From a virus, in the IMG/VR virus record IMGVR_UViG_3300005538_000007, positions 1 through 35,949 of that record: a stretch of 35,949 nucleotides of DNA; one strand, written 5' to 3'. This document shows, in pieces, positions 1 to 35,949 of the stretch. The notes under the pieces were generated by a model, which saw only the letters and a list, made by a program, of their open reading frames with translations, searched no databases and was not told where the DNA came from. The translations under genes and the position numbers were made by a program. Every line of letters begins with the position of its first letter. Positions within the stretch are counted from its first letter, which is position 1.

Positions 1-43
1 CGTGGTCGTGGTCGCGGTCGGGGTCGCGGTCGGGGTCGCAGTC
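1..43. repeat. Start of the hexanucleotide repeat; 1-38 identical to the window's last 38 bases
   Basis: This is a GGTCGN hexamer array. Positions 1-38 match 35912-35949 base for base, and each flank continues the same array, so the window is most simply a circular molecule written with a 38-base overlap. Joined this way, the array runs unbroken from 35861 to position 43 and lies inside a small reading frame that starts at 35827 and stops at 48-50. A true terminal repeat of a linear virion genome is the alternative. Confidence 0.85.
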
Positions 44-63
44 CGATTGAGAGCCACCGCCAG

Positions 64-1026
64 ATGCTCGGCGACAAGGACGACGTCTCCGCCTACATGC
101 CGTGGTGGCTCGGCGACTACCGCCGCGACACCGCCGACCTGAGCTGCCTTGAGCATGGCGCCTACCTGCAGCTCCTCGCCGAGCTGTGGCTGGCGCGCGG
201 TTACCTCAGCTACGACCCCGAGCGGCTGGCGCGGCGGATCCACCTCGACCCCACCCTGTGGGCGCCGGTGTGGAAGGCGATCGAGCGCTTCTTCGACGTG
301 TTCGAGGGCCGCATCAGCCAGAAGCGGTTGCTGCGCGAGCTCGAGAAGGCCCGCCAGATGCGCGGGGTTCTGTCGCGCGCCGGCAAGAGAGGCGCCGCGG
401 CGAAGTGGGGCCATGCCGCAACGAAGGATGGCCAGGCTATAGCCAGGCCAATGGCGGAAGGATGGCAATCATCACCATCACCAGATCCAGATCAGACAGG
501 AAGAGGAGAAGACTCCTCTTCCTCCCCCGCGCCCGCTCCGCGAGCGACGGGGGCGGCTGACGAAGCCGAGGCTCTTTTACTTTTCCCGGTCGTTCGGGGC
601 AGGCGGTCGAATGCACAGGAATGGCGCTTCACGGAGGCCGAGGCCACGGTGCTCCGCGAGGGCTTTCCCCATCTCGACGTGATCTCCGAAGCGAGAAAAG
701 CATGGGCCTGGATCGTCGCCAAACCGGAGCGCCGCAAGACCGCCAAGGGGATGCTGCCATTCCTCGTCGGCTGGCTCGGGCGGGCTCAGAACCGAGGCGG
801 GGCGCGTACCGGTCCACCGGCGGCTCCGCAGTGCGCATTCCACCGGGAGGTACCGGACAAACCGGCCACCGAAGTGGATCGCAACTGCCCGACGTGCAAA
901 GCACTCGGGACTCGGCGACGCGAGAAGAAAGCCGCCGGCGCCGAGCCGGAGGACATCGCGGCCATCATGGCGACCACCATGGCGACCTGGCCGCAGAGGG
1001 AGGCAGGTGAAAAAGCGCATCGCTGA
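64..1026 (+). CDS. DUF1376-family phage replication-type protein
   Basis: A 320-residue protein. Residues about 10-105 match the DUF1376 pattern: an early YMPWWLGDYRRDT motif, then LEHGAYLQLL and a conserved W-x-P helix, followed by a basic RAGKRGAAAKWG stretch. DUF1376 proteins sit in phage replication modules and are often compared to primosomal or O-type initiators; a biochemical role is not established. The C-terminus has a zinc-ribbon-like CxxH...CxxC near residues 258-285. The middle is Ser/Pro/Asp-rich and probably flexible. The start is chosen because family members begin a few residues before the YMP motif. On the circular map it follows the early operon, so it is probably its penultimate region. 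Confidence 0.8.
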   Translation: MLGDKDDVSAYMPWWLGDYRRDTADLSCLEHGAYLQLLAELWLARGYLSYDPERLARRIHLDPTLWAPVWKAIERFFDVFEGRISQKRLLRELEKARQMRGVLSRAGKRGAAAKWGHAATKDGQAIARPMAEGWQSSPSPDPDQTGRGEDSSSSPAPAPRATGAADEAEALLLFPVVRGRRSNAQEWRFTEAEATVLREGFPHLDVISEARKAWAWIVAKPERRKTAKGMLPFLVGWLGRAQNRGGARTGPPAAPQCAFHREVPDKPATEVDRNCPTCKALGTRRREKKAAGAEPEDIAAIMATTMATWPQREAGEKAHR

Positions 1027-1165
1027 CATCGAGATCCACAGGGCCAACCACGGCGACCACGACTGCGTGGTGCGCGCCAAGGTCGACGTCGAGACCGCGA
1101 GCGAGCCGCGTGGATCGCCGGTAACCGGGGCGACGTTCGGCAAGGGCAGGGGAGGGGTGAATTGA
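1007..1165 (+). CDS. Small hypothetical protein, 52 aa
   Basis: A GTG-started frame encoding 52 residues, beginning MKKRIADIEIHRANHGDHDC. A strong Shine-Dalgarno GAGGGAGG lies a few bases upstream. The gene overlaps the end of the DUF1376 gene by 20 bases and stops one base before the next ATG, the tight packing seen throughout the early operon. No family is recognised. The sequence alternates charged and hydrophobic residues like a short beta-rich domain (IADIEIH..., DCVVRAKVDVE) and ends in a Gly-rich tail. Confidence rests on spacing and ribosome site, not on homology. Confidence 0.6.
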   Translation: MKKRIADIEIHRANHGDHDCVVRAKVDVETASEPRGSPVTGATFGKGRGGVN

Positions 1166-1166
1166 T

Positions 1167-1448
1167 ATGGCGGCCGTGAGGACTGCCATCCCGGATCACG
1201 TGGCCGCCTATGCGGCCGCGCTCCGCGTGCGGATGTCGTGGCTCGACGTCGCCACTGTTGTGGAGCTGGCCGGCCTCGGCCGGTTCCATTGGAGCAAGCT
1301 CGCAGCGAAGGCCCAGGCTTGGGAGCGAAAGAACCTGAAGCCCGGCGCTCTCCACCGCGTGCGAGAGCTAGGTTTCGACCTCCGGCACGGGAAGGACGTG
1401 CGCATTGGAATCCGCCAACAGGCGCGAAGGGCAAGCGCAAGGAGGTGA
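1167..1448 (+). CDS. Hypothetical helical protein, 93 aa
   Basis: Encodes 93 mostly helical, basic residues. Segment 15-45 (RVRMSWLDVATVVELAGLGR, then a WSKLAAKAQAWE helix) could be a small helix-turn-helix domain, but no family is recognised. The ATG lies one base after the stop of the previous small gene, with a GGGGAGGGG ribosome site just before it. The Arg-rich C-terminus (QQARRASARR) would suit nucleic-acid binding. It appears to be the last well-supported gene of the early operon before the inverted-repeat spacer. Confidence 0.65.
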   Translation: MAAVRTAIPDHVAAYAAALRVRMSWLDVATVVELAGLGRFHWSKLAAKAQAWERKNLKPGALHRVRELGFDLRHGKDVRIGIRQQARRASARR

Positions 1449-1457
1449 ACCTGGTCT

Positions 1458-1595
1458 ATGACCCGCTGGCGGCCTATGATCCTGCCAATGGGCGATCAGC
1501 AGCCTGATGGACGCAGCCGCCGTGACGCCGGCGGGGGATCGGCTCGGGGCGGAGTGACCGTCCCGGTAGAGCGACGCCCTCCATCAGGCTGCTGA
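1458..1595 (+). CDS. Possible very small ORF across the inverted repeat
   Basis: A 45-codon frame starting MTRWRPMILPMGDQQ behind an AAGGAGG at 1439-1445. The spacer is long (12 bases), and the frame runs through the left arm, loop and right arm of the inverted repeat. Its Arg/Gly/Pro-rich translation looks like non-coding GC-rich DNA read by chance. A competing 20-codon frame starts at GTG 1445. Listed only because a good ribosome site has no better partner nearby. Confidence 0.2.
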   Translation: MTRWRPMILPMGDQQPDGRSRRDAGGGSARGGVTVPVERRPPSGC

Positions 1596-1601
1596 TCGCC
1601 C
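1490..1601. repeat. Perfect 22-bp inverted repeat with 68-base loop
   Basis: The arms 1490-1511 and 1580-1601 are exact reverse complements over 22 bp. The left arm contains GGCGATCAGCAGCCTGATGG. The 68-base loop is GC-rich. It lies between the last early gene and the first packaging gene. There is no T-tract after the right arm, so it is not a standard intrinsic terminator. Possible roles are a terminase recognition (pac or cos) site, a replication site or an RNA hairpin closing the early transcript; the sequence alone does not decide. Confidence 0.8.
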
Positions 1602-1700
1602 CCCTTCGCCGTCGACGAAAACGCGCAATCGCGACGCCAAGTTAGCCGCCGCCCCGTCGCTGCACGGCCGCGCGCGTAAGTAAAGCGCCCTCGCCGCACC

Positions 1701-1720
1701 GACGATCTATGCGGATCGTC
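1701..1720. promoter_or_regulatory. Short hairpin directly before the terminase small-subunit start
   Basis: GACGATC (1701-1707) and GATCGTC (1714-1720) are a perfect 7-bp inverted repeat around a 6-base loop, ending two bases before the GTG start at 1723. In mRNA it would cover the ribosome-binding region of the first packaging gene and could limit its translation. In DNA it could be a protein-binding site. The rest of 1602-1700 shows no recognisable gene or site. Confidence 0.4.
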
Positions 1721-1722
1721 CT

Positions 1723-2244
1723 GTGGACAACAGGGGCAGCGACGGCAGATTCGCACCCGGGCACAGCGGCAACCCCGGGGGGCGGCCGCAGGAGCTCCGC
1801 GCCCTCGTGTCCCGGCTCCGCGAGCGCAACTGGCCGCGCATCCCGAAGCTGCTGAGCCGCCTCTACCGGCTGGCGATGACCGACGACACCCTGGTCGGCG
1901 TCGCCGCCGCCCGGGTCTACCTCGATCGCCTGCTCGGCCCGCCCGAGAAGCAGCGCGATCCGCTGCGCCTGCCCGACGAAGCCCCCGGCGAGCCGGAGGC
2001 GGTCCTGCAGCAGGCGCTGACCCTGCTCTCGCAGCAGATCCACGCGCTCGCCGCCCGCGCCGCCATCGAGGGGCTGTCGCCCGAGGACTCCGCGGCGCTC
2101 GGGAGCCACTTCCGCGCCATCAGCGATCTGGCGCTCGGCCTCGGCCGCCTCGGCAAGGCATGGACGCCGGAGCGCCTGTGCGAGCTGCTCGGCGTCACCC
2201 TCGAGCAGGTCGAGCAGCTCCGTGGGAGGCCGGCCCTTGAATAG
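1723..2244 (+). CDS. DUF5681-containing protein, candidate terminase small subunit
   Basis: A 173-residue protein opening with GSDGRFAPGHSGNPGGRP, the DUF5681 signature (GRF..G.SGNP.GRP), known from phage proteins encoded beside the terminase. The remainder is helical, and its C-terminal segment (residues about 145-168, TPERLCELLGVTLEQVEQL) looks like a small HTH. Its position upstream of the large terminase supports a DNA-recognition role in packaging, which is inference. The start is GTG; the DUF5681 motif at the extreme N-terminus supports this start. The upstream ribosome site is weak and partly inside a hairpin. Confidence 0.7.
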   Translation: MDNRGSDGRFAPGHSGNPGGRPQELRALVSRLRERNWPRIPKLLSRLYRLAMTDDTLVGVAAARVYLDRLLGPPEKQRDPLRLPDEAPGEPEAVLQQALTLLSQQIHALAARAAIEGLSPEDSAALGSHFRAISDLALGLGRLGKAWTPERLCELLGVTLEQVEQLRGRPALE

Positions 2245-2695
2245 CGCCGATCGCACCCTGGTGCTTCACCCGGAGGGCGCGCTCATCACCCACTTCGCGG
2301 TCGTCGACTATGACGGGCGCCGCCACGGGCGGTTCCTGCGCGACTCGTTCGTGCGCAGCTCGCGCCGGCCGGCAGCGCACATCGAGCGCGCCATCATGCG
2401 CCCCGGGGTGCGCGTGCTGCTCGCCGCGCCCCATGACGACGGCGACAACTTCCTCGGCTGGGGTGCCTTCCATCGCGGCGAGAACCGCGTGGTCTACGTC
2501 TACGTCAAGCACCTCTACCGCCGCCGCCCGGGCGAGGAGTCGCCGTTCCGCATCGCGACCTCGCTCGCCATCGCGGCCGGCATCACGCACGAGCGGCCGG
2601 TGCTGTGCTCGTTCTGGGGCAAGGTGCCAGGCAAGCTGCTGGCGCGCCGGGACCCGGCCTATCCCCTCGAGTACGCGCCCCAGGTGCTGTCGTGA
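2237..2695 (+). CDS. GNAT-like phage protein of unknown role
   Basis: About 152 residues. The centre (FLGWGAFHRGENRVVYVYVKHLYRR) resembles the acetyl-CoA-binding beta-strand and loop of GNAT-fold proteins, and similar small proteins are commonly encoded next to phage terminases. No substrate is known, and acetyltransferase activity should not be assumed. The chosen start is TTG, seven bases after GGAGG at 2225-2229 and overlapping the previous stop (TTGAATAG). An in-frame GTG at 2222 would add five residues. A longer alternative frame in the same area is only a shadow. Confidence 0.6.
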   Translation: MNSADRTLVLHPEGALITHFAVVDYDGRRHGRFLRDSFVRSSRRPAAHIERAIMRPGVRVLLAAPHDDGDNFLGWGAFHRGENRVVYVYVKHLYRRRPGEESPFRIATSLAIAAGITHERPVLCSFWGKVPGKLLARRDPAYPLEYAPQVLS

Positions 2696-2766
2696 GGCGG
2701 CTTGGGCGCTGGCTGGCCATCGGCTGGTGGCTCATCGTGCGCGGGCCGGAGCGTGGGCTGCGATGA
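2692..2766 (+). CDS. Possible 24-residue membrane peptide
   Basis: A GTG frame overlaps the preceding stop as GTGA, and its own stop overlaps the next ATG as ATGA, so it exactly fills the only gap between two genes. It reads MRRLGRWLAIGWWLIVRG..., a basic start followed by a Trp-rich hydrophobic stretch, as in tiny membrane peptides. No strong ribosome site is visible, so any translation would depend on coupling. It may simply be a non-coding linker that happens to be open. Confidence 0.3.
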   Translation: MRRLGRWLAIGWWLIVRGPERGLR

Positions 2767-3008
2767 TCCGCGTCTCGCAGGTCAAGCTGAACGTCAGCCG
2801 GAACCTCGCCGGGCGTGGCCTGAGCCAGGTCCTCAGGGAGCCCGGCATGTACGTCGCGGAGGGCTGCGTCATCCTGCCCCGCACCCCCGGCCTCGCCATC
2901 CCGCTGCACCTCGTCGACGTGTGCGAGCTGGCAGAGGCGGAGGCTGCGCATGATCCCGGTCCGGTGGTTCAAGGGCGCGGTTCAGGGCGGCCCGGCAAGG
3001 CGCGATGA
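2763..3008 (+). CDS. Hypothetical protein, 81 aa, overlapping the terminase start
   Basis: Starts MIRVSQVKLNVSRNLAGRGL at an ATG overlapping the previous tiny frame. The first 60 residues look like an ordinary small beta-rich domain (...MYVAEGCVILPRTPGLAIPL). The last 20 are Gly/Arg-rich and lie in the 59-base overlap with the large-terminase gene, so they may be tolerated read-through rather than selected sequence. No family is recognised. The compact position suggests a packaging or head accessory protein. Confidence 0.55.
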   Translation: MIRVSQVKLNVSRNLAGRGLSQVLREPGMYVAEGCVILPRTPGLAIPLHLVDVCELAEAEAAHDPGPVVQGRGSGRPGKAR

Positions 3009-4314
3009 CAGACGACGTGCCCCCTTCGACCCGCGGCCGCTGCTCTTCCCGGCTCAGATCGCCGCGGTCTATGACCCGGCCCGCTGGCAGGCGTGGCCGG
3101 GCGGGCGCCAGGGCGGCAAGACCGACGGCCTCGAGAAGCTGCTCCTGCGCGTCGCCTCCGAGCGCAAGGGCCAGCTCGCGATCTACGTCAGCACCAGCAA
3201 GAAGCGCGCGGTCGCGACCATCTGGGACGAGCTCGTCACCCTCAACGCCGACTGCGGCCTGGGCGGCCGGGCGCGCGGCCACACGCTGCGCTTCCCCGGC
3301 GCCGGCGCCCTGGTCGTCACTGGCGTCGAGAACCGCCGCATGGCCAACGATCTGCGCGGGCGCAAGAAGGTCGCGCTCTACTGCCTCGACGAGGCCCAGG
3401 ACTGGCCCGACGAGCTCCTGCGCTACTTCTACGAGGCCGTCGTGTTCCCGTCGCTGTCAGCGGTCGGCGGCGCGGTGGTCGTGGCCGGCACCGGCGGGCC
3501 GCCGCGCGGCTTCTGGCACGAGGTCGCGACCAGCAAGCCCGAGTGGAGCCGCCACCGCTTCACCCCCCTCGGCAACCCGTTCCTGGTCGCCGGCGAGGCC
3601 CGCCGTCTCATCGACAAGGCGTGCGCCGATCGCGGGGTCGACGAGAGCGACCCCAGCATCCGGCGCGAGTTCTTCGCCGAATTCGTCAACGATGCCAACC
3701 GGCAGATCTTCCCGGTCAGCGACGCCAACCTCTACGACGCCGGCGAGCGGCCCGCGGGCAAGTGGTCGTTCGTCATCGCCTCGGACTTCGGCACTGTCGA
3801 CGCCGCGGCGGTCGTCGTGTGGGGCTGGACGTCCGCCAGTCCTCACCTGTGGGTCATCGAGACCGAGAAGCAGCACGCCCTCGGCGCCAGCGCCCAGGTC
3901 GCCCTCGTGCGCGCGGTGGCGGCCCGCTACAGCGGGCGCGGCCTGGTCGGCATTGTGGGCGATCCGGGCGGGGGAGGCGCGGGCCTGATGGTCGACCTGC
4001 GCCAGGAGCACCTCATCGGCATGGAAGCGGCCGAGAAGGCGGGCAAGGCCGCGGCCTGCATCGTCCTGCGCGACGGCCTGCGCTCGGGCAAGGTCAAGAT
4101 CCCGCGGGCCGAGCGCGAGTTCGTCGAGGAGCTGCGCACGCCCGAGTGGGATCCCGACGCCATCGGCAGCGTCATCCGCGGGCACATGCCCGACCGGGTG
4201 GACGCCGCGCTCTACGGCTACCGCAAGGCCGTGGGCATGCACCACTGGAAGGCGCCGGCGACGGAGCCGCAGAAGAGCGACCTGCACAAGGAGCTCGAAA
4301 GGAAGCTGTCATGA
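2950..4314 (+). CDS. terL: Terminase large subunit (ATPase-nuclease)
   Basis: The packaging motor that pumps phage DNA into the prohead and cuts concatemers. The 454 residues carry the full set of motifs: Walker A GGRQGGKT (51-58), Walker B VALYCLDEAQD (141-151), a coupling motif VVVAGTG (176-182), then the nuclease domain with acidic ASDFG (around 279), VGDPGGGG (around 338) and a final MPDRVDAALYGY (413-423). Length is typical. GGAGG lies about seven bases before the ATG, favouring this start despite the 59-base overlap with the previous gene. Its stop overlaps the next ATG (ATGA). Confidence 0.93.
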   Translation: MIPVRWFKGAVQGGPARRDDRRRAPFDPRPLLFPAQIAAVYDPARWQAWPGGRQGGKTDGLEKLLLRVASERKGQLAIYVSTSKKRAVATIWDELVTLNADCGLGGRARGHTLRFPGAGALVVTGVENRRMANDLRGRKKVALYCLDEAQDWPDELLRYFYEAVVFPSLSAVGGAVVVAGTGGPPRGFWHEVATSKPEWSRHRFTPLGNPFLVAGEARRLIDKACADRGVDESDPSIRREFFAEFVNDANRQIFPVSDANLYDAGERPAGKWSFVIASDFGTVDAAAVVVWGWTSASPHLWVIETEKQHALGASAQVALVRAVAARYSGRGLVGIVGDPGGGGAGLMVDLRQEHLIGMEAAEKAGKAAACIVLRDGLRSGKVKIPRAEREFVEELRTPEWDPDAIGSVIRGHMPDRVDAALYGYRKAVGMHHWKAPATEPQKSDLHKELERKLS

Positions 4315-4709
4315 AGTGCACCTGCGACCGCATCGCCGGCGAGCGCGTCCCCGAGGACGGGATCTGCCGTCGATGCGGCGGCCGCTGGCCAGGGTTCATC
4401 GACGTCGATGAGATTTGGAGCCTCGTCGACGGGCTGCGCGCCCGGGGCGTGCGCCAGTTCGAGGGCCTGGGCGTCAAGCTCACGCTCGATCCACCTCGGC
4501 TGGCGCCACCCGCGCCCATCCACCCGCGCGGCCCCAGCCCCGAGGAGATCCTCGAGGACCTGCGCCGCGTGGAGCAGGCCGGGCCGCCGGGGCTGGACGC
4601 GGTCGTCAACACGCCGGCCGGGCAAGCGCTCTATGGCAAGCCGCCGAGCTGGCGCCCGGCCCACCCCGAGTTCATGCCGCCCATCCCCAAGTCGCCGCCG
4701 CAGGAGTGA
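4311..4709 (+). CDS. Hypothetical zinc-binding protein between terminase and portal
   Basis: 132 residues. The N-terminus has two cysteine pairs (MKCTCDRI...GICRRCGGRWPGF), forming a small zinc-ribbon-like knob of about 25 residues. The rest is Pro-rich with short helices (SPEEILEDLRRVEQAG) and ends in a Pro-rich tail. It starts four bases inside the terminase gene, with GGAAG upstream, so it is translationally coupled to it. No family is recognised. Location suggests a packaging or head-assembly accessory role, without direct evidence. Confidence 0.65.
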   Translation: MKCTCDRIAGERVPEDGICRRCGGRWPGFIDVDEIWSLVDGLRARGVRQFEGLGVKLTLDPPRLAPPAPIHPRGPSPEEILEDLRRVEQAGPPGLDAVVNTPAGQALYGKPPSWRPAHPEFMPPIPKSPPQE

Positions 4710-4712
4710 GCC

Positions 4713-6596
4713 ATGGCCAAGCGCACGACCGCCGACGACACCGACCCGGGCAAGCACTGGTACAACGGCGCTCCCGATACCCTGCACCAGACGGTGACCC
4801 GCCTCGAGCACGCGCTCACGCCCGTGCGCTGGCTCGACGCCACCGCGATCCGCACCTACTACAGCGAGCCGGCGACCGACTGGCCCGCCGGCGTCACCCC
4901 GGGCGGCGAGGTCTCGGCCTACGTGCGCGCCCTGCGCGCCAAGATGCGCTTCAACCTGCTCAAGAGCTGCATCGACGCGCTGGCCTCGCAGATCGTCCAG
5001 GTCCCGGCGGTCGACGTGGCCACGGTCGGCGGCGGGGCGGCCCAGCAGCGCAGCGCCGAGGCCCTGGGGCTGTTCATCGACGGCGTGTTCGCGGCCAACG
5101 ACCTCGAGCGCACGCTGTGGAGCTGCTTCATCGACTGCTGCAACACGCGGGTGGCCGCCGTGCGCGTCGACGTCGACCGCGACGACAGCATCCGCATCGA
5201 GCGCCTGCCACCGTACACCATCGTCTGGCACCCCTACGAGGGCCTCAACCCGCGCAACCTCTACCTGCGCACGCCGGTGGCCAAGGCCGCGCTCATCGAG
5301 CGCTACCCCGAGCAGGCCAAGGCCATCGAGGCCGCGCCCCGCTACAAGCCCGACGAGCTGTGGGTCGGCGTGGACGGCGTCTACGGCTACGAGATGCCCT
5401 CGGAGATGGTGCTCTTCGAGGAGGGCTACCGCCGCTGCTCCCCGGGCAACGGCGGCAAGGACGGCGACGGTCGCTACGTGTGCGCCATCGGCAACGCCGT
5501 GCTCGACGACAGCGTCTATCCGCACGAGTTCCACACCATCGTGCCCCTGCGCTTCTCGCCCTCGTTCACCTCGTTCGCGGGCGTGCCGGCCTCCGATGTG
5601 CTGCTCGCCTACCAGGACGCCCTCGACCGCCACGCGAGCAACATCGACGAGGCCATGCAGCGCGGGTCGGTCCTGCGCGTGCTCATCCCGCGCGGCAGCG
5701 AGATCGACCCCGACTCGCTCACCAACATGCAGGGCTCGATCGTCGAGTACAACCCGGGCATGCCGCCCGAGTTCGTGCCGGGCGTGGCGCTGTCGCCCGA
5801 CTACTACCAGCGCGAGCAGCTCATCATCGATCGCGCCCACCAGTTCCTCGGGCTGTCGCCCAACGTGGCGAGCGGCACGCGCGCGCCGGGGGTGACGAGC
5901 GCCAAGGGCCAGCGCGAGGTCAAGCAGCTCGCCGACCAGCGCCTCATCCTGCACATGCAGAACGTCGACGGCTTCATCGAGCGCATCGCCAAGACCGTCA
6001 TCGCGGTCGCCGACTACCACTTCAAGGGCCGCCCCGGCGCCGAGATGCGCGCGCCCGGCGGCCGCTGGCTGCGCCGCGTGCGCTGGAGCGAGATCGGCTA
6101 CAAGGCCGAGAACTTCGAGGTCCACGTCGACACCGTCAACGCGCTCTCGCGCCACCCCGCCGCGCGCATCGAGGAGATCCTCGAGCTCGCCCAGGCCGGC
6201 ATCATCGACCAGCGCTACGCGCTCAAGCAGACCGGGATCAAGGACCTGCAGTCCATTCGCGACCAGGTCTTCGCGCCCGAGGAGCTGGCCGACAAGCAGA
6301 TCGAGCGCGCCCTCGCCGGCGACTACCTGGCCCCGGAGGTCTACCAGGGCGCGACCGGGTTGCAGTACCTCATCGACCGCGGCGGCGAGCGCTACGTGCA
6401 CGAGATGCTGCAGGACAAGCCGAGCGAGAACCTGCGCGACCTGCGCAAGCTCATCGAGCAGGCCAAGGACCTGCTCAAGCAGGCCCAGCCGCCGCCTCCG
6501 CCGGCCGCCAACGGGCCGCCGCCGGGACCGCCGGCCAACGTGGACGCCAACGGGCAGACGCCGCCGCCCCCGGGCCCGACTCCGGTGCAGGCGTAG
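4713..6596 (+). CDS. Portal protein
   Basis: 627 residues, the size of podovirus-type portals, placed right after the terminase. Portals form the dodecameric DNA channel at one head vertex. Supporting segments are the N-terminal RFNLLKSCIDALASQI, the wing-like LPPYTIVWHPYEG with YPHEFHTIVPLRF, and a long helical C-terminal half with EQLIIDRAHQFLGLSPNVAS and many heptad-like stretches. The final 45 residues are extremely Pro-rich (PPPPPAANGPPPGPP) and probably disordered. Assignment rests on order, size and general resemblance rather than a single diagnostic motif. Confidence 0.8.
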   Translation: MAKRTTADDTDPGKHWYNGAPDTLHQTVTRLEHALTPVRWLDATAIRTYYSEPATDWPAGVTPGGEVSAYVRALRAKMRFNLLKSCIDALASQIVQVPAVDVATVGGGAAQQRSAEALGLFIDGVFAANDLERTLWSCFIDCCNTRVAAVRVDVDRDDSIRIERLPPYTIVWHPYEGLNPRNLYLRTPVAKAALIERYPEQAKAIEAAPRYKPDELWVGVDGVYGYEMPSEMVLFEEGYRRCSPGNGGKDGDGRYVCAIGNAVLDDSVYPHEFHTIVPLRFSPSFTSFAGVPASDVLLAYQDALDRHASNIDEAMQRGSVLRVLIPRGSEIDPDSLTNMQGSIVEYNPGMPPEFVPGVALSPDYYQREQLIIDRAHQFLGLSPNVASGTRAPGVTSAKGQREVKQLADQRLILHMQNVDGFIERIAKTVIAVADYHFKGRPGAEMRAPGGRWLRRVRWSEIGYKAENFEVHVDTVNALSRHPAARIEEILELAQAGIIDQRYALKQTGIKDLQSIRDQVFAPEELADKQIERALAGDYLAPEVYQGATGLQYLIDRGGERYVHEMLQDKPSENLRDLRKLIEQAKDLLKQAQPPPPPAANGPPPGPPANVDANGQTPPPPGPTPVQA

Positions 6597-6623
6597 GAGG
6601 GGCGCCATGGCCGCGAGGGAGCA

Positions 6624-7007
6624 ATGAAGATGACCAAGCTGGCCGTGGACGCGGCGGTGAGGGACGTGCGCGACAAGCGCATCGATCAGGCGCCCGCGCG
6701 CGATCCGTTCATCGACAACCTGCTGAGCGCCCTCGGCTTCGACCCGGCGACACACGACATCTGGGTCGCGAACCATCCCTGCAAAGGGATCAGGGTGGTC
6801 GACGACAAGCGCGAGCCGGTGGCGTTCTTCAGCGAGAAGCAGCTCAAGCGCTTCGGCACGTCGGAGGAGTTCGCCAGGGAGGCCACCGCCGACGAGCACG
6901 AGGCGATCGCCGAGCTCGAGAACGCGGAGGCCGAGAAGGCTGCAAAGGAGGGGCGCCATGCCACTGAACAAGAAGGGCAAGAAGATCCGGGCCGCGATGG
7001 AGCGTGA
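6624..7007 (+). CDS. Hypothetical acidic-helical protein, 127 aa
   Basis: Starts MKMTKLAVDAAVRDVRDKRI behind a GAGGGAG ribosome site. A compact domain (residues 25-75, with FDPATHDIWVANHPCKG and EPVAFFSEKQLKRF) is followed by a Glu/Ala-rich helix. The last 17 codons overlap the next small gene in another frame and read as low-complexity Gly/Gln/Glu. No family is recognised. The location between portal and scaffold suggests a head accessory protein. Confidence 0.6.
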   Translation: MKMTKLAVDAAVRDVRDKRIDQAPARDPFIDNLLSALGFDPATHDIWVANHPCKGIRVVDDKREPVAFFSEKQLKRFGTSEEFAREATADEHEAIAELENAEAEKAAKEGRHATEQEGQEDPGRDGA

Positions 7008-7131
7008 GTACGGCTCCGAGAAGGGCAAGCGCGTGTTCTACGCCTCGGAGAACTCGGGCCGCGTCAAGGGCGTGACCAAGGCGCCGACCCATGAGCGGGC
7101 GCGCGCCGCCGCGGGGGGCAAGCGTGGCTGA
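6958..7131 (+). CDS. Small basic conserved phage protein, 57 aa
   Basis: A gene nested across the end of its neighbour, with an excellent AAGGAGG ribosome site about seven bases before the ATG. The product starts MPLNKKGKKIRAAMEREYGS and continues GKRVFYASENSGRVKGV. This pattern (G-x-K-I-x-x-A-M...Y-G...K-G-x-x-V-F-Y-A-S-x-N-x-G) is familiar from short phage proteins encoded near portal and capsid genes, whose role is unknown. It is strongly basic. The stop overlaps the next start region. Confidence 0.75.
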   Translation: MPLNKKGKKIRAAMEREYGSEKGKRVFYASENSGRVKGVTKAPTHERARAAAGGKRG

Positions 7132-8050
7132 AGAGCGCACCACGCTGGCCCAGGAGCTGGCCGCGGCCAAGGCCGAGCTGCTGCAGCCCGAAGGAGGCGC
7201 GGCCGCAGCCGAGCCCCCAAAATCCCCCGCTGCCGCACCTGCTGGCGATACGTCGAGGTCTGCACCGACATCCGCGGCGCCCACCGATGCCCCCGCTGCC
7301 AGCTCTGGGTCCGCATCCTCCCCGGCTGATCCGGCCAAGCCCGCCGCGGCCGACAGCCTGACCAAGCGCCTGGCGCTGCTGGCCGCCGAGGGGCGCAAGC
7401 TCGAGCTCGCGCGCCAGGAGCTCGAGCAGCGCAAGCCCGACCTCGAGCGCCTGGCCAAGATCCGCGGCGCCAAGAGCAAGGTCGACGCGATCAAGGAGCT
7501 GTTCGGCGGCGACGAGGAGGCGGTCGCCCAGCTCTTCATCGAGCTCGACGAGTACCACCGCGCCGACCCAAAACAGCGGCAGACGGTCAGCGACGAGGAG
7601 CGCCTCGATGCCCTGCTCGAAAAGAAGCTCGCCGCGCGCGACCAACAGCGCCAGCAGCAGGCCGCGGCAACCCTGCAGAACCACAGACAGAACTACGTCA
7701 CGGTCACGATGCGCCTGCTCGAGGCGCGCGGCGACGACTTTCCGCTGTGCTCGATCGGGCTCAATCCCGACGACATAACCGCGATATCCGAGGGAGCGTT
7801 CGAGGCGACTGGCAAGGTCCCGTCGCCGGAGGAGGTGCTCCGAGCCATCGAGAGCACCAAGCAGACGCTGCTCGACAAGAGGCTTCTCAAGAAGCCGGAG
7901 ACAAAGCCCGCAGGCGCGACGGCGCCGGAGCCCGGGGCGGACAAAAGAATCGGACCGGTCCGGAACGACGACGTTCCGGTCACCCCGCCCCGGCGCACGA
8001 CGTACGAGGAGGAGCTCGAGCTGGCCAAGCGAGAGGCCGGCATCAAGTAG
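7124..8050 (+). CDS. Candidate capsid scaffold protein
   Basis: About 308 residues directly before the major capsid gene, the standard place for a scaffold. The sequence fits: an Ala/Pro/Ser-rich disordered N-terminal third, then long charged helices with coiled-coil character (KLELARQELEQRKPDLERL, EKKLAARDQQRQQQAA) and a basic C-terminal region ending EEELELAKREAG. No protease domain is seen. The chosen start is GTG 7124, overlapping the previous stop, with a G-rich ribosome site. The in-frame ATG at 7091 would overlap the 57-residue gene by 41 bases and add 11 residues. Confidence 0.7.
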   Translation: MAEERTTLAQELAAAKAELLQPEGGAAAAEPPKSPAAAPAGDTSRSAPTSAAPTDAPAASSGSASSPADPAKPAAADSLTKRLALLAAEGRKLELARQELEQRKPDLERLAKIRGAKSKVDAIKELFGGDEEAVAQLFIELDEYHRADPKQRQTVSDEERLDALLEKKLAARDQQRQQQAAATLQNHRQNYVTVTMRLLEARGDDFPLCSIGLNPDDITAISEGAFEATGKVPSPEEVLRAIESTKQTLLDKRLLKKPETKPAGATAPEPGADKRIGPVRNDDVPVTPPRRTTYEEELELAKREAGIK

Positions 8051-8092
8051 CCCGCTCGCGTCGCGACGGGGCCCTGCGAAAGGTCTCCGTCC

Positions 8093-9355
8093 ATGGCTGG
8101 TTTCGATCTCACCCGCGCTGCAGGGATCCTGAAGCGCGTCTACGACAAGAAGCTGCACGAGGTCCTCTACAGCGTCGACAACGCGAAGCTCAACCCAGGC
8201 TTCGTTGGCCTCAAGCGCGATTCCGGCAAGCGCGTGGTCACGCCGTTCGGCTCGGCCTACGCGGTGCCGATCAAGTACGGCCGCGTGTCGGCGAGCTCGG
8301 CCGACTACGCGACCGCGGAGACGCTGTCGGGGCAGGCCGACCAGGGCGCGGCGCCGAAGTACGCCCAGTTCCTCGTCACCCCGAGCACCTACTTCACGGT
8401 GCACCAGGTCGCGGGCGACACGCTCGATCGCGCGACCGACGAGGGCGCGTTCATCGACGCCGCCGCCGAGGTGGTCAAGGACGCCCTGGCCGCGCACATG
8501 CGCCGGCTCATGATCCACACCCACGGCACCGGCTCGGGCAAGGTCGCGACCATCACCGCGGCGCCGACCTCGACGACCATCACCATCGACCCGTCCGAGG
8601 TGCGCCGCTTCGAGATCGGCGACTGGATCGTGGCCGCCGCCGCCGAGGCCACGGGCTCGCTGCGCTCCGCGACCGCGGCGCAGGTCACCGGCCGCAACAG
8701 CGTGACCGGCGTGCTCACGCTCTCGATCGACGTCACTGCCCTGTCGTGGGCCAGCGGCGACTCGGTCTTCTTCAAGGGCGACCGCGCCGCGGCCGGCTTC
8801 ACCAACGTGTTCGCCGGCTACTTCGGCATCGTCGGCTCCTCGGCGCCGTCGGGCGGCGAGTCCTTCTTCGGTGTCGATCGCTCGGTCGACACCCGGCTCG
8901 GCGGCCTGCGCTACGACGCCACAGGCAAGGACATGGGCGAGATGCTGACCGAGGCGGCCATGCTCGCGGTCGGCGAGGGCGCCATGATCGCGCGCTGCCG
9001 GATGTCGACCAAGGACTACGGGTCCCTGGTCAAGGAGCGCGACGATCTCAAGCACATCGCCATCAACAGCGAGAACTCGACGCTCGGCTTCAAGGCCATC
9101 GAGTACGTCTCGCCGGTCGGGACCTTCCCGGTCCTGCTCGACGAGGGCATGCCGATCGGCCACGCCTTCCTCGAGACCGAGGACTGGCGGATGCTGTGCA
9201 AGGACGGCGAGCTCGCCACCATCGTCAGCCACGACGGCCTGGTGCTGCGCAAGGTGGCGGGGGCGGACGCCTACTCCTGCTACGTCAAGTCGATGATCCA
9301 GCCGGTCTGCGACCGGCCCGGTCACCAGGTCCACGTCTACAACGTCGGCTCGTAA
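8093..9355 (+). CDS. Major capsid protein
   Basis: 420 residues following the scaffold gene. It forms the icosahedral shell. It starts MAGFDLTRAAGILKRVYD and shows a helical arm (LHEVLYSVDNAKLNPGF), a beta-rich surface-loop region with many Thr/Val (around 155-220), and a C-terminal domain with WRMLCKDGELATIVSHDGL and a final QVHVYNVGS. The order scaffold, this gene, small acidic gene matches podovirus-like head modules. The assignment is from position, length and style. Codon use is highly GC-biased. Confidence 0.82.
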   Translation: MAGFDLTRAAGILKRVYDKKLHEVLYSVDNAKLNPGFVGLKRDSGKRVVTPFGSAYAVPIKYGRVSASSADYATAETLSGQADQGAAPKYAQFLVTPSTYFTVHQVAGDTLDRATDEGAFIDAAAEVVKDALAAHMRRLMIHTHGTGSGKVATITAAPTSTTITIDPSEVRRFEIGDWIVAAAAEATGSLRSATAAQVTGRNSVTGVLTLSIDVTALSWASGDSVFFKGDRAAAGFTNVFAGYFGIVGSSAPSGGESFFGVDRSVDTRLGGLRYDATGKDMGEMLTEAAMLAVGEGAMIARCRMSTKDYGSLVKERDDLKHIAINSENSTLGFKAIEYVSPVGTFPVLLDEGMPIGHAFLETEDWRMLCKDGELATIVSHDGLVLRKVAGADAYSCYVKSMIQPVCDRPGHQVHVYNVGS

Positions 9356-9360
9356 CCATC

Positions 9361-9627
9361 ATGGCCGACAAGAAGAGCCCGCTTGCCCTCGCCGTGATCG
9401 CGCGCCTCAAGAAGGCGAACGGTCACGACGAGCCCGACGGCGACGAGCCGGAGGACTCCGAGGGCAAGGACGAGGGCGAGGACTCGAGCGCCAGCGACGA
9501 GGCGGAGCTGTCCGCCTGCGAGGACATGATCGCCGCCTTCCGCGAGCGCGACGCCCATGCCCTGCGCGACGCCCTGAAGTCGTTCCTCAAGGCTTGCGGG
9601 GTGGAGGGATACGACGATGGCGAGTGA
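9361..9627 (+). CDS. Small acidic protein after the capsid gene, 88 aa
   Basis: The first half is extremely acidic (HDEPDGDEPEDSEGKDEGED) and the C-terminal half is a short helical domain (LSACEDMIAAFRERDAHAL, then ALKSFLKACGV). Small proteins with this DDMI.AF...DA.AL..AL..FL pattern are common immediately downstream of phage capsid genes; their role is not established. It starts five bases after the capsid stop without a clear ribosome site, so coupling is likely, and it overlaps the next gene by 11 bases. Confidence 0.72.
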   Translation: MADKKSPLALAVIARLKKANGHDEPDGDEPEDSEGKDEGEDSSASDEAELSACEDMIAAFRERDAHALRDALKSFLKACGVEGYDDGE

Positions 9628-9961
9628 GCGCATCCGCAGGACCGAGCGGTTCCTGCATTCCATGGACTTCGCGAAGGGCTTCACGTCGGTCGCCTCGGCG
9701 AACAACCTGTCGCTCGGGCGCGGGGTCGTCTTCGACATCACCGGGACCACGACGATCAACTACCTCGAGACGACCGGCATCCGCACCGGCCGCTTCCGCA
9801 TCCTGCGCTTCAACGGCACCCTGACCGTGAAGAACAACCTCGGCTCGCCGGGCACGGGCTTCGCCAACCTGAAGCTCATCGCCGGGGCCGACTTCTCGGC
9901 GGCGGCCGGGAAGATCCTCGGTTTCGTCTACGACGGGACCAACTGGCAGCAGGTGTTCTGA
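9617..9961 (+). CDS. Beta-rich decoration- or fibre-like protein, 114 aa
   Basis: A short, Thr/Gly-rich, beta-strand protein: FDITGTTTINYLETTGI, RFRILRFNGTLTVKNNLG and the ending GFVYDGTNWQQVF. Repeats of the type T-x-x-I-N-Y-L and FVYDG-T-x-W occur in phage fibre and head-decoration proteins. A role as a head-surface protein is inferred from its place just after the capsid genes. It is the last gene before the intrinsic terminator. Confidence 0.65.
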   Translation: MASERIRRTERFLHSMDFAKGFTSVASANNLSLGRGVVFDITGTTTINYLETTGIRTGRFRILRFNGTLTVKNNLGSPGTGFANLKLIAGADFSAAAGKILGFVYDGTNWQQVF

Positions 9962-9966
9962 GCTTG

Positions 9967-10027
9967 CTGCGGGCGGCGCTGCGGCCGGAACTAGTCCCTC
10001 CTCCGCAGCGTCGCCCGCAGTTCTTTT
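9967..10027 (+). terminator. Strong intrinsic terminator inside the structural operon
   Basis: The arms CTGCGGGCGGCGCTGCGG (9967-9984) and CCGCAGCGTCGCCCGCAG (10003-10020) pair over 18 bp with a single G-U wobble and an 18-base loop, and are followed immediately by TTCTTTT. It starts five bases after a stop codon and ends nine bases before the next gene. This is the clearest Rho-independent terminator seen in the window. It separates capsid genes from tail genes. Confidence 0.88.
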
Positions 10028-10036
10028 GAGGGGACT

Positions 10037-10678
10037 ATGGCCCAGCTCAGCGATCTCGAGTCGAGCATCCGCGCCGCCATCGACCACGACAGCGACACCG
10101 CGGTCACGCAGGCGCAGATCTACGCCTGGGTCAACGAGCGCTACTACACGCTCCGGCGCCGGCTCGCGAACCTGTTCCCCGACCTCTACACCAAGGTCAC
10201 CGCCGACTTCACCATCGCCCAGGGCGCAAGCTCGCAGGACGTGACCGCCTCGCCGCTGTCGCTGACCGACTTCGGCAAGGTGCGCGTGCTGCAGTGGAAG
10301 ACCGGGCTCGACTACTGGTCGCTCCCGCTCGCCAACGGCATCAACCCCGAGCGCTCGGGCCGGCTGTCCTGGCGCCTGCGCGGGGCGACCGTGCTCGACA
10401 TCTTCCCCGCGCTCATGGCCCCTGGCACCTACCGCCTGCGCTACGTGACCAAGGCGATCAAGCTCGCCGCGCCGACCGACGTGGTCGACCTGCCCGACGG
10501 GGCCGAGACCGTGCTCATCGAGGACGTCGCCCGCCGCTGCCGCGTGCGCGTCGACGAGGATCCGAGCTTCCACAGCATGTTCAAGAGCGAGGCGTGGCAG
10601 GAGCTGCTCGCGTCCCTGCAGCCGCTCTATGTCTCGACGCCGATGCAGATCCAGGACGTGCGGGGGCCGTACCGCTGA
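10037..10678 (+). CDS. Head-tail adaptor-type protein
   Basis: 213 residues, first gene after the terminator. The N-terminus is helical (LESSIRAAIDHDSDTAVTQA, IYAWVNERYYTLRRRLANLF), then beta-rich, ending with a helical segment VLIEDVARRCRVRVDEDPSF and QEL.ASL. This helix-sheet-helix plan, size and position fit the adaptor ring that attaches a short tail to the portal; that role is inferred. A GAGGGG site precedes the ATG. The stop overlaps the next start (TGATG). Confidence 0.62.
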   Translation: MAQLSDLESSIRAAIDHDSDTAVTQAQIYAWVNERYYTLRRRLANLFPDLYTKVTADFTIAQGASSQDVTASPLSLTDFGKVRVLQWKTGLDYWSLPLANGINPERSGRLSWRLRGATVLDIFPALMAPGTYRLRYVTKAIKLAAPTDVVDLPDGAETVLIEDVARRCRVRVDEDPSFHSMFKSEAWQELLASLQPLYVSTPMQIQDVRGPYR

Positions 10679-10974
10679 TGCAGATCCAGCTCAATCCGCC
10701 CAGCTTCGGCGACCCCGGCACGTTCAAGTTCGTGCAGGAGTACTTCCGCCGGCTGATCGCGGCCGTCGCGCCGTGGGCGGCCGGCAAGCGCCTCGAGAAC
10801 GTGTCGGTCAAGTCCTCGAGCACGAGCATCGGCCACAACCTCGGCCTGCAGCCGACGGGCATCATCATCACGCCCCGGGGCAACGCGACCATCTGGCAGG
10901 CGCAGAAGCCGGATGCGACGAACGTGTACCTCCAGGCCAGCACCAACACGACCTGCGACCTCCTCATCTACTGA
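10678..10974 (+). CDS. Small tail-associated protein, 98 aa
   Basis: Contains SIGHNLGLQPTGIIITPRGN followed by ATIWQAQ and a Thr/Asn-rich beta C-terminus (TNTTCDLLIY). The H-x-LG-x-x-P-x-G-I-I-V pattern followed by A-x-I/V-W is recurrent in short phage proteins encoded near adaptors and fibres, probably forming a small beta domain. The N-terminal part (FVQEYFRRLIAAVAPW) is a helix. The start overlaps the adaptor stop. Confidence 0.65.
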   Translation: MQIQLNPPSFGDPGTFKFVQEYFRRLIAAVAPWAAGKRLENVSVKSSSTSIGHNLGLQPTGIIITPRGNATIWQAQKPDATNVYLQASTNTTCDLLIY

Positions 10975-10979
10975 CGCCG

Positions 10980-13900
10980 ATGCCCCTGCAAAAGCAGCCC
11001 ATCAACGTCACGCTTCGGGGGCTCCAGCAGCACACCGGCGTGAAGATGTTGCAGCCGGGGCAGTCGCCGCTCATGCAGAACGTGCGGCAGCGCTACGGGC
11101 GCGGGGTTTACGGCAAGCGCTACGGTCACAGCCTGCTGACGACGTCCGTCGACGTGGGAGCGCTCTTCTATGCGCTCGGCCTGGCCACCGTGAACGGCGA
11201 TCTGTGCCTGCGCACCTCGGACGCCGCCTACCTCTACGACACCGCCACCTCGACCTGGCGCTATCGCGGGTCGTGCTCCCGGGCGGTCGTCAGCGTGGCC
11301 CCGGCGCTCATCACCCCGGGCAACGCCTGGAAGCCGGTCCAGATCAGCGCAGGCGGATACACCTACTTCTTCGCTGGCGTCGCGCCGCAGACCGCCCCGA
11401 CGTGGACCCACCAGCAGACGCCTCTGGCGTACGTCTATCGCATCGTCGACGCGAACGGCGCCGAGATCGTCCCCGAGACGACGATCAGCGGTGCGACCGG
11501 CGTGACCGCCAAGCCCGTGGTCGCGGGTGGCTTCGTCTGGCTCTTCCTCGGTTGCGACACCGCCAGCGGCACGGGAAACGGCTATCGCAAGCTCTACGCG
11601 GTCAAGCTCGATCCCGCCAACCCCACGACCGCCCCCGTCGTCACCACCTACCAGGATGCGGGCGCTTCGGAGGCGATCTGCACGTTCGACGTGATGCAAC
11701 TCGCGGCGGGCGGTGCCGCCGTTGCGTGCGGGCGCTACAACCAGAACCTCGGGCAGTCGACGCTGGACCTGTCGCTCCTCAACACGGCGACGGGACAGCC
11801 CCAGGCCAGCCCGGGCATCGTCTCGACCGTCGTCGCGTCGATCGGCTACGACCCGGCCGCCAACCACGACTGGAACCTGCAGTTCCTGAAAAACGGGAAC
11901 CCCGACGGCAACGGCAAGTACTACTTGGTCGCGTACAACGGGACCAACTGGTACGGGGTCACGGTCACCGCGTCGACCCTGGTGGCGGCGACTCCTGTGG
12001 CGTTGACCGGCGTGACGGGGACCGTGGGAGCCGCGTTCCTGCTCGCAGGATCGCCGATGATCCTCACGTCGACGCCAGGGACGACGCCTTCCCTCGGCAC
12101 GGTCCAGAGCACCGTCTTCTCGACGTCGTGGGCGGTGACTTTCGCCGCAGCGATCATCAAGCGCCACGCCGTGGTCTGCGGCGAGCCCATCGTTGTCGAT
12201 CCCGGCGGCGGTGGGACCGCGAGCACGGGCTTCTACATCCCGATTCTCTACGACGACGCCGACGTGTCCACCCCGACGGCACAGCGCTGCTACGGCCTGC
12301 TCGACATCTTCGGCGGCAACAGCGTGACTCCCTTTGGCAGCATCGTCGGGCGGGCCCTGTACGGCCTTGGGGGCGACACTTACCAGCACGCGTTTGTCGG
12401 CTCGATCACGAACAAGGGCCAGTCCTGGGTCGCGCCGTTCCAGCGGACCGATCAAACCCTCGCGAAGGTCCAGTTCGCGGTCAACTCCTACGACGGCGCC
12501 GTCTACACCGCGAAGTCGATCACCTTCGACTTTACGAAGTCACTGGCCACCGGCCTGGGGCCGCCGGCGACGACCATGCTGGGCAAGGCAGCGATCCTGC
12601 CCGGCACGCTGCCCGGCTATCTCGCAGGAGCAGCGGTGGCCGAATGGCCGTCCCTCTACCCGCCTTCGATCACGGCGACCACCTTCGCGCCAGGCACGGG
12701 CTTCGTCATGCCGGCCGGGACCTACTCCCTCCAGGCGTGCTACGTCTACCGCGACCGAGTCGCCGGGAACGTCATCCGGTCGGCCTTCTCGCCCGTCGTC
12801 ACGGTGACCTGCAACGGGTCGACCCAGGCGATCGAGGTGCTGGTTCCGTCGCTGGCTCTGACCTCGACGGCGGCGGGGACGTTCGGGATCGAGGTGTACC
12901 TCTCGGTGGCGGGAAGCACGACGCTGTTTCTTCAGCCCGTTCTGCCCAATGACCCCACGGTCGACTCGATCGAGTTCGACTTCAATACCGGCGGCGCGAA
13001 CCGGACCGCCACCGGTCAGTGCATCATCCCGGTCACCGGCACGGAGATCCCCTACACCGCCAGCGGCGAGCTGCCCAACGACCCGCCGCCACCGTGCCGT
13101 GTAGTCGCGAGCTGGCGCGACCGCGTGTTCATCGCGGACAGCGAGGCGGACGGCGAGATCTGGCCGAGCAAGGAGATCGTCGCCGGCAAGGGGCCGGAGT
13201 TCTCCGAGGGCCTGCTCTTCTCGCTCCCGGGCGGCACCGGGCCGGTGACGGCGATGTGCCCGCTCGATCACAACTGGTTCCTCATCTTCCAGGCGGATTC
13301 GATCTGGGCCATCCAGGGCGACGGGCCCGACGAGACCGGCAACGGCGCCTACGAGCCCCTCCGCATCATCGGCAACCGCGGCACGACCGCGCCGGGGTCG
13401 GTCGTCTCGACGTCGCGGGGCGTGTTCTTCCAGGACGCGAACGGCCGGATCTGCCTGGTCGACGGTTCGCTGACCGTCCAGGACGCGGCCGGTGACGGGC
13501 CGTGGAGCTACACCGGCGTGGTCACGGCGGCGGTCGACCTCCCGGCCAAGCGCGAGACGCACTTCTACCTGGCCGGCGCGGCGGCGGATGGCTCGTTCCG
13601 GCTCGTGCTCGACTGGGGCAACCCGTCGCCCGACAGCCCGCTGGGCGAGTGGTACTCGGACACCCAGCCGCTCGCGCCCACGACGATGCTGGGCGACGGC
13701 GGGGCGACCGCCTACAACGGCCAGGTCGCCCTCGCGCATAGCGCGTCGCCGGCCCTGGTGCGCACCGGGGTCGACGGGCAGTTCTTCGACGACGCCAGCA
13801 ACTACATCAACCGCAAGATCCAGCTCCCGCTCATCCTCTCGGGCATCCGCGGTTACGAGCGCATCTACCGCGGCCAGATCGTCGGCCAGTACAAGAGCCA

Positions 13901-14162
13901 GCACACGCTGTCGGTCACCGTCGACACGTTCGACGGCGTGGCCGGCGAGACCGGCTCCGCCACCGAGACCTTCACCAAGGTGGTCAGCGCCGGGCCCGAG
14001 CTGTTCGAGCTGCGGCCCACGCGCCAGCGGCTCTCGATCTTCACCCTGACCATCGCCGATTCGGGCACCGACACCGGCGAGGGCGGGACGCTCGATGGGC
14101 TCGCCCTCGAGGTCGGCGTCAAGGGCGGCTTGCCGCGCATCAACACGGGCCAGAGGTTCTGA
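10980..14162 (+). CDS. Very large beta-rich tail protein (nozzle/stopper candidate)
   Basis: 1,060 residues, the largest gene. It begins MPLQKQPINVTLRGLQQHTG and is almost entirely beta-strand with repeated blades, consistent with a propeller-like fold. The region around residues 700-800 (PPPPCRVVASWRDRVFIADS, then GEIWPSKEI, WFLIFQADSIWAIQ and GVFFQDANGRICLVDG) resembles the large nozzle-type proteins of short-tailed phages, in which C-x-x-x-A-x-W-x-x-R-V/L-F/W repeats occur. No tape measure gene is present, in line with a short tail. The exact role, nozzle or tail stopper, is inferred. Confidence 0.65.
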   Translation: MPLQKQPINVTLRGLQQHTGVKMLQPGQSPLMQNVRQRYGRGVYGKRYGHSLLTTSVDVGALFYALGLATVNGDLCLRTSDAAYLYDTATSTWRYRGSCSRAVVSVAPALITPGNAWKPVQISAGGYTYFFAGVAPQTAPTWTHQQTPLAYVYRIVDANGAEIVPETTISGATGVTAKPVVAGGFVWLFLGCDTASGTGNGYRKLYAVKLDPANPTTAPVVTTYQDAGASEAICTFDVMQLAAGGAAVACGRYNQNLGQSTLDLSLLNTATGQPQASPGIVSTVVASIGYDPAANHDWNLQFLKNGNPDGNGKYYLVAYNGTNWYGVTVTASTLVAATPVALTGVTGTVGAAFLLAGSPMILTSTPGTTPSLGTVQSTVFSTSWAVTFAAAIIKRHAVVCGEPIVVDPGGGGTASTGFYIPILYDDADVSTPTAQRCYGLLDIFGGNSVTPFGSIVGRALYGLGGDTYQHAFVGSITNKGQSWVAPFQRTDQTLAKVQFAVNSYDGAVYTAKSITFDFTKSLATGLGPPATTMLGKAAILPGTLPGYLAGAAVAEWPSLYPPSITATTFAPGTGFVMPAGTYSLQACYVYRDRVAGNVIRSAFSPVVTVTCNGSTQAIEVLVPSLALTSTAAGTFGIEVYLSVAGSTTLFLQPVLPNDPTVDSIEFDFNTGGANRTATGQCIIPVTGTEIPYTASGELPNDPPPPCRVVASWRDRVFIADSEADGEIWPSKEIVAGKGPEFSEGLLFSLPGGTGPVTAMCPLDHNWFLIFQADSIWAIQGDGPDETGNGAYEPLRIIGNRGTTAPGSVVSTSRGVFFQDANGRICLVDGSLTVQDAAGDGPWSYTGVVTAAVDLPAKRETHFYLAGAAADGSFRLVLDWGNPSPDSPLGEWYSDTQPLAPTTMLGDGGATAYNGQVALAHSASPALVRTGVDGQFFDDASNYINRKIQLPLILSGIRGYERIYRGQIVGQYKSQHTLSVTVDTFDGVAGETGSATETFTKVVSAGPELFELRPTRQRLSIFTLTIADSGTDTGEGGTLDGLALEVGVKGGLPRINTGQRF

Positions 14163-14175
14163 GGGAGGTCACCGC

Positions 14176-15627
14176 ATGGGATACGGCAATCTCGCGAACC
14201 CGAACGGCTACAGGGGGCCGGCGCGCGCGTCGACCTCGCAGCAGCAGATCGACGAGGCGGATCGGCAGAAGGCGGGCGTGGTAGCTGCGAATGCTCCTCT
14301 GCCGCCGACGCCACCGACGCCGACCGGCTTCGACCAGGACCGCGCCGACGCCCAGAGGCTCTACCAGATGGCCCTGCAGCAGATGCAGACGGCGGGCAAC
14401 TATCAGCCGCCGTCGGTGCAGGCGGGGCAGTCCTCGGGCGCGAACGCGGTCAGCTACAACGCCCCCGGCGCGGTTCAGCAAGTGCAGGCGCCGACCGCCC
14501 AGGCGATGGGCGTCGAGGGCGCGAACATCAACCAGGCGGCCGACCAGCAGGACCGCACCGCCCAGCTCAGCTACCTCCAGGCGCTGCAGGCCCAGGCGAA
14601 CGGGACGGGCGGGCCGTCCCCGGCGGAGCTGCAGCTCCAGCAGCAGATGGGCCAGATCGCCGCCACCCAGTCCGGGCTGGCGGCCCAGGCTCATGGCAAC
14701 CAGGGCGTGTTCGCCCGCCGCCAGGCGATGCAGAACACGGCGACGCAGCAGCAGGCCGAGAACTTCCAGGCCGCCCAGCTTCGCGCCCAGGAGCAGCTCG
14801 CGGCCCAGCAGCAGCTCAGCACGGCTCTGTCGGGCATGCGAGCGAGCGACCAGGGCATCTCGACGGAGCAGGCGCAGCTCAATCAGGCCGCCCAGATCGC
14901 GAACGCCCAGAACGTCAACCAAGGCTCGCAGTTCAACGCGACAACGGCACTGCAGGCCGGCACGACCAACGCGGCGGCCGCGAACGCGCAGGCCCAGCAG
15001 ACCGCGCAGGAGCAGCTCGCGGCTGCAACCACGAACGCGGCGAACCAGCAGAACAACGCCCAGTACAACGCCACCGCGCGCCAGGCGGCGAGCACGAGCA
15101 ACGCCGGCAACGCCCTGCAGGCGAACAACCAGAACATCACGGCCAAGCAGAACGCGGCCGCGAACGCGCAGGGGGCGGTGACCACGGAGCAGACCTCGAC
15201 CCAGGGGGCGGCCCAGACGAACCTCGGTCAGCAGGGCATCAACCTGGCGTCGCGGACGGCCAACCAGAACTTTGCCTCCAACATCGTGGGCGATGTGCTG
15301 AAGGGCGCCGGCGACGTCGGCGCCGTCGTGAGCGACCGCCGCAGCAAAGAGGACATCGAGCCCGACTCCGAGCGGGTCGACGCCCTGCTGCGCGCGCTGC
15401 GCCCCTACGCCTACGATTACAAGGATCCGTCCGAGCCCGGCGCGCGCCCGGGCCGGCAGCACGGGGTCATGGCGCAGGACCTCGAGCGCTCCGCGATCGG
15501 GCGCTCCGTCGTGCGCGACACCCCGAGCGGCAAGATGGTCGACACCGGGCGCCTGACCATGGCCCTGGCCGGCGCCCTGGCCGAGGTCGCGGCCGACGTG
15601 CGCAAGCTGCAGGCCGGGAGGAGATAG
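14176..15627 (+). CDS. Gln/Asn/Ala-rich virion protein with C-terminal S74 self-cleaving chaperone domain
   Basis: 483 residues. Residues 30-380 are a low-complexity helical region dominated by Gln, Ala and Asn (QQQAENFQAAQLRAQEQLAA). Residues 386-483 are a peptidase S74 domain: it opens SDRRSKEDIEPD and continues ALLRALRPYAYDYKD, HGVMAQDLE and a final long helix. In this family, trimerised precursors cut themselves just before the domain's first Ser using a Ser-Lys pair five residues apart; here S386 and K391 fit. The start follows a GAGGGAGG site. S74 usually ends tail spikes, so this Gln-rich partner, beside ejection proteins, is unusual. Confidence 0.82.
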   Translation: MGYGNLANPNGYRGPARASTSQQQIDEADRQKAGVVAANAPLPPTPPTPTGFDQDRADAQRLYQMALQQMQTAGNYQPPSVQAGQSSGANAVSYNAPGAVQQVQAPTAQAMGVEGANINQAADQQDRTAQLSYLQALQAQANGTGGPSPAELQLQQQMGQIAATQSGLAAQAHGNQGVFARRQAMQNTATQQQAENFQAAQLRAQEQLAAQQQLSTALSGMRASDQGISTEQAQLNQAAQIANAQNVNQGSQFNATTALQAGTTNAAAANAQAQQTAQEQLAAATTNAANQQNNAQYNATARQAASTSNAGNALQANNQNITAKQNAAANAQGAVTTEQTSTQGAAQTNLGQQGINLASRTANQNFASNIVGDVLKGAGDVGAVVSDRRSKEDIEPDSERVDALLRALRPYAYDYKDPSEPGARPGRQHGVMAQDLERSAIGRSVVRDTPSGKMVDTGRLTMALAGALAEVAADVRKLQAGRR

Positions 15628-15630
15628 GCC

Positions 15631-17136
15631 ATGGCCGATTCGCAGCTCGTGCACGACGAGACCGAGGAGGAGAAGCGCGACCGACCGCTGCTCGCCATGG
15701 CGGACATGCCGGTGGCCGCGCCGGGGAGCACGCCGCCGCCGATCGCCCCGGCCGCGACCGGCGCTCCCGCGGCCAGCGACGCCCCGGCCGGCCTGCCTGC
15801 TTTCGGCGCCCCGATCGCGCCGGCGCCGCCCGCCTCCGCGCCGGCGCCGCCCGTCGCCCCGCGCCCGCCCGCGCCGCCGATGGGTGACGTGGTCACCGGG
15901 CAGACCAGCAGCGGCGGCACCTCGGTCAAGCAGCGGGTCATGAGCCCCGACGAGAAGGCGGCGCAGGCCAAGCTCGACGCCATCGAGCAGAAGGAGGAGG
16001 GCGTCGCTCGCCAGCAGGGCGCGGCCGAGGCGCGCAACGCCGGCCAGGAGTACGACGTCACCCGGCAGACCAACGCCGAGATGGCCGCGGCCGAGGCCCA
16101 GGCCGAGACGGATCGGATCGCCAAGCAGGCGACGCTCGACAAGCTCAACGCGCACATCGCACAGAAGACCGAGGAGTACGCCGGCGCCAAGCCCACGAAC
16201 CTGTGGGACCGCATGAGCAACGGCGCCAAGTTTCTGGCCGGGCTCAGCATCTTCGCCGGCGGCGTCGGCGCCGGGCTCACCCACAGCGGCCAGAACCAGG
16301 CGCTCGAGCAGATCAACCGCGCCATCGAGGATGACTACCAGCGCCAGAAGGACGCCCTCACCAAGAGCAAGGAGTACCTGGCGCTCAAGCGCGAGGACGC
16401 GGCCAAGGCCGAGGAGCTCCTGCGCCACGGCGACTACGACCTGCGCATCAAGAAGCTCGGGATCCTCGAGAAGGGCGAGCGCATGCTGCGCGAGCAGTAC
16501 GCGAAGAACGGCATGAGCGACGCCCAGGCCAACACCGACGCGCGCATCATCGGCATCCAGAAGCAGCGGGCGACCGAGACCGCCCAGCTCCAGAAGGAGT
16601 TCGGGACCGAGATCGACCGCATCCAGCAGACCAGCACACAGCGGGCGCCAGCGGCGTCGCTGCAGGCCGGCCAGACCGCGAACCTGGTCTTCGGCCCCGG
16701 CGGCAAGCCGCTCGGGGTCGCGGCCACGCAGAAGGGGGCCGAGGAGACCAACGAGGCCGTCTCCGGCTACGCGGCCATGCGCAAGGGGCTCAACGAGTAC
16801 CGCGATCTCATCCGCAAGCACGGCTCCGATCTCGTGCTCGACCGGGACACCGCCGGGCGGATGGACGCCCTGCGCGCGAACCTCTTGTTCCAGGCCAACC
16901 ACATGGTCAACACCGGCGTCTTGCGGCCGTCCGAGCAGGAATACTTCGAGTCGATGATCCCGAAGGCGACCGGCTGGTCAGGCACGGTCACGAGCCAGGC
17001 GTCGATGCTGGCCAAGACGAACGAGGTCGAGCGCCAGATCCGCGAGCGCATGGCCAACCACCTCGACCAGGTCGGCGTCGGCCGCAAGCGCGTCGATCTC
17101 ATCGACCAGATGACGAGCGGGAGGCCCGGGGAATGA
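15631..17136 (+). CDS. Internal virion / DNA-ejection-type protein
   Basis: 501 residues. The N-terminal 90 are Ala/Pro-rich and probably disordered. Next come long charged coiled-coil helices (DEKAAQAKLDAIEQKEEGVA), a Gly-rich hydrophobic segment (FLAGLSIFAGGVGAGLTHSG, about residue 205) that could insert into a membrane, and more helices (QRQKDALTKSKEYLALKRED). This is the general plan of podovirus proteins ejected with the DNA. The next gene's ATG overlaps its stop by four bases. Confidence 0.65.
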   Translation: MADSQLVHDETEEEKRDRPLLAMADMPVAAPGSTPPPIAPAATGAPAASDAPAGLPAFGAPIAPAPPASAPAPPVAPRPPAPPMGDVVTGQTSSGGTSVKQRVMSPDEKAAQAKLDAIEQKEEGVARQQGAAEARNAGQEYDVTRQTNAEMAAAEAQAETDRIAKQATLDKLNAHIAQKTEEYAGAKPTNLWDRMSNGAKFLAGLSIFAGGVGAGLTHSGQNQALEQINRAIEDDYQRQKDALTKSKEYLALKREDAAKAEELLRHGDYDLRIKKLGILEKGERMLREQYAKNGMSDAQANTDARIIGIQKQRATETAQLQKEFGTEIDRIQQTSTQRAPAASLQAGQTANLVFGPGGKPLGVAATQKGAEETNEAVSGYAAMRKGLNEYRDLIRKHGSDLVLDRDTAGRMDALRANLLFQANHMVNTGVLRPSEQEYFESMIPKATGWSGTVTSQASMLAKTNEVERQIRERMANHLDQVGVGRKRVDLIDQMTSGRPGE

Positions 17137-18764
17137 GCACACGCGCGCCGCGGGGCATGGGCTTCCGGCCGCACGCCGAGCACCAGACGCCGGCGCAGCA
17201 GGCCTCGCTCAACGACCAGCTCGGCGACGCCTACGCCCAGTGGGCCGAGCAGCAGACCGGCATGAGCCCCGACGAGTGGCGCGCGGCCGAGGACAAGCGC
17301 CGCGCCGACGAGGAGGCGGCCGAGGCGAACAAGCCGAGCGCCCTCGAGTCGTTCGGCCGCGGCGCGCTCCAGGGCGCGACGCTCGGCTTCTCCGACGAGA
17401 TCGGCGGCGCGCTCGAGCACGCGTTCACGAGCAAGTCCTACGAGCAGGCGCGCGACGAGATCCGCGAGAACGACCGGCGCGCGCAGCAGGCCCACCCGCT
17501 CGTCTCGGGCGTGGGCGGGATCCTGGGTGGCCTCGTGCCGGCGCTCGCCACCGGGGGGCTCGGCGAGGGCGCCGCGGCCGCCTCGGTCGGTCGGGCGGCG
17601 CTGACCGGCGCCGGCATGGGGGCGCTCGCCGGGGCCGGCGGCAGCGAGGCCAAGGACGTGGGCAGCATCCTGCGCGACGCCGCGATCGGGGGCGCGCTTG
17701 GGGCCGGCACTGGCGCCCTGGCGCAGAAAGGGGCGAACGCCCTGCTCGCGCGGGCGCCCGAGGCGGCCGACGAGGACCTCATCGCCCAGATCACGGGCGG
17801 GCGGGCGACCAAGGCCGGCAAGGCGGTGTGGAAGGACTCCGGGATCAAGGCCGAGACCGCGCGCAAGTTCGGGCTCGACAAGGTGGCCGGAGCGGAGCCG
17901 GCCGAGCTCGCCGCCGCGGCGGAGGCGCCCAAGGCCCAGGTCGGCCAGGCCATCGGCGATGTGTTCCGGAGCGCCGACGCGCAGAGCCCGGGGCTCCCGC
18001 TGCCCAAGCTCAAGAGCGCGCTGACGGCGCTCGAGCAGGACTACCGCGCGAATCCCGCCACGCGCCCGGTGGCCGACGCGGTCAAAGGCCAGATCGAGGA
18101 CATGGAAGCGGCCTGGGGGAGCCTGCCCCAGGTCAACGGCGTGCCGCACGTCCCGGCCGAGAAGGTCTGGCAGTACGCCTCCGAGCTCGGCGACATCGGC
18201 TTTCGCAACGCCGGCCTCGATCCCAAGACCGCGGTGCGCGCGCAGCAGCAGGCGTGGGGCGCGGTCAAGGATCTCCTCACCGACCACGTCGAGAGCGTCA
18301 CCCCGGGCGCCAAGGAGACGCTCGCGGGCCTCAACCAGGACTACCAGGGGCTCAAGGCGATCTCGAACATCGCGCGCGAGCGGGCCCAGCTCCCGCCGCC
18401 CTCGCGCGCCGCCGGCGGCCTCCGCAACGCCGTCGAGGGCGCGACGCGCACCGCCGGGGTGCTCCACTCGCTCGGCACCGGCAACCCGCTGCCCGCCCTG
18501 GCCGCGGTCGCGGGCGTCCCGGCCATGCGCGCCAGCAGCCGGGCGGCCACCGCCGCCCTGGCCGACGTCGTGCGCTCGGCTCGAGCGGGCAGCGTCTCGG
18601 CGCGGCAGATCCAGCGCGCGCTGCAGATCGGCGTGCCCCGATCGGCGATCGACGGCGTGCTTGGCCTCTACCGGGCGGCCAGGCCCGCCGCGGAGCCCGA
18701 GGACGAGCCAGGAGCCGCGCCCGGGCCCGCCGAGCCTCCTGGCCTGCTGGCGGGCGCCCCGTGA
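17133..18764 (+). CDS. DNA-ejection protein with glycine-zipper membrane segments
   Basis: 543 residues. The diagnostic-looking stretch is SFGRGALQGATLGFSDEIGG (about 71-90); this R-G-x-x-Q-G-x-T-x-G-F-x-D-E-I pattern recurs in phage ejection proteins. After it come several Gly/Ala-zipper hydrophobic segments (GVGGILGGLVPALATGGLG, AAIGGALGAGTGALAQKG), suited to pore formation, then long helical domains. It probably works with the neighbouring proteins to move DNA across the cell envelope. The C-terminus is Pro-rich. Coupled to both neighbours by ATGA/GTGA overlaps. Confidence 0.7.
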   Translation: MSTRAPRGMGFRPHAEHQTPAQQASLNDQLGDAYAQWAEQQTGMSPDEWRAAEDKRRADEEAAEANKPSALESFGRGALQGATLGFSDEIGGALEHAFTSKSYEQARDEIRENDRRAQQAHPLVSGVGGILGGLVPALATGGLGEGAAAASVGRAALTGAGMGALAGAGGSEAKDVGSILRDAAIGGALGAGTGALAQKGANALLARAPEAADEDLIAQITGGRATKAGKAVWKDSGIKAETARKFGLDKVAGAEPAELAAAAEAPKAQVGQAIGDVFRSADAQSPGLPLPKLKSALTALEQDYRANPATRPVADAVKGQIEDMEAAWGSLPQVNGVPHVPAEKVWQYASELGDIGFRNAGLDPKTAVRAQQQAWGAVKDLLTDHVESVTPGAKETLAGLNQDYQGLKAISNIARERAQLPPPSRAAGGLRNAVEGATRTAGVLHSLGTGNPLPALAAVAGVPAMRASSRAATAALADVVRSARAGSVSARQIQRALQIGVPRSAIDGVLGLYRAARPAAEPEDEPGAAPGPAEPPGLLAGAP

Positions 18765-19504
18765 ACCTGCCGCTCGCTGCCGAGGCCCTGGTGGCCACCG
18801 GCGGGCTTTTCCGGGCCGAGCCGCTCGGGCCCGCCGACGCGCGCGCCGCGGCCGAGCTGCCGCGCGACTGGCAGGAGCACGTCGTCGCCATCCTCGACGA
18901 GAAGCGTCGGCCAGGCCGGCCGCCCAAGGCCAAGCAGGTCGACTACCTGCACACCTGGGACAAGCTCAAGGCCCAGCGCGACGATCGCCCGCTCGTGATG
19001 GGCATGAACGACGAGCAGGTCGGGCTCGCCTACCTCGAAGCGCTGCGCCGCGCGCGCGGCTACCTCGAGCAGCAGTGGCGCCCCATGTCGATGGACACCC
19101 TGCTCGGGCCCAAGCTGCTCGAGCCGCCACTGTCCGAGCAGCAGCGCGCCTCAGACCTCTACGCGACGGTGGCCGAGCCGACGACCGTCCTGCGCGACAT
19201 GGCCGCCGGCTGCCTCATCGGCGAGACCGCGGCCGCCTTCCGCGCGGTCTACCCGGCGCTGGCCGGGATGCTCGACGACATGATCAACGCCGAGCTGCTG
19301 CGGCGGCGGACCAAGGCGCGCAGCTACGAGGCGCCATGGAGCGCGGAGCAGGCCATCCGGGTGCTGCGTCAGATGCCCGCGGGCGCGACGCTGGCGCCGC
19401 TGCCCACCGGGGCGCCCAAGGCGCCGCCCAAGATCGACATCGCCATCAAGCGGCAACCGAGCGACCTCCACTCGCGCGCCCAGTCGGTTGCGGCCGGCGA
19501 CTGA
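18761..19504 (+). CDS. Hypothetical virion-module protein, 247 aa
   Basis: GTG start overlaps the previous stop as GTGA. Largely helical; segments include LPRDWQEHVVAILDEKRRPG, GMNDEQVGLAYLEALRRARG and a C-terminal SAEQAIRVLRQMPAGATLA. No family is recognised. A short basic Pro/Arg/Lys motif (RRPGRPPKAKQ) could contact DNA. Being the last gene of the ejection group, it is likely a further internal or assembly protein. A promoter and leader for the next gene follow. Confidence 0.6.
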   Translation: MNLPLAAEALVATGGLFRAEPLGPADARAAAELPRDWQEHVVAILDEKRRPGRPPKAKQVDYLHTWDKLKAQRDDRPLVMGMNDEQVGLAYLEALRRARGYLEQQWRPMSMDTLLGPKLLEPPLSEQQRASDLYATVAEPTTVLRDMAAGCLIGETAAAFRAVYPALAGMLDDMINAELLRRRTKARSYEAPWSAEQAIRVLRQMPAGATLAPLPTGAPKAPPKIDIAIKRQPSDLHSRAQSVAAGD

Positions 19505-19517
19505 CCGGTGCTACGCT
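19488..19517 (+). promoter_or_regulatory. Candidate promoter for the fibre genes
   Basis: TTGCGG (19488-19493), an 18-base spacer, and TACGCT (19512-19517) preceded by TG, an extended -10 element. The start of transcription would fall near 19524, ahead of a leader hairpin and a strong ribosome site for the gene at 19580. It overlaps the end of the preceding gene. Supported only by similarity to sigma70-type boxes. Confidence 0.45.
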
Positions 19518-19537
19518 CTTTGTCAGGAGGGACGTCC

Positions 19538-19558
19538 AGACAGGGTCAACCCCTGTCT
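19538..19558 (+). promoter_or_regulatory. Leader hairpin before the fibre-module gene
   Basis: AGACAGGG and CCCTGTCT pair over 8 bp around a TCAAC loop. No T-run follows, so it is not a good terminator. It lies ten bases upstream of AGGAGG (19568-19573), the ribosome site of the next gene, and would stand at the 5' end of a transcript from the candidate promoter. A 5' stabilising hairpin for a highly expressed virion gene is a reasonable reading. Confidence 0.55.
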
Positions 19559-19579
19559 TAATCCGACAGGAGGACTCCC

Positions 19580-20026
19580 TTGAGCGCGAAGCACACGATT
19601 CAGGGCAGCAAGGTCCTGAACGCCGTCGCGGTCTCCGGCACCAACACGTACTACTCGGGTGCCACCGCGGATTCGCTCGGGGGTCCGGCCGCCAACCCGA
19701 TCGGCACCGCGATCCCCTACGCGGACACGGTCTCGGCGGTCATCAACTTCACGTCGACCCCGAACGGCACGCTGACCGTCGAGGTGAGCGACTCGAGCGA
19801 CGCCGACGTCCGCGACGGCAAGGACCTGTGGGTGACGTACACGCCGCTCAACAGCAACGGCTTCGTCAACGGCGTCGCCACGGTCACGAGCGGGGCCATC
19901 GCCTCGGGCTCGAATCCGGAAGGGGTGAAGCTCAAGCCGGGCTTCACCCGCCTGCGGTTCAAGTACGTCAACAGCAGCGGCAGCGGCACGCTGACGATCA
20001 TCCTCAGCGTCAAGGGCGGGATCTGA
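19580..20026 (+). CDS. Beta-rich virion surface protein, 148 aa
   Basis: TTG start six bases after a perfect AGGAGG. The product is Ser/Thr/Gly/Asn-rich with regular strands: TVSAVINFTSTPNGTLTVEV, RLRFKYVNSSGSGTLTIILS. The pattern fits a jelly-roll-like decoration or tail-attached protein. Having its own promoter, leader hairpin and strong ribosome site suggests high copy number. No specific family is assigned. Confidence 0.65.
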   Translation: MSAKHTIQGSKVLNAVAVSGTNTYYSGATADSLGGPAANPIGTAIPYADTVSAVINFTSTPNGTLTVEVSDSSDADVRDGKDLWVTYTPLNSNGFVNGVATVTSGAIASGSNPEGVKLKPGFTRLRFKYVNSSGSGTLTIILSVKGGI

Positions 20027-20029
20027 TCC

Positions 20030-20716
20030 GTGTCCACTGTCGTCGCGACCGACGAGACGACCGGCGGGTCCTCCGACCCGTACAATATCGCCGGGCTCAC
20101 CGACGGGTCGATCGTCAAGAAGAGCGGCACCGCGCTGATCGCCGCAGTCGCGGGCACCGACTACGTCTTCCCGGGCGGCGTTGCTGGCGGCCAGACCGTC
20201 AAGGGCGGCGCGAGCGCGTCCGACAACCTCACGCTCAGCTCGACATCGAATGCGACCAAGGGCCAGGTCATCCTGGGCTCGAGCTCGGGCGTCGTGTTCG
20301 ATGAAGTTCACAACCGCCTCTGCGTCGGCGCGGCGCCCACCTTCAATGCACTGGAGGTGCACAGCGGATCGCTCGGCTTCACCGGCTCTGAGACGGGGCT
20401 CTCGGGCACAAACAGCGGATTCGGCGGGTCAGCCCACACGCTCACCTGCCAGGTCGGCGGCGCCGAAAAATGGCGCATCACTGACACGGACTCCAACTTC
20501 CAGTGGAAGGGCTCGAGCTTCCTGCTGGCCTCCGCTGTCCTCGCCACCAACGCCACCGACGGATTCGCATACATCCCCACGTGCGCCGGGGCGCCGACCG
20601 GGACGCCGACCGCGCACACCGGCGGAGTCGCGATCGTTTGGGACACGACGAATCACAAGTTCTGGGTCTACGACGGCGCCTGGAAGGGCGGCACGGCCCC
20701 GGGCGTCTGGAGCTAA
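20030..20716 (+). CDS. Tail fibre-like protein
   Basis: 228 residues, GTG start. Fibre-like features are GTDYVFPGGVAGGQTVKGGA, then ASDNLTLSSTSNATKGQVIL and the C-terminal ATDGFAYIPTCAGAPTGTPT followed by IVWDTTNHKFWVYDGAWKGG. This last motif (F-x-Y-I-P-x-x-x-G-x-P-T-G...D-T-x-x-x-K-x-W-V-Y-x-G-x-W) is widespread at the ends of phage fibre proteins and is the main support. It is probably a receptor-contacting or fibre-tip component; no enzymatic domain is seen. Confidence 0.75.
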   Translation: MSTVVATDETTGGSSDPYNIAGLTDGSIVKKSGTALIAAVAGTDYVFPGGVAGGQTVKGGASASDNLTLSSTSNATKGQVILGSSSGVVFDEVHNRLCVGAAPTFNALEVHSGSLGFTGSETGLSGTNSGFGGSAHTLTCQVGGAEKWRITDTDSNFQWKGSSFLLASAVLATNATDGFAYIPTCAGAPTGTPTAHTGGVAIVWDTTNHKFWVYDGAWKGGTAPGVWS

Positions 20717-20728
20717 GGAGCGTTCACG

Positions 20729-21061
20729 ATGGCCAACGGTGACATCAGCCTGTCGAGTCCGAAGACCATCAGCGTGCCGACGCTGCAACTGGCGTCGGTG
20801 CTGCTCGACCTCGTCGGCAACTCCGTCCAGCTCGTCTATCTCGAGGCGGGGACCGGCGTCGTCCACGTCGTCGTGGTGACCGACACCGGCGCCGTCGGCG
20901 TCGACTACAGCGGCGGCGTCTTCACCGACAGCGTCAAGCGCGTGATCTCCGGGGAGTTCACCAAGCTCCTCGGACTTCTCTTCAAGGCCGGTGCCCGGAC
21001 CACGCTCACGCAGACGCTCATCACCGACGGGGTGCTGACGGTCGCGGGCACCGTCGGCTGA
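20729..21061 (+). CDS. Fibre-module hypothetical protein, 110 aa
   Basis: AAGGAG lies nine bases before the ATG. A Val/Leu/Thr-rich beta protein: TISVPTLQLASVLLDLVGNS, VVHVVVVTDTGAVGVDYSG and a C-terminal DGVLTVAGTVG. No family is recognised. It sits between the fibre-like gene and the lysis region and may be a fibre accessory. The stop overlaps the following ATG by one base. Confidence 0.58.
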   Translation: MANGDISLSSPKTISVPTLQLASVLLDLVGNSVQLVYLEAGTGVVHVVVVTDTGAVGVDYSGGVFTDSVKRVISGEFTKLLGLLFKAGARTTLTQTLITDGVLTVAGTVG

Positions 21062-21309
21062 TGTTGCTGACGGGCGCGGCGCTCAAGGCGCAGATCGGGG
21101 CGCAGTTGCAGGCCATGGACAACATGGCCGCGAAACTGGCCGAGGACGGACAGATCGTCGCCGCCGGCATCATGTCGGGCGGTCGCATGGCCATCGCCGT
21201 TCTGCATAATCGGCTCATCGACCTCGAGAGCCCGCCAGGGCCGCCGCCGGAGTCCGCCGCGCCTCCGGGCGAGGCCACGCCGCCGGAGCCCGCGGAGCCC
21301 GCGCCGTGA
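21061..21309 (+). CDS. Hypothetical helical protein, 82 aa
   Basis: The first 55 residues are an amphipathic helix pair (LLTGAALKAQIGAQLQAMDN; GRMAIAVLHNRLIDLE). The rest is a Pro/Glu/Ala tail (PPGPPPESAAPPGEATPPEP), likely disordered. It overlaps the next gene by four bases. There is no signal peptide or clear transmembrane segment. No family is recognised; it opens the run of small lysis-region genes. Confidence 0.55.
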   Translation: MLLTGAALKAQIGAQLQAMDNMAAKLAEDGQIVAAGIMSGGRMAIAVLHNRLIDLESPPGPPPESAAPPGEATPPEPAEPAP

Positions 21310-21593
21310 CCATCGGCGAGGTGGTCTCGGTCGCGGTCCCGCTCACCACGGCGCTACTCGGCGTCGGTCGCGCGCTCGCGCAGTTGCTCCAGGTGGTCGA
21401 CCGGGTGAAGAAGCTGGAGGATGCGCGCCTCGCCCAGGGCGAGCGGCTGGGACGGATCGAGCAGGCCACCGACCTCTACGGCGGCCGCGTCGAGGAGCTA
21501 TCGCGCACGGTGCACAGCCCCCGGCGGAAGACGACTGCTATTAGCCTTCCGGCCGTGAGTCGCGATACACTTCCCCCGACGGACAAAGGATGA
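21306..21593 (+). CDS. Small membrane-associated protein with coiled coil (holin/antiholin candidate)
   Basis: GTG start overlapping the previous stop. Residues 1-30 (TIGEVVSVAVPLTTALLGVG) form a moderately hydrophobic segment, followed by a charged helix with heptad spacing (LLQVVDRVKKLEDARLAQGE). One N-terminal membrane helix plus a coiled coil occurs in small lysis accessory proteins, but also in unrelated proteins. The C-terminal third is polar. Role inferred from location before the other membrane proteins and the endolysin. Confidence 0.5.
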   Translation: MTIGEVVSVAVPLTTALLGVGRALAQLLQVVDRVKKLEDARLAQGERLGRIEQATDLYGGRVEELSRTVHSPRRKTTAISLPAVSRDTLPPTDKG

Positions 21594-21904
21594 GCCTTGG
21601 CCCGGACGACAAGACCCCGGCCGTCTCCGCTGCATCGCTGCAGCTTGCGGACGCCGCGGTCGCGCTGTCGACGGTCGCGAGCCGCCTCGCCAACGCCGCC
21701 GAGCTGGCCGAGGTGGCCGCCGGCCACTGCCTCGAAGCGTCCCGCCTGGTCAACTCGTCCGACAGCCACGGCAGCGTCGATCCGCGGGCACTGCTCGCCC
21801 AGCACGAGGAGCTGCTTGGTCACCTCGCCGAAGGCGTCCACGACACGAGGCGCGCGGTGAGATCAGCCCGGCTCGCGCTGGAGAAGAAGGGAACCCCGCC
21901 ATGA
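21590..21904 (+). CDS. Hypothetical all-helical protein, 104 aa
   Basis: Ala/Leu/Val-rich helices (SLQLADAAVALSTVASRLAN, ELAEVAAGHCLEASRLVNSS, and HEELLGHLAEGVHDTRRAV) suggest a three-helix bundle. No membrane segment or known motif is visible. An AAAGGA ribosome site overlaps the end of the preceding gene, and the next ATG overlaps its stop, so it belongs to the same translationally coupled run. Confidence 0.55.
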   Translation: MSLGPDDKTPAVSAASLQLADAAVALSTVASRLANAAELAEVAAGHCLEASRLVNSSDSHGSVDPRALLAQHEELLGHLAEGVHDTRRAVRSARLALEKKGTPP

Positions 21905-22035
21905 AGGACTGGGCAAAGGTGGTCGCGCTCGTCTGCCTGCTCGCGGGCCTTTGCTATGTGCCGGCCTGGCTCGCGTTTCGGAATTACCGCGAGTGCCGCC
22001 GCCACGGCTTCACGTTCCTCTATTGCGTGCGCTGA
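21901..22035 (+). CDS. Small single-pass membrane protein, 44 aa
   Basis: The ATG overlaps the previous stop. The product is MKDWAKVVALVCLLAGLCYV... with one clear transmembrane helix (residues 6-25), then NYRECRRHGFTFLYCVR. The motif E-C-R-x-x-G-F-x-x-x-Y-C is one I recall from short membrane proteins in phage lysis regions; its function is not known. The two cysteines near the end could form a disulfide. It is too short for most gene callers, but packing and motif support it. Confidence 0.72.
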   Translation: MKDWAKVVALVCLLAGLCYVPAWLAFRNYRECRRHGFTFLYCVR

Positions 22036-22047
22036 CAGGAGATGACC

Positions 22048-22830
22048 ATGAAGAACTTCGTTCACCGCATCGCCGCCGCCTTGGGGGCGGTCGCTGTCGT
22101 CCTGCCCGCCACCGGCTCTGTGGCTCTGCCGACCTGGCTCGCGGTCCTGGTCGCGGTCGTGGGTGGCTTTGCGCTGCTCTTCACCAACGTCGACAAGGTG
22201 CTGAACACGGGCGCGCCGCCCACGCCACCCGGCCCCATCGGCTCAGGGAAGACCGGCTCGGGCTCGATCGGCCCGCTCGCGTTCGTGATGGTCGCGCTCG
22301 CGGCTCTCAGTGCGCCTGGGCGTAACGCGTCTGCTGAGCCGGCTGGCGAACATTTCGCCGATTTCGGTTTTGCTCAAGGCGCGTCGCCCAGCGACAGTTC
22401 GCCGGCCGATAGCCATCGTTATTGTCGATGCGGTCGAGCGAGTAGCCGGGTCCTGGCCATTTTCCCATGTCTCGAAAGAACCGCAGGAAGGACTTGCGCC
22501 AGGCTTCGCACACGCGAATGCCCCGACCGCCATAGTCCTTCCAGCCCTTGCTCGTCTGGTCGCTGCAACGTCGGATCATGTCTCGCCATGCGCGGTACTC
22601 GCGCGTTGTGGACCCGCGGCGGGCCTGGCCATGCCTTGTGGAGCGCGCGGTCAGTTGCTCGGTCCGGAGACATCCGCAGGAGCGCGTTCTTCCTCCAAGC
22701 AAGGATGACCGGCAGATCTCGAGCTGCTGACCGCAGGCACATATGGCGGTCCATCGCGATGAGCCAGCATAGGCCGCGACGCGAAGCCGGCCGAACTTGC
22801 GCCCTGTCAGGTCGATCAGCGGAGGCATGA
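22048..22830 (+). CDS. Holin-like gene whose 3' half is overlain by an antisense HNH gene
   Basis: The second ATG, six bases after AGGAG, is preferred over 22042. Only the first 86 or so codons look like protein: MKNFVHRIAAALGAVAVVLP, a second hydrophobic helix TWLAVLVAVVGGFALLFTNV, a Gly/Pro linker and a third short hydrophobic stretch LAFVMVALAALS. Two or three membrane helices in a small late gene suit a holin. From 22307 onward the frame is simply the antisense of an HNH gene and reads as Cys/Arg/Ser-rich nonsense. The original 3' end was probably lost or replaced, so the real product may differ. Confidence 0.5.
   Translation: MKNFVHRIAAALGAVAVVLPATGSVALPTWLAVLVAVVGGFALLFTNVDKVLNTGAPPTPPGPIGSGKTGSGSIGPLAFVMVALAALSAPGRNASAEPAGEHFADFGFAQGASPSDSSPADSHRYCRCGRASSRVLAIFPCLERTAGRTCARLRTRECPDRHSPSSPCSSGRCNVGSCLAMRGTRALWTRGGPGHALWSARSVARSGDIRRSAFFLQARMTGRSRAADRRHIWRSIAMSQHRPRREAGRTCALSGRSAEA
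22307..22828 (-). CDS. HNH homing endonuclease-type protein
   Basis: 173 residues on the strand opposite its neighbours. It starts LIDLTGRKFGRLRV, then a zinc-type block (ICACGQQLE...SCGCL), TREYRAWRDMIRRC, a YGGRGIRVCEAW motif, and the HNH core SLDRIDNNDGYRPANCRWAT with a distal EQNRNRR. This is the standard layout of phage and mobile HNH endonucleases related to AP2-HNH proteins; catalytic-type residues (D132, D135, N144, N154) are present, so it looks intact. Such genes spread by cutting uninvaded DNA. It lies within the holin-like reading frame, pointing to an insertion there. Confidence 0.88.
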   Translation of the reverse strand: MPPLIDLTGRKFGRLRVAAYAGSSRWTAICACGQQLEICRSSLLGGRTRSCGCLRTEQLTARSTRHGQARRGSTTREYRAWRDMIRRCSDQTSKGWKDYGGRGIRVCEAWRKSFLRFFRDMGKWPGPGYSLDRIDNNDGYRPANCRWATRLEQNRNRRNVRQPAQQTRYAQAH

Positions 22831-22834
22831 GCCA

Positions 22835-23935
22835 ATGAGTCCTGCGAAGAACTTTCTCTGCATAGCGGCCTTCCTGGCGAGCGTCCCCGCATGCTCTCAC
22901 ATCCCGCCGCCGATAGTCTCGTTTGGCGTCTGCGTGAACCAGGCCATCTCCGGCCAGGTCAACGCCATCATCACCGAGGTCGAGACCGACCTCGCGAGCG
23001 AGCAATACCTGTCGCTGCTCACCGACCTCGGCAAGCGCGTCGGCTGGACGGTGGTCGACTGCGCGGTCCAGGAGGTGCTCGGCGCCTCGCAGGCCAAGCA
23101 CGAGTCCGCGCCGTCGGACGCGCTGTCGGCGACCAAGGTGGCGCACGCCAAGGCGTGGCTCGCGCGCGGCGGGACGGCGATGGAGAGGGAAGGGGCAAGC
23201 ATGGAGATCGCGATCCTGAACGAGTCCTCGAAGCTGACGACCACCGACCTGGCGTTCATCGCCGCGGCGGTCGACTACCAGATGCGCGAGCACGTGGCCC
23301 CGGCCTGGGGCATGGAGCCGTGGCCGGTGAGCGCGTACACGGCGCTGCCCGCCGCCGCGGACCAGCTCCACCCGCTCTTCATCATGGACAGCATTGGCGT
23401 GCCCGACGCCCTCGGCGACCACAACGACGTCGCTGGGTTCATCTTCGAGCGCGTGCTGCCGCCGGCTGACCCGACCGACGCCACGGTCGTCAGTCACGAG
23501 TGCGCGGAGGCCTTCGTGAACCCGACCTGCAACCTGTTCGAGCCCATGCCGGGCGGGCGCCAGATCGCGCGCGAGGTCGGCGATCCCGTCGAGGCGACCG
23601 GCTATCCGGTGCAGGTCACTATCGACGGCGTCACCCGCACGATCATGGTCTCGAACTTCGTCCTGCCGAGCTTCTTCCAGGCGGGGAGCAAGGGCCCGTG
23701 GGACTACATGCAGCAGCTCTCGGGGCCGTTCGCGATGCTGGGCGGCGGGTACGAGATCATCGAGGACGCGAGCGGCACCGTCAGCGACGTGTTCGCGCAC
23801 GGCGACCGCCTGCGCGCGCGGCTGCTCGCGTTCAAGCACGCCGACCCGCGCTCGAGGACCTCGCGCATCCACGCGCTGCGGGCGGGGCTCAAGCGTGGAA
23901 CACCGGCCGGCGATGTCCGGCCTGGTGCTGGTTGA
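22835..23935 (+). CDS. Lipoprotein joined in frame to a HECAE protease-like domain
   Basis: 366 residues in one frame. Residues 1-122 begin MSPAKNFLCIAAFLASVPAC, a lipoprotein signal with Cys20 for lipid attachment, then a helical domain ending ARGGTAMEREGAS. Residues from Met123 (23201-23203) form a second domain: MEIAILNESSKLTTTDL, HVAPAWGM, VVSHECAEAFVNPTCNLFE, GDPVEATGY and VSNFVLPSFF. This resembles a family of metallopeptidase-like proteins with an H-E-x-x-E motif that normally starts at such a Met; activity is unproven. A strong GAGGGAAGGGG site precedes Met123, so two products are possible. A GGAGG at 22821-22825 serves the first start. Confidence 0.68.
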   Translation: MSPAKNFLCIAAFLASVPACSHIPPPIVSFGVCVNQAISGQVNAIITEVETDLASEQYLSLLTDLGKRVGWTVVDCAVQEVLGASQAKHESAPSDALSATKVAHAKAWLARGGTAMEREGASMEIAILNESSKLTTTDLAFIAAAVDYQMREHVAPAWGMEPWPVSAYTALPAAADQLHPLFIMDSIGVPDALGDHNDVAGFIFERVLPPADPTDATVVSHECAEAFVNPTCNLFEPMPGGRQIAREVGDPVEATGYPVQVTIDGVTRTIMVSNFVLPSFFQAGSKGPWDYMQQLSGPFAMLGGGYEIIEDASGTVSDVFAHGDRLRARLLAFKHADPRSRTSRIHALRAGLKRGTPAGDVRPGAG

Positions 23936-24462
23936 TGGCCGACGGTTCGGACCGCGACGGGCAGGGCGCATCGGCCCCAGGCGCGCCGGGGATCCGGGCC
24001 TATCGCTGCACGGTGTGCGGGCGGCGGGGTCACCGGGCGCCTCGCTGTCCGGAGTCGGCGATGATGAAGCGCGAGAGCGACGCGGCCGAAAGGGTGCGGC
24101 CGGCGGCGCTGCGGGTGGTGCAGGGGCAGCCGGCGGCGGTGGCGGTTTCCTCCGTCTCCGTCGCCCCGCCGGCTGAAGGGGCGGGAGTCCCCTCGAACGA
24201 GCAGGAAAAGCAGGAAGAGGGCGGTCGCTGCGGTTGGCACTGCGCCTGGTGCGGACGACGGGGCCACCGCTCGCCCGATTGCCCTACGCGGCCCGCGAGC
24301 GATCTGCCGGTCCTGCGCCTCGTCCGGCCGAAGGCGTACCAGGCCAGCGGGGCCAGCGCCGACGAGATCGCGGCGTTCCGCCGGCAGATCCAGAACGGCA
24401 CCTACCGGCCGTTCGCCAGGCTGCGCGCGGCGTTCGCGCGGCGGAGGCCGGGGCGGGCATGA
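23935..24462 (+). CDS. Protein with two CCHC zinc knuckles
   Basis: 175 residues. Two retroviral-type knuckles, CTVCGRRGHRAPRC (25-38) and CAWCGRRGHRSPDC (103-116), each fit C-x2-C-x4-H-x4-C exactly. They are separated by a flexible Ala/Val/Glu-rich linker. The C-terminus is basic and Ala/Arg-rich (ARLRAAFARRRPGRA). Zinc knuckles bind single-stranded nucleic acid in known families, so a nucleic-acid-binding role is plausible, though its place among lysis genes is unexpected. Overlaps the previous stop by one base. Confidence 0.68.
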   Translation: MADGSDRDGQGASAPGAPGIRAYRCTVCGRRGHRAPRCPESAMMKRESDAAERVRPAALRVVQGQPAAVAVSSVSVAPPAEGAGVPSNEQEKQEEGGRCGWHCAWCGRRGHRSPDCPTRPASDLPVLRLVRPKAYQASGASADEIAAFRRQIQNGTYRPFARLRAAFARRRPGRA

Positions 24463-24674
24463 GCATGGATGCCGACTTTATCGTGCTGCCCCGGTGGCGA
24501 GTCGAAGCCGTGCGAATGTCGGTGGCCGTCGACCGGGCCGAGTTCTACGACACGCTCTCGGGCATCACGACCAGCCTGCAGATGGATCGCCCGGCGGCCA
24601 TGTGGCTGGCGACCCAGATCGGCTCATACATCGTCGTGACCATGAAGGCCGCCCCGGAGCCGATGATCCCATGA
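24459..24674 (+). CDS. Hypothetical protein before the endolysin, 71 aa
   Basis: Starts MSMDADFIVLPRWRVEAVRM at an ATG overlapping the previous stop (ATGA), after a GGAGG-type site, and overlaps the endolysin start in the same way. It looks like a small alpha/beta domain (SVAVDRAEFYDTL, AMWLATQIGSYIVVTMKA) without a membrane helix. No family is recognised. Coupling to the endolysin suggests co-expression late in infection. Confidence 0.58.
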   Translation: MSMDADFIVLPRWRVEAVRMSVAVDRAEFYDTLSGITTSLQMDRPAAMWLATQIGSYIVVTMKAAPEPMIP

Positions 24675-25165
24675 GCCCCGGCCGCTGCTCCTCGCTCGAT
24701 CTCCTCGATCCCCAGTTCGCCGCGCGCGTGCACGATCTCGTCACCCGCGCGAACGCCAACGGCCTGCCGCTCGACATCTTCGAGACCGCCCGCGGCCCCG
24801 AGCGCCAGCTCGCGCTGTGGCAGATCGGCCGCGGCGATCCGCATGCGCCGGGCTACGGCCGCACGGTCACCGACGCGCAGCCCTACCAGAGCGCGCACCA
24901 GTTCGGGCTTGGCACCGACCTCGTGTTCCGCGTGAATGGCCAGTGGACCTGGAAGGAGCCCCAGCCGGGCATGTGGGATCACTACCGGGCGCTCGCCAAT
25001 GCGCCGGGCACAGGGCTCACGACCCTCTTCGACAAGCACGGCAAGCCGCTCGAGGAGCCCCACGTCCAGGTGCGCGGCTTCGACTGGCGAGCGCTGGCGC
25101 CGGGGCCGGCGGACGACGGCTCCTGGTATGGCTGGCTGCGGCAGCGGGTGACGGGGATCGGGTGA
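24671..25165 (+). CDS. Endolysin, M15-type (VanY-like) peptidase
   Basis: 164 residues. It would cut peptide cross-links in host peptidoglycan at lysis. The zinc-peptidase signature is clear: YQSAHQFGLGTDLVF with H76 and D83, and later EEPHVQV with E129 and H131, matching S-x-H-x-x-G-x-x-x-D and E-x-x-H of M15 endolysins. The upstream FETARGPERQLALW is the usual substrate-side helix. There is no signal peptide, so release needs a holin or similar. The gene ends the main late operon. Confidence 0.87.
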   Translation: MSPGRCSSLDLLDPQFAARVHDLVTRANANGLPLDIFETARGPERQLALWQIGRGDPHAPGYGRTVTDAQPYQSAHQFGLGTDLVFRVNGQWTWKEPQPGMWDHYRALANAPGTGLTTLFDKHGKPLEEPHVQVRGFDWRALAPGPADDGSWYGWLRQRVTGIG

Positions 25166-25213
25166 CCGCTGGGCGCTCCCCTGCTGGCGCGATGCAGCCT
25201 TTGTGGCCTCCGC

Positions 25214-25219
25214 TATCCT
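25214..25219 (+). promoter_or_regulatory. Candidate -10 box for a leaderless transcript
   Basis: TATCCT lies five bases before the ATG of the resolvase gene, which has no ribosome site. A start of transcription 6-7 bases downstream of the box would coincide with the ATG, giving leaderless mRNA. No convincing -35 box is present. The surrounding 25166-25224 spacer holds nothing else recognisable. Confidence 0.35.
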
Positions 25220-25224
25220 AAAAC

Positions 25225-25698
25225 ATGCTGATCCTCGGCATTGACAGCGCCGAGACGAGCGGCCTCGCCCTGGTCGAGCGCGACGCCGCCGGCCACGAGC
25301 GTCTGCACCGCCACGGCGCCGAGCTGGTGCGCAGCTACCACGACATCGACCGCCTGGCCGGCGAGTGGACCCGCGACCCGCAGCCCCACCTGGTCGTCGT
25401 CGAGGAGCCGTTCGTGCACCCCCGCTACCCGCTCGCCGGCCTGGTGCTCGCGCGCCTGCTCGGCCGCTGGCTGCAGGCGTTCGAGGGCCGCGGGTTCGCC
25501 ACCGCCACCGTGCCGGCGTCGATGTGGCAGACGTCGATGCTGCCGGGGGTGACGAGGTGGACGCGGAGCGAGCTGCGCAAGGCCGCGGCCGTGCGCTGGG
25601 TGCGCGAGCGCTACGGCGCGGAGGTGGGCGAGGACGCGGCGGACGCGATCGTGCTTGCTACCTGGGTGGCGCGGAACTCGCGGGCGGTGGCGGCGTAG
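25225..25698 (+). CDS. RuvC-like Holliday junction resolvase candidate
   Basis: 157 residues with an RNase-H-fold layout: ILGIDSAETSGLALV (D7), LVVVEEP (E60/E61) and the C-terminal GEDAADAIVLATW (D137, D140). These four acidic positions match the metal-binding set of RuvC-like nucleases, which cut four-way junctions. In phages such enzymes resolve branched DNA before packaging. It is separated from the lysis operon by its own spacer, lacks a ribosome site, and overlaps a convergent lipoprotein gene at its end by 41 bases. Confidence 0.78.
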   Translation: MLILGIDSAETSGLALVERDAAGHERLHRHGAELVRSYHDIDRLAGEWTRDPQPHLVVVEEPFVHPRYPLAGLVLARLLGRWLQAFEGRGFATATVPASMWQTSMLPGVTRWTRSELRKAAAVRWVRERYGAEVGEDAADAIVLATWVARNSRAVAA

Positions 25699-25906
25699 CA
25701 GGCGGCATGTCCGTGCACTCGCAGATCGGGGGGTGCGTTTCGACTGTGGCGCAGCCGCCGGGGTCCCGGTAGTACCGCGGCGTGAACTTTCGCACGTGGC
25801 CGCCGCACATCTGGCCGCAGGCTTTCATCTCGCCGGCGTCGGTCGCTTCATCGCACGATCCCGCCGTGGCCAGCGTCGCCAGCAGCAGCCAGGCGGCGGT
25901 CCTCAC
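25658..25906 (-). CDS. Small Cys-rich lipoprotein, 82 aa
   Basis: Read from a GTG. The N-terminus RTAAWLLLATLATAGSC is a lipoprotein signal with lipidation Cys near residue 18. The mature part has several more cysteines (MKACGQMCGGHV, GGCATVE, PPICECTD), likely disulfide-bonded outside the cytoplasm, and a Pro/Ala-rich tail. AGGACGG precedes the start. The last 41 bases overlap the resolvase gene tail to tail. Envelope location on the minus strand near attP suggests expression from the prophage. Confidence 0.62.
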   Translation of the reverse strand: MRTAAWLLLATLATAGSCDEATDAGEMKACGQMCGGHVRKFTPRYYRDPGGCATVETHPPICECTDMPPATPPPPASSAPPR

Positions 25907-26010
25907 CCGTCCTGTTGTACGCCCCGTGGGGCTTCTATGTCGAGCCGGGCCCGAAAGCAGGCGCGCAAATGCGCCGCGGCGGTCGATTTTCCTGCCCGGG
26001 CGCCGCCGGG

Positions 26011-26016
26011 TAGAAT
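26011..26016 (+). promoter_or_regulatory. Candidate -10 box for a second leaderless transcript
   Basis: TAGAAT ends seven bases before GTG 26024, so transcription would start on or next to that codon. A weak TTTTCC (25987-25992) is the only -35 candidate. The upstream spacer 25907-26010 contains a CCCGGGCG...CCGGG self-complementary stretch but no further gene. Confidence 0.35.
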
Positions 26017-26023
26017 GACCACC

Positions 26024-26338
26024 GTGAGCGGCCACTATATCCTGGACGCGGAAGGCAACCCGGTCCCGGTGGCCGACGTCCACGAGTGGGTGCGCTGGTT
26101 CGAGACGGCGGAGCGGCACGTGGCCAATGACCGCGTCGGCCGGTTCCTGGTCTCGACGGTGTTCCTCGGGGTCGACCACGCCTTCCACGGCGGTCCCCCG
26201 GTTCTCTGGGAGACGATAATCTTCGGGGCCGAGGGCGACGAGCTCAACCAGGAGCAGTGGCGCTACCGGAGCCGGGAAGAGGCGCTCGAGGGGCACCGGC
26301 GCGCGCTCGCCCTGGTCGTCGCGCGCGCCGGGAACTAG
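26024..26338 (+). CDS. Conserved phage hypothetical protein, about 104 aa
   Basis: The product contains HYILDAEGNPVPVADVHEWV, RWFETAERHVAND, VSTVFLGVDHAFHGGPPVLW, ETIIFG and EQWRYRSREEALEGH. This sequence type is familiar from many phages and prophages, where it is annotated without function. The start is GTG 26024 or ATG 26015; the position of the -10-like box favours GTG and a leaderless mRNA. The gene ends tail to tail with a minus-strand gene, overlapping by four bases. Confidence 0.78.
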   Translation: MSGHYILDAEGNPVPVADVHEWVRWFETAERHVANDRVGRFLVSTVFLGVDHAFHGGPPVLWETIIFGAEGDELNQEQWRYRSREEALEGHRRALALVVARAGN

Positions 26339-26544
26339 CCGTCCTCGAAGGCCTGCAACGCCGGTTCCTCGCCAGGCCACAGATGGCCTGAGAGAGGCTC
26401 TTCCAGATACCCGGGGCAGTCGTAGCCGCACATCCCGTTGGCGGCCTCGGGCGCGACGCTTCGGCCGCGCGGCGGCTTTCTGCGGCCGCACCTGCGGCAG
26501 TCGGGCGTCGCCCAGCAGGCAGGGGTGCAGGTTACGGCGGTCAC
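26335..26544 (-). CDS. Small Cys-rich conserved protein, 69 aa
   Basis: Contains MTAVTCTPACWATPDCRRCG, RRKPPRGRSVAPEAANGMCG and YDCPGYLEEP...GHLWPGE. Six cysteines in pairs suggest a zinc-binding fold. Sequences of the type C-x-x-C-x-R-R-K-x-P-R-G-R-x-V...A-N-G-x-C...GHLWPGE occur as small unnamed phage proteins. No signal peptide. The C-terminal ALQAFEDG nearly repeats the end of the adjacent upstream gene. Last of three minus-strand genes. Confidence 0.7.
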   Translation of the reverse strand: MTAVTCTPACWATPDCRRCGRRKPPRGRSVAPEAANGMCGYDCPGYLEEPLSGHLWPGEEPALQAFEDG

Positions 26545-26548
26545 GCCC

Positions 26549-26779
26549 TCAGCCGCCCTCGAAGGCTTGCAGCGCCGCCTGCAGGTCTGCGATCAAGGCG
26601 CGCACCTCGTCCGGGCCGCCGATCACCCATTCATCGCACGAGTGGGGCAGGAACGCGGCCTGGCCTCTGACGACACCGCCCGACCGCGCATCGGGGACCC
26701 GGTGGGGCGGGTCGCAATCACAGTCGCGCCCTTGGCGGCAGGGCGGCATGAGCAGCTTGAGATCGCCGGGGCGGTACAT
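26549..26779 (-). CDS. Small conserved hypothetical protein, 76 aa
   Basis: Starts MYRPGDLKLLMPPCRQGRDC and contains HSCDEWVIGGPDEVRALIAD followed by LQAALQAFEGG. The C-D-E-W-x-I-G-G-x-x-x-x-R-A-L-I-A-D-L-Q segment is of a type found in short phage proteins. A CDCD pair near residue 20 may bind metal. It lies four bases upstream of the next minus-strand gene, in one operon. Start uncertain because no strong ribosome site is present. Confidence 0.65.
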   Translation of the reverse strand: MYRPGDLKLLMPPCRQGRDCDCDPPHRVPDARSGGVVRGQAAFLPHSCDEWVIGGPDEVRALIADLQAALQAFEGG

Positions 26780-26829
26780 CGAGCAGCCCCATTCTCCCCC
26801 TGGGGGCAGCGTGGGGGCAATGGGCCGGA

Positions 26830-27345
26830 CTACGGGACGTCCGCCAGGGGCTGCGCCTGGAACTGCCCTTGGGCGTCGAAGCAGCCCCACTGAATGGCCT
26901 CCATGGACAGCGCCGGCTGCGTGTCCCGCGCCAAGACGGCAGCGCCGGTGGCGTCCGCGAGCGTGAGGCTGTTGCCCTGCACCTGATACGTGTACACGTC
27001 CGGGGCGTGGTTGGGGTCGCCGGCCGGGCAGCTCGTCTTGGTGGGCGTCGTCGCGATCTGATTGGCCGTGACCTGGTAGGTTCCGATCTCCATCTCGTCC
27101 TCGGCGGCCGTCGACGAGATCAGGCAGAGGTTCTGCGTCGCATAGGTGCCGTCGGCGCTGAAGGTCGCCGCGATTCCGCAGGCACCGTTGTCGCTCAGCA
27201 CGGCGTACCAGGTCCCGATCAGAGCAGAGGGCGGCGCCGCGGTCGTTGTCATCTCGGTCGGCGTCGGCGCGGGCGAGTCCTCCGAGGACGGTGGCGATGA
27301 GCAGGCGGCGAAGGCACAGAGCAGGGGGAGCAGCTTCCACTTCAT
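26830..27345 (-). CDS. Lipoprotein, candidate lysogenic-conversion product
   Basis: 171 residues from the chosen ATG; an in-frame ATG at 27357 would add four. MKWKLLPLLCAFAACSS is a lipoprotein signal with Cys15, then a Ser/Pro/Thr linker and a beta-rich domain: GTWYAVLSDNGACGIAATFS, then ADGTYATQ, EIGTYQVTANQIATT and VQGNSLTLADATGA. The GTW...F..DGTY...G.Y.......G..L pattern is that of small lipocalin-like bacterial lipoproteins. Phages rarely need such a protein in the virion, so surface modification of the lysogen is the likeliest use. A promoter lies upstream. Confidence 0.72.
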   Translation of the reverse strand: MKWKLLPLLCAFAACSSPPSSEDSPAPTPTEMTTTAAPPSALIGTWYAVLSDNGACGIAATFSADGTYATQNLCLISSTAAEDEMEIGTYQVTANQIATTPTKTSCPAGDPNHAPDVYTYQVQGNSLTLADATGAAVLARDTQPALSMEAIQWGCFDAQGQFQAQPLADVP

Positions 27346-27376
27346 GCCCAAGGTCATCGGCAGCGCCGTCCGATTT

Positions 27377-27415
27377 TGTGAACACACTAGACGCCGCGTC
27401 CGCTTCGCAAGACAA
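27377..27415 (-). promoter_or_regulatory. Candidate promoter of the minus-strand lipoprotein operon, with operator-like half-site
   Basis: On the minus strand TTGTCT (27415-27410), 18 bases, TCTAGT (27391-27386). TGTGAACACAC at 27377-27387 overlaps the -10 end and differs by one base from the half-site TGTGAAGACAC found at the early promoter. If real, the lipoprotein operon would share control with the lysogeny switch. The rest of 27416-27522 has no gene but holds inverse or degenerate copies of the integrase-arm-like repeat. Confidence 0.4.
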
Positions 27416-27522
27416 CGCCCGCTCCGAGCATCGTTCAGCAGCGATCTGCGAACCGCTGCGCACACTTGCCGACGACGGTGGAACGGACAGGTGGGCAACC
27501 CTATGAGATCGCACGACTTCCA

Positions 27523-27579
27523 CTAGCTTGAGGTGCTAGCGGAAGCAATTCCATCGGGGTTCAAATCCCCGTCCTCGCA
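27523..27579 (+). other. attP: attP core: 3' half of tRNA-Leu(GAG)
   Basis: The sequence folds as the tRNA 3' half only: anticodon arm CTAGCTTGAGGTGCTAG (27523-27539) with anticodon GAG at 27530-27532, a long variable arm GGAA/TTCC, a T arm CGGGGTTCAAATCCCCG (27555-27571), acceptor strand TCCTCGC and discriminator A. No D arm or 5' acceptor strand lies upstream, so it is not a functional tRNA. A long variable arm and the GAG anticodon identify tRNA-Leu. Integrases commonly use tRNA 3' ends, and insertion here would restore the host gene. The integrase gene lies 104 bases away. Confidence 0.88.
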
Positions 27580-27606
27580 CAGCTTTTCGACTGACGCGCT
27601 GACCCC

Positions 27607-27636
27607 GCGGAACGGCTGCGGAACGATGGCGGAACG
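27607..27636. repeat. Three GCGGAACG repeats at 11-bp spacing
   Basis: GCGGAACG occurs at 27607-27614, 27618-27625 and 27629-27636, exactly one helical turn apart, so three bound proteins would lie on one face of DNA. The array sits between the attP core and the integrase gene, where integrase arm-binding or excisionase sites are expected. Related copies lie on the other side of attP: GTGGAACG at 27478-27485 and an inverted GCATCGTTCAGC at 27428-27439. Confidence 0.7.
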
Positions 27637-27682
27637 ATGGTTGTGCGGTGCTCGCCCGAGAGCGTGTCCAGCGCGACGGACA

Positions 27683-28837
27683 TCAAGGGTCATGCTTCTT
27701 CCCGCCCTTGAGCGCCTTGAGGAGCTTGCGCTGACGAGCGCGCGCGATCGCCTCGGCCGTGATGTACGAGCCCTCGGTCACCGCGGAGCCGTGGTCATGG
27801 CCGGCCTGCTGCTGGATCGTCGCGAGCGTCCGGCCGTCGATCAGCTCGAGCGACATCGAGACCCCGCGCATGCCGTGCGCGTGCGTGTCCTCGGGCACGC
27901 CGGCGGCCCGGCAGATCCGCTTCACCTGCTGGGCCACCCAGTAGCGATCGCGGTGGCCGGTCACTCGCCGCCGCTCGGCCGGGAACAGCCAGTCATCGGG
28001 CGCGAGGCCATGCGCAAGGCTGGCCAGCACGGGCCGCAGGCGCTCGTCCTCCACGGGGATCAGCTCGGGGTGGCGCTTCTTGCGATTCTGCGGCCCCGTG
28101 CGCGGAACGCGCAGGAGCGCGCCGTTCATGTCCACGTGCTTCGCCTGCCGATCGACGATCTTCGATGCGCGCAGAGAGAGCTTGAACGCGATGAGGCTGG
28201 CAGCCGCGCCGCGATCGCCCGCCTCGGCCAGGTCGAACGCCTTCCGCTCCCAGATCGCCAGATGGTCGAAGCTGAGCTGCTTCATCCCCTTGCCGCCGGG
28301 GTTGCGCTGGCCGATGCTCTCGGGCTCGGGCCTCCAGCCGTCGAGCGGGTTCGCGCGGATCCAGCGCTGGCGGACGCAGTAGGTGAGAAACTTGCGCGCG
28401 ACCGAGAGCGTGTTCAGCGCCGTGTCCGGCGCCTGGCGCGCGGCCAGCTCGGCGAACAGGCGTTCGCAGTGGGGCAGGTCGATCGCTGACACCGGCGCGG
28501 ATAGCGACCCGCGGAAGAACGCGCGCAGGCGGAACAGGTTCGTGCGAATGGTGCCGCCGGTGAGCGCCTTGACGTGATCGCGCTCGTAAGCAAGCAGTGC
28601 TTCCTCGACAGTGACACCGGCGTTGAGCTTCGCGCGCGAGTTGAAGTCGACGATGAATTGCTCGGCCTCGGCGCGCGCGGCGGCCTCGTCCGCGGGCCCG
28701 GTGAACGGAAAGGAGAACGTCTCGCGGCCACGGCTGCCGACCACTTCGGCCGGTACGATCACGACACGGTAGTGGGGCTTGCGGCGGACGTCCCGGTACG
28801 GCCCGAGGGCCCGATCGGTCGGGTTGCGCCGGGCCAT
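27683..28837 (-). CDS. int: Tyrosine integrase
   Basis: 384 residues; catalyses integration at and excision from the attP core nearby. The catalytic set is visible: R223 (SLRASKI), Lys near 253 (NRKKRHPEL), H321-x-x-R324 (HAHGMRG), H347 (AGHDHG) and the nucleophile Y358 (EGSYIT). The N-terminal region (about 75-165) has the SAM-like core-binding domain (VTVEEALLAYERDHV, LNTLSVARKFLTYCVRQRW). The start ATG overlaps the stop of the small upstream gene as ATGA, so both come from one mRNA. Length is typical. Confidence 0.93.
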   Translation of the reverse strand: MARRNPTDRALGPYRDVRRKPHYRVVIVPAEVVGSRGRETFSFPFTGPADEAAARAEAEQFIVDFNSRAKLNAGVTVEEALLAYERDHVKALTGGTIRTNLFRLRAFFRGSLSAPVSAIDLPHCERLFAELAARQAPDTALNTLSVARKFLTYCVRQRWIRANPLDGWRPEPESIGQRNPGGKGMKQLSFDHLAIWERKAFDLAEAGDRGAAASLIAFKLSLRASKIVDRQAKHVDMNGALLRVPRTGPQNRKKRHPELIPVEDERLRPVLASLAHGLAPDDWLFPAERRRVTGHRDRYWVAQQVKRICRAAGVPEDTHAHGMRGVSMSLELIDGRTLATIQQQAGHDHGSAVTEGSYITAEAIARARQRKLLKALKGGKKHDP

Positions 28838-29064
28838 CAGCCGGCTCGTCGGCCGCGGTTGAGGCGCACGCGCCGCAGAGCCTCGGCCGCCTTGGCGCTC
28901 GCTCCCTCGAGATCGGGCGCGCGGCCTGGCGTCGCCGACGGCGCCGCCTCATCGCGCTCCAGCTCGTCGAGGAGCCGTCGGAGGATGCGGGCGGGATCGC
29001 GCCGGTGCATCTCCTCGCGAAGCGCGGCTAGCTCGGCCTCGAGCTGTTCGATCGTGCTCGCCAC
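28837..29064 (-). CDS. Small coiled-coil protein co-transcribed with the integrase
   Basis: 75 residues from GTG 29064: MASTIEQLEAELAALREEMH, then RRDPARILRRLLDELERDEA, an Ala/Pro linker and a basic tail RVRLNRGRRAG. It is a short coiled coil with an Arg-rich end. Position directly before int and size would suit a recombination directionality factor or integrase partner, but no family is recognised. An upstream extension to 29169 is unlikely because it would run through the promoter and operator. No ribosome site is present; the -10 box placement implies leaderless mRNA. Confidence 0.6.
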   Translation of the reverse strand: MASTIEQLEAELAALREEMHRRDPARILRRLLDELERDEAAPSATPGRAPDLEGASAKAAEALRRVRLNRGRRAG

Positions 29065-29100
29065 TGTGACGACATTACCGGGTGTCTTCACGGGCGGCAA
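29065..29100 (-). promoter_or_regulatory. Leftward integrase promoter overlapped by a dyad operator
   Basis: On the minus strand TTGCCG (29100-29095), exactly 17 bases, TAATGT (29077-29072), then seven bases to GTG 29064. Overlapping it is TGTGACGACA (29065-29074), an 8-base spacer and TGTCTTCACG (29083-29092), an inverted repeat with the same half-site and spacer length as the early-promoter operator. A bound protein would cover the -10 box and spacer and so block the integrase transcript. Confidence 0.68.
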
Positions 29101-29173
29101 GGACGAAGCAGCGGACGCGACCGGATTCGCTCGCGGTCCCGCGGCTGTCCAGTCCCCAGCGCTGTGCATTTTG

Positions 29174-29206
29174 TGTCTTCACGCCAGCCGCGTCACGAGA
29201 TATGGT
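29174..29206 (+). promoter_or_regulatory. Candidate rightward promoter with operator half-site
   Basis: TTCACG (29178-29183), 17 bases, TATGGT (29201-29206), followed by a GGGGGAGG ribosome site and the ATG at 29227. The -35 box is part of TGTCTTCACG (29174-29183), identical to the right half-site of the integrase operator; no matching left half-site is seen. Autoregulation of the regulatory-region genes downstream is a possible reading. Confidence 0.45.
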
Positions 29207-29226
29207 CCGTCCGGGGGAGGCGTCGC

Positions 29227-29439
29227 ATGCCGAAGTGGCCTCAGAGGGCGCCCGCGCGCCGAGCAGACCCGCACCGAGAAAGCATCATCACGACCGCGAC
29301 TGGCCTGCTGCGCGCACGCGCCGGGCAGCTCATGGAAAAGGCCGAGGAGAAGTGCCGGGCGGCGAGGCTCTGGGAGGCATATGCGGACCGATGCGAGTCG
29401 AACCTGAACGGACGCGCACGCAGGCGCGCGGGGTCTTAA
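29227..29439 (+). CDS. Small helical protein of the regulatory region, 70 aa
   Basis: ATG chosen for the excellent GGGGGAGG seven bases upstream. The product is basic with a central helix: TTATGLLRARAGQLMEKAEE, KCRAARLWEAYADRC, and an Arg-rich end (GRARRRAGS). The pattern A-x-x-L-x-x-x-A-E...A-x-L-x-x-A-Y-A recurs in the N-terminus of the next gene product, suggesting duplication. No family is recognised. Its place between the integrase and early promoters implies a regulatory role. Confidence 0.58.
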   Translation: MPKWPQRAPARRADPHRESIITTATGLLRARAGQLMEKAEEKCRAARLWEAYADRCESNLNGRARRRAGS

Positions 29440-29497
29440 GCGATTTTGCCGTCGCCTTGCCCCGGTCGGGCTGTGTAGTCTCCGCACCCGGGGTCCT

Positions 29498-30046
29498 TTG
29501 AAAAGGAGTAGGCCCAAGCCGAGACAGTCACGAGGACAGGAGACCCTGAGTTCCAAGCGCGCGCGGGCCAGAGAGGCCCGAAAGCGGGCGCAGCGGTTCT
29601 TGAAGCAGGCCGAAGACCTGAAGCGAGAGGCATCGCTGCTCCTGGCATACGCGGAAGAAGTCGAACGACTTGACGCGGAATCGGCGAAGGGGGGCTCAGC
29701 GCGTGAGGACACACCGCGGTTGCCGCCCGGTGAAAATACTGTCAACGTGGATGGTATGAACACGGAGTCCTGGCCTCACGCTCTCAAGATCGCCCACGGG
29801 CGAGCGGCCAAGGATCCGTTCGGCCGAGCGTGTGTACGCGCCGGTATGACGAAGGGCGAAGTGGTGGAGAAGGTGCGCCGGGAGCTGGGGCTCAAGCGGC
29901 TGCCAATGTCACAGATCTCGCAGGCCAGGGGTGGCACGAGACAGATCCGAAGCGACGTCGCCGAGGCGATCCATCGCCTGACGGGCTTTGCCGCGACCAA
30001 GGCGAACTGGCCTGGCGGCATCCGCGACGTGTCCCGCCGAGAATAG
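29498..30046 (+). CDS. HTH regulator, candidate phage repressor
   Basis: Up to 182 residues. The N-terminal part is a charged coil (RAQRFLKQAEDLKREASLLL, AYAEEVERL). The C-terminal part (about 105-175) reads like an XRE/Cro-type HTH: DPFGRACVRAGMTKGEVVEK, then LPMSQISQARGGTRQIRSDV and AIHRLTGFAATKANWPGG; the closing helix, LTG and WP ending are typical of small Cro/YdaS-like regulators. It lies just upstream of the operator at the early promoter. The start is uncertain: TTG 29498 gives the full frame, while ATG 29756 would give only the HTH half. Confidence 0.6.
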   Translation: MKRSRPKPRQSRGQETLSSKRARAREARKRAQRFLKQAEDLKREASLLLAYAEEVERLDAESAKGGSAREDTPRLPPGENTVNVDGMNTESWPHALKIAHGRAAKDPFGRACVRAGMTKGEVVEKVRRELGLKRLPMSQISQARGGTRQIRSDVAEAIHRLTGFAATKANWPGGIRDVSRRE

Positions 30047-30068
30047 GCCGGATTTTCACACGTGGCGG

Positions 30069-30126
30069 TGTCGTCACGATTTTCCTTGCCCGCTCTGTGA
30101 AGACACCATACGATGTCTTCACAGAG
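30069..30126 (+). promoter_or_regulatory. Early rightward promoter with perfect 13-bp dyad operator
   Basis: TTGCCC (30086-30091), 17 bases, TACGAT (30109-30114). Straddling the -10 box, CTCTGTGAAGACA (30093-30105) and TGTCTTCACAGAG (30114-30126) are perfect inverted repeats around an 8-base spacer. TGTCGTCAC at 30069-30077, one base off the half-site, lies just upstream of the -35 box. Binding would block polymerase and silence the whole early operon starting at 30156, as expected of a lysogeny operator. Confidence 0.75.
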
Positions 30127-30155
30127 ACGTGACGGAAGGAAGGAGGACCGACCCC

Positions 30156-30329
30156 ATGACCACCCCCGGAAATGCGAGGCGACACCTGACAACGGTGCTC
30201 GACCACTGGAAGAACGGCACCAGGGACGGCGACGATCCCGTGGTGGCAGCCGACGTGGCTGCCGCGATCGAAGACCTGATCCAGGCGACGCTGGTGCGGC
30301 ACGAGGCCGCAGGGGATCACTCCCGATGA
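30156..30329 (+). CDS. First early gene: small helical protein, 57 aa
   Basis: The ATG follows an AAGGAGG region after the early promoter. Product: MTTPGNARRHLTTVLDHWKN, then GDDPVVAADVAAAIEDLIQA and a short polar end; two helices, acidic centre. No family is recognised. First position behind a tightly controlled promoter is where phages place Cro-like or anti-host proteins, but no HTH is evident. A longer upstream frame would run through the operator and is rejected. Its stop overlaps the next ATG. Confidence 0.62.
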   Translation: MTTPGNARRHLTTVLDHWKNGTRDGDDPVVAADVAAAIEDLIQATLVRHEAAGDHSR

Positions 30330-30880
30330 CCCCTCTCACCCAGCCCTGCCCCGACTGCGGCGGTAGCGGCGGCATCGGTAGCGGCGGCATCGGCAGCGGC
30401 CGCGCCTACTGCGACGGCTACTCGCGCGTCGATCGCTGCCTTCGCTGCGACGGCACCGGCGAGCTCGCCGACCACTGCGACTGCGGCGCCGTCGCCATCC
30501 ACCCGCGCTCGGGCGACGGCCTGCCGCCGGTGTGCGAGAGCTGCGCCCCCGGCGCGTGCCCGACCTGCCGCGTGTGGGGGCGCGAGAGCTGCTCCCTCCA
30601 CGGCGTCACCGCGCCGGCCAACCGCAACGCCGACTGCGCCCGCGCGCGCGGCTTCCGCCCCGAGCTGAAGATCCTGGGCGGCGAGCTGCCCGCCTGGGAC
30701 CACCGCATCCGCTGCGAGACCTGCGGCGGCGGCGGCGCGCTCGGCAACGGCAGCGTGTGCCAGTTCTGCGGCGGCGAGGGCTGGGTCAAGGTCGGCGAGC
30801 ACCGGCGCGCGGCGCTCTACGAGGACGACGCGACCCTGGTCGACCTGCCGGCGTTCGTGCCCGCGAAGGAGGTGGCGTGA
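30326..30880 (+). CDS. Multi-zinc-finger protein with DnaJ-like CxxC repeats
   Basis: 184 residues. It has many C-x-x-C units: CPDCGGSGG, CLRCDGTGE, HCDCG, CESC...CPTC, then CETCGGGGALG and CQFCGGEGW. The C-x-x-C-x-G-x-G type is that of the DnaJ/RING-like zinc domain. The Gly-rich stretch GGSGGIGSGGIGSG near the start comes from a short repeat. A nucleic-acid- or protein-binding scaffold role is likely, no enzyme motif is seen. Start coupled by ATGA to the previous gene. Confidence 0.68.
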   Translation: MTPLTQPCPDCGGSGGIGSGGIGSGRAYCDGYSRVDRCLRCDGTGELADHCDCGAVAIHPRSGDGLPPVCESCAPGACPTCRVWGRESCSLHGVTAPANRNADCARARGFRPELKILGGELPAWDHRIRCETCGGGGALGNGSVCQFCGGEGWVKVGEHRRAALYEDDATLVDLPAFVPAKEVA

Positions 30881-31131
30881 TGTACGCGATGGTGTCGCGC
30901 GACAGCGGGATCGAGTGCATGCGCGGCCGGATCAGGCTGGGCCGCGACGGCGCGCACGAAGTGCACATGCACGGCGTCGGCCCCGCGTACCTGGTGATGT
31001 CCATCGAGGAGGCGCGGGGAGTGCGCGCCGAGCTGGATCGGCTCCTGACGGCGTTCGACCAGGCCGGCGCCGCCCCGGCGCCCGCTCCGCTCGCGGCTGT
31101 CCCCGCGACCACTGACGAGGACGTGACCTGA
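30880..31131 (+). CDS. Hypothetical early protein, 83 aa
   Basis: Begins MYAMVSRDSGIECMRGRIRL at an ATG overlapping the previous stop (TGATG), after AAGGAGG. The first 50 residues look like a small beta domain (HEVHMHGVGPAYLVMSIEEA), then a helix VRAELDRLLTAFDQ and a Pro/Ala tail. No family is recognised. The same arrangement of strand-rich core and Ala/Pro tail is seen in other small genes of this operon. Confidence 0.58.
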   Translation: MYAMVSRDSGIECMRGRIRLGRDGAHEVHMHGVGPAYLVMSIEEARGVRAELDRLLTAFDQAGAAPAPAPLAAVPATTDEDVT

Positions 31132-31475
31132 TGAGCCGGCGTCGGTTCAACCGCTTCGGCTTCCACGGCCGCGCGCCCGAGGACCGGCTCACGCCGCCCC
31201 CGCGGCCGCCGATGGTCGGCGAGGTCATCGAGCTGCTCGAGGTCAGCTTCAGCTCGCCCGGCCGCGGCGGCTGGTACCTCGGCACGGTCACCGCGGTCTC
31301 GAGCCTCATGGTCGAGGCGCGCGTGGGCAGCGACGTCGTGGTCCGCTATCTCGGCGACCACGGCAAGGTCTGGCGCTACCCGGCGCCCACTGGCGCCATC
31401 GTGCACGACGAGAACGGGGATCCGGTCGAGGTGCCGCGCGCGCAGGTGCCGCAGGTGTCGGAGGATCTGCTGTGA
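31131..31475 (+). CDS. Hypothetical SH3-like early protein, 114 aa
   Basis: Opens with an Arg/Phe-rich segment (MSRRRFNRFGFHGRAPEDRL). The middle reads like a small beta barrel: IELLEVSFSSPGRGGWYLGT, VTAVSSLMVEARVGSDVVVR and KVWRYP. Five short strands with a final K/RVWRYP motif suit an SH3- or Tudor-like barrel, but no named family can be given. Overlaps both neighbours by one to four bases. Confidence 0.55.
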   Translation: MSRRRFNRFGFHGRAPEDRLTPPPRPPMVGEVIELLEVSFSSPGRGGWYLGTVTAVSSLMVEARVGSDVVVRYLGDHGKVWRYPAPTGAIVHDENGDPVEVPRAQVPQVSEDLL

Positions 31476-31654
31476 CCCGCGAGGATCGCGAGGCGCGCCA
31501 CCTGTGCCGGCAGTGCGACCGGCCGGCCAACGGATCACTGTGCGACAAGCACAAGGAGTTGCAGCGCGGGCGTAACGGCCGCCGCCGCGGGCCGGCCAAG
31601 ACCTGCGCCTACTGCGGCCGGGTCGGCCACAACAGCCGGAGCCACCGCCGATGA
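31472..31654 (+). CDS. Small zinc-binding protein with knuckle-like motif, 60 aa
   Basis: GTG start. Two metal-binding blocks: HLCRQCDRPANGSLCDKHK and CAYCGRVGHNSRSH. The second has C-x2-C-x4-H-x4-H spacing, nearly the zinc-knuckle spacing of the two motifs encoded at 23935-24462, and the same CGR-x-GH core. A basic linker (RGRNGRRRGPAK) joins them. Nucleic-acid binding is likely from these features. Confidence 0.62.
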   Translation: MTREDREARHLCRQCDRPANGSLCDKHKELQRGRNGRRRGPAKTCAYCGRVGHNSRSHRR

Positions 31655-31977
31655 TCCGGGTCGACAAGGCTGCTGGTACAGCGGCGCCGGCCGTGTACCA
31701 CCCGGGCACGATCTACCTCCTGCACTTCGCGCGGCCGTTCAAGCACGCGCGCCACTACCTCGGCTGGACGCAAGATCTAGACGCGCGCGTGGCCAGGCAC
31801 TTCGCCGGCCATGGCTCCCGCCTCATGCGGGCCGTCTCCGCCGCTGGCATCGGCGTCGAGATCGCGCGTGTGTGGGATGGCGATCGGAACCTGGAGCGGT
31901 CGCTCAAGCGGTGCGGCGGCCGCGCGCGGATCTGCCCGATCTGCCAGAAGGCCAAGAAGCGCGGGAGGGCGTCATGA
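31651..31977 (+). CDS. GIY-YIG-type endonuclease
   Basis: 108 residues. The core is GTIYLLHFARPFKHARHYLG followed by WTQDLDARVARHFAGHGSRL, the two-strand GIY-YIG signature in the variant G-x-I-Y-L-L-H...H-Y-x-G-W-T, with the usual conserved Arg (about 49) and a later Glu in NLERSLKR that normally binds metal. A C-terminal CPICQKAKK may hold zinc. Small GIY-YIG nucleases act in phage DNA recombination, repair or host DNA attack; which applies here is not clear. Confidence 0.78.
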   Translation: MIRVDKAAGTAAPAVYHPGTIYLLHFARPFKHARHYLGWTQDLDARVARHFAGHGSRLMRAVSAAGIGVEIARVWDGDRNLERSLKRCGGRARICPICQKAKKRGRAS

Positions 31978-32162
31978 TCCGCCTCGACGAGAAGCCATCG
32001 GCGCTGCTGTCGCCGCGGGTGCGCATGGTCGTCTGCCCGCGCTGCCGCAAGCTGCGCGTCCCGCGGCCGGACAAGCGCGTGTGCGGCTCGTGCGCTGACG
32101 AGCTCGAGCACCTGTGGACCGAGGTGACGCCGCTGCCGCCCGCGCCGGGAGGGCCGTCGTGA
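31974..32162 (+). CDS. Zinc-ribbon protein, 62 aa
   Basis: Contains MVVCPRCRKLRVPRPDKRVC and GSCADELEHLW, a classic C-x2-C...C-x2-C ribbon of about 22 residues, with a Pro-rich tail. No catalytic motif. GCGGGAGGG precedes the ATG, which overlaps the nuclease stop. One of several zinc-binding miniproteins in the operon, perhaps a partner of the neighbouring nuclease. Confidence 0.6.
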   Translation: MIRLDEKPSALLSPRVRMVVCPRCRKLRVPRPDKRVCGSCADELEHLWTEVTPLPPAPGGPS

Positions 32163-32362
32163 AGCTCAGTTTCGCTGCTCGCGAGGTTGAGATCGAGGCA
32201 GAGGCCGGCCTGCGCCCCGGCCTTGTCCAGATCGGCGCGACCTTTCCGCCCACGGACATGATGGCGTTGGCCTGGGTGACGGTGGCCGATGCCGAGGCGC
32301 TGGGCGAGATGCTCAGCCGCGTAGCCAAGGCGGCGCGCGAGCTCGAAGGAAAGCACCCATGA
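32159..32362 (+). CDS. Hypothetical early protein, 67 aa
   Basis: GTG start overlapping the previous stop. Short alpha/beta protein: KLSFAAREVEIEAEAGLRPG, then MMALAWVTVADAEALGEMLS and RVAKAARELEGKHP. The strand-strand-helix plan fits a small regulatory or DNA-associated domain, with no family recognised. The ribosome site for the next gene (GAAGGAAAG) lies in its final codons. Confidence 0.52.
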   Translation: MKLSFAAREVEIEAEAGLRPGLVQIGATFPPTDMMALAWVTVADAEALGEMLSRVAKAARELEGKHP

Positions 32363-32724
32363 GCCTCTTCAACCGCTACCGGACGGTCTTCGACACCACG
32401 CTGCCCCAGGATCCCGCCCAGCAGGCGCGCGAAATCCTGGAGCGCGCCCACCGCGACCAGGCCGACGCCTACGCGATGACCCTGGCGCCCGGGTCGACCA
32501 TCCTGGAGGACACCGACGGGCCGACCATCGCCAGGTTCAGGCACTTGCTCCCGGCGGCGCTCATGCAGCGCGGGCTCGCGCTCGAGCAGATCGTGGGCGG
32601 CTGGCGCGTGGTCACCGCGCCGCTCGCGCCCGGACGGCCGCTGGTCGTGTGCCGGGAGTGCGGCGAGAACTGGTTCCGCTGCGAGCACGGGACTGGCAGC
32701 CCGGGCGTGTCGGTGCGCTGGTGA
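32359..32724 (+). CDS. Hypothetical early protein with CxxC site, 121 aa
   Basis: Begins MSLFNRYRTVFDTTLPQDPA with helices around residues 20-45. An alpha/beta middle (TIARFRHLLPAALMQRGLAL, GGWRVVTAPLAP) is followed by RPLVVCRECGENWFRCEHGT, which carries cysteines spaced C-x2-C-x6-C and may bind zinc. No family is recognised. Coupled to the neighbours by ATGA and GTGA overlaps. Confidence 0.55.
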   Translation: MSLFNRYRTVFDTTLPQDPAQQAREILERAHRDQADAYAMTLAPGSTILEDTDGPTIARFRHLLPAALMQRGLALEQIVGGWRVVTAPLAPGRPLVVCRECGENWFRCEHGTGSPGVSVRW

Positions 32725-32909
32725 GCGCCGACCCCGCCCACATCCGCCCGGAGATCAAACGCGAGGTCGACTCGTTCCACGCGCTCCGGGGCGACCTGCG
32801 CCGCCTCGAGAGCGACCTGCGGGCGGTGTTCCGGGAGCGCATGAACGAGCAGGAATTGACCATCGCCGAACGGCGCATGGTCGAAGAAGCGCTCGAGCGC
32901 CGGGACTGA
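32721..32909 (+). CDS. Small coiled-coil early protein, 62 aa
   Basis: GTG start overlapping the previous stop. Nearly all charged helix: HIRPEIKREVDSFHALRGDL, then RRLESDLRAVFRERMNEQEL and TIAERRMVEEALERRD. It looks like an antiparallel coiled-coil dimer. No family is recognised. The 50 bases after it, before the ssDNA-binding candidate, hold only that gene's AAAGGAG ribosome site. Confidence 0.55.
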   Translation: MSADPAHIRPEIKREVDSFHALRGDLRRLESDLRAVFRERMNEQELTIAERRMVEEALERRD

Positions 32910-32959
32910 CAATCGCAGTGCTCGGCAGCAGTTAGAGGGACCACAAAGGAGCAGTACCA

Positions 32960-33442
32960 ATGGCCGATTACAGGACGTTGTTCGACGATGTGTGGCTGCG
33001 CGCCTGGGATCTCGGGGGCAAGGACTGGACGCTCGAGATCCGCAAGGTCGAGGCCGGCGTGCTCGAGAACCATCGCCAGCAAAAGAAGGAGCGCAAGCCG
33101 GTGGTCCACTTCAAGGGCGCGCGCAAGCCGCTCGCGCTCAACCGGACCAACGCCAAGACCATCGCCGCGCTCTACGGCAAGGACACGGTCCACTGGATCG
33201 GCAAGCGCGTGACCCTCTACCCGACGACGACCAACTTCGGCCCCGAGGAGGGCATCGACTGCATCCGCATCCGGCCCAAGGAGCCGACCGGCAAGGCCCA
33301 GACGCTGGCGCCGGTCGCGCCGCCGCCGGCCGAAGAATCGACGCCCGACTCCGCCGCCCGCTGCGCGACCGGGACATGCGGGACCTGCGCCATGTGCCTC
33401 GAGACCGCCGAGGCCGAGCGGCGCGCCCAGGAGTCGTCGTGA
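32960..33442 (+). CDS. Conserved phage protein next to exonuclease, ssDNA-binding candidate
   Basis: 160 residues. Its first 110 match a type widely seen in phages: ADYRTLFDDVWLRAWDLGGK, DWTLEIRKVEAG, PVVHFKGARKPLALNRTNAK, TIAALYGKDTVHWIGKRVTL and DCIRIRP. The repeated strands with L-N-x-T-N-A-K-x-I-A and W-I-G-K-x-V/I-T-L-Y suggest an OB-like fold. Its constant place beside recombination nucleases suggests single-strand DNA binding or annealing support; direct proof is lacking. The C-terminus is Pro-rich, with a Cys cluster (CATGTCGTCAMC). Confidence 0.68.
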   Translation: MADYRTLFDDVWLRAWDLGGKDWTLEIRKVEAGVLENHRQQKKERKPVVHFKGARKPLALNRTNAKTIAALYGKDTVHWIGKRVTLYPTTTNFGPEEGIDCIRIRPKEPTGKAQTLAPVAPPPAEESTPDSAARCATGTCGTCAMCLETAEAERRAQESS

Positions 33443-34236
33443 CCGCCGCCGCGCAGCTCGAGCTCGAGCCGGTGCGCTTCAGCGGGCTCAAGGCGATGGC
33501 GCTCAGCCCGGCGCACTACCGGGCCGCCGTCGAGCGCGACGGCCAGGAGAAGCAGCGCGGGCGCGCCCTGCACTCGATCATCCTCGGCGGCAAGCGCGTG
33601 GTCGGCTACCCGGGCAAGGTCCGCCGGGGCAAGGAGTTCGAGGCCTTCGCCAACGACAACCACGACGCCGAGATCCTGACCATGGCCGACTACGAGCGCG
33701 CCGCCGGCATGGCTGCAGCGGTGCGCGCGTGCCCCCGCGCGATGGACATGCTGGTCGGGCGGCACGAGATGGAGATCGACTGGACCTTCCTCGGTCGTCG
33801 CTGCCAGTCGCACGTCGACGTGGTCGGGCCGGCCGGCGAGTACGTCACCGAGCTCAAGAGCACCGTCAGCTCGCACCCCGACCGCTTCGCCTGGCAGTCG
33901 CGGCGCATGGCCTACCACGCCCAGCTCGCGTTCTACGCCGAGGCGGTGCTGCAGGCTGGCCTGGGCGTGCCCCGCGATCTCTACGTCGTCGCGGTCGAGT
34001 CGCGGCCGCCCTACGTGGTGACCTGTATGCGCCTCGCCCCGCGCGCGCTCGAGGAGGGGCGCAAATGCGTGCGCCTGTGGATGGAGCGGCTGCTCGGCTG
34101 CGAGGCCAGCGGCGAGTGGCCGGGCTACGTCGGCGACATCGTGCCGCTCGACGTGCCGGACGACGACCTCGAGCTGACCTTCGGCGGCGGCGACGGGCCG
34201 GACTTCGACCCCGAGACGGGCGAGGTCGCCGCATGA
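33439..34236 (+). CDS. RecE-like (PD-(D/E)xK) exonuclease
   Basis: 265 residues, GTG start overlapping the previous stop. The family layout is clear: FSGLKAMALSPAHYRAAVER, RGRALHSIILGG, a histidine-containing block, CQSHVDVVGPAGEYVTELKS with the catalytic D and E-x-K pair, and RMAYHAQLAFYAEAVLQAG with the conserved Q/Y helix. RecE/DUF3799-type enzymes resect double-strand ends to give single strands for annealing. A pairing with the upstream ssDNA-binding candidate would form a recombination module, though no annealing protein of known family is present. Confidence 0.83.
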   Translation: MTAAAQLELEPVRFSGLKAMALSPAHYRAAVERDGQEKQRGRALHSIILGGKRVVGYPGKVRRGKEFEAFANDNHDAEILTMADYERAAGMAAAVRACPRAMDMLVGRHEMEIDWTFLGRRCQSHVDVVGPAGEYVTELKSTVSSHPDRFAWQSRRMAYHAQLAFYAEAVLQAGLGVPRDLYVVAVESRPPYVVTCMRLAPRALEEGRKCVRLWMERLLGCEASGEWPGYVGDIVPLDVPDDDLELTFGGGDGPDFDPETGEVAA

Positions 34237-34418
34237 CCGAGCAGCAGAGGCTGGACCACGCCGAGCTGGTCCACAACCTGACCGCCTATGAGTGCGCAAC
34301 CTGCGCGGTCAAGAGCGACCGGGCCTGCCCACTCTGCGGCGGCCATGGCACGTACTACTCGATGGACCTCGCACCGTGCGGGCGAGCTGACTGTCCGATC
34401 GGGAGACGGCCAGCATGA
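34233..34418 (+). CDS. Small zinc-binding protein, 61 aa
   Basis: Starts MTEQQRLDHAELVHNLTAYE, followed by CATCAVKSDRACPLCGGHG and a last PCGRADCPIG. Six cysteines in C-x2-C pairs suggest a two-site zinc fold. No family is recognised. Coupled to both neighbours (ATGA overlaps), consistent with one polycistronic message. Confidence 0.57.
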   Translation: MTEQQRLDHAELVHNLTAYECATCAVKSDRACPLCGGHGTYYSMDLAPCGRADCPIGRRPA

Positions 34419-34756
34419 CCCGCCGGGAGCGCGTCGTCACCGTGGCCGCCCAGCTCGCCGAAGCGCGCGCGACGGTGACCAGACTCGAGGCCGAACTCGA
34501 CGACCTCCTCGGCGCGACCGAGGCCCGCCCCGCCGCCGCTCCGAGGGAGACGGCCAACGGCACCAATGGCCACGGCAACCGAGGTCGCGGCGTCGAGACT
34601 GAGAAGATCCTTGCCCTGGCCAAGGCCGGCAAGAAGGCCGCCGAGATCGTCGAGGCTATGGGCTACAAGGACCGCGTCGGCGTCATCAAAGTGCGCAATG
34701 CCATCAGCAAGGCGCGGCTGCGAGGCATTCTCCCAAAAGCAGGAGCCGCCCAGTGA
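34415..34756 (+). CDS. Early coiled-coil/HTH-like protein, 113 aa
   Basis: The N-terminal half is a coiled coil (VAAQLAEARATVTRLEAELD), joined by a Gly/Asn linker to a helical C-terminal domain: KILALAKAGKKAAEIVEAMG followed by YKDRVGVIKVRNAISKARLR. That last part has the helix-turn-helix look of sigma-type or resolvase-type HTHs, with A-x-E-I-x-x-A-M-G as the first two helices. Oligomeric DNA binding is a reasonable inference. A regulatory role in the early operon is possible. Confidence 0.57.
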   Translation: MTRRERVVTVAAQLAEARATVTRLEAELDDLLGATEARPAAAPRETANGTNGHGNRGRGVETEKILALAKAGKKAAEIVEAMGYKDRVGVIKVRNAISKARLRGILPKAGAAQ

Positions 34757-35073
34757 CCGCCCCGGCGAAAGCGGCGGAGCCGGGCGGCGTGCAACCCGAC
34801 CTCATCCTGCCCCCGGGCTTCGACCGCGTGGGCGAGGTCGTGCGCATCGAGCAGGAGCGCGGCGACGAGCCCGTCACCATCGAGGAGGTCTTCGCGGCCG
34901 GCGAAGAGGGCAAGCGGACGCACGTGCGCAGGTGGCGCATGACCCGCGCCGACCTCGTCCCGTGCACCGCCTGCGGCCTGCGCGGGCACGTCGCCGGCGA
35001 TCCCGTCCGCTGCCTCCACGGTGGTAGCCTGCGCATCGGCGAGAGTCCGTGGATGAACGGAGGCGCTGAATGA
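34753..35073 (+). CDS. Hypothetical early protein with CxxC-GH motif, 106 aa
   Basis: GTG start overlapping the previous stop. The main domain is beta-rich (PPGFDRVGEVVRIEQERGDE, TIEEVFAAGEEGKRTHVRRW), and near the C-terminus sits PCTACGLRGHVAGDPVRCLH, a longer relative of the CCHC knuckle (C-x2-C-x4-H-x6-C). No family is recognised. It joins the list of zinc-binding proteins of this phage. Confidence 0.57.
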   Translation: MTAPAKAAEPGGVQPDLILPPGFDRVGEVVRIEQERGDEPVTIEEVFAAGEEGKRTHVRRWRMTRADLVPCTACGLRGHVAGDPVRCLHGGSLRIGESPWMNGGAE

Positions 35074-35477
35074 ACCTGGCCCCGGCGTTTAACCCCGAGT
35101 GGGTCGTGATGGAGTGCGGCGAATGCGGCGTGCACTTCTGCGTGACGGGCCCTTTCCATCGCGAGCGACGCGAACGCAAGCTCGCGTGGCACTGCCCCAA
35201 CGGGCATCAGCGTGTCTACGGAGAGACTGATGCTGAACGGCTCAAGCGCGAGCTGGCCGCCAAGGAGCAGGAGCTGGCGCGCGAACGCGAGCAGGTGGCG
35301 CGCCGGGATCGTGCGCTCGCGGCGTCCCGTGGGCAGCTCACGAAGATCAAGAACCGCATCCAGAACGGCGTGTGCCCGTGCTGCCGCCGCAGCTTCCAGA
35401 ACCTGATGCGGCACATGTCGACCCAGCACCCGGACTGGAAAGAGCAGGGGATCAAGCTGCTCGGCCCGGCGGAATAA
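35070..35477 (+). CDS. Phage zinc-finger protein with central coiled coil, 135 aa
   Basis: N-terminal zinc-type block: VMECGECGVHFCVTGPFHRE, then WHCPNGHQRVYG. A long coiled coil follows (ERLKRELAAKEQELAREREQ), then a C-terminal finger VCPCCRRSFQNLMRHMSTQH, which fits a C2H2 pattern (C-x2-C...H-x4-H). This layout is common among small phage proteins of unknown role. A dimer with zinc domains at both ends is likely. ATG overlaps the previous stop. Confidence 0.72.
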   Translation: MNLAPAFNPEWVVMECGECGVHFCVTGPFHRERRERKLAWHCPNGHQRVYGETDAERLKRELAAKEQELAREREQVARRDRALAASRGQLTKIKNRIQNGVCPCCRRSFQNLMRHMSTQHPDWKEQGIKLLGPAE

Positions 35478-35513
35478 AGCCTGCCACCTCGACGAACGAA
35501 AGGACGGAGACCG

Positions 35514-35825
35514 ATGCCCAAACCCAAGACGAAGCCCAAAGCCGCGCCCGCGCCAACCCGCGGCGCCCCCTACCACGTCGGCGCGAACTACTTCATTCGC
35601 TCCGTGACCATGTACTACACCGGCCGCCTCATCGCGGTCACCGAGCACGAGCTCGTGCTTGAGAGCGCCTCCTGGATCGCCTCCACCGGCCGCTTCGCCG
35701 ACGCGTTCAAGCAGGGCGCCTTTGACGAGGTCGAGCCCTTCCCCGACGGCGAGGTGATCATTGGGCGCGGCGCCATCGTCGATGCCTGCCAGTGGCCCCG
35801 AGAACTGCCGCGCACGCAGGAGTGA
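35514..35825 (+). CDS. Conserved phage protein before the repeat gene, 103 aa
   Basis: A basic Lys/Pro/Ala start (MPKPKTKPKAAPAPTRG) is followed by a conserved core: YHVGANYFIRSVTMYYTGRL, IAVTEHELVLESASWIASTG, and EVIIGRGAIVDACQWPRELP. I recognise this as a frequent phage type, often placed directly before a low-complexity repeat gene, as here. The core looks like a small beta barrel (Sm- or SH3-like); function is unknown. AAAGGA lies upstream of the ATG. Confidence 0.75.
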   Translation: MPKPKTKPKAAPAPTRGAPYHVGANYFIRSVTMYYTGRLIAVTEHELVLESASWIASTGRFADAFKQGAFDEVEPFPDGEVIIGRGAIVDACQWPRELPRTQE

Positions 35826-35826
35826 C

Positions 35827-35949
35827 ATGACCGCCGCCATCCTTCGCGCGGGATACGAATGGTCGCGGTCGGGGTCGCGGTCGGGGTCGCAGTCGGGGCC
35901 GGGGTCGCGGTCGTGGTCGTGGTCGCGGTCGGGGTCGCGGTCGGGGTCG
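35827..35949 (+). CDS. Ser-Arg repeat protein, continuing across the circle junction
   Basis: The ATG lies five bases after AGGAG and two bases after the previous stop. It encodes MTAAILRAGYEW followed by alternating Ser/Arg/Gly units (SRSGSRSGSQSGPGSRSWSW). Read across the junction, the frame ends QSD at 48-50, giving 44 residues; the window cuts it after 41 codons. Similar phages carry low-complexity repeat genes at this position, often with Gly/Tyr/Asp/Ser repeats. Six-base repeat units keep the frame when units are gained or lost. Function unknown. Confidence 0.6.
   Translation, partial: MTAAILRAGYEWSRSGSRSGSQSGPGSRSWSWSRSGSRSGS
35861..35949. repeat. GGTCGN hexanucleotide repeat array
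   Basis: A run of six-base units GGTCG followed by C, G or T, with a few variants (AGTCGG, GGCCGG). It often groups as 12-base GGTCGCGGTCGG. Joined to positions 1-43 it covers about 94 bp. All three forward frames stay open: Ser-Arg/Ser-Gly, Arg-Gly and Val-Ala/Val-Gly repeats. Array length may vary between phage copies and complicate assembly, which could be why the sequence was broken here. Confidence 0.85.

Follow-up and report, generated by a model that had tools for sequence, protein, structure and literature searches.

Does a single protein control both integration and the early genes of this phage? The question is raised by an inverted repeat, TGTGAAGACA-N8-TGTCTTCACA, that lies ahead of the integrase operon and again ahead of a rightward group of early genes. 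The window analysed was the entire viral record IMGVR_UViG_3300005538_000007 (35,949 bases), which by its sequence looks like a temperate phage; endolysin-like and RuvC-like genes were identified besides those in Table 1. The probable large terminase had no match among 50,697 phage records, which points to an isolated lineage. Scans of viral contigs, which reach close relatives only, found none for ORF-B, the integrase (Int), the terminase, one early protein and one protein encoded near the record end, while searches of phage and plasmid records returned remote integrase matches and insignificant matches only. An Rfam scan gave no relevant match.

Table 1. Features of the window discussed in the text. 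O_E and O_int are the dyads at the predicted early and integrase-operon promoters; promoter ranks are among 34 sigma-70-like matches, and half-site scores are matches to the 10-base half-site.
Feature	Position	Strand	Remarks
Primosomal-like protein	64-1026		
Large terminase (probable)	2950-4314		phrog_2 match among scanned ORFs
Major head protein	8093-9355		
Half-site TCTGACGACA	26666-26675	+	8/10; weak
Half-site TGTGAACACA	27377-27386	+	9/10; at predicted promoter of small lipoprotein-like gene
Fourth predicted promoter	27415-27386	-	reads to lipoprotein-like gene; touches half-site 27377-27386
Likely attP	27518-27579	+	3' half of tRNA-Leu(GAG); tRNA identity read by eye
int, tyrosine integrase	27683-28837	-	
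ORF2	28837-29064	-	opens the integrase operon; GTG start adjoining O_int; stop overlaps int start
O_int, putative operator	29065-29092		imperfect 10-8-10 dyad, TGTGACGACA-TTACCGGG-TGTCTTCACG; over predicted integrase-operon promoter
Predicted integrase-operon promoter	29072-29100	-	TTGCCG (29100-29095), N17, TAATGT (29077-29072); rank 7
Half-site CGTGAAGACA	29174-29183	-	9/10; holds -35 box of predicted ORF-A/ORF-B promoter
Predicted ORF-A/ORF-B promoter	29178-29206	+	TTCACG-N17-TATGGT; rank 4; -35 box inside half-site 29174-29183
ORF-A, 70 aa	29227-29439	+	ATG 29227; lacks HTH part; weakly resembles ORF-B N-terminal helix
ORF-B, 182 aa	29498-30046	+	candidate repressor; predicted to form a long helix at the N-terminus and an HTH-like bundle at the C-terminus; start uncertain
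Half-site CGTGAGGACA	29702-29711	+	8/10; within ORF-B
Weak terminator-like hairpin (30061-30078) and T-run	30061-30083	+	3' of ORF-B; 1 found, 2.0 expected in shuffles; z -0.94
Half-site CGTGACGACA	30069-30078	-	8/10; doubles as 3' arm of the hairpin
Predicted early promoter	30086-30114	+	TTGCCC (30086-30091), N17, TACGAT (30109-30114); rank 12
O_E, putative operator	30093-30126		perfect 13-8-13 dyad, CTCTGTGAAGACA-CCATACGA-TGTCTTCACAGAG; over predicted early promoter
First early gene, 57 aa	30156-30329	+	ATG 30156 with ribosome-binding site; downstream of O_E

The sequence-only reading had described a perfect dyad and a near copy with an equal 8-bp spacer, and both are present. O_int and O_E are identical at 18 of 20 core bases, and their spacers are equal in length but unrelated in sequence. 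At up to three mismatches these two sites were the sole matches in the record, and none occurred in 100 dinucleotide shuffles. Equally good sites scattered elsewhere in the record were thus not found, which favours the reading of the dyads as operators. With a matrix made from the four half-sites of O_E and O_int and a spacer of 8, O_E scored 38.3 bits and O_int 33.3, while the best score in 40 Markov sequences was 17.1, a gap that is partly built in because the matrix derives from these very half-sites. The exact dyad motif had zero matches in other viral contigs, and the three matches to a relaxed motif lay in unrelated DNA and were judged, on reading, to be due to chance. For the literal half-site decamer, the ten literature matches listed, out of 91, looked unrelated by title.

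Given the origin of the matrix, single half-sites that had not been used to build it provide a fairer test. All nine top half-sites of the record fall within positions 26666-30126. Five of them (at 29174, 27377, 30069, 26666 and 29702) were outside the matrix set, against 0.38 expected in this region, and none of 400 simulations of the region reached five, with the region's own composition as background and its limits chosen after the fact. Three of the five had been noted before and were recovered, and the two at 29702 and 26666 had been missed; the latter are the weaker ones and may be chance matches. The half-site at 30069-30078 should not be counted firmly either, since it also forms an arm of the weak terminator-like hairpin.

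Each dyad extends over the -10 box of promoter-like DNA, TACGAT in the case of O_E and TAATGT in that of O_int. Their location on such boxes had been proposed before, and the boxes and their 17-bp spacing hold up on inspection. As a stricter consensus scan at its threshold found no promoter in the record, all promoters named here are to be read as predictions. In the integrase operon just seven bases separate TAATGT from the in-frame GTG at 29064. The ORF2-int transcript would therefore be leaderless, starting at or beside this codon. Since the same dyad is found on the predicted int and early promoters, one DNA-binding protein probably switches both. This part of the earlier proposal is well supported, since a dyad of the same spacing lies on each -10 box and the top half-sites cluster in this region.

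The other part, which named ORF-B as the regulator, is plausible only. ORF-B sits between O_int and O_E and is the sole HTH-like candidate noticed near the dyads. In a structure model built without an alignment, a single long helix (residues 17-64, pLDDT mostly >90) is followed by a C-terminal helix bundle of moderate confidence. Residues 105-174 of this model showed weak structural similarity, at Z scores of about 2-3, to many XRE/Cro/CI and restriction-controller chains, among them the XRE/Cro/CI chains 5woq, 2cro, 5a7l and 3g5g (Z 2.6-3.2), with several unrelated chains scoring higher. Foldseek returned nothing significant for ORF-B (all E >0.5), and the C-terminal 97-residue piece was not folded when modelled alone (pLDDT 53). 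ORF-B had no relevant match in Pfam, NCBIfam, PHROG or PDB sequences, and a scan of 43 other and overlapping ORFs turned up no HTH family; absences from structure libraries were not counted as evidence. By its position and by the resemblance of its modelled fold, ORF-B is nevertheless the best candidate. We consider it probable, though well short of certain, that the dyads are operators of one phage-encoded repressor, most likely ORF-B, which would block the early and the integrase-operon promoters.

The integration region bears on other uses that the dyads might have. The inverted repeat TTCCACTAGC-TTGAGGT-GCTAGCGGAA at 27518-27544 surrounds the anticodon loop of the tRNA-Leu sequence, and this anticodon stem repeat is likely to be the core site of Int, with the loop as the likely 7-bp overlap of attP. 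ARAGORN found no complete tRNA and phage genes flank attP on both sides, so the record looks like the free phage form. The 3' end of the tRNA, used as a probe for the host, had no match in genomes or viral contigs. Three GCGGAACG-type repeats stand in tandem beside attP, at 27607-27640, with 11-bp intervals, and a related sequence in inverted orientation lies near 27429; these are possible integrase-arm or excisionase sites.

The 13-8-13 arrangement of O_E is the geometry of loxP, tyrosine recombinases bind inverted repeats of this kind, and the integrase gene is adjacent, so the dyads could be taken for recombinase sites. However, their spacers, CCATACGA and TTACCGGG, are not identical and O_E and O_int could thus not recombine together. 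Moreover, the likely Int core and the possible arm sites lie elsewhere and differ in sequence, only a single tyrosine recombinase was found, and both dyads are on -10 boxes, all of which makes recombination at the dyads highly improbable. The half-site at 27377-27386, about 130 bp from attP, could instead point to a dual excisionase and regulator that works on att as well as on the early promoters, and Apl of phage 186 is such a single protein with both roles (PMC7498355). The sites of Apl, however, are repeated in direct orientation at a distance of one helical turn (PMC7498355), a pattern unmatched by the present dyads, which are inverted and place their half-sites 18 bp apart, and the 11-bp tandem repeats beside attP, which are of another sequence, would suit an excisionase better; we regard an Apl-like role as very unlikely. 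We give hardly any credence to the view that the dyads act as RNA hairpins, in a terminator or leader structure, rather than as DNA operators. As RNA, O_E does fold strongly (-22.8 kcal/mol, z -5.7), but no T-run follows it, and pairing in O_int is broken by mismatches between its arms. In addition, the predicted start of transcription lies near the end of O_E, so that most of this dyad would lie outside the transcript.

A more serious possibility, though still an unlikely one, is that the operators are real while the protein that binds them is either a regulator of the host or another phage product, whether ORF-A, ORF2 or a protein so far unrecognised. The HTH likeness of ORF-B is weak, and some prophages are under the control of host repressors. 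Against a host regulator, the exact motif is absent from other viral contigs and its relaxed form gave only the three chance-like matches, which would be less expected if the regulator were widespread; the motif also shows no evident likeness to known LexA boxes. Against any protein other than ORF-B speaks the clustering of every good site around the int/ORF-B module.

If ORF-B is indeed a repressor of both promoters, its binding across the -10 boxes would block RNA polymerase at the early genes and at the integrase operon; repression, rather than activation, is what we infer. The perfect O_E would be bound tighter than the imperfect O_int. With this order of affinities, repressor accumulating after infection would shut down the early genes first, with integrase still being produced; in a lysogen, both promoters would be silent. 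Weaker autoregulation would come from the single half-site that overlies the predicted -35 box ahead of ORF-A and ORF-B. ORF-A and the ORF-B helix (29498-29700) were identical at 9 of 23 residues, with an E value of 0.004 in one comparison. If the helix is common to both proteins, with the HTH-like part belonging to ORF-B alone, ORF-A might be a truncated partner that mixes with the repressor by coiled-coil pairing and so lowers its affinity for widely spaced half-sites, the ORF-A/ORF-B ratio setting the timing of integration versus lytic growth, but this extension seems improbable. No relative of this temperate phage turned up in the collections searched, and the proposed scheme offers a concrete, testable circuit for its control, including a prediction of the protein that would set immunity.

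Control of several phage promoters by a single repressor is a well-known principle, and the switch proposed here would be of an ordinary, sensible kind. In the CI-Cro switches of lambda and 434, a divergent pair of repressor and early promoters is governed by triple operators. The present locus resembles these in its XRE-like HTH candidate regulator and in dyads that overlap promoters, here predicted ones. It differs from them in that there is no divergent promoter pair, ORF-B being co-oriented with the early genes, which counts against the proposed reading, and no triple operator; the site is longer (28 bp), and the predicted int promoter itself bears an operator.

The nearest tested system is that of mycobacteriophage BPs, in which the experimentally tested operators of gp33 consist of two ∼12-bp half-sites that are separated by 5 or 8 bp and located in the early promoter (PMC4557955). 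Several such operators occur at several BPs promoters, lone half-sites are bound more weakly, and the small HTH repressor is encoded beside int and attP, with the repressor and int sharing one promoter (PMC4557955). By analogy, and with no common protein family claimed, the present switch would work likewise: it has two half-sites with 8-bp spacing, overlap with predicted promoters, single half-sites and an HTH-like candidate near int and attP. In contrast, the BPs operator sequence, CGACATATGTCG, is unrelated to the present dyads, and many BPs half-sites are palindromic themselves, whereas the present ones are only loosely so (TGT-N4-ACA). Furthermore, int is here on the strand opposite to ORF-B. 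The stoperators of mycobacteriophages also serve one repressor at several sites; they are asymmetric and genome-wide (PMC9283540), whereas the sites found here are clustered within a 3.5-kb region, with dyads as the strong ones.

On the other side of attP, the adjoining lipoprotein-like gene (26830-27357, minus strand) has a predicted promoter of its own that touches a half-site, and this gene is possibly expressed in the lysogen.
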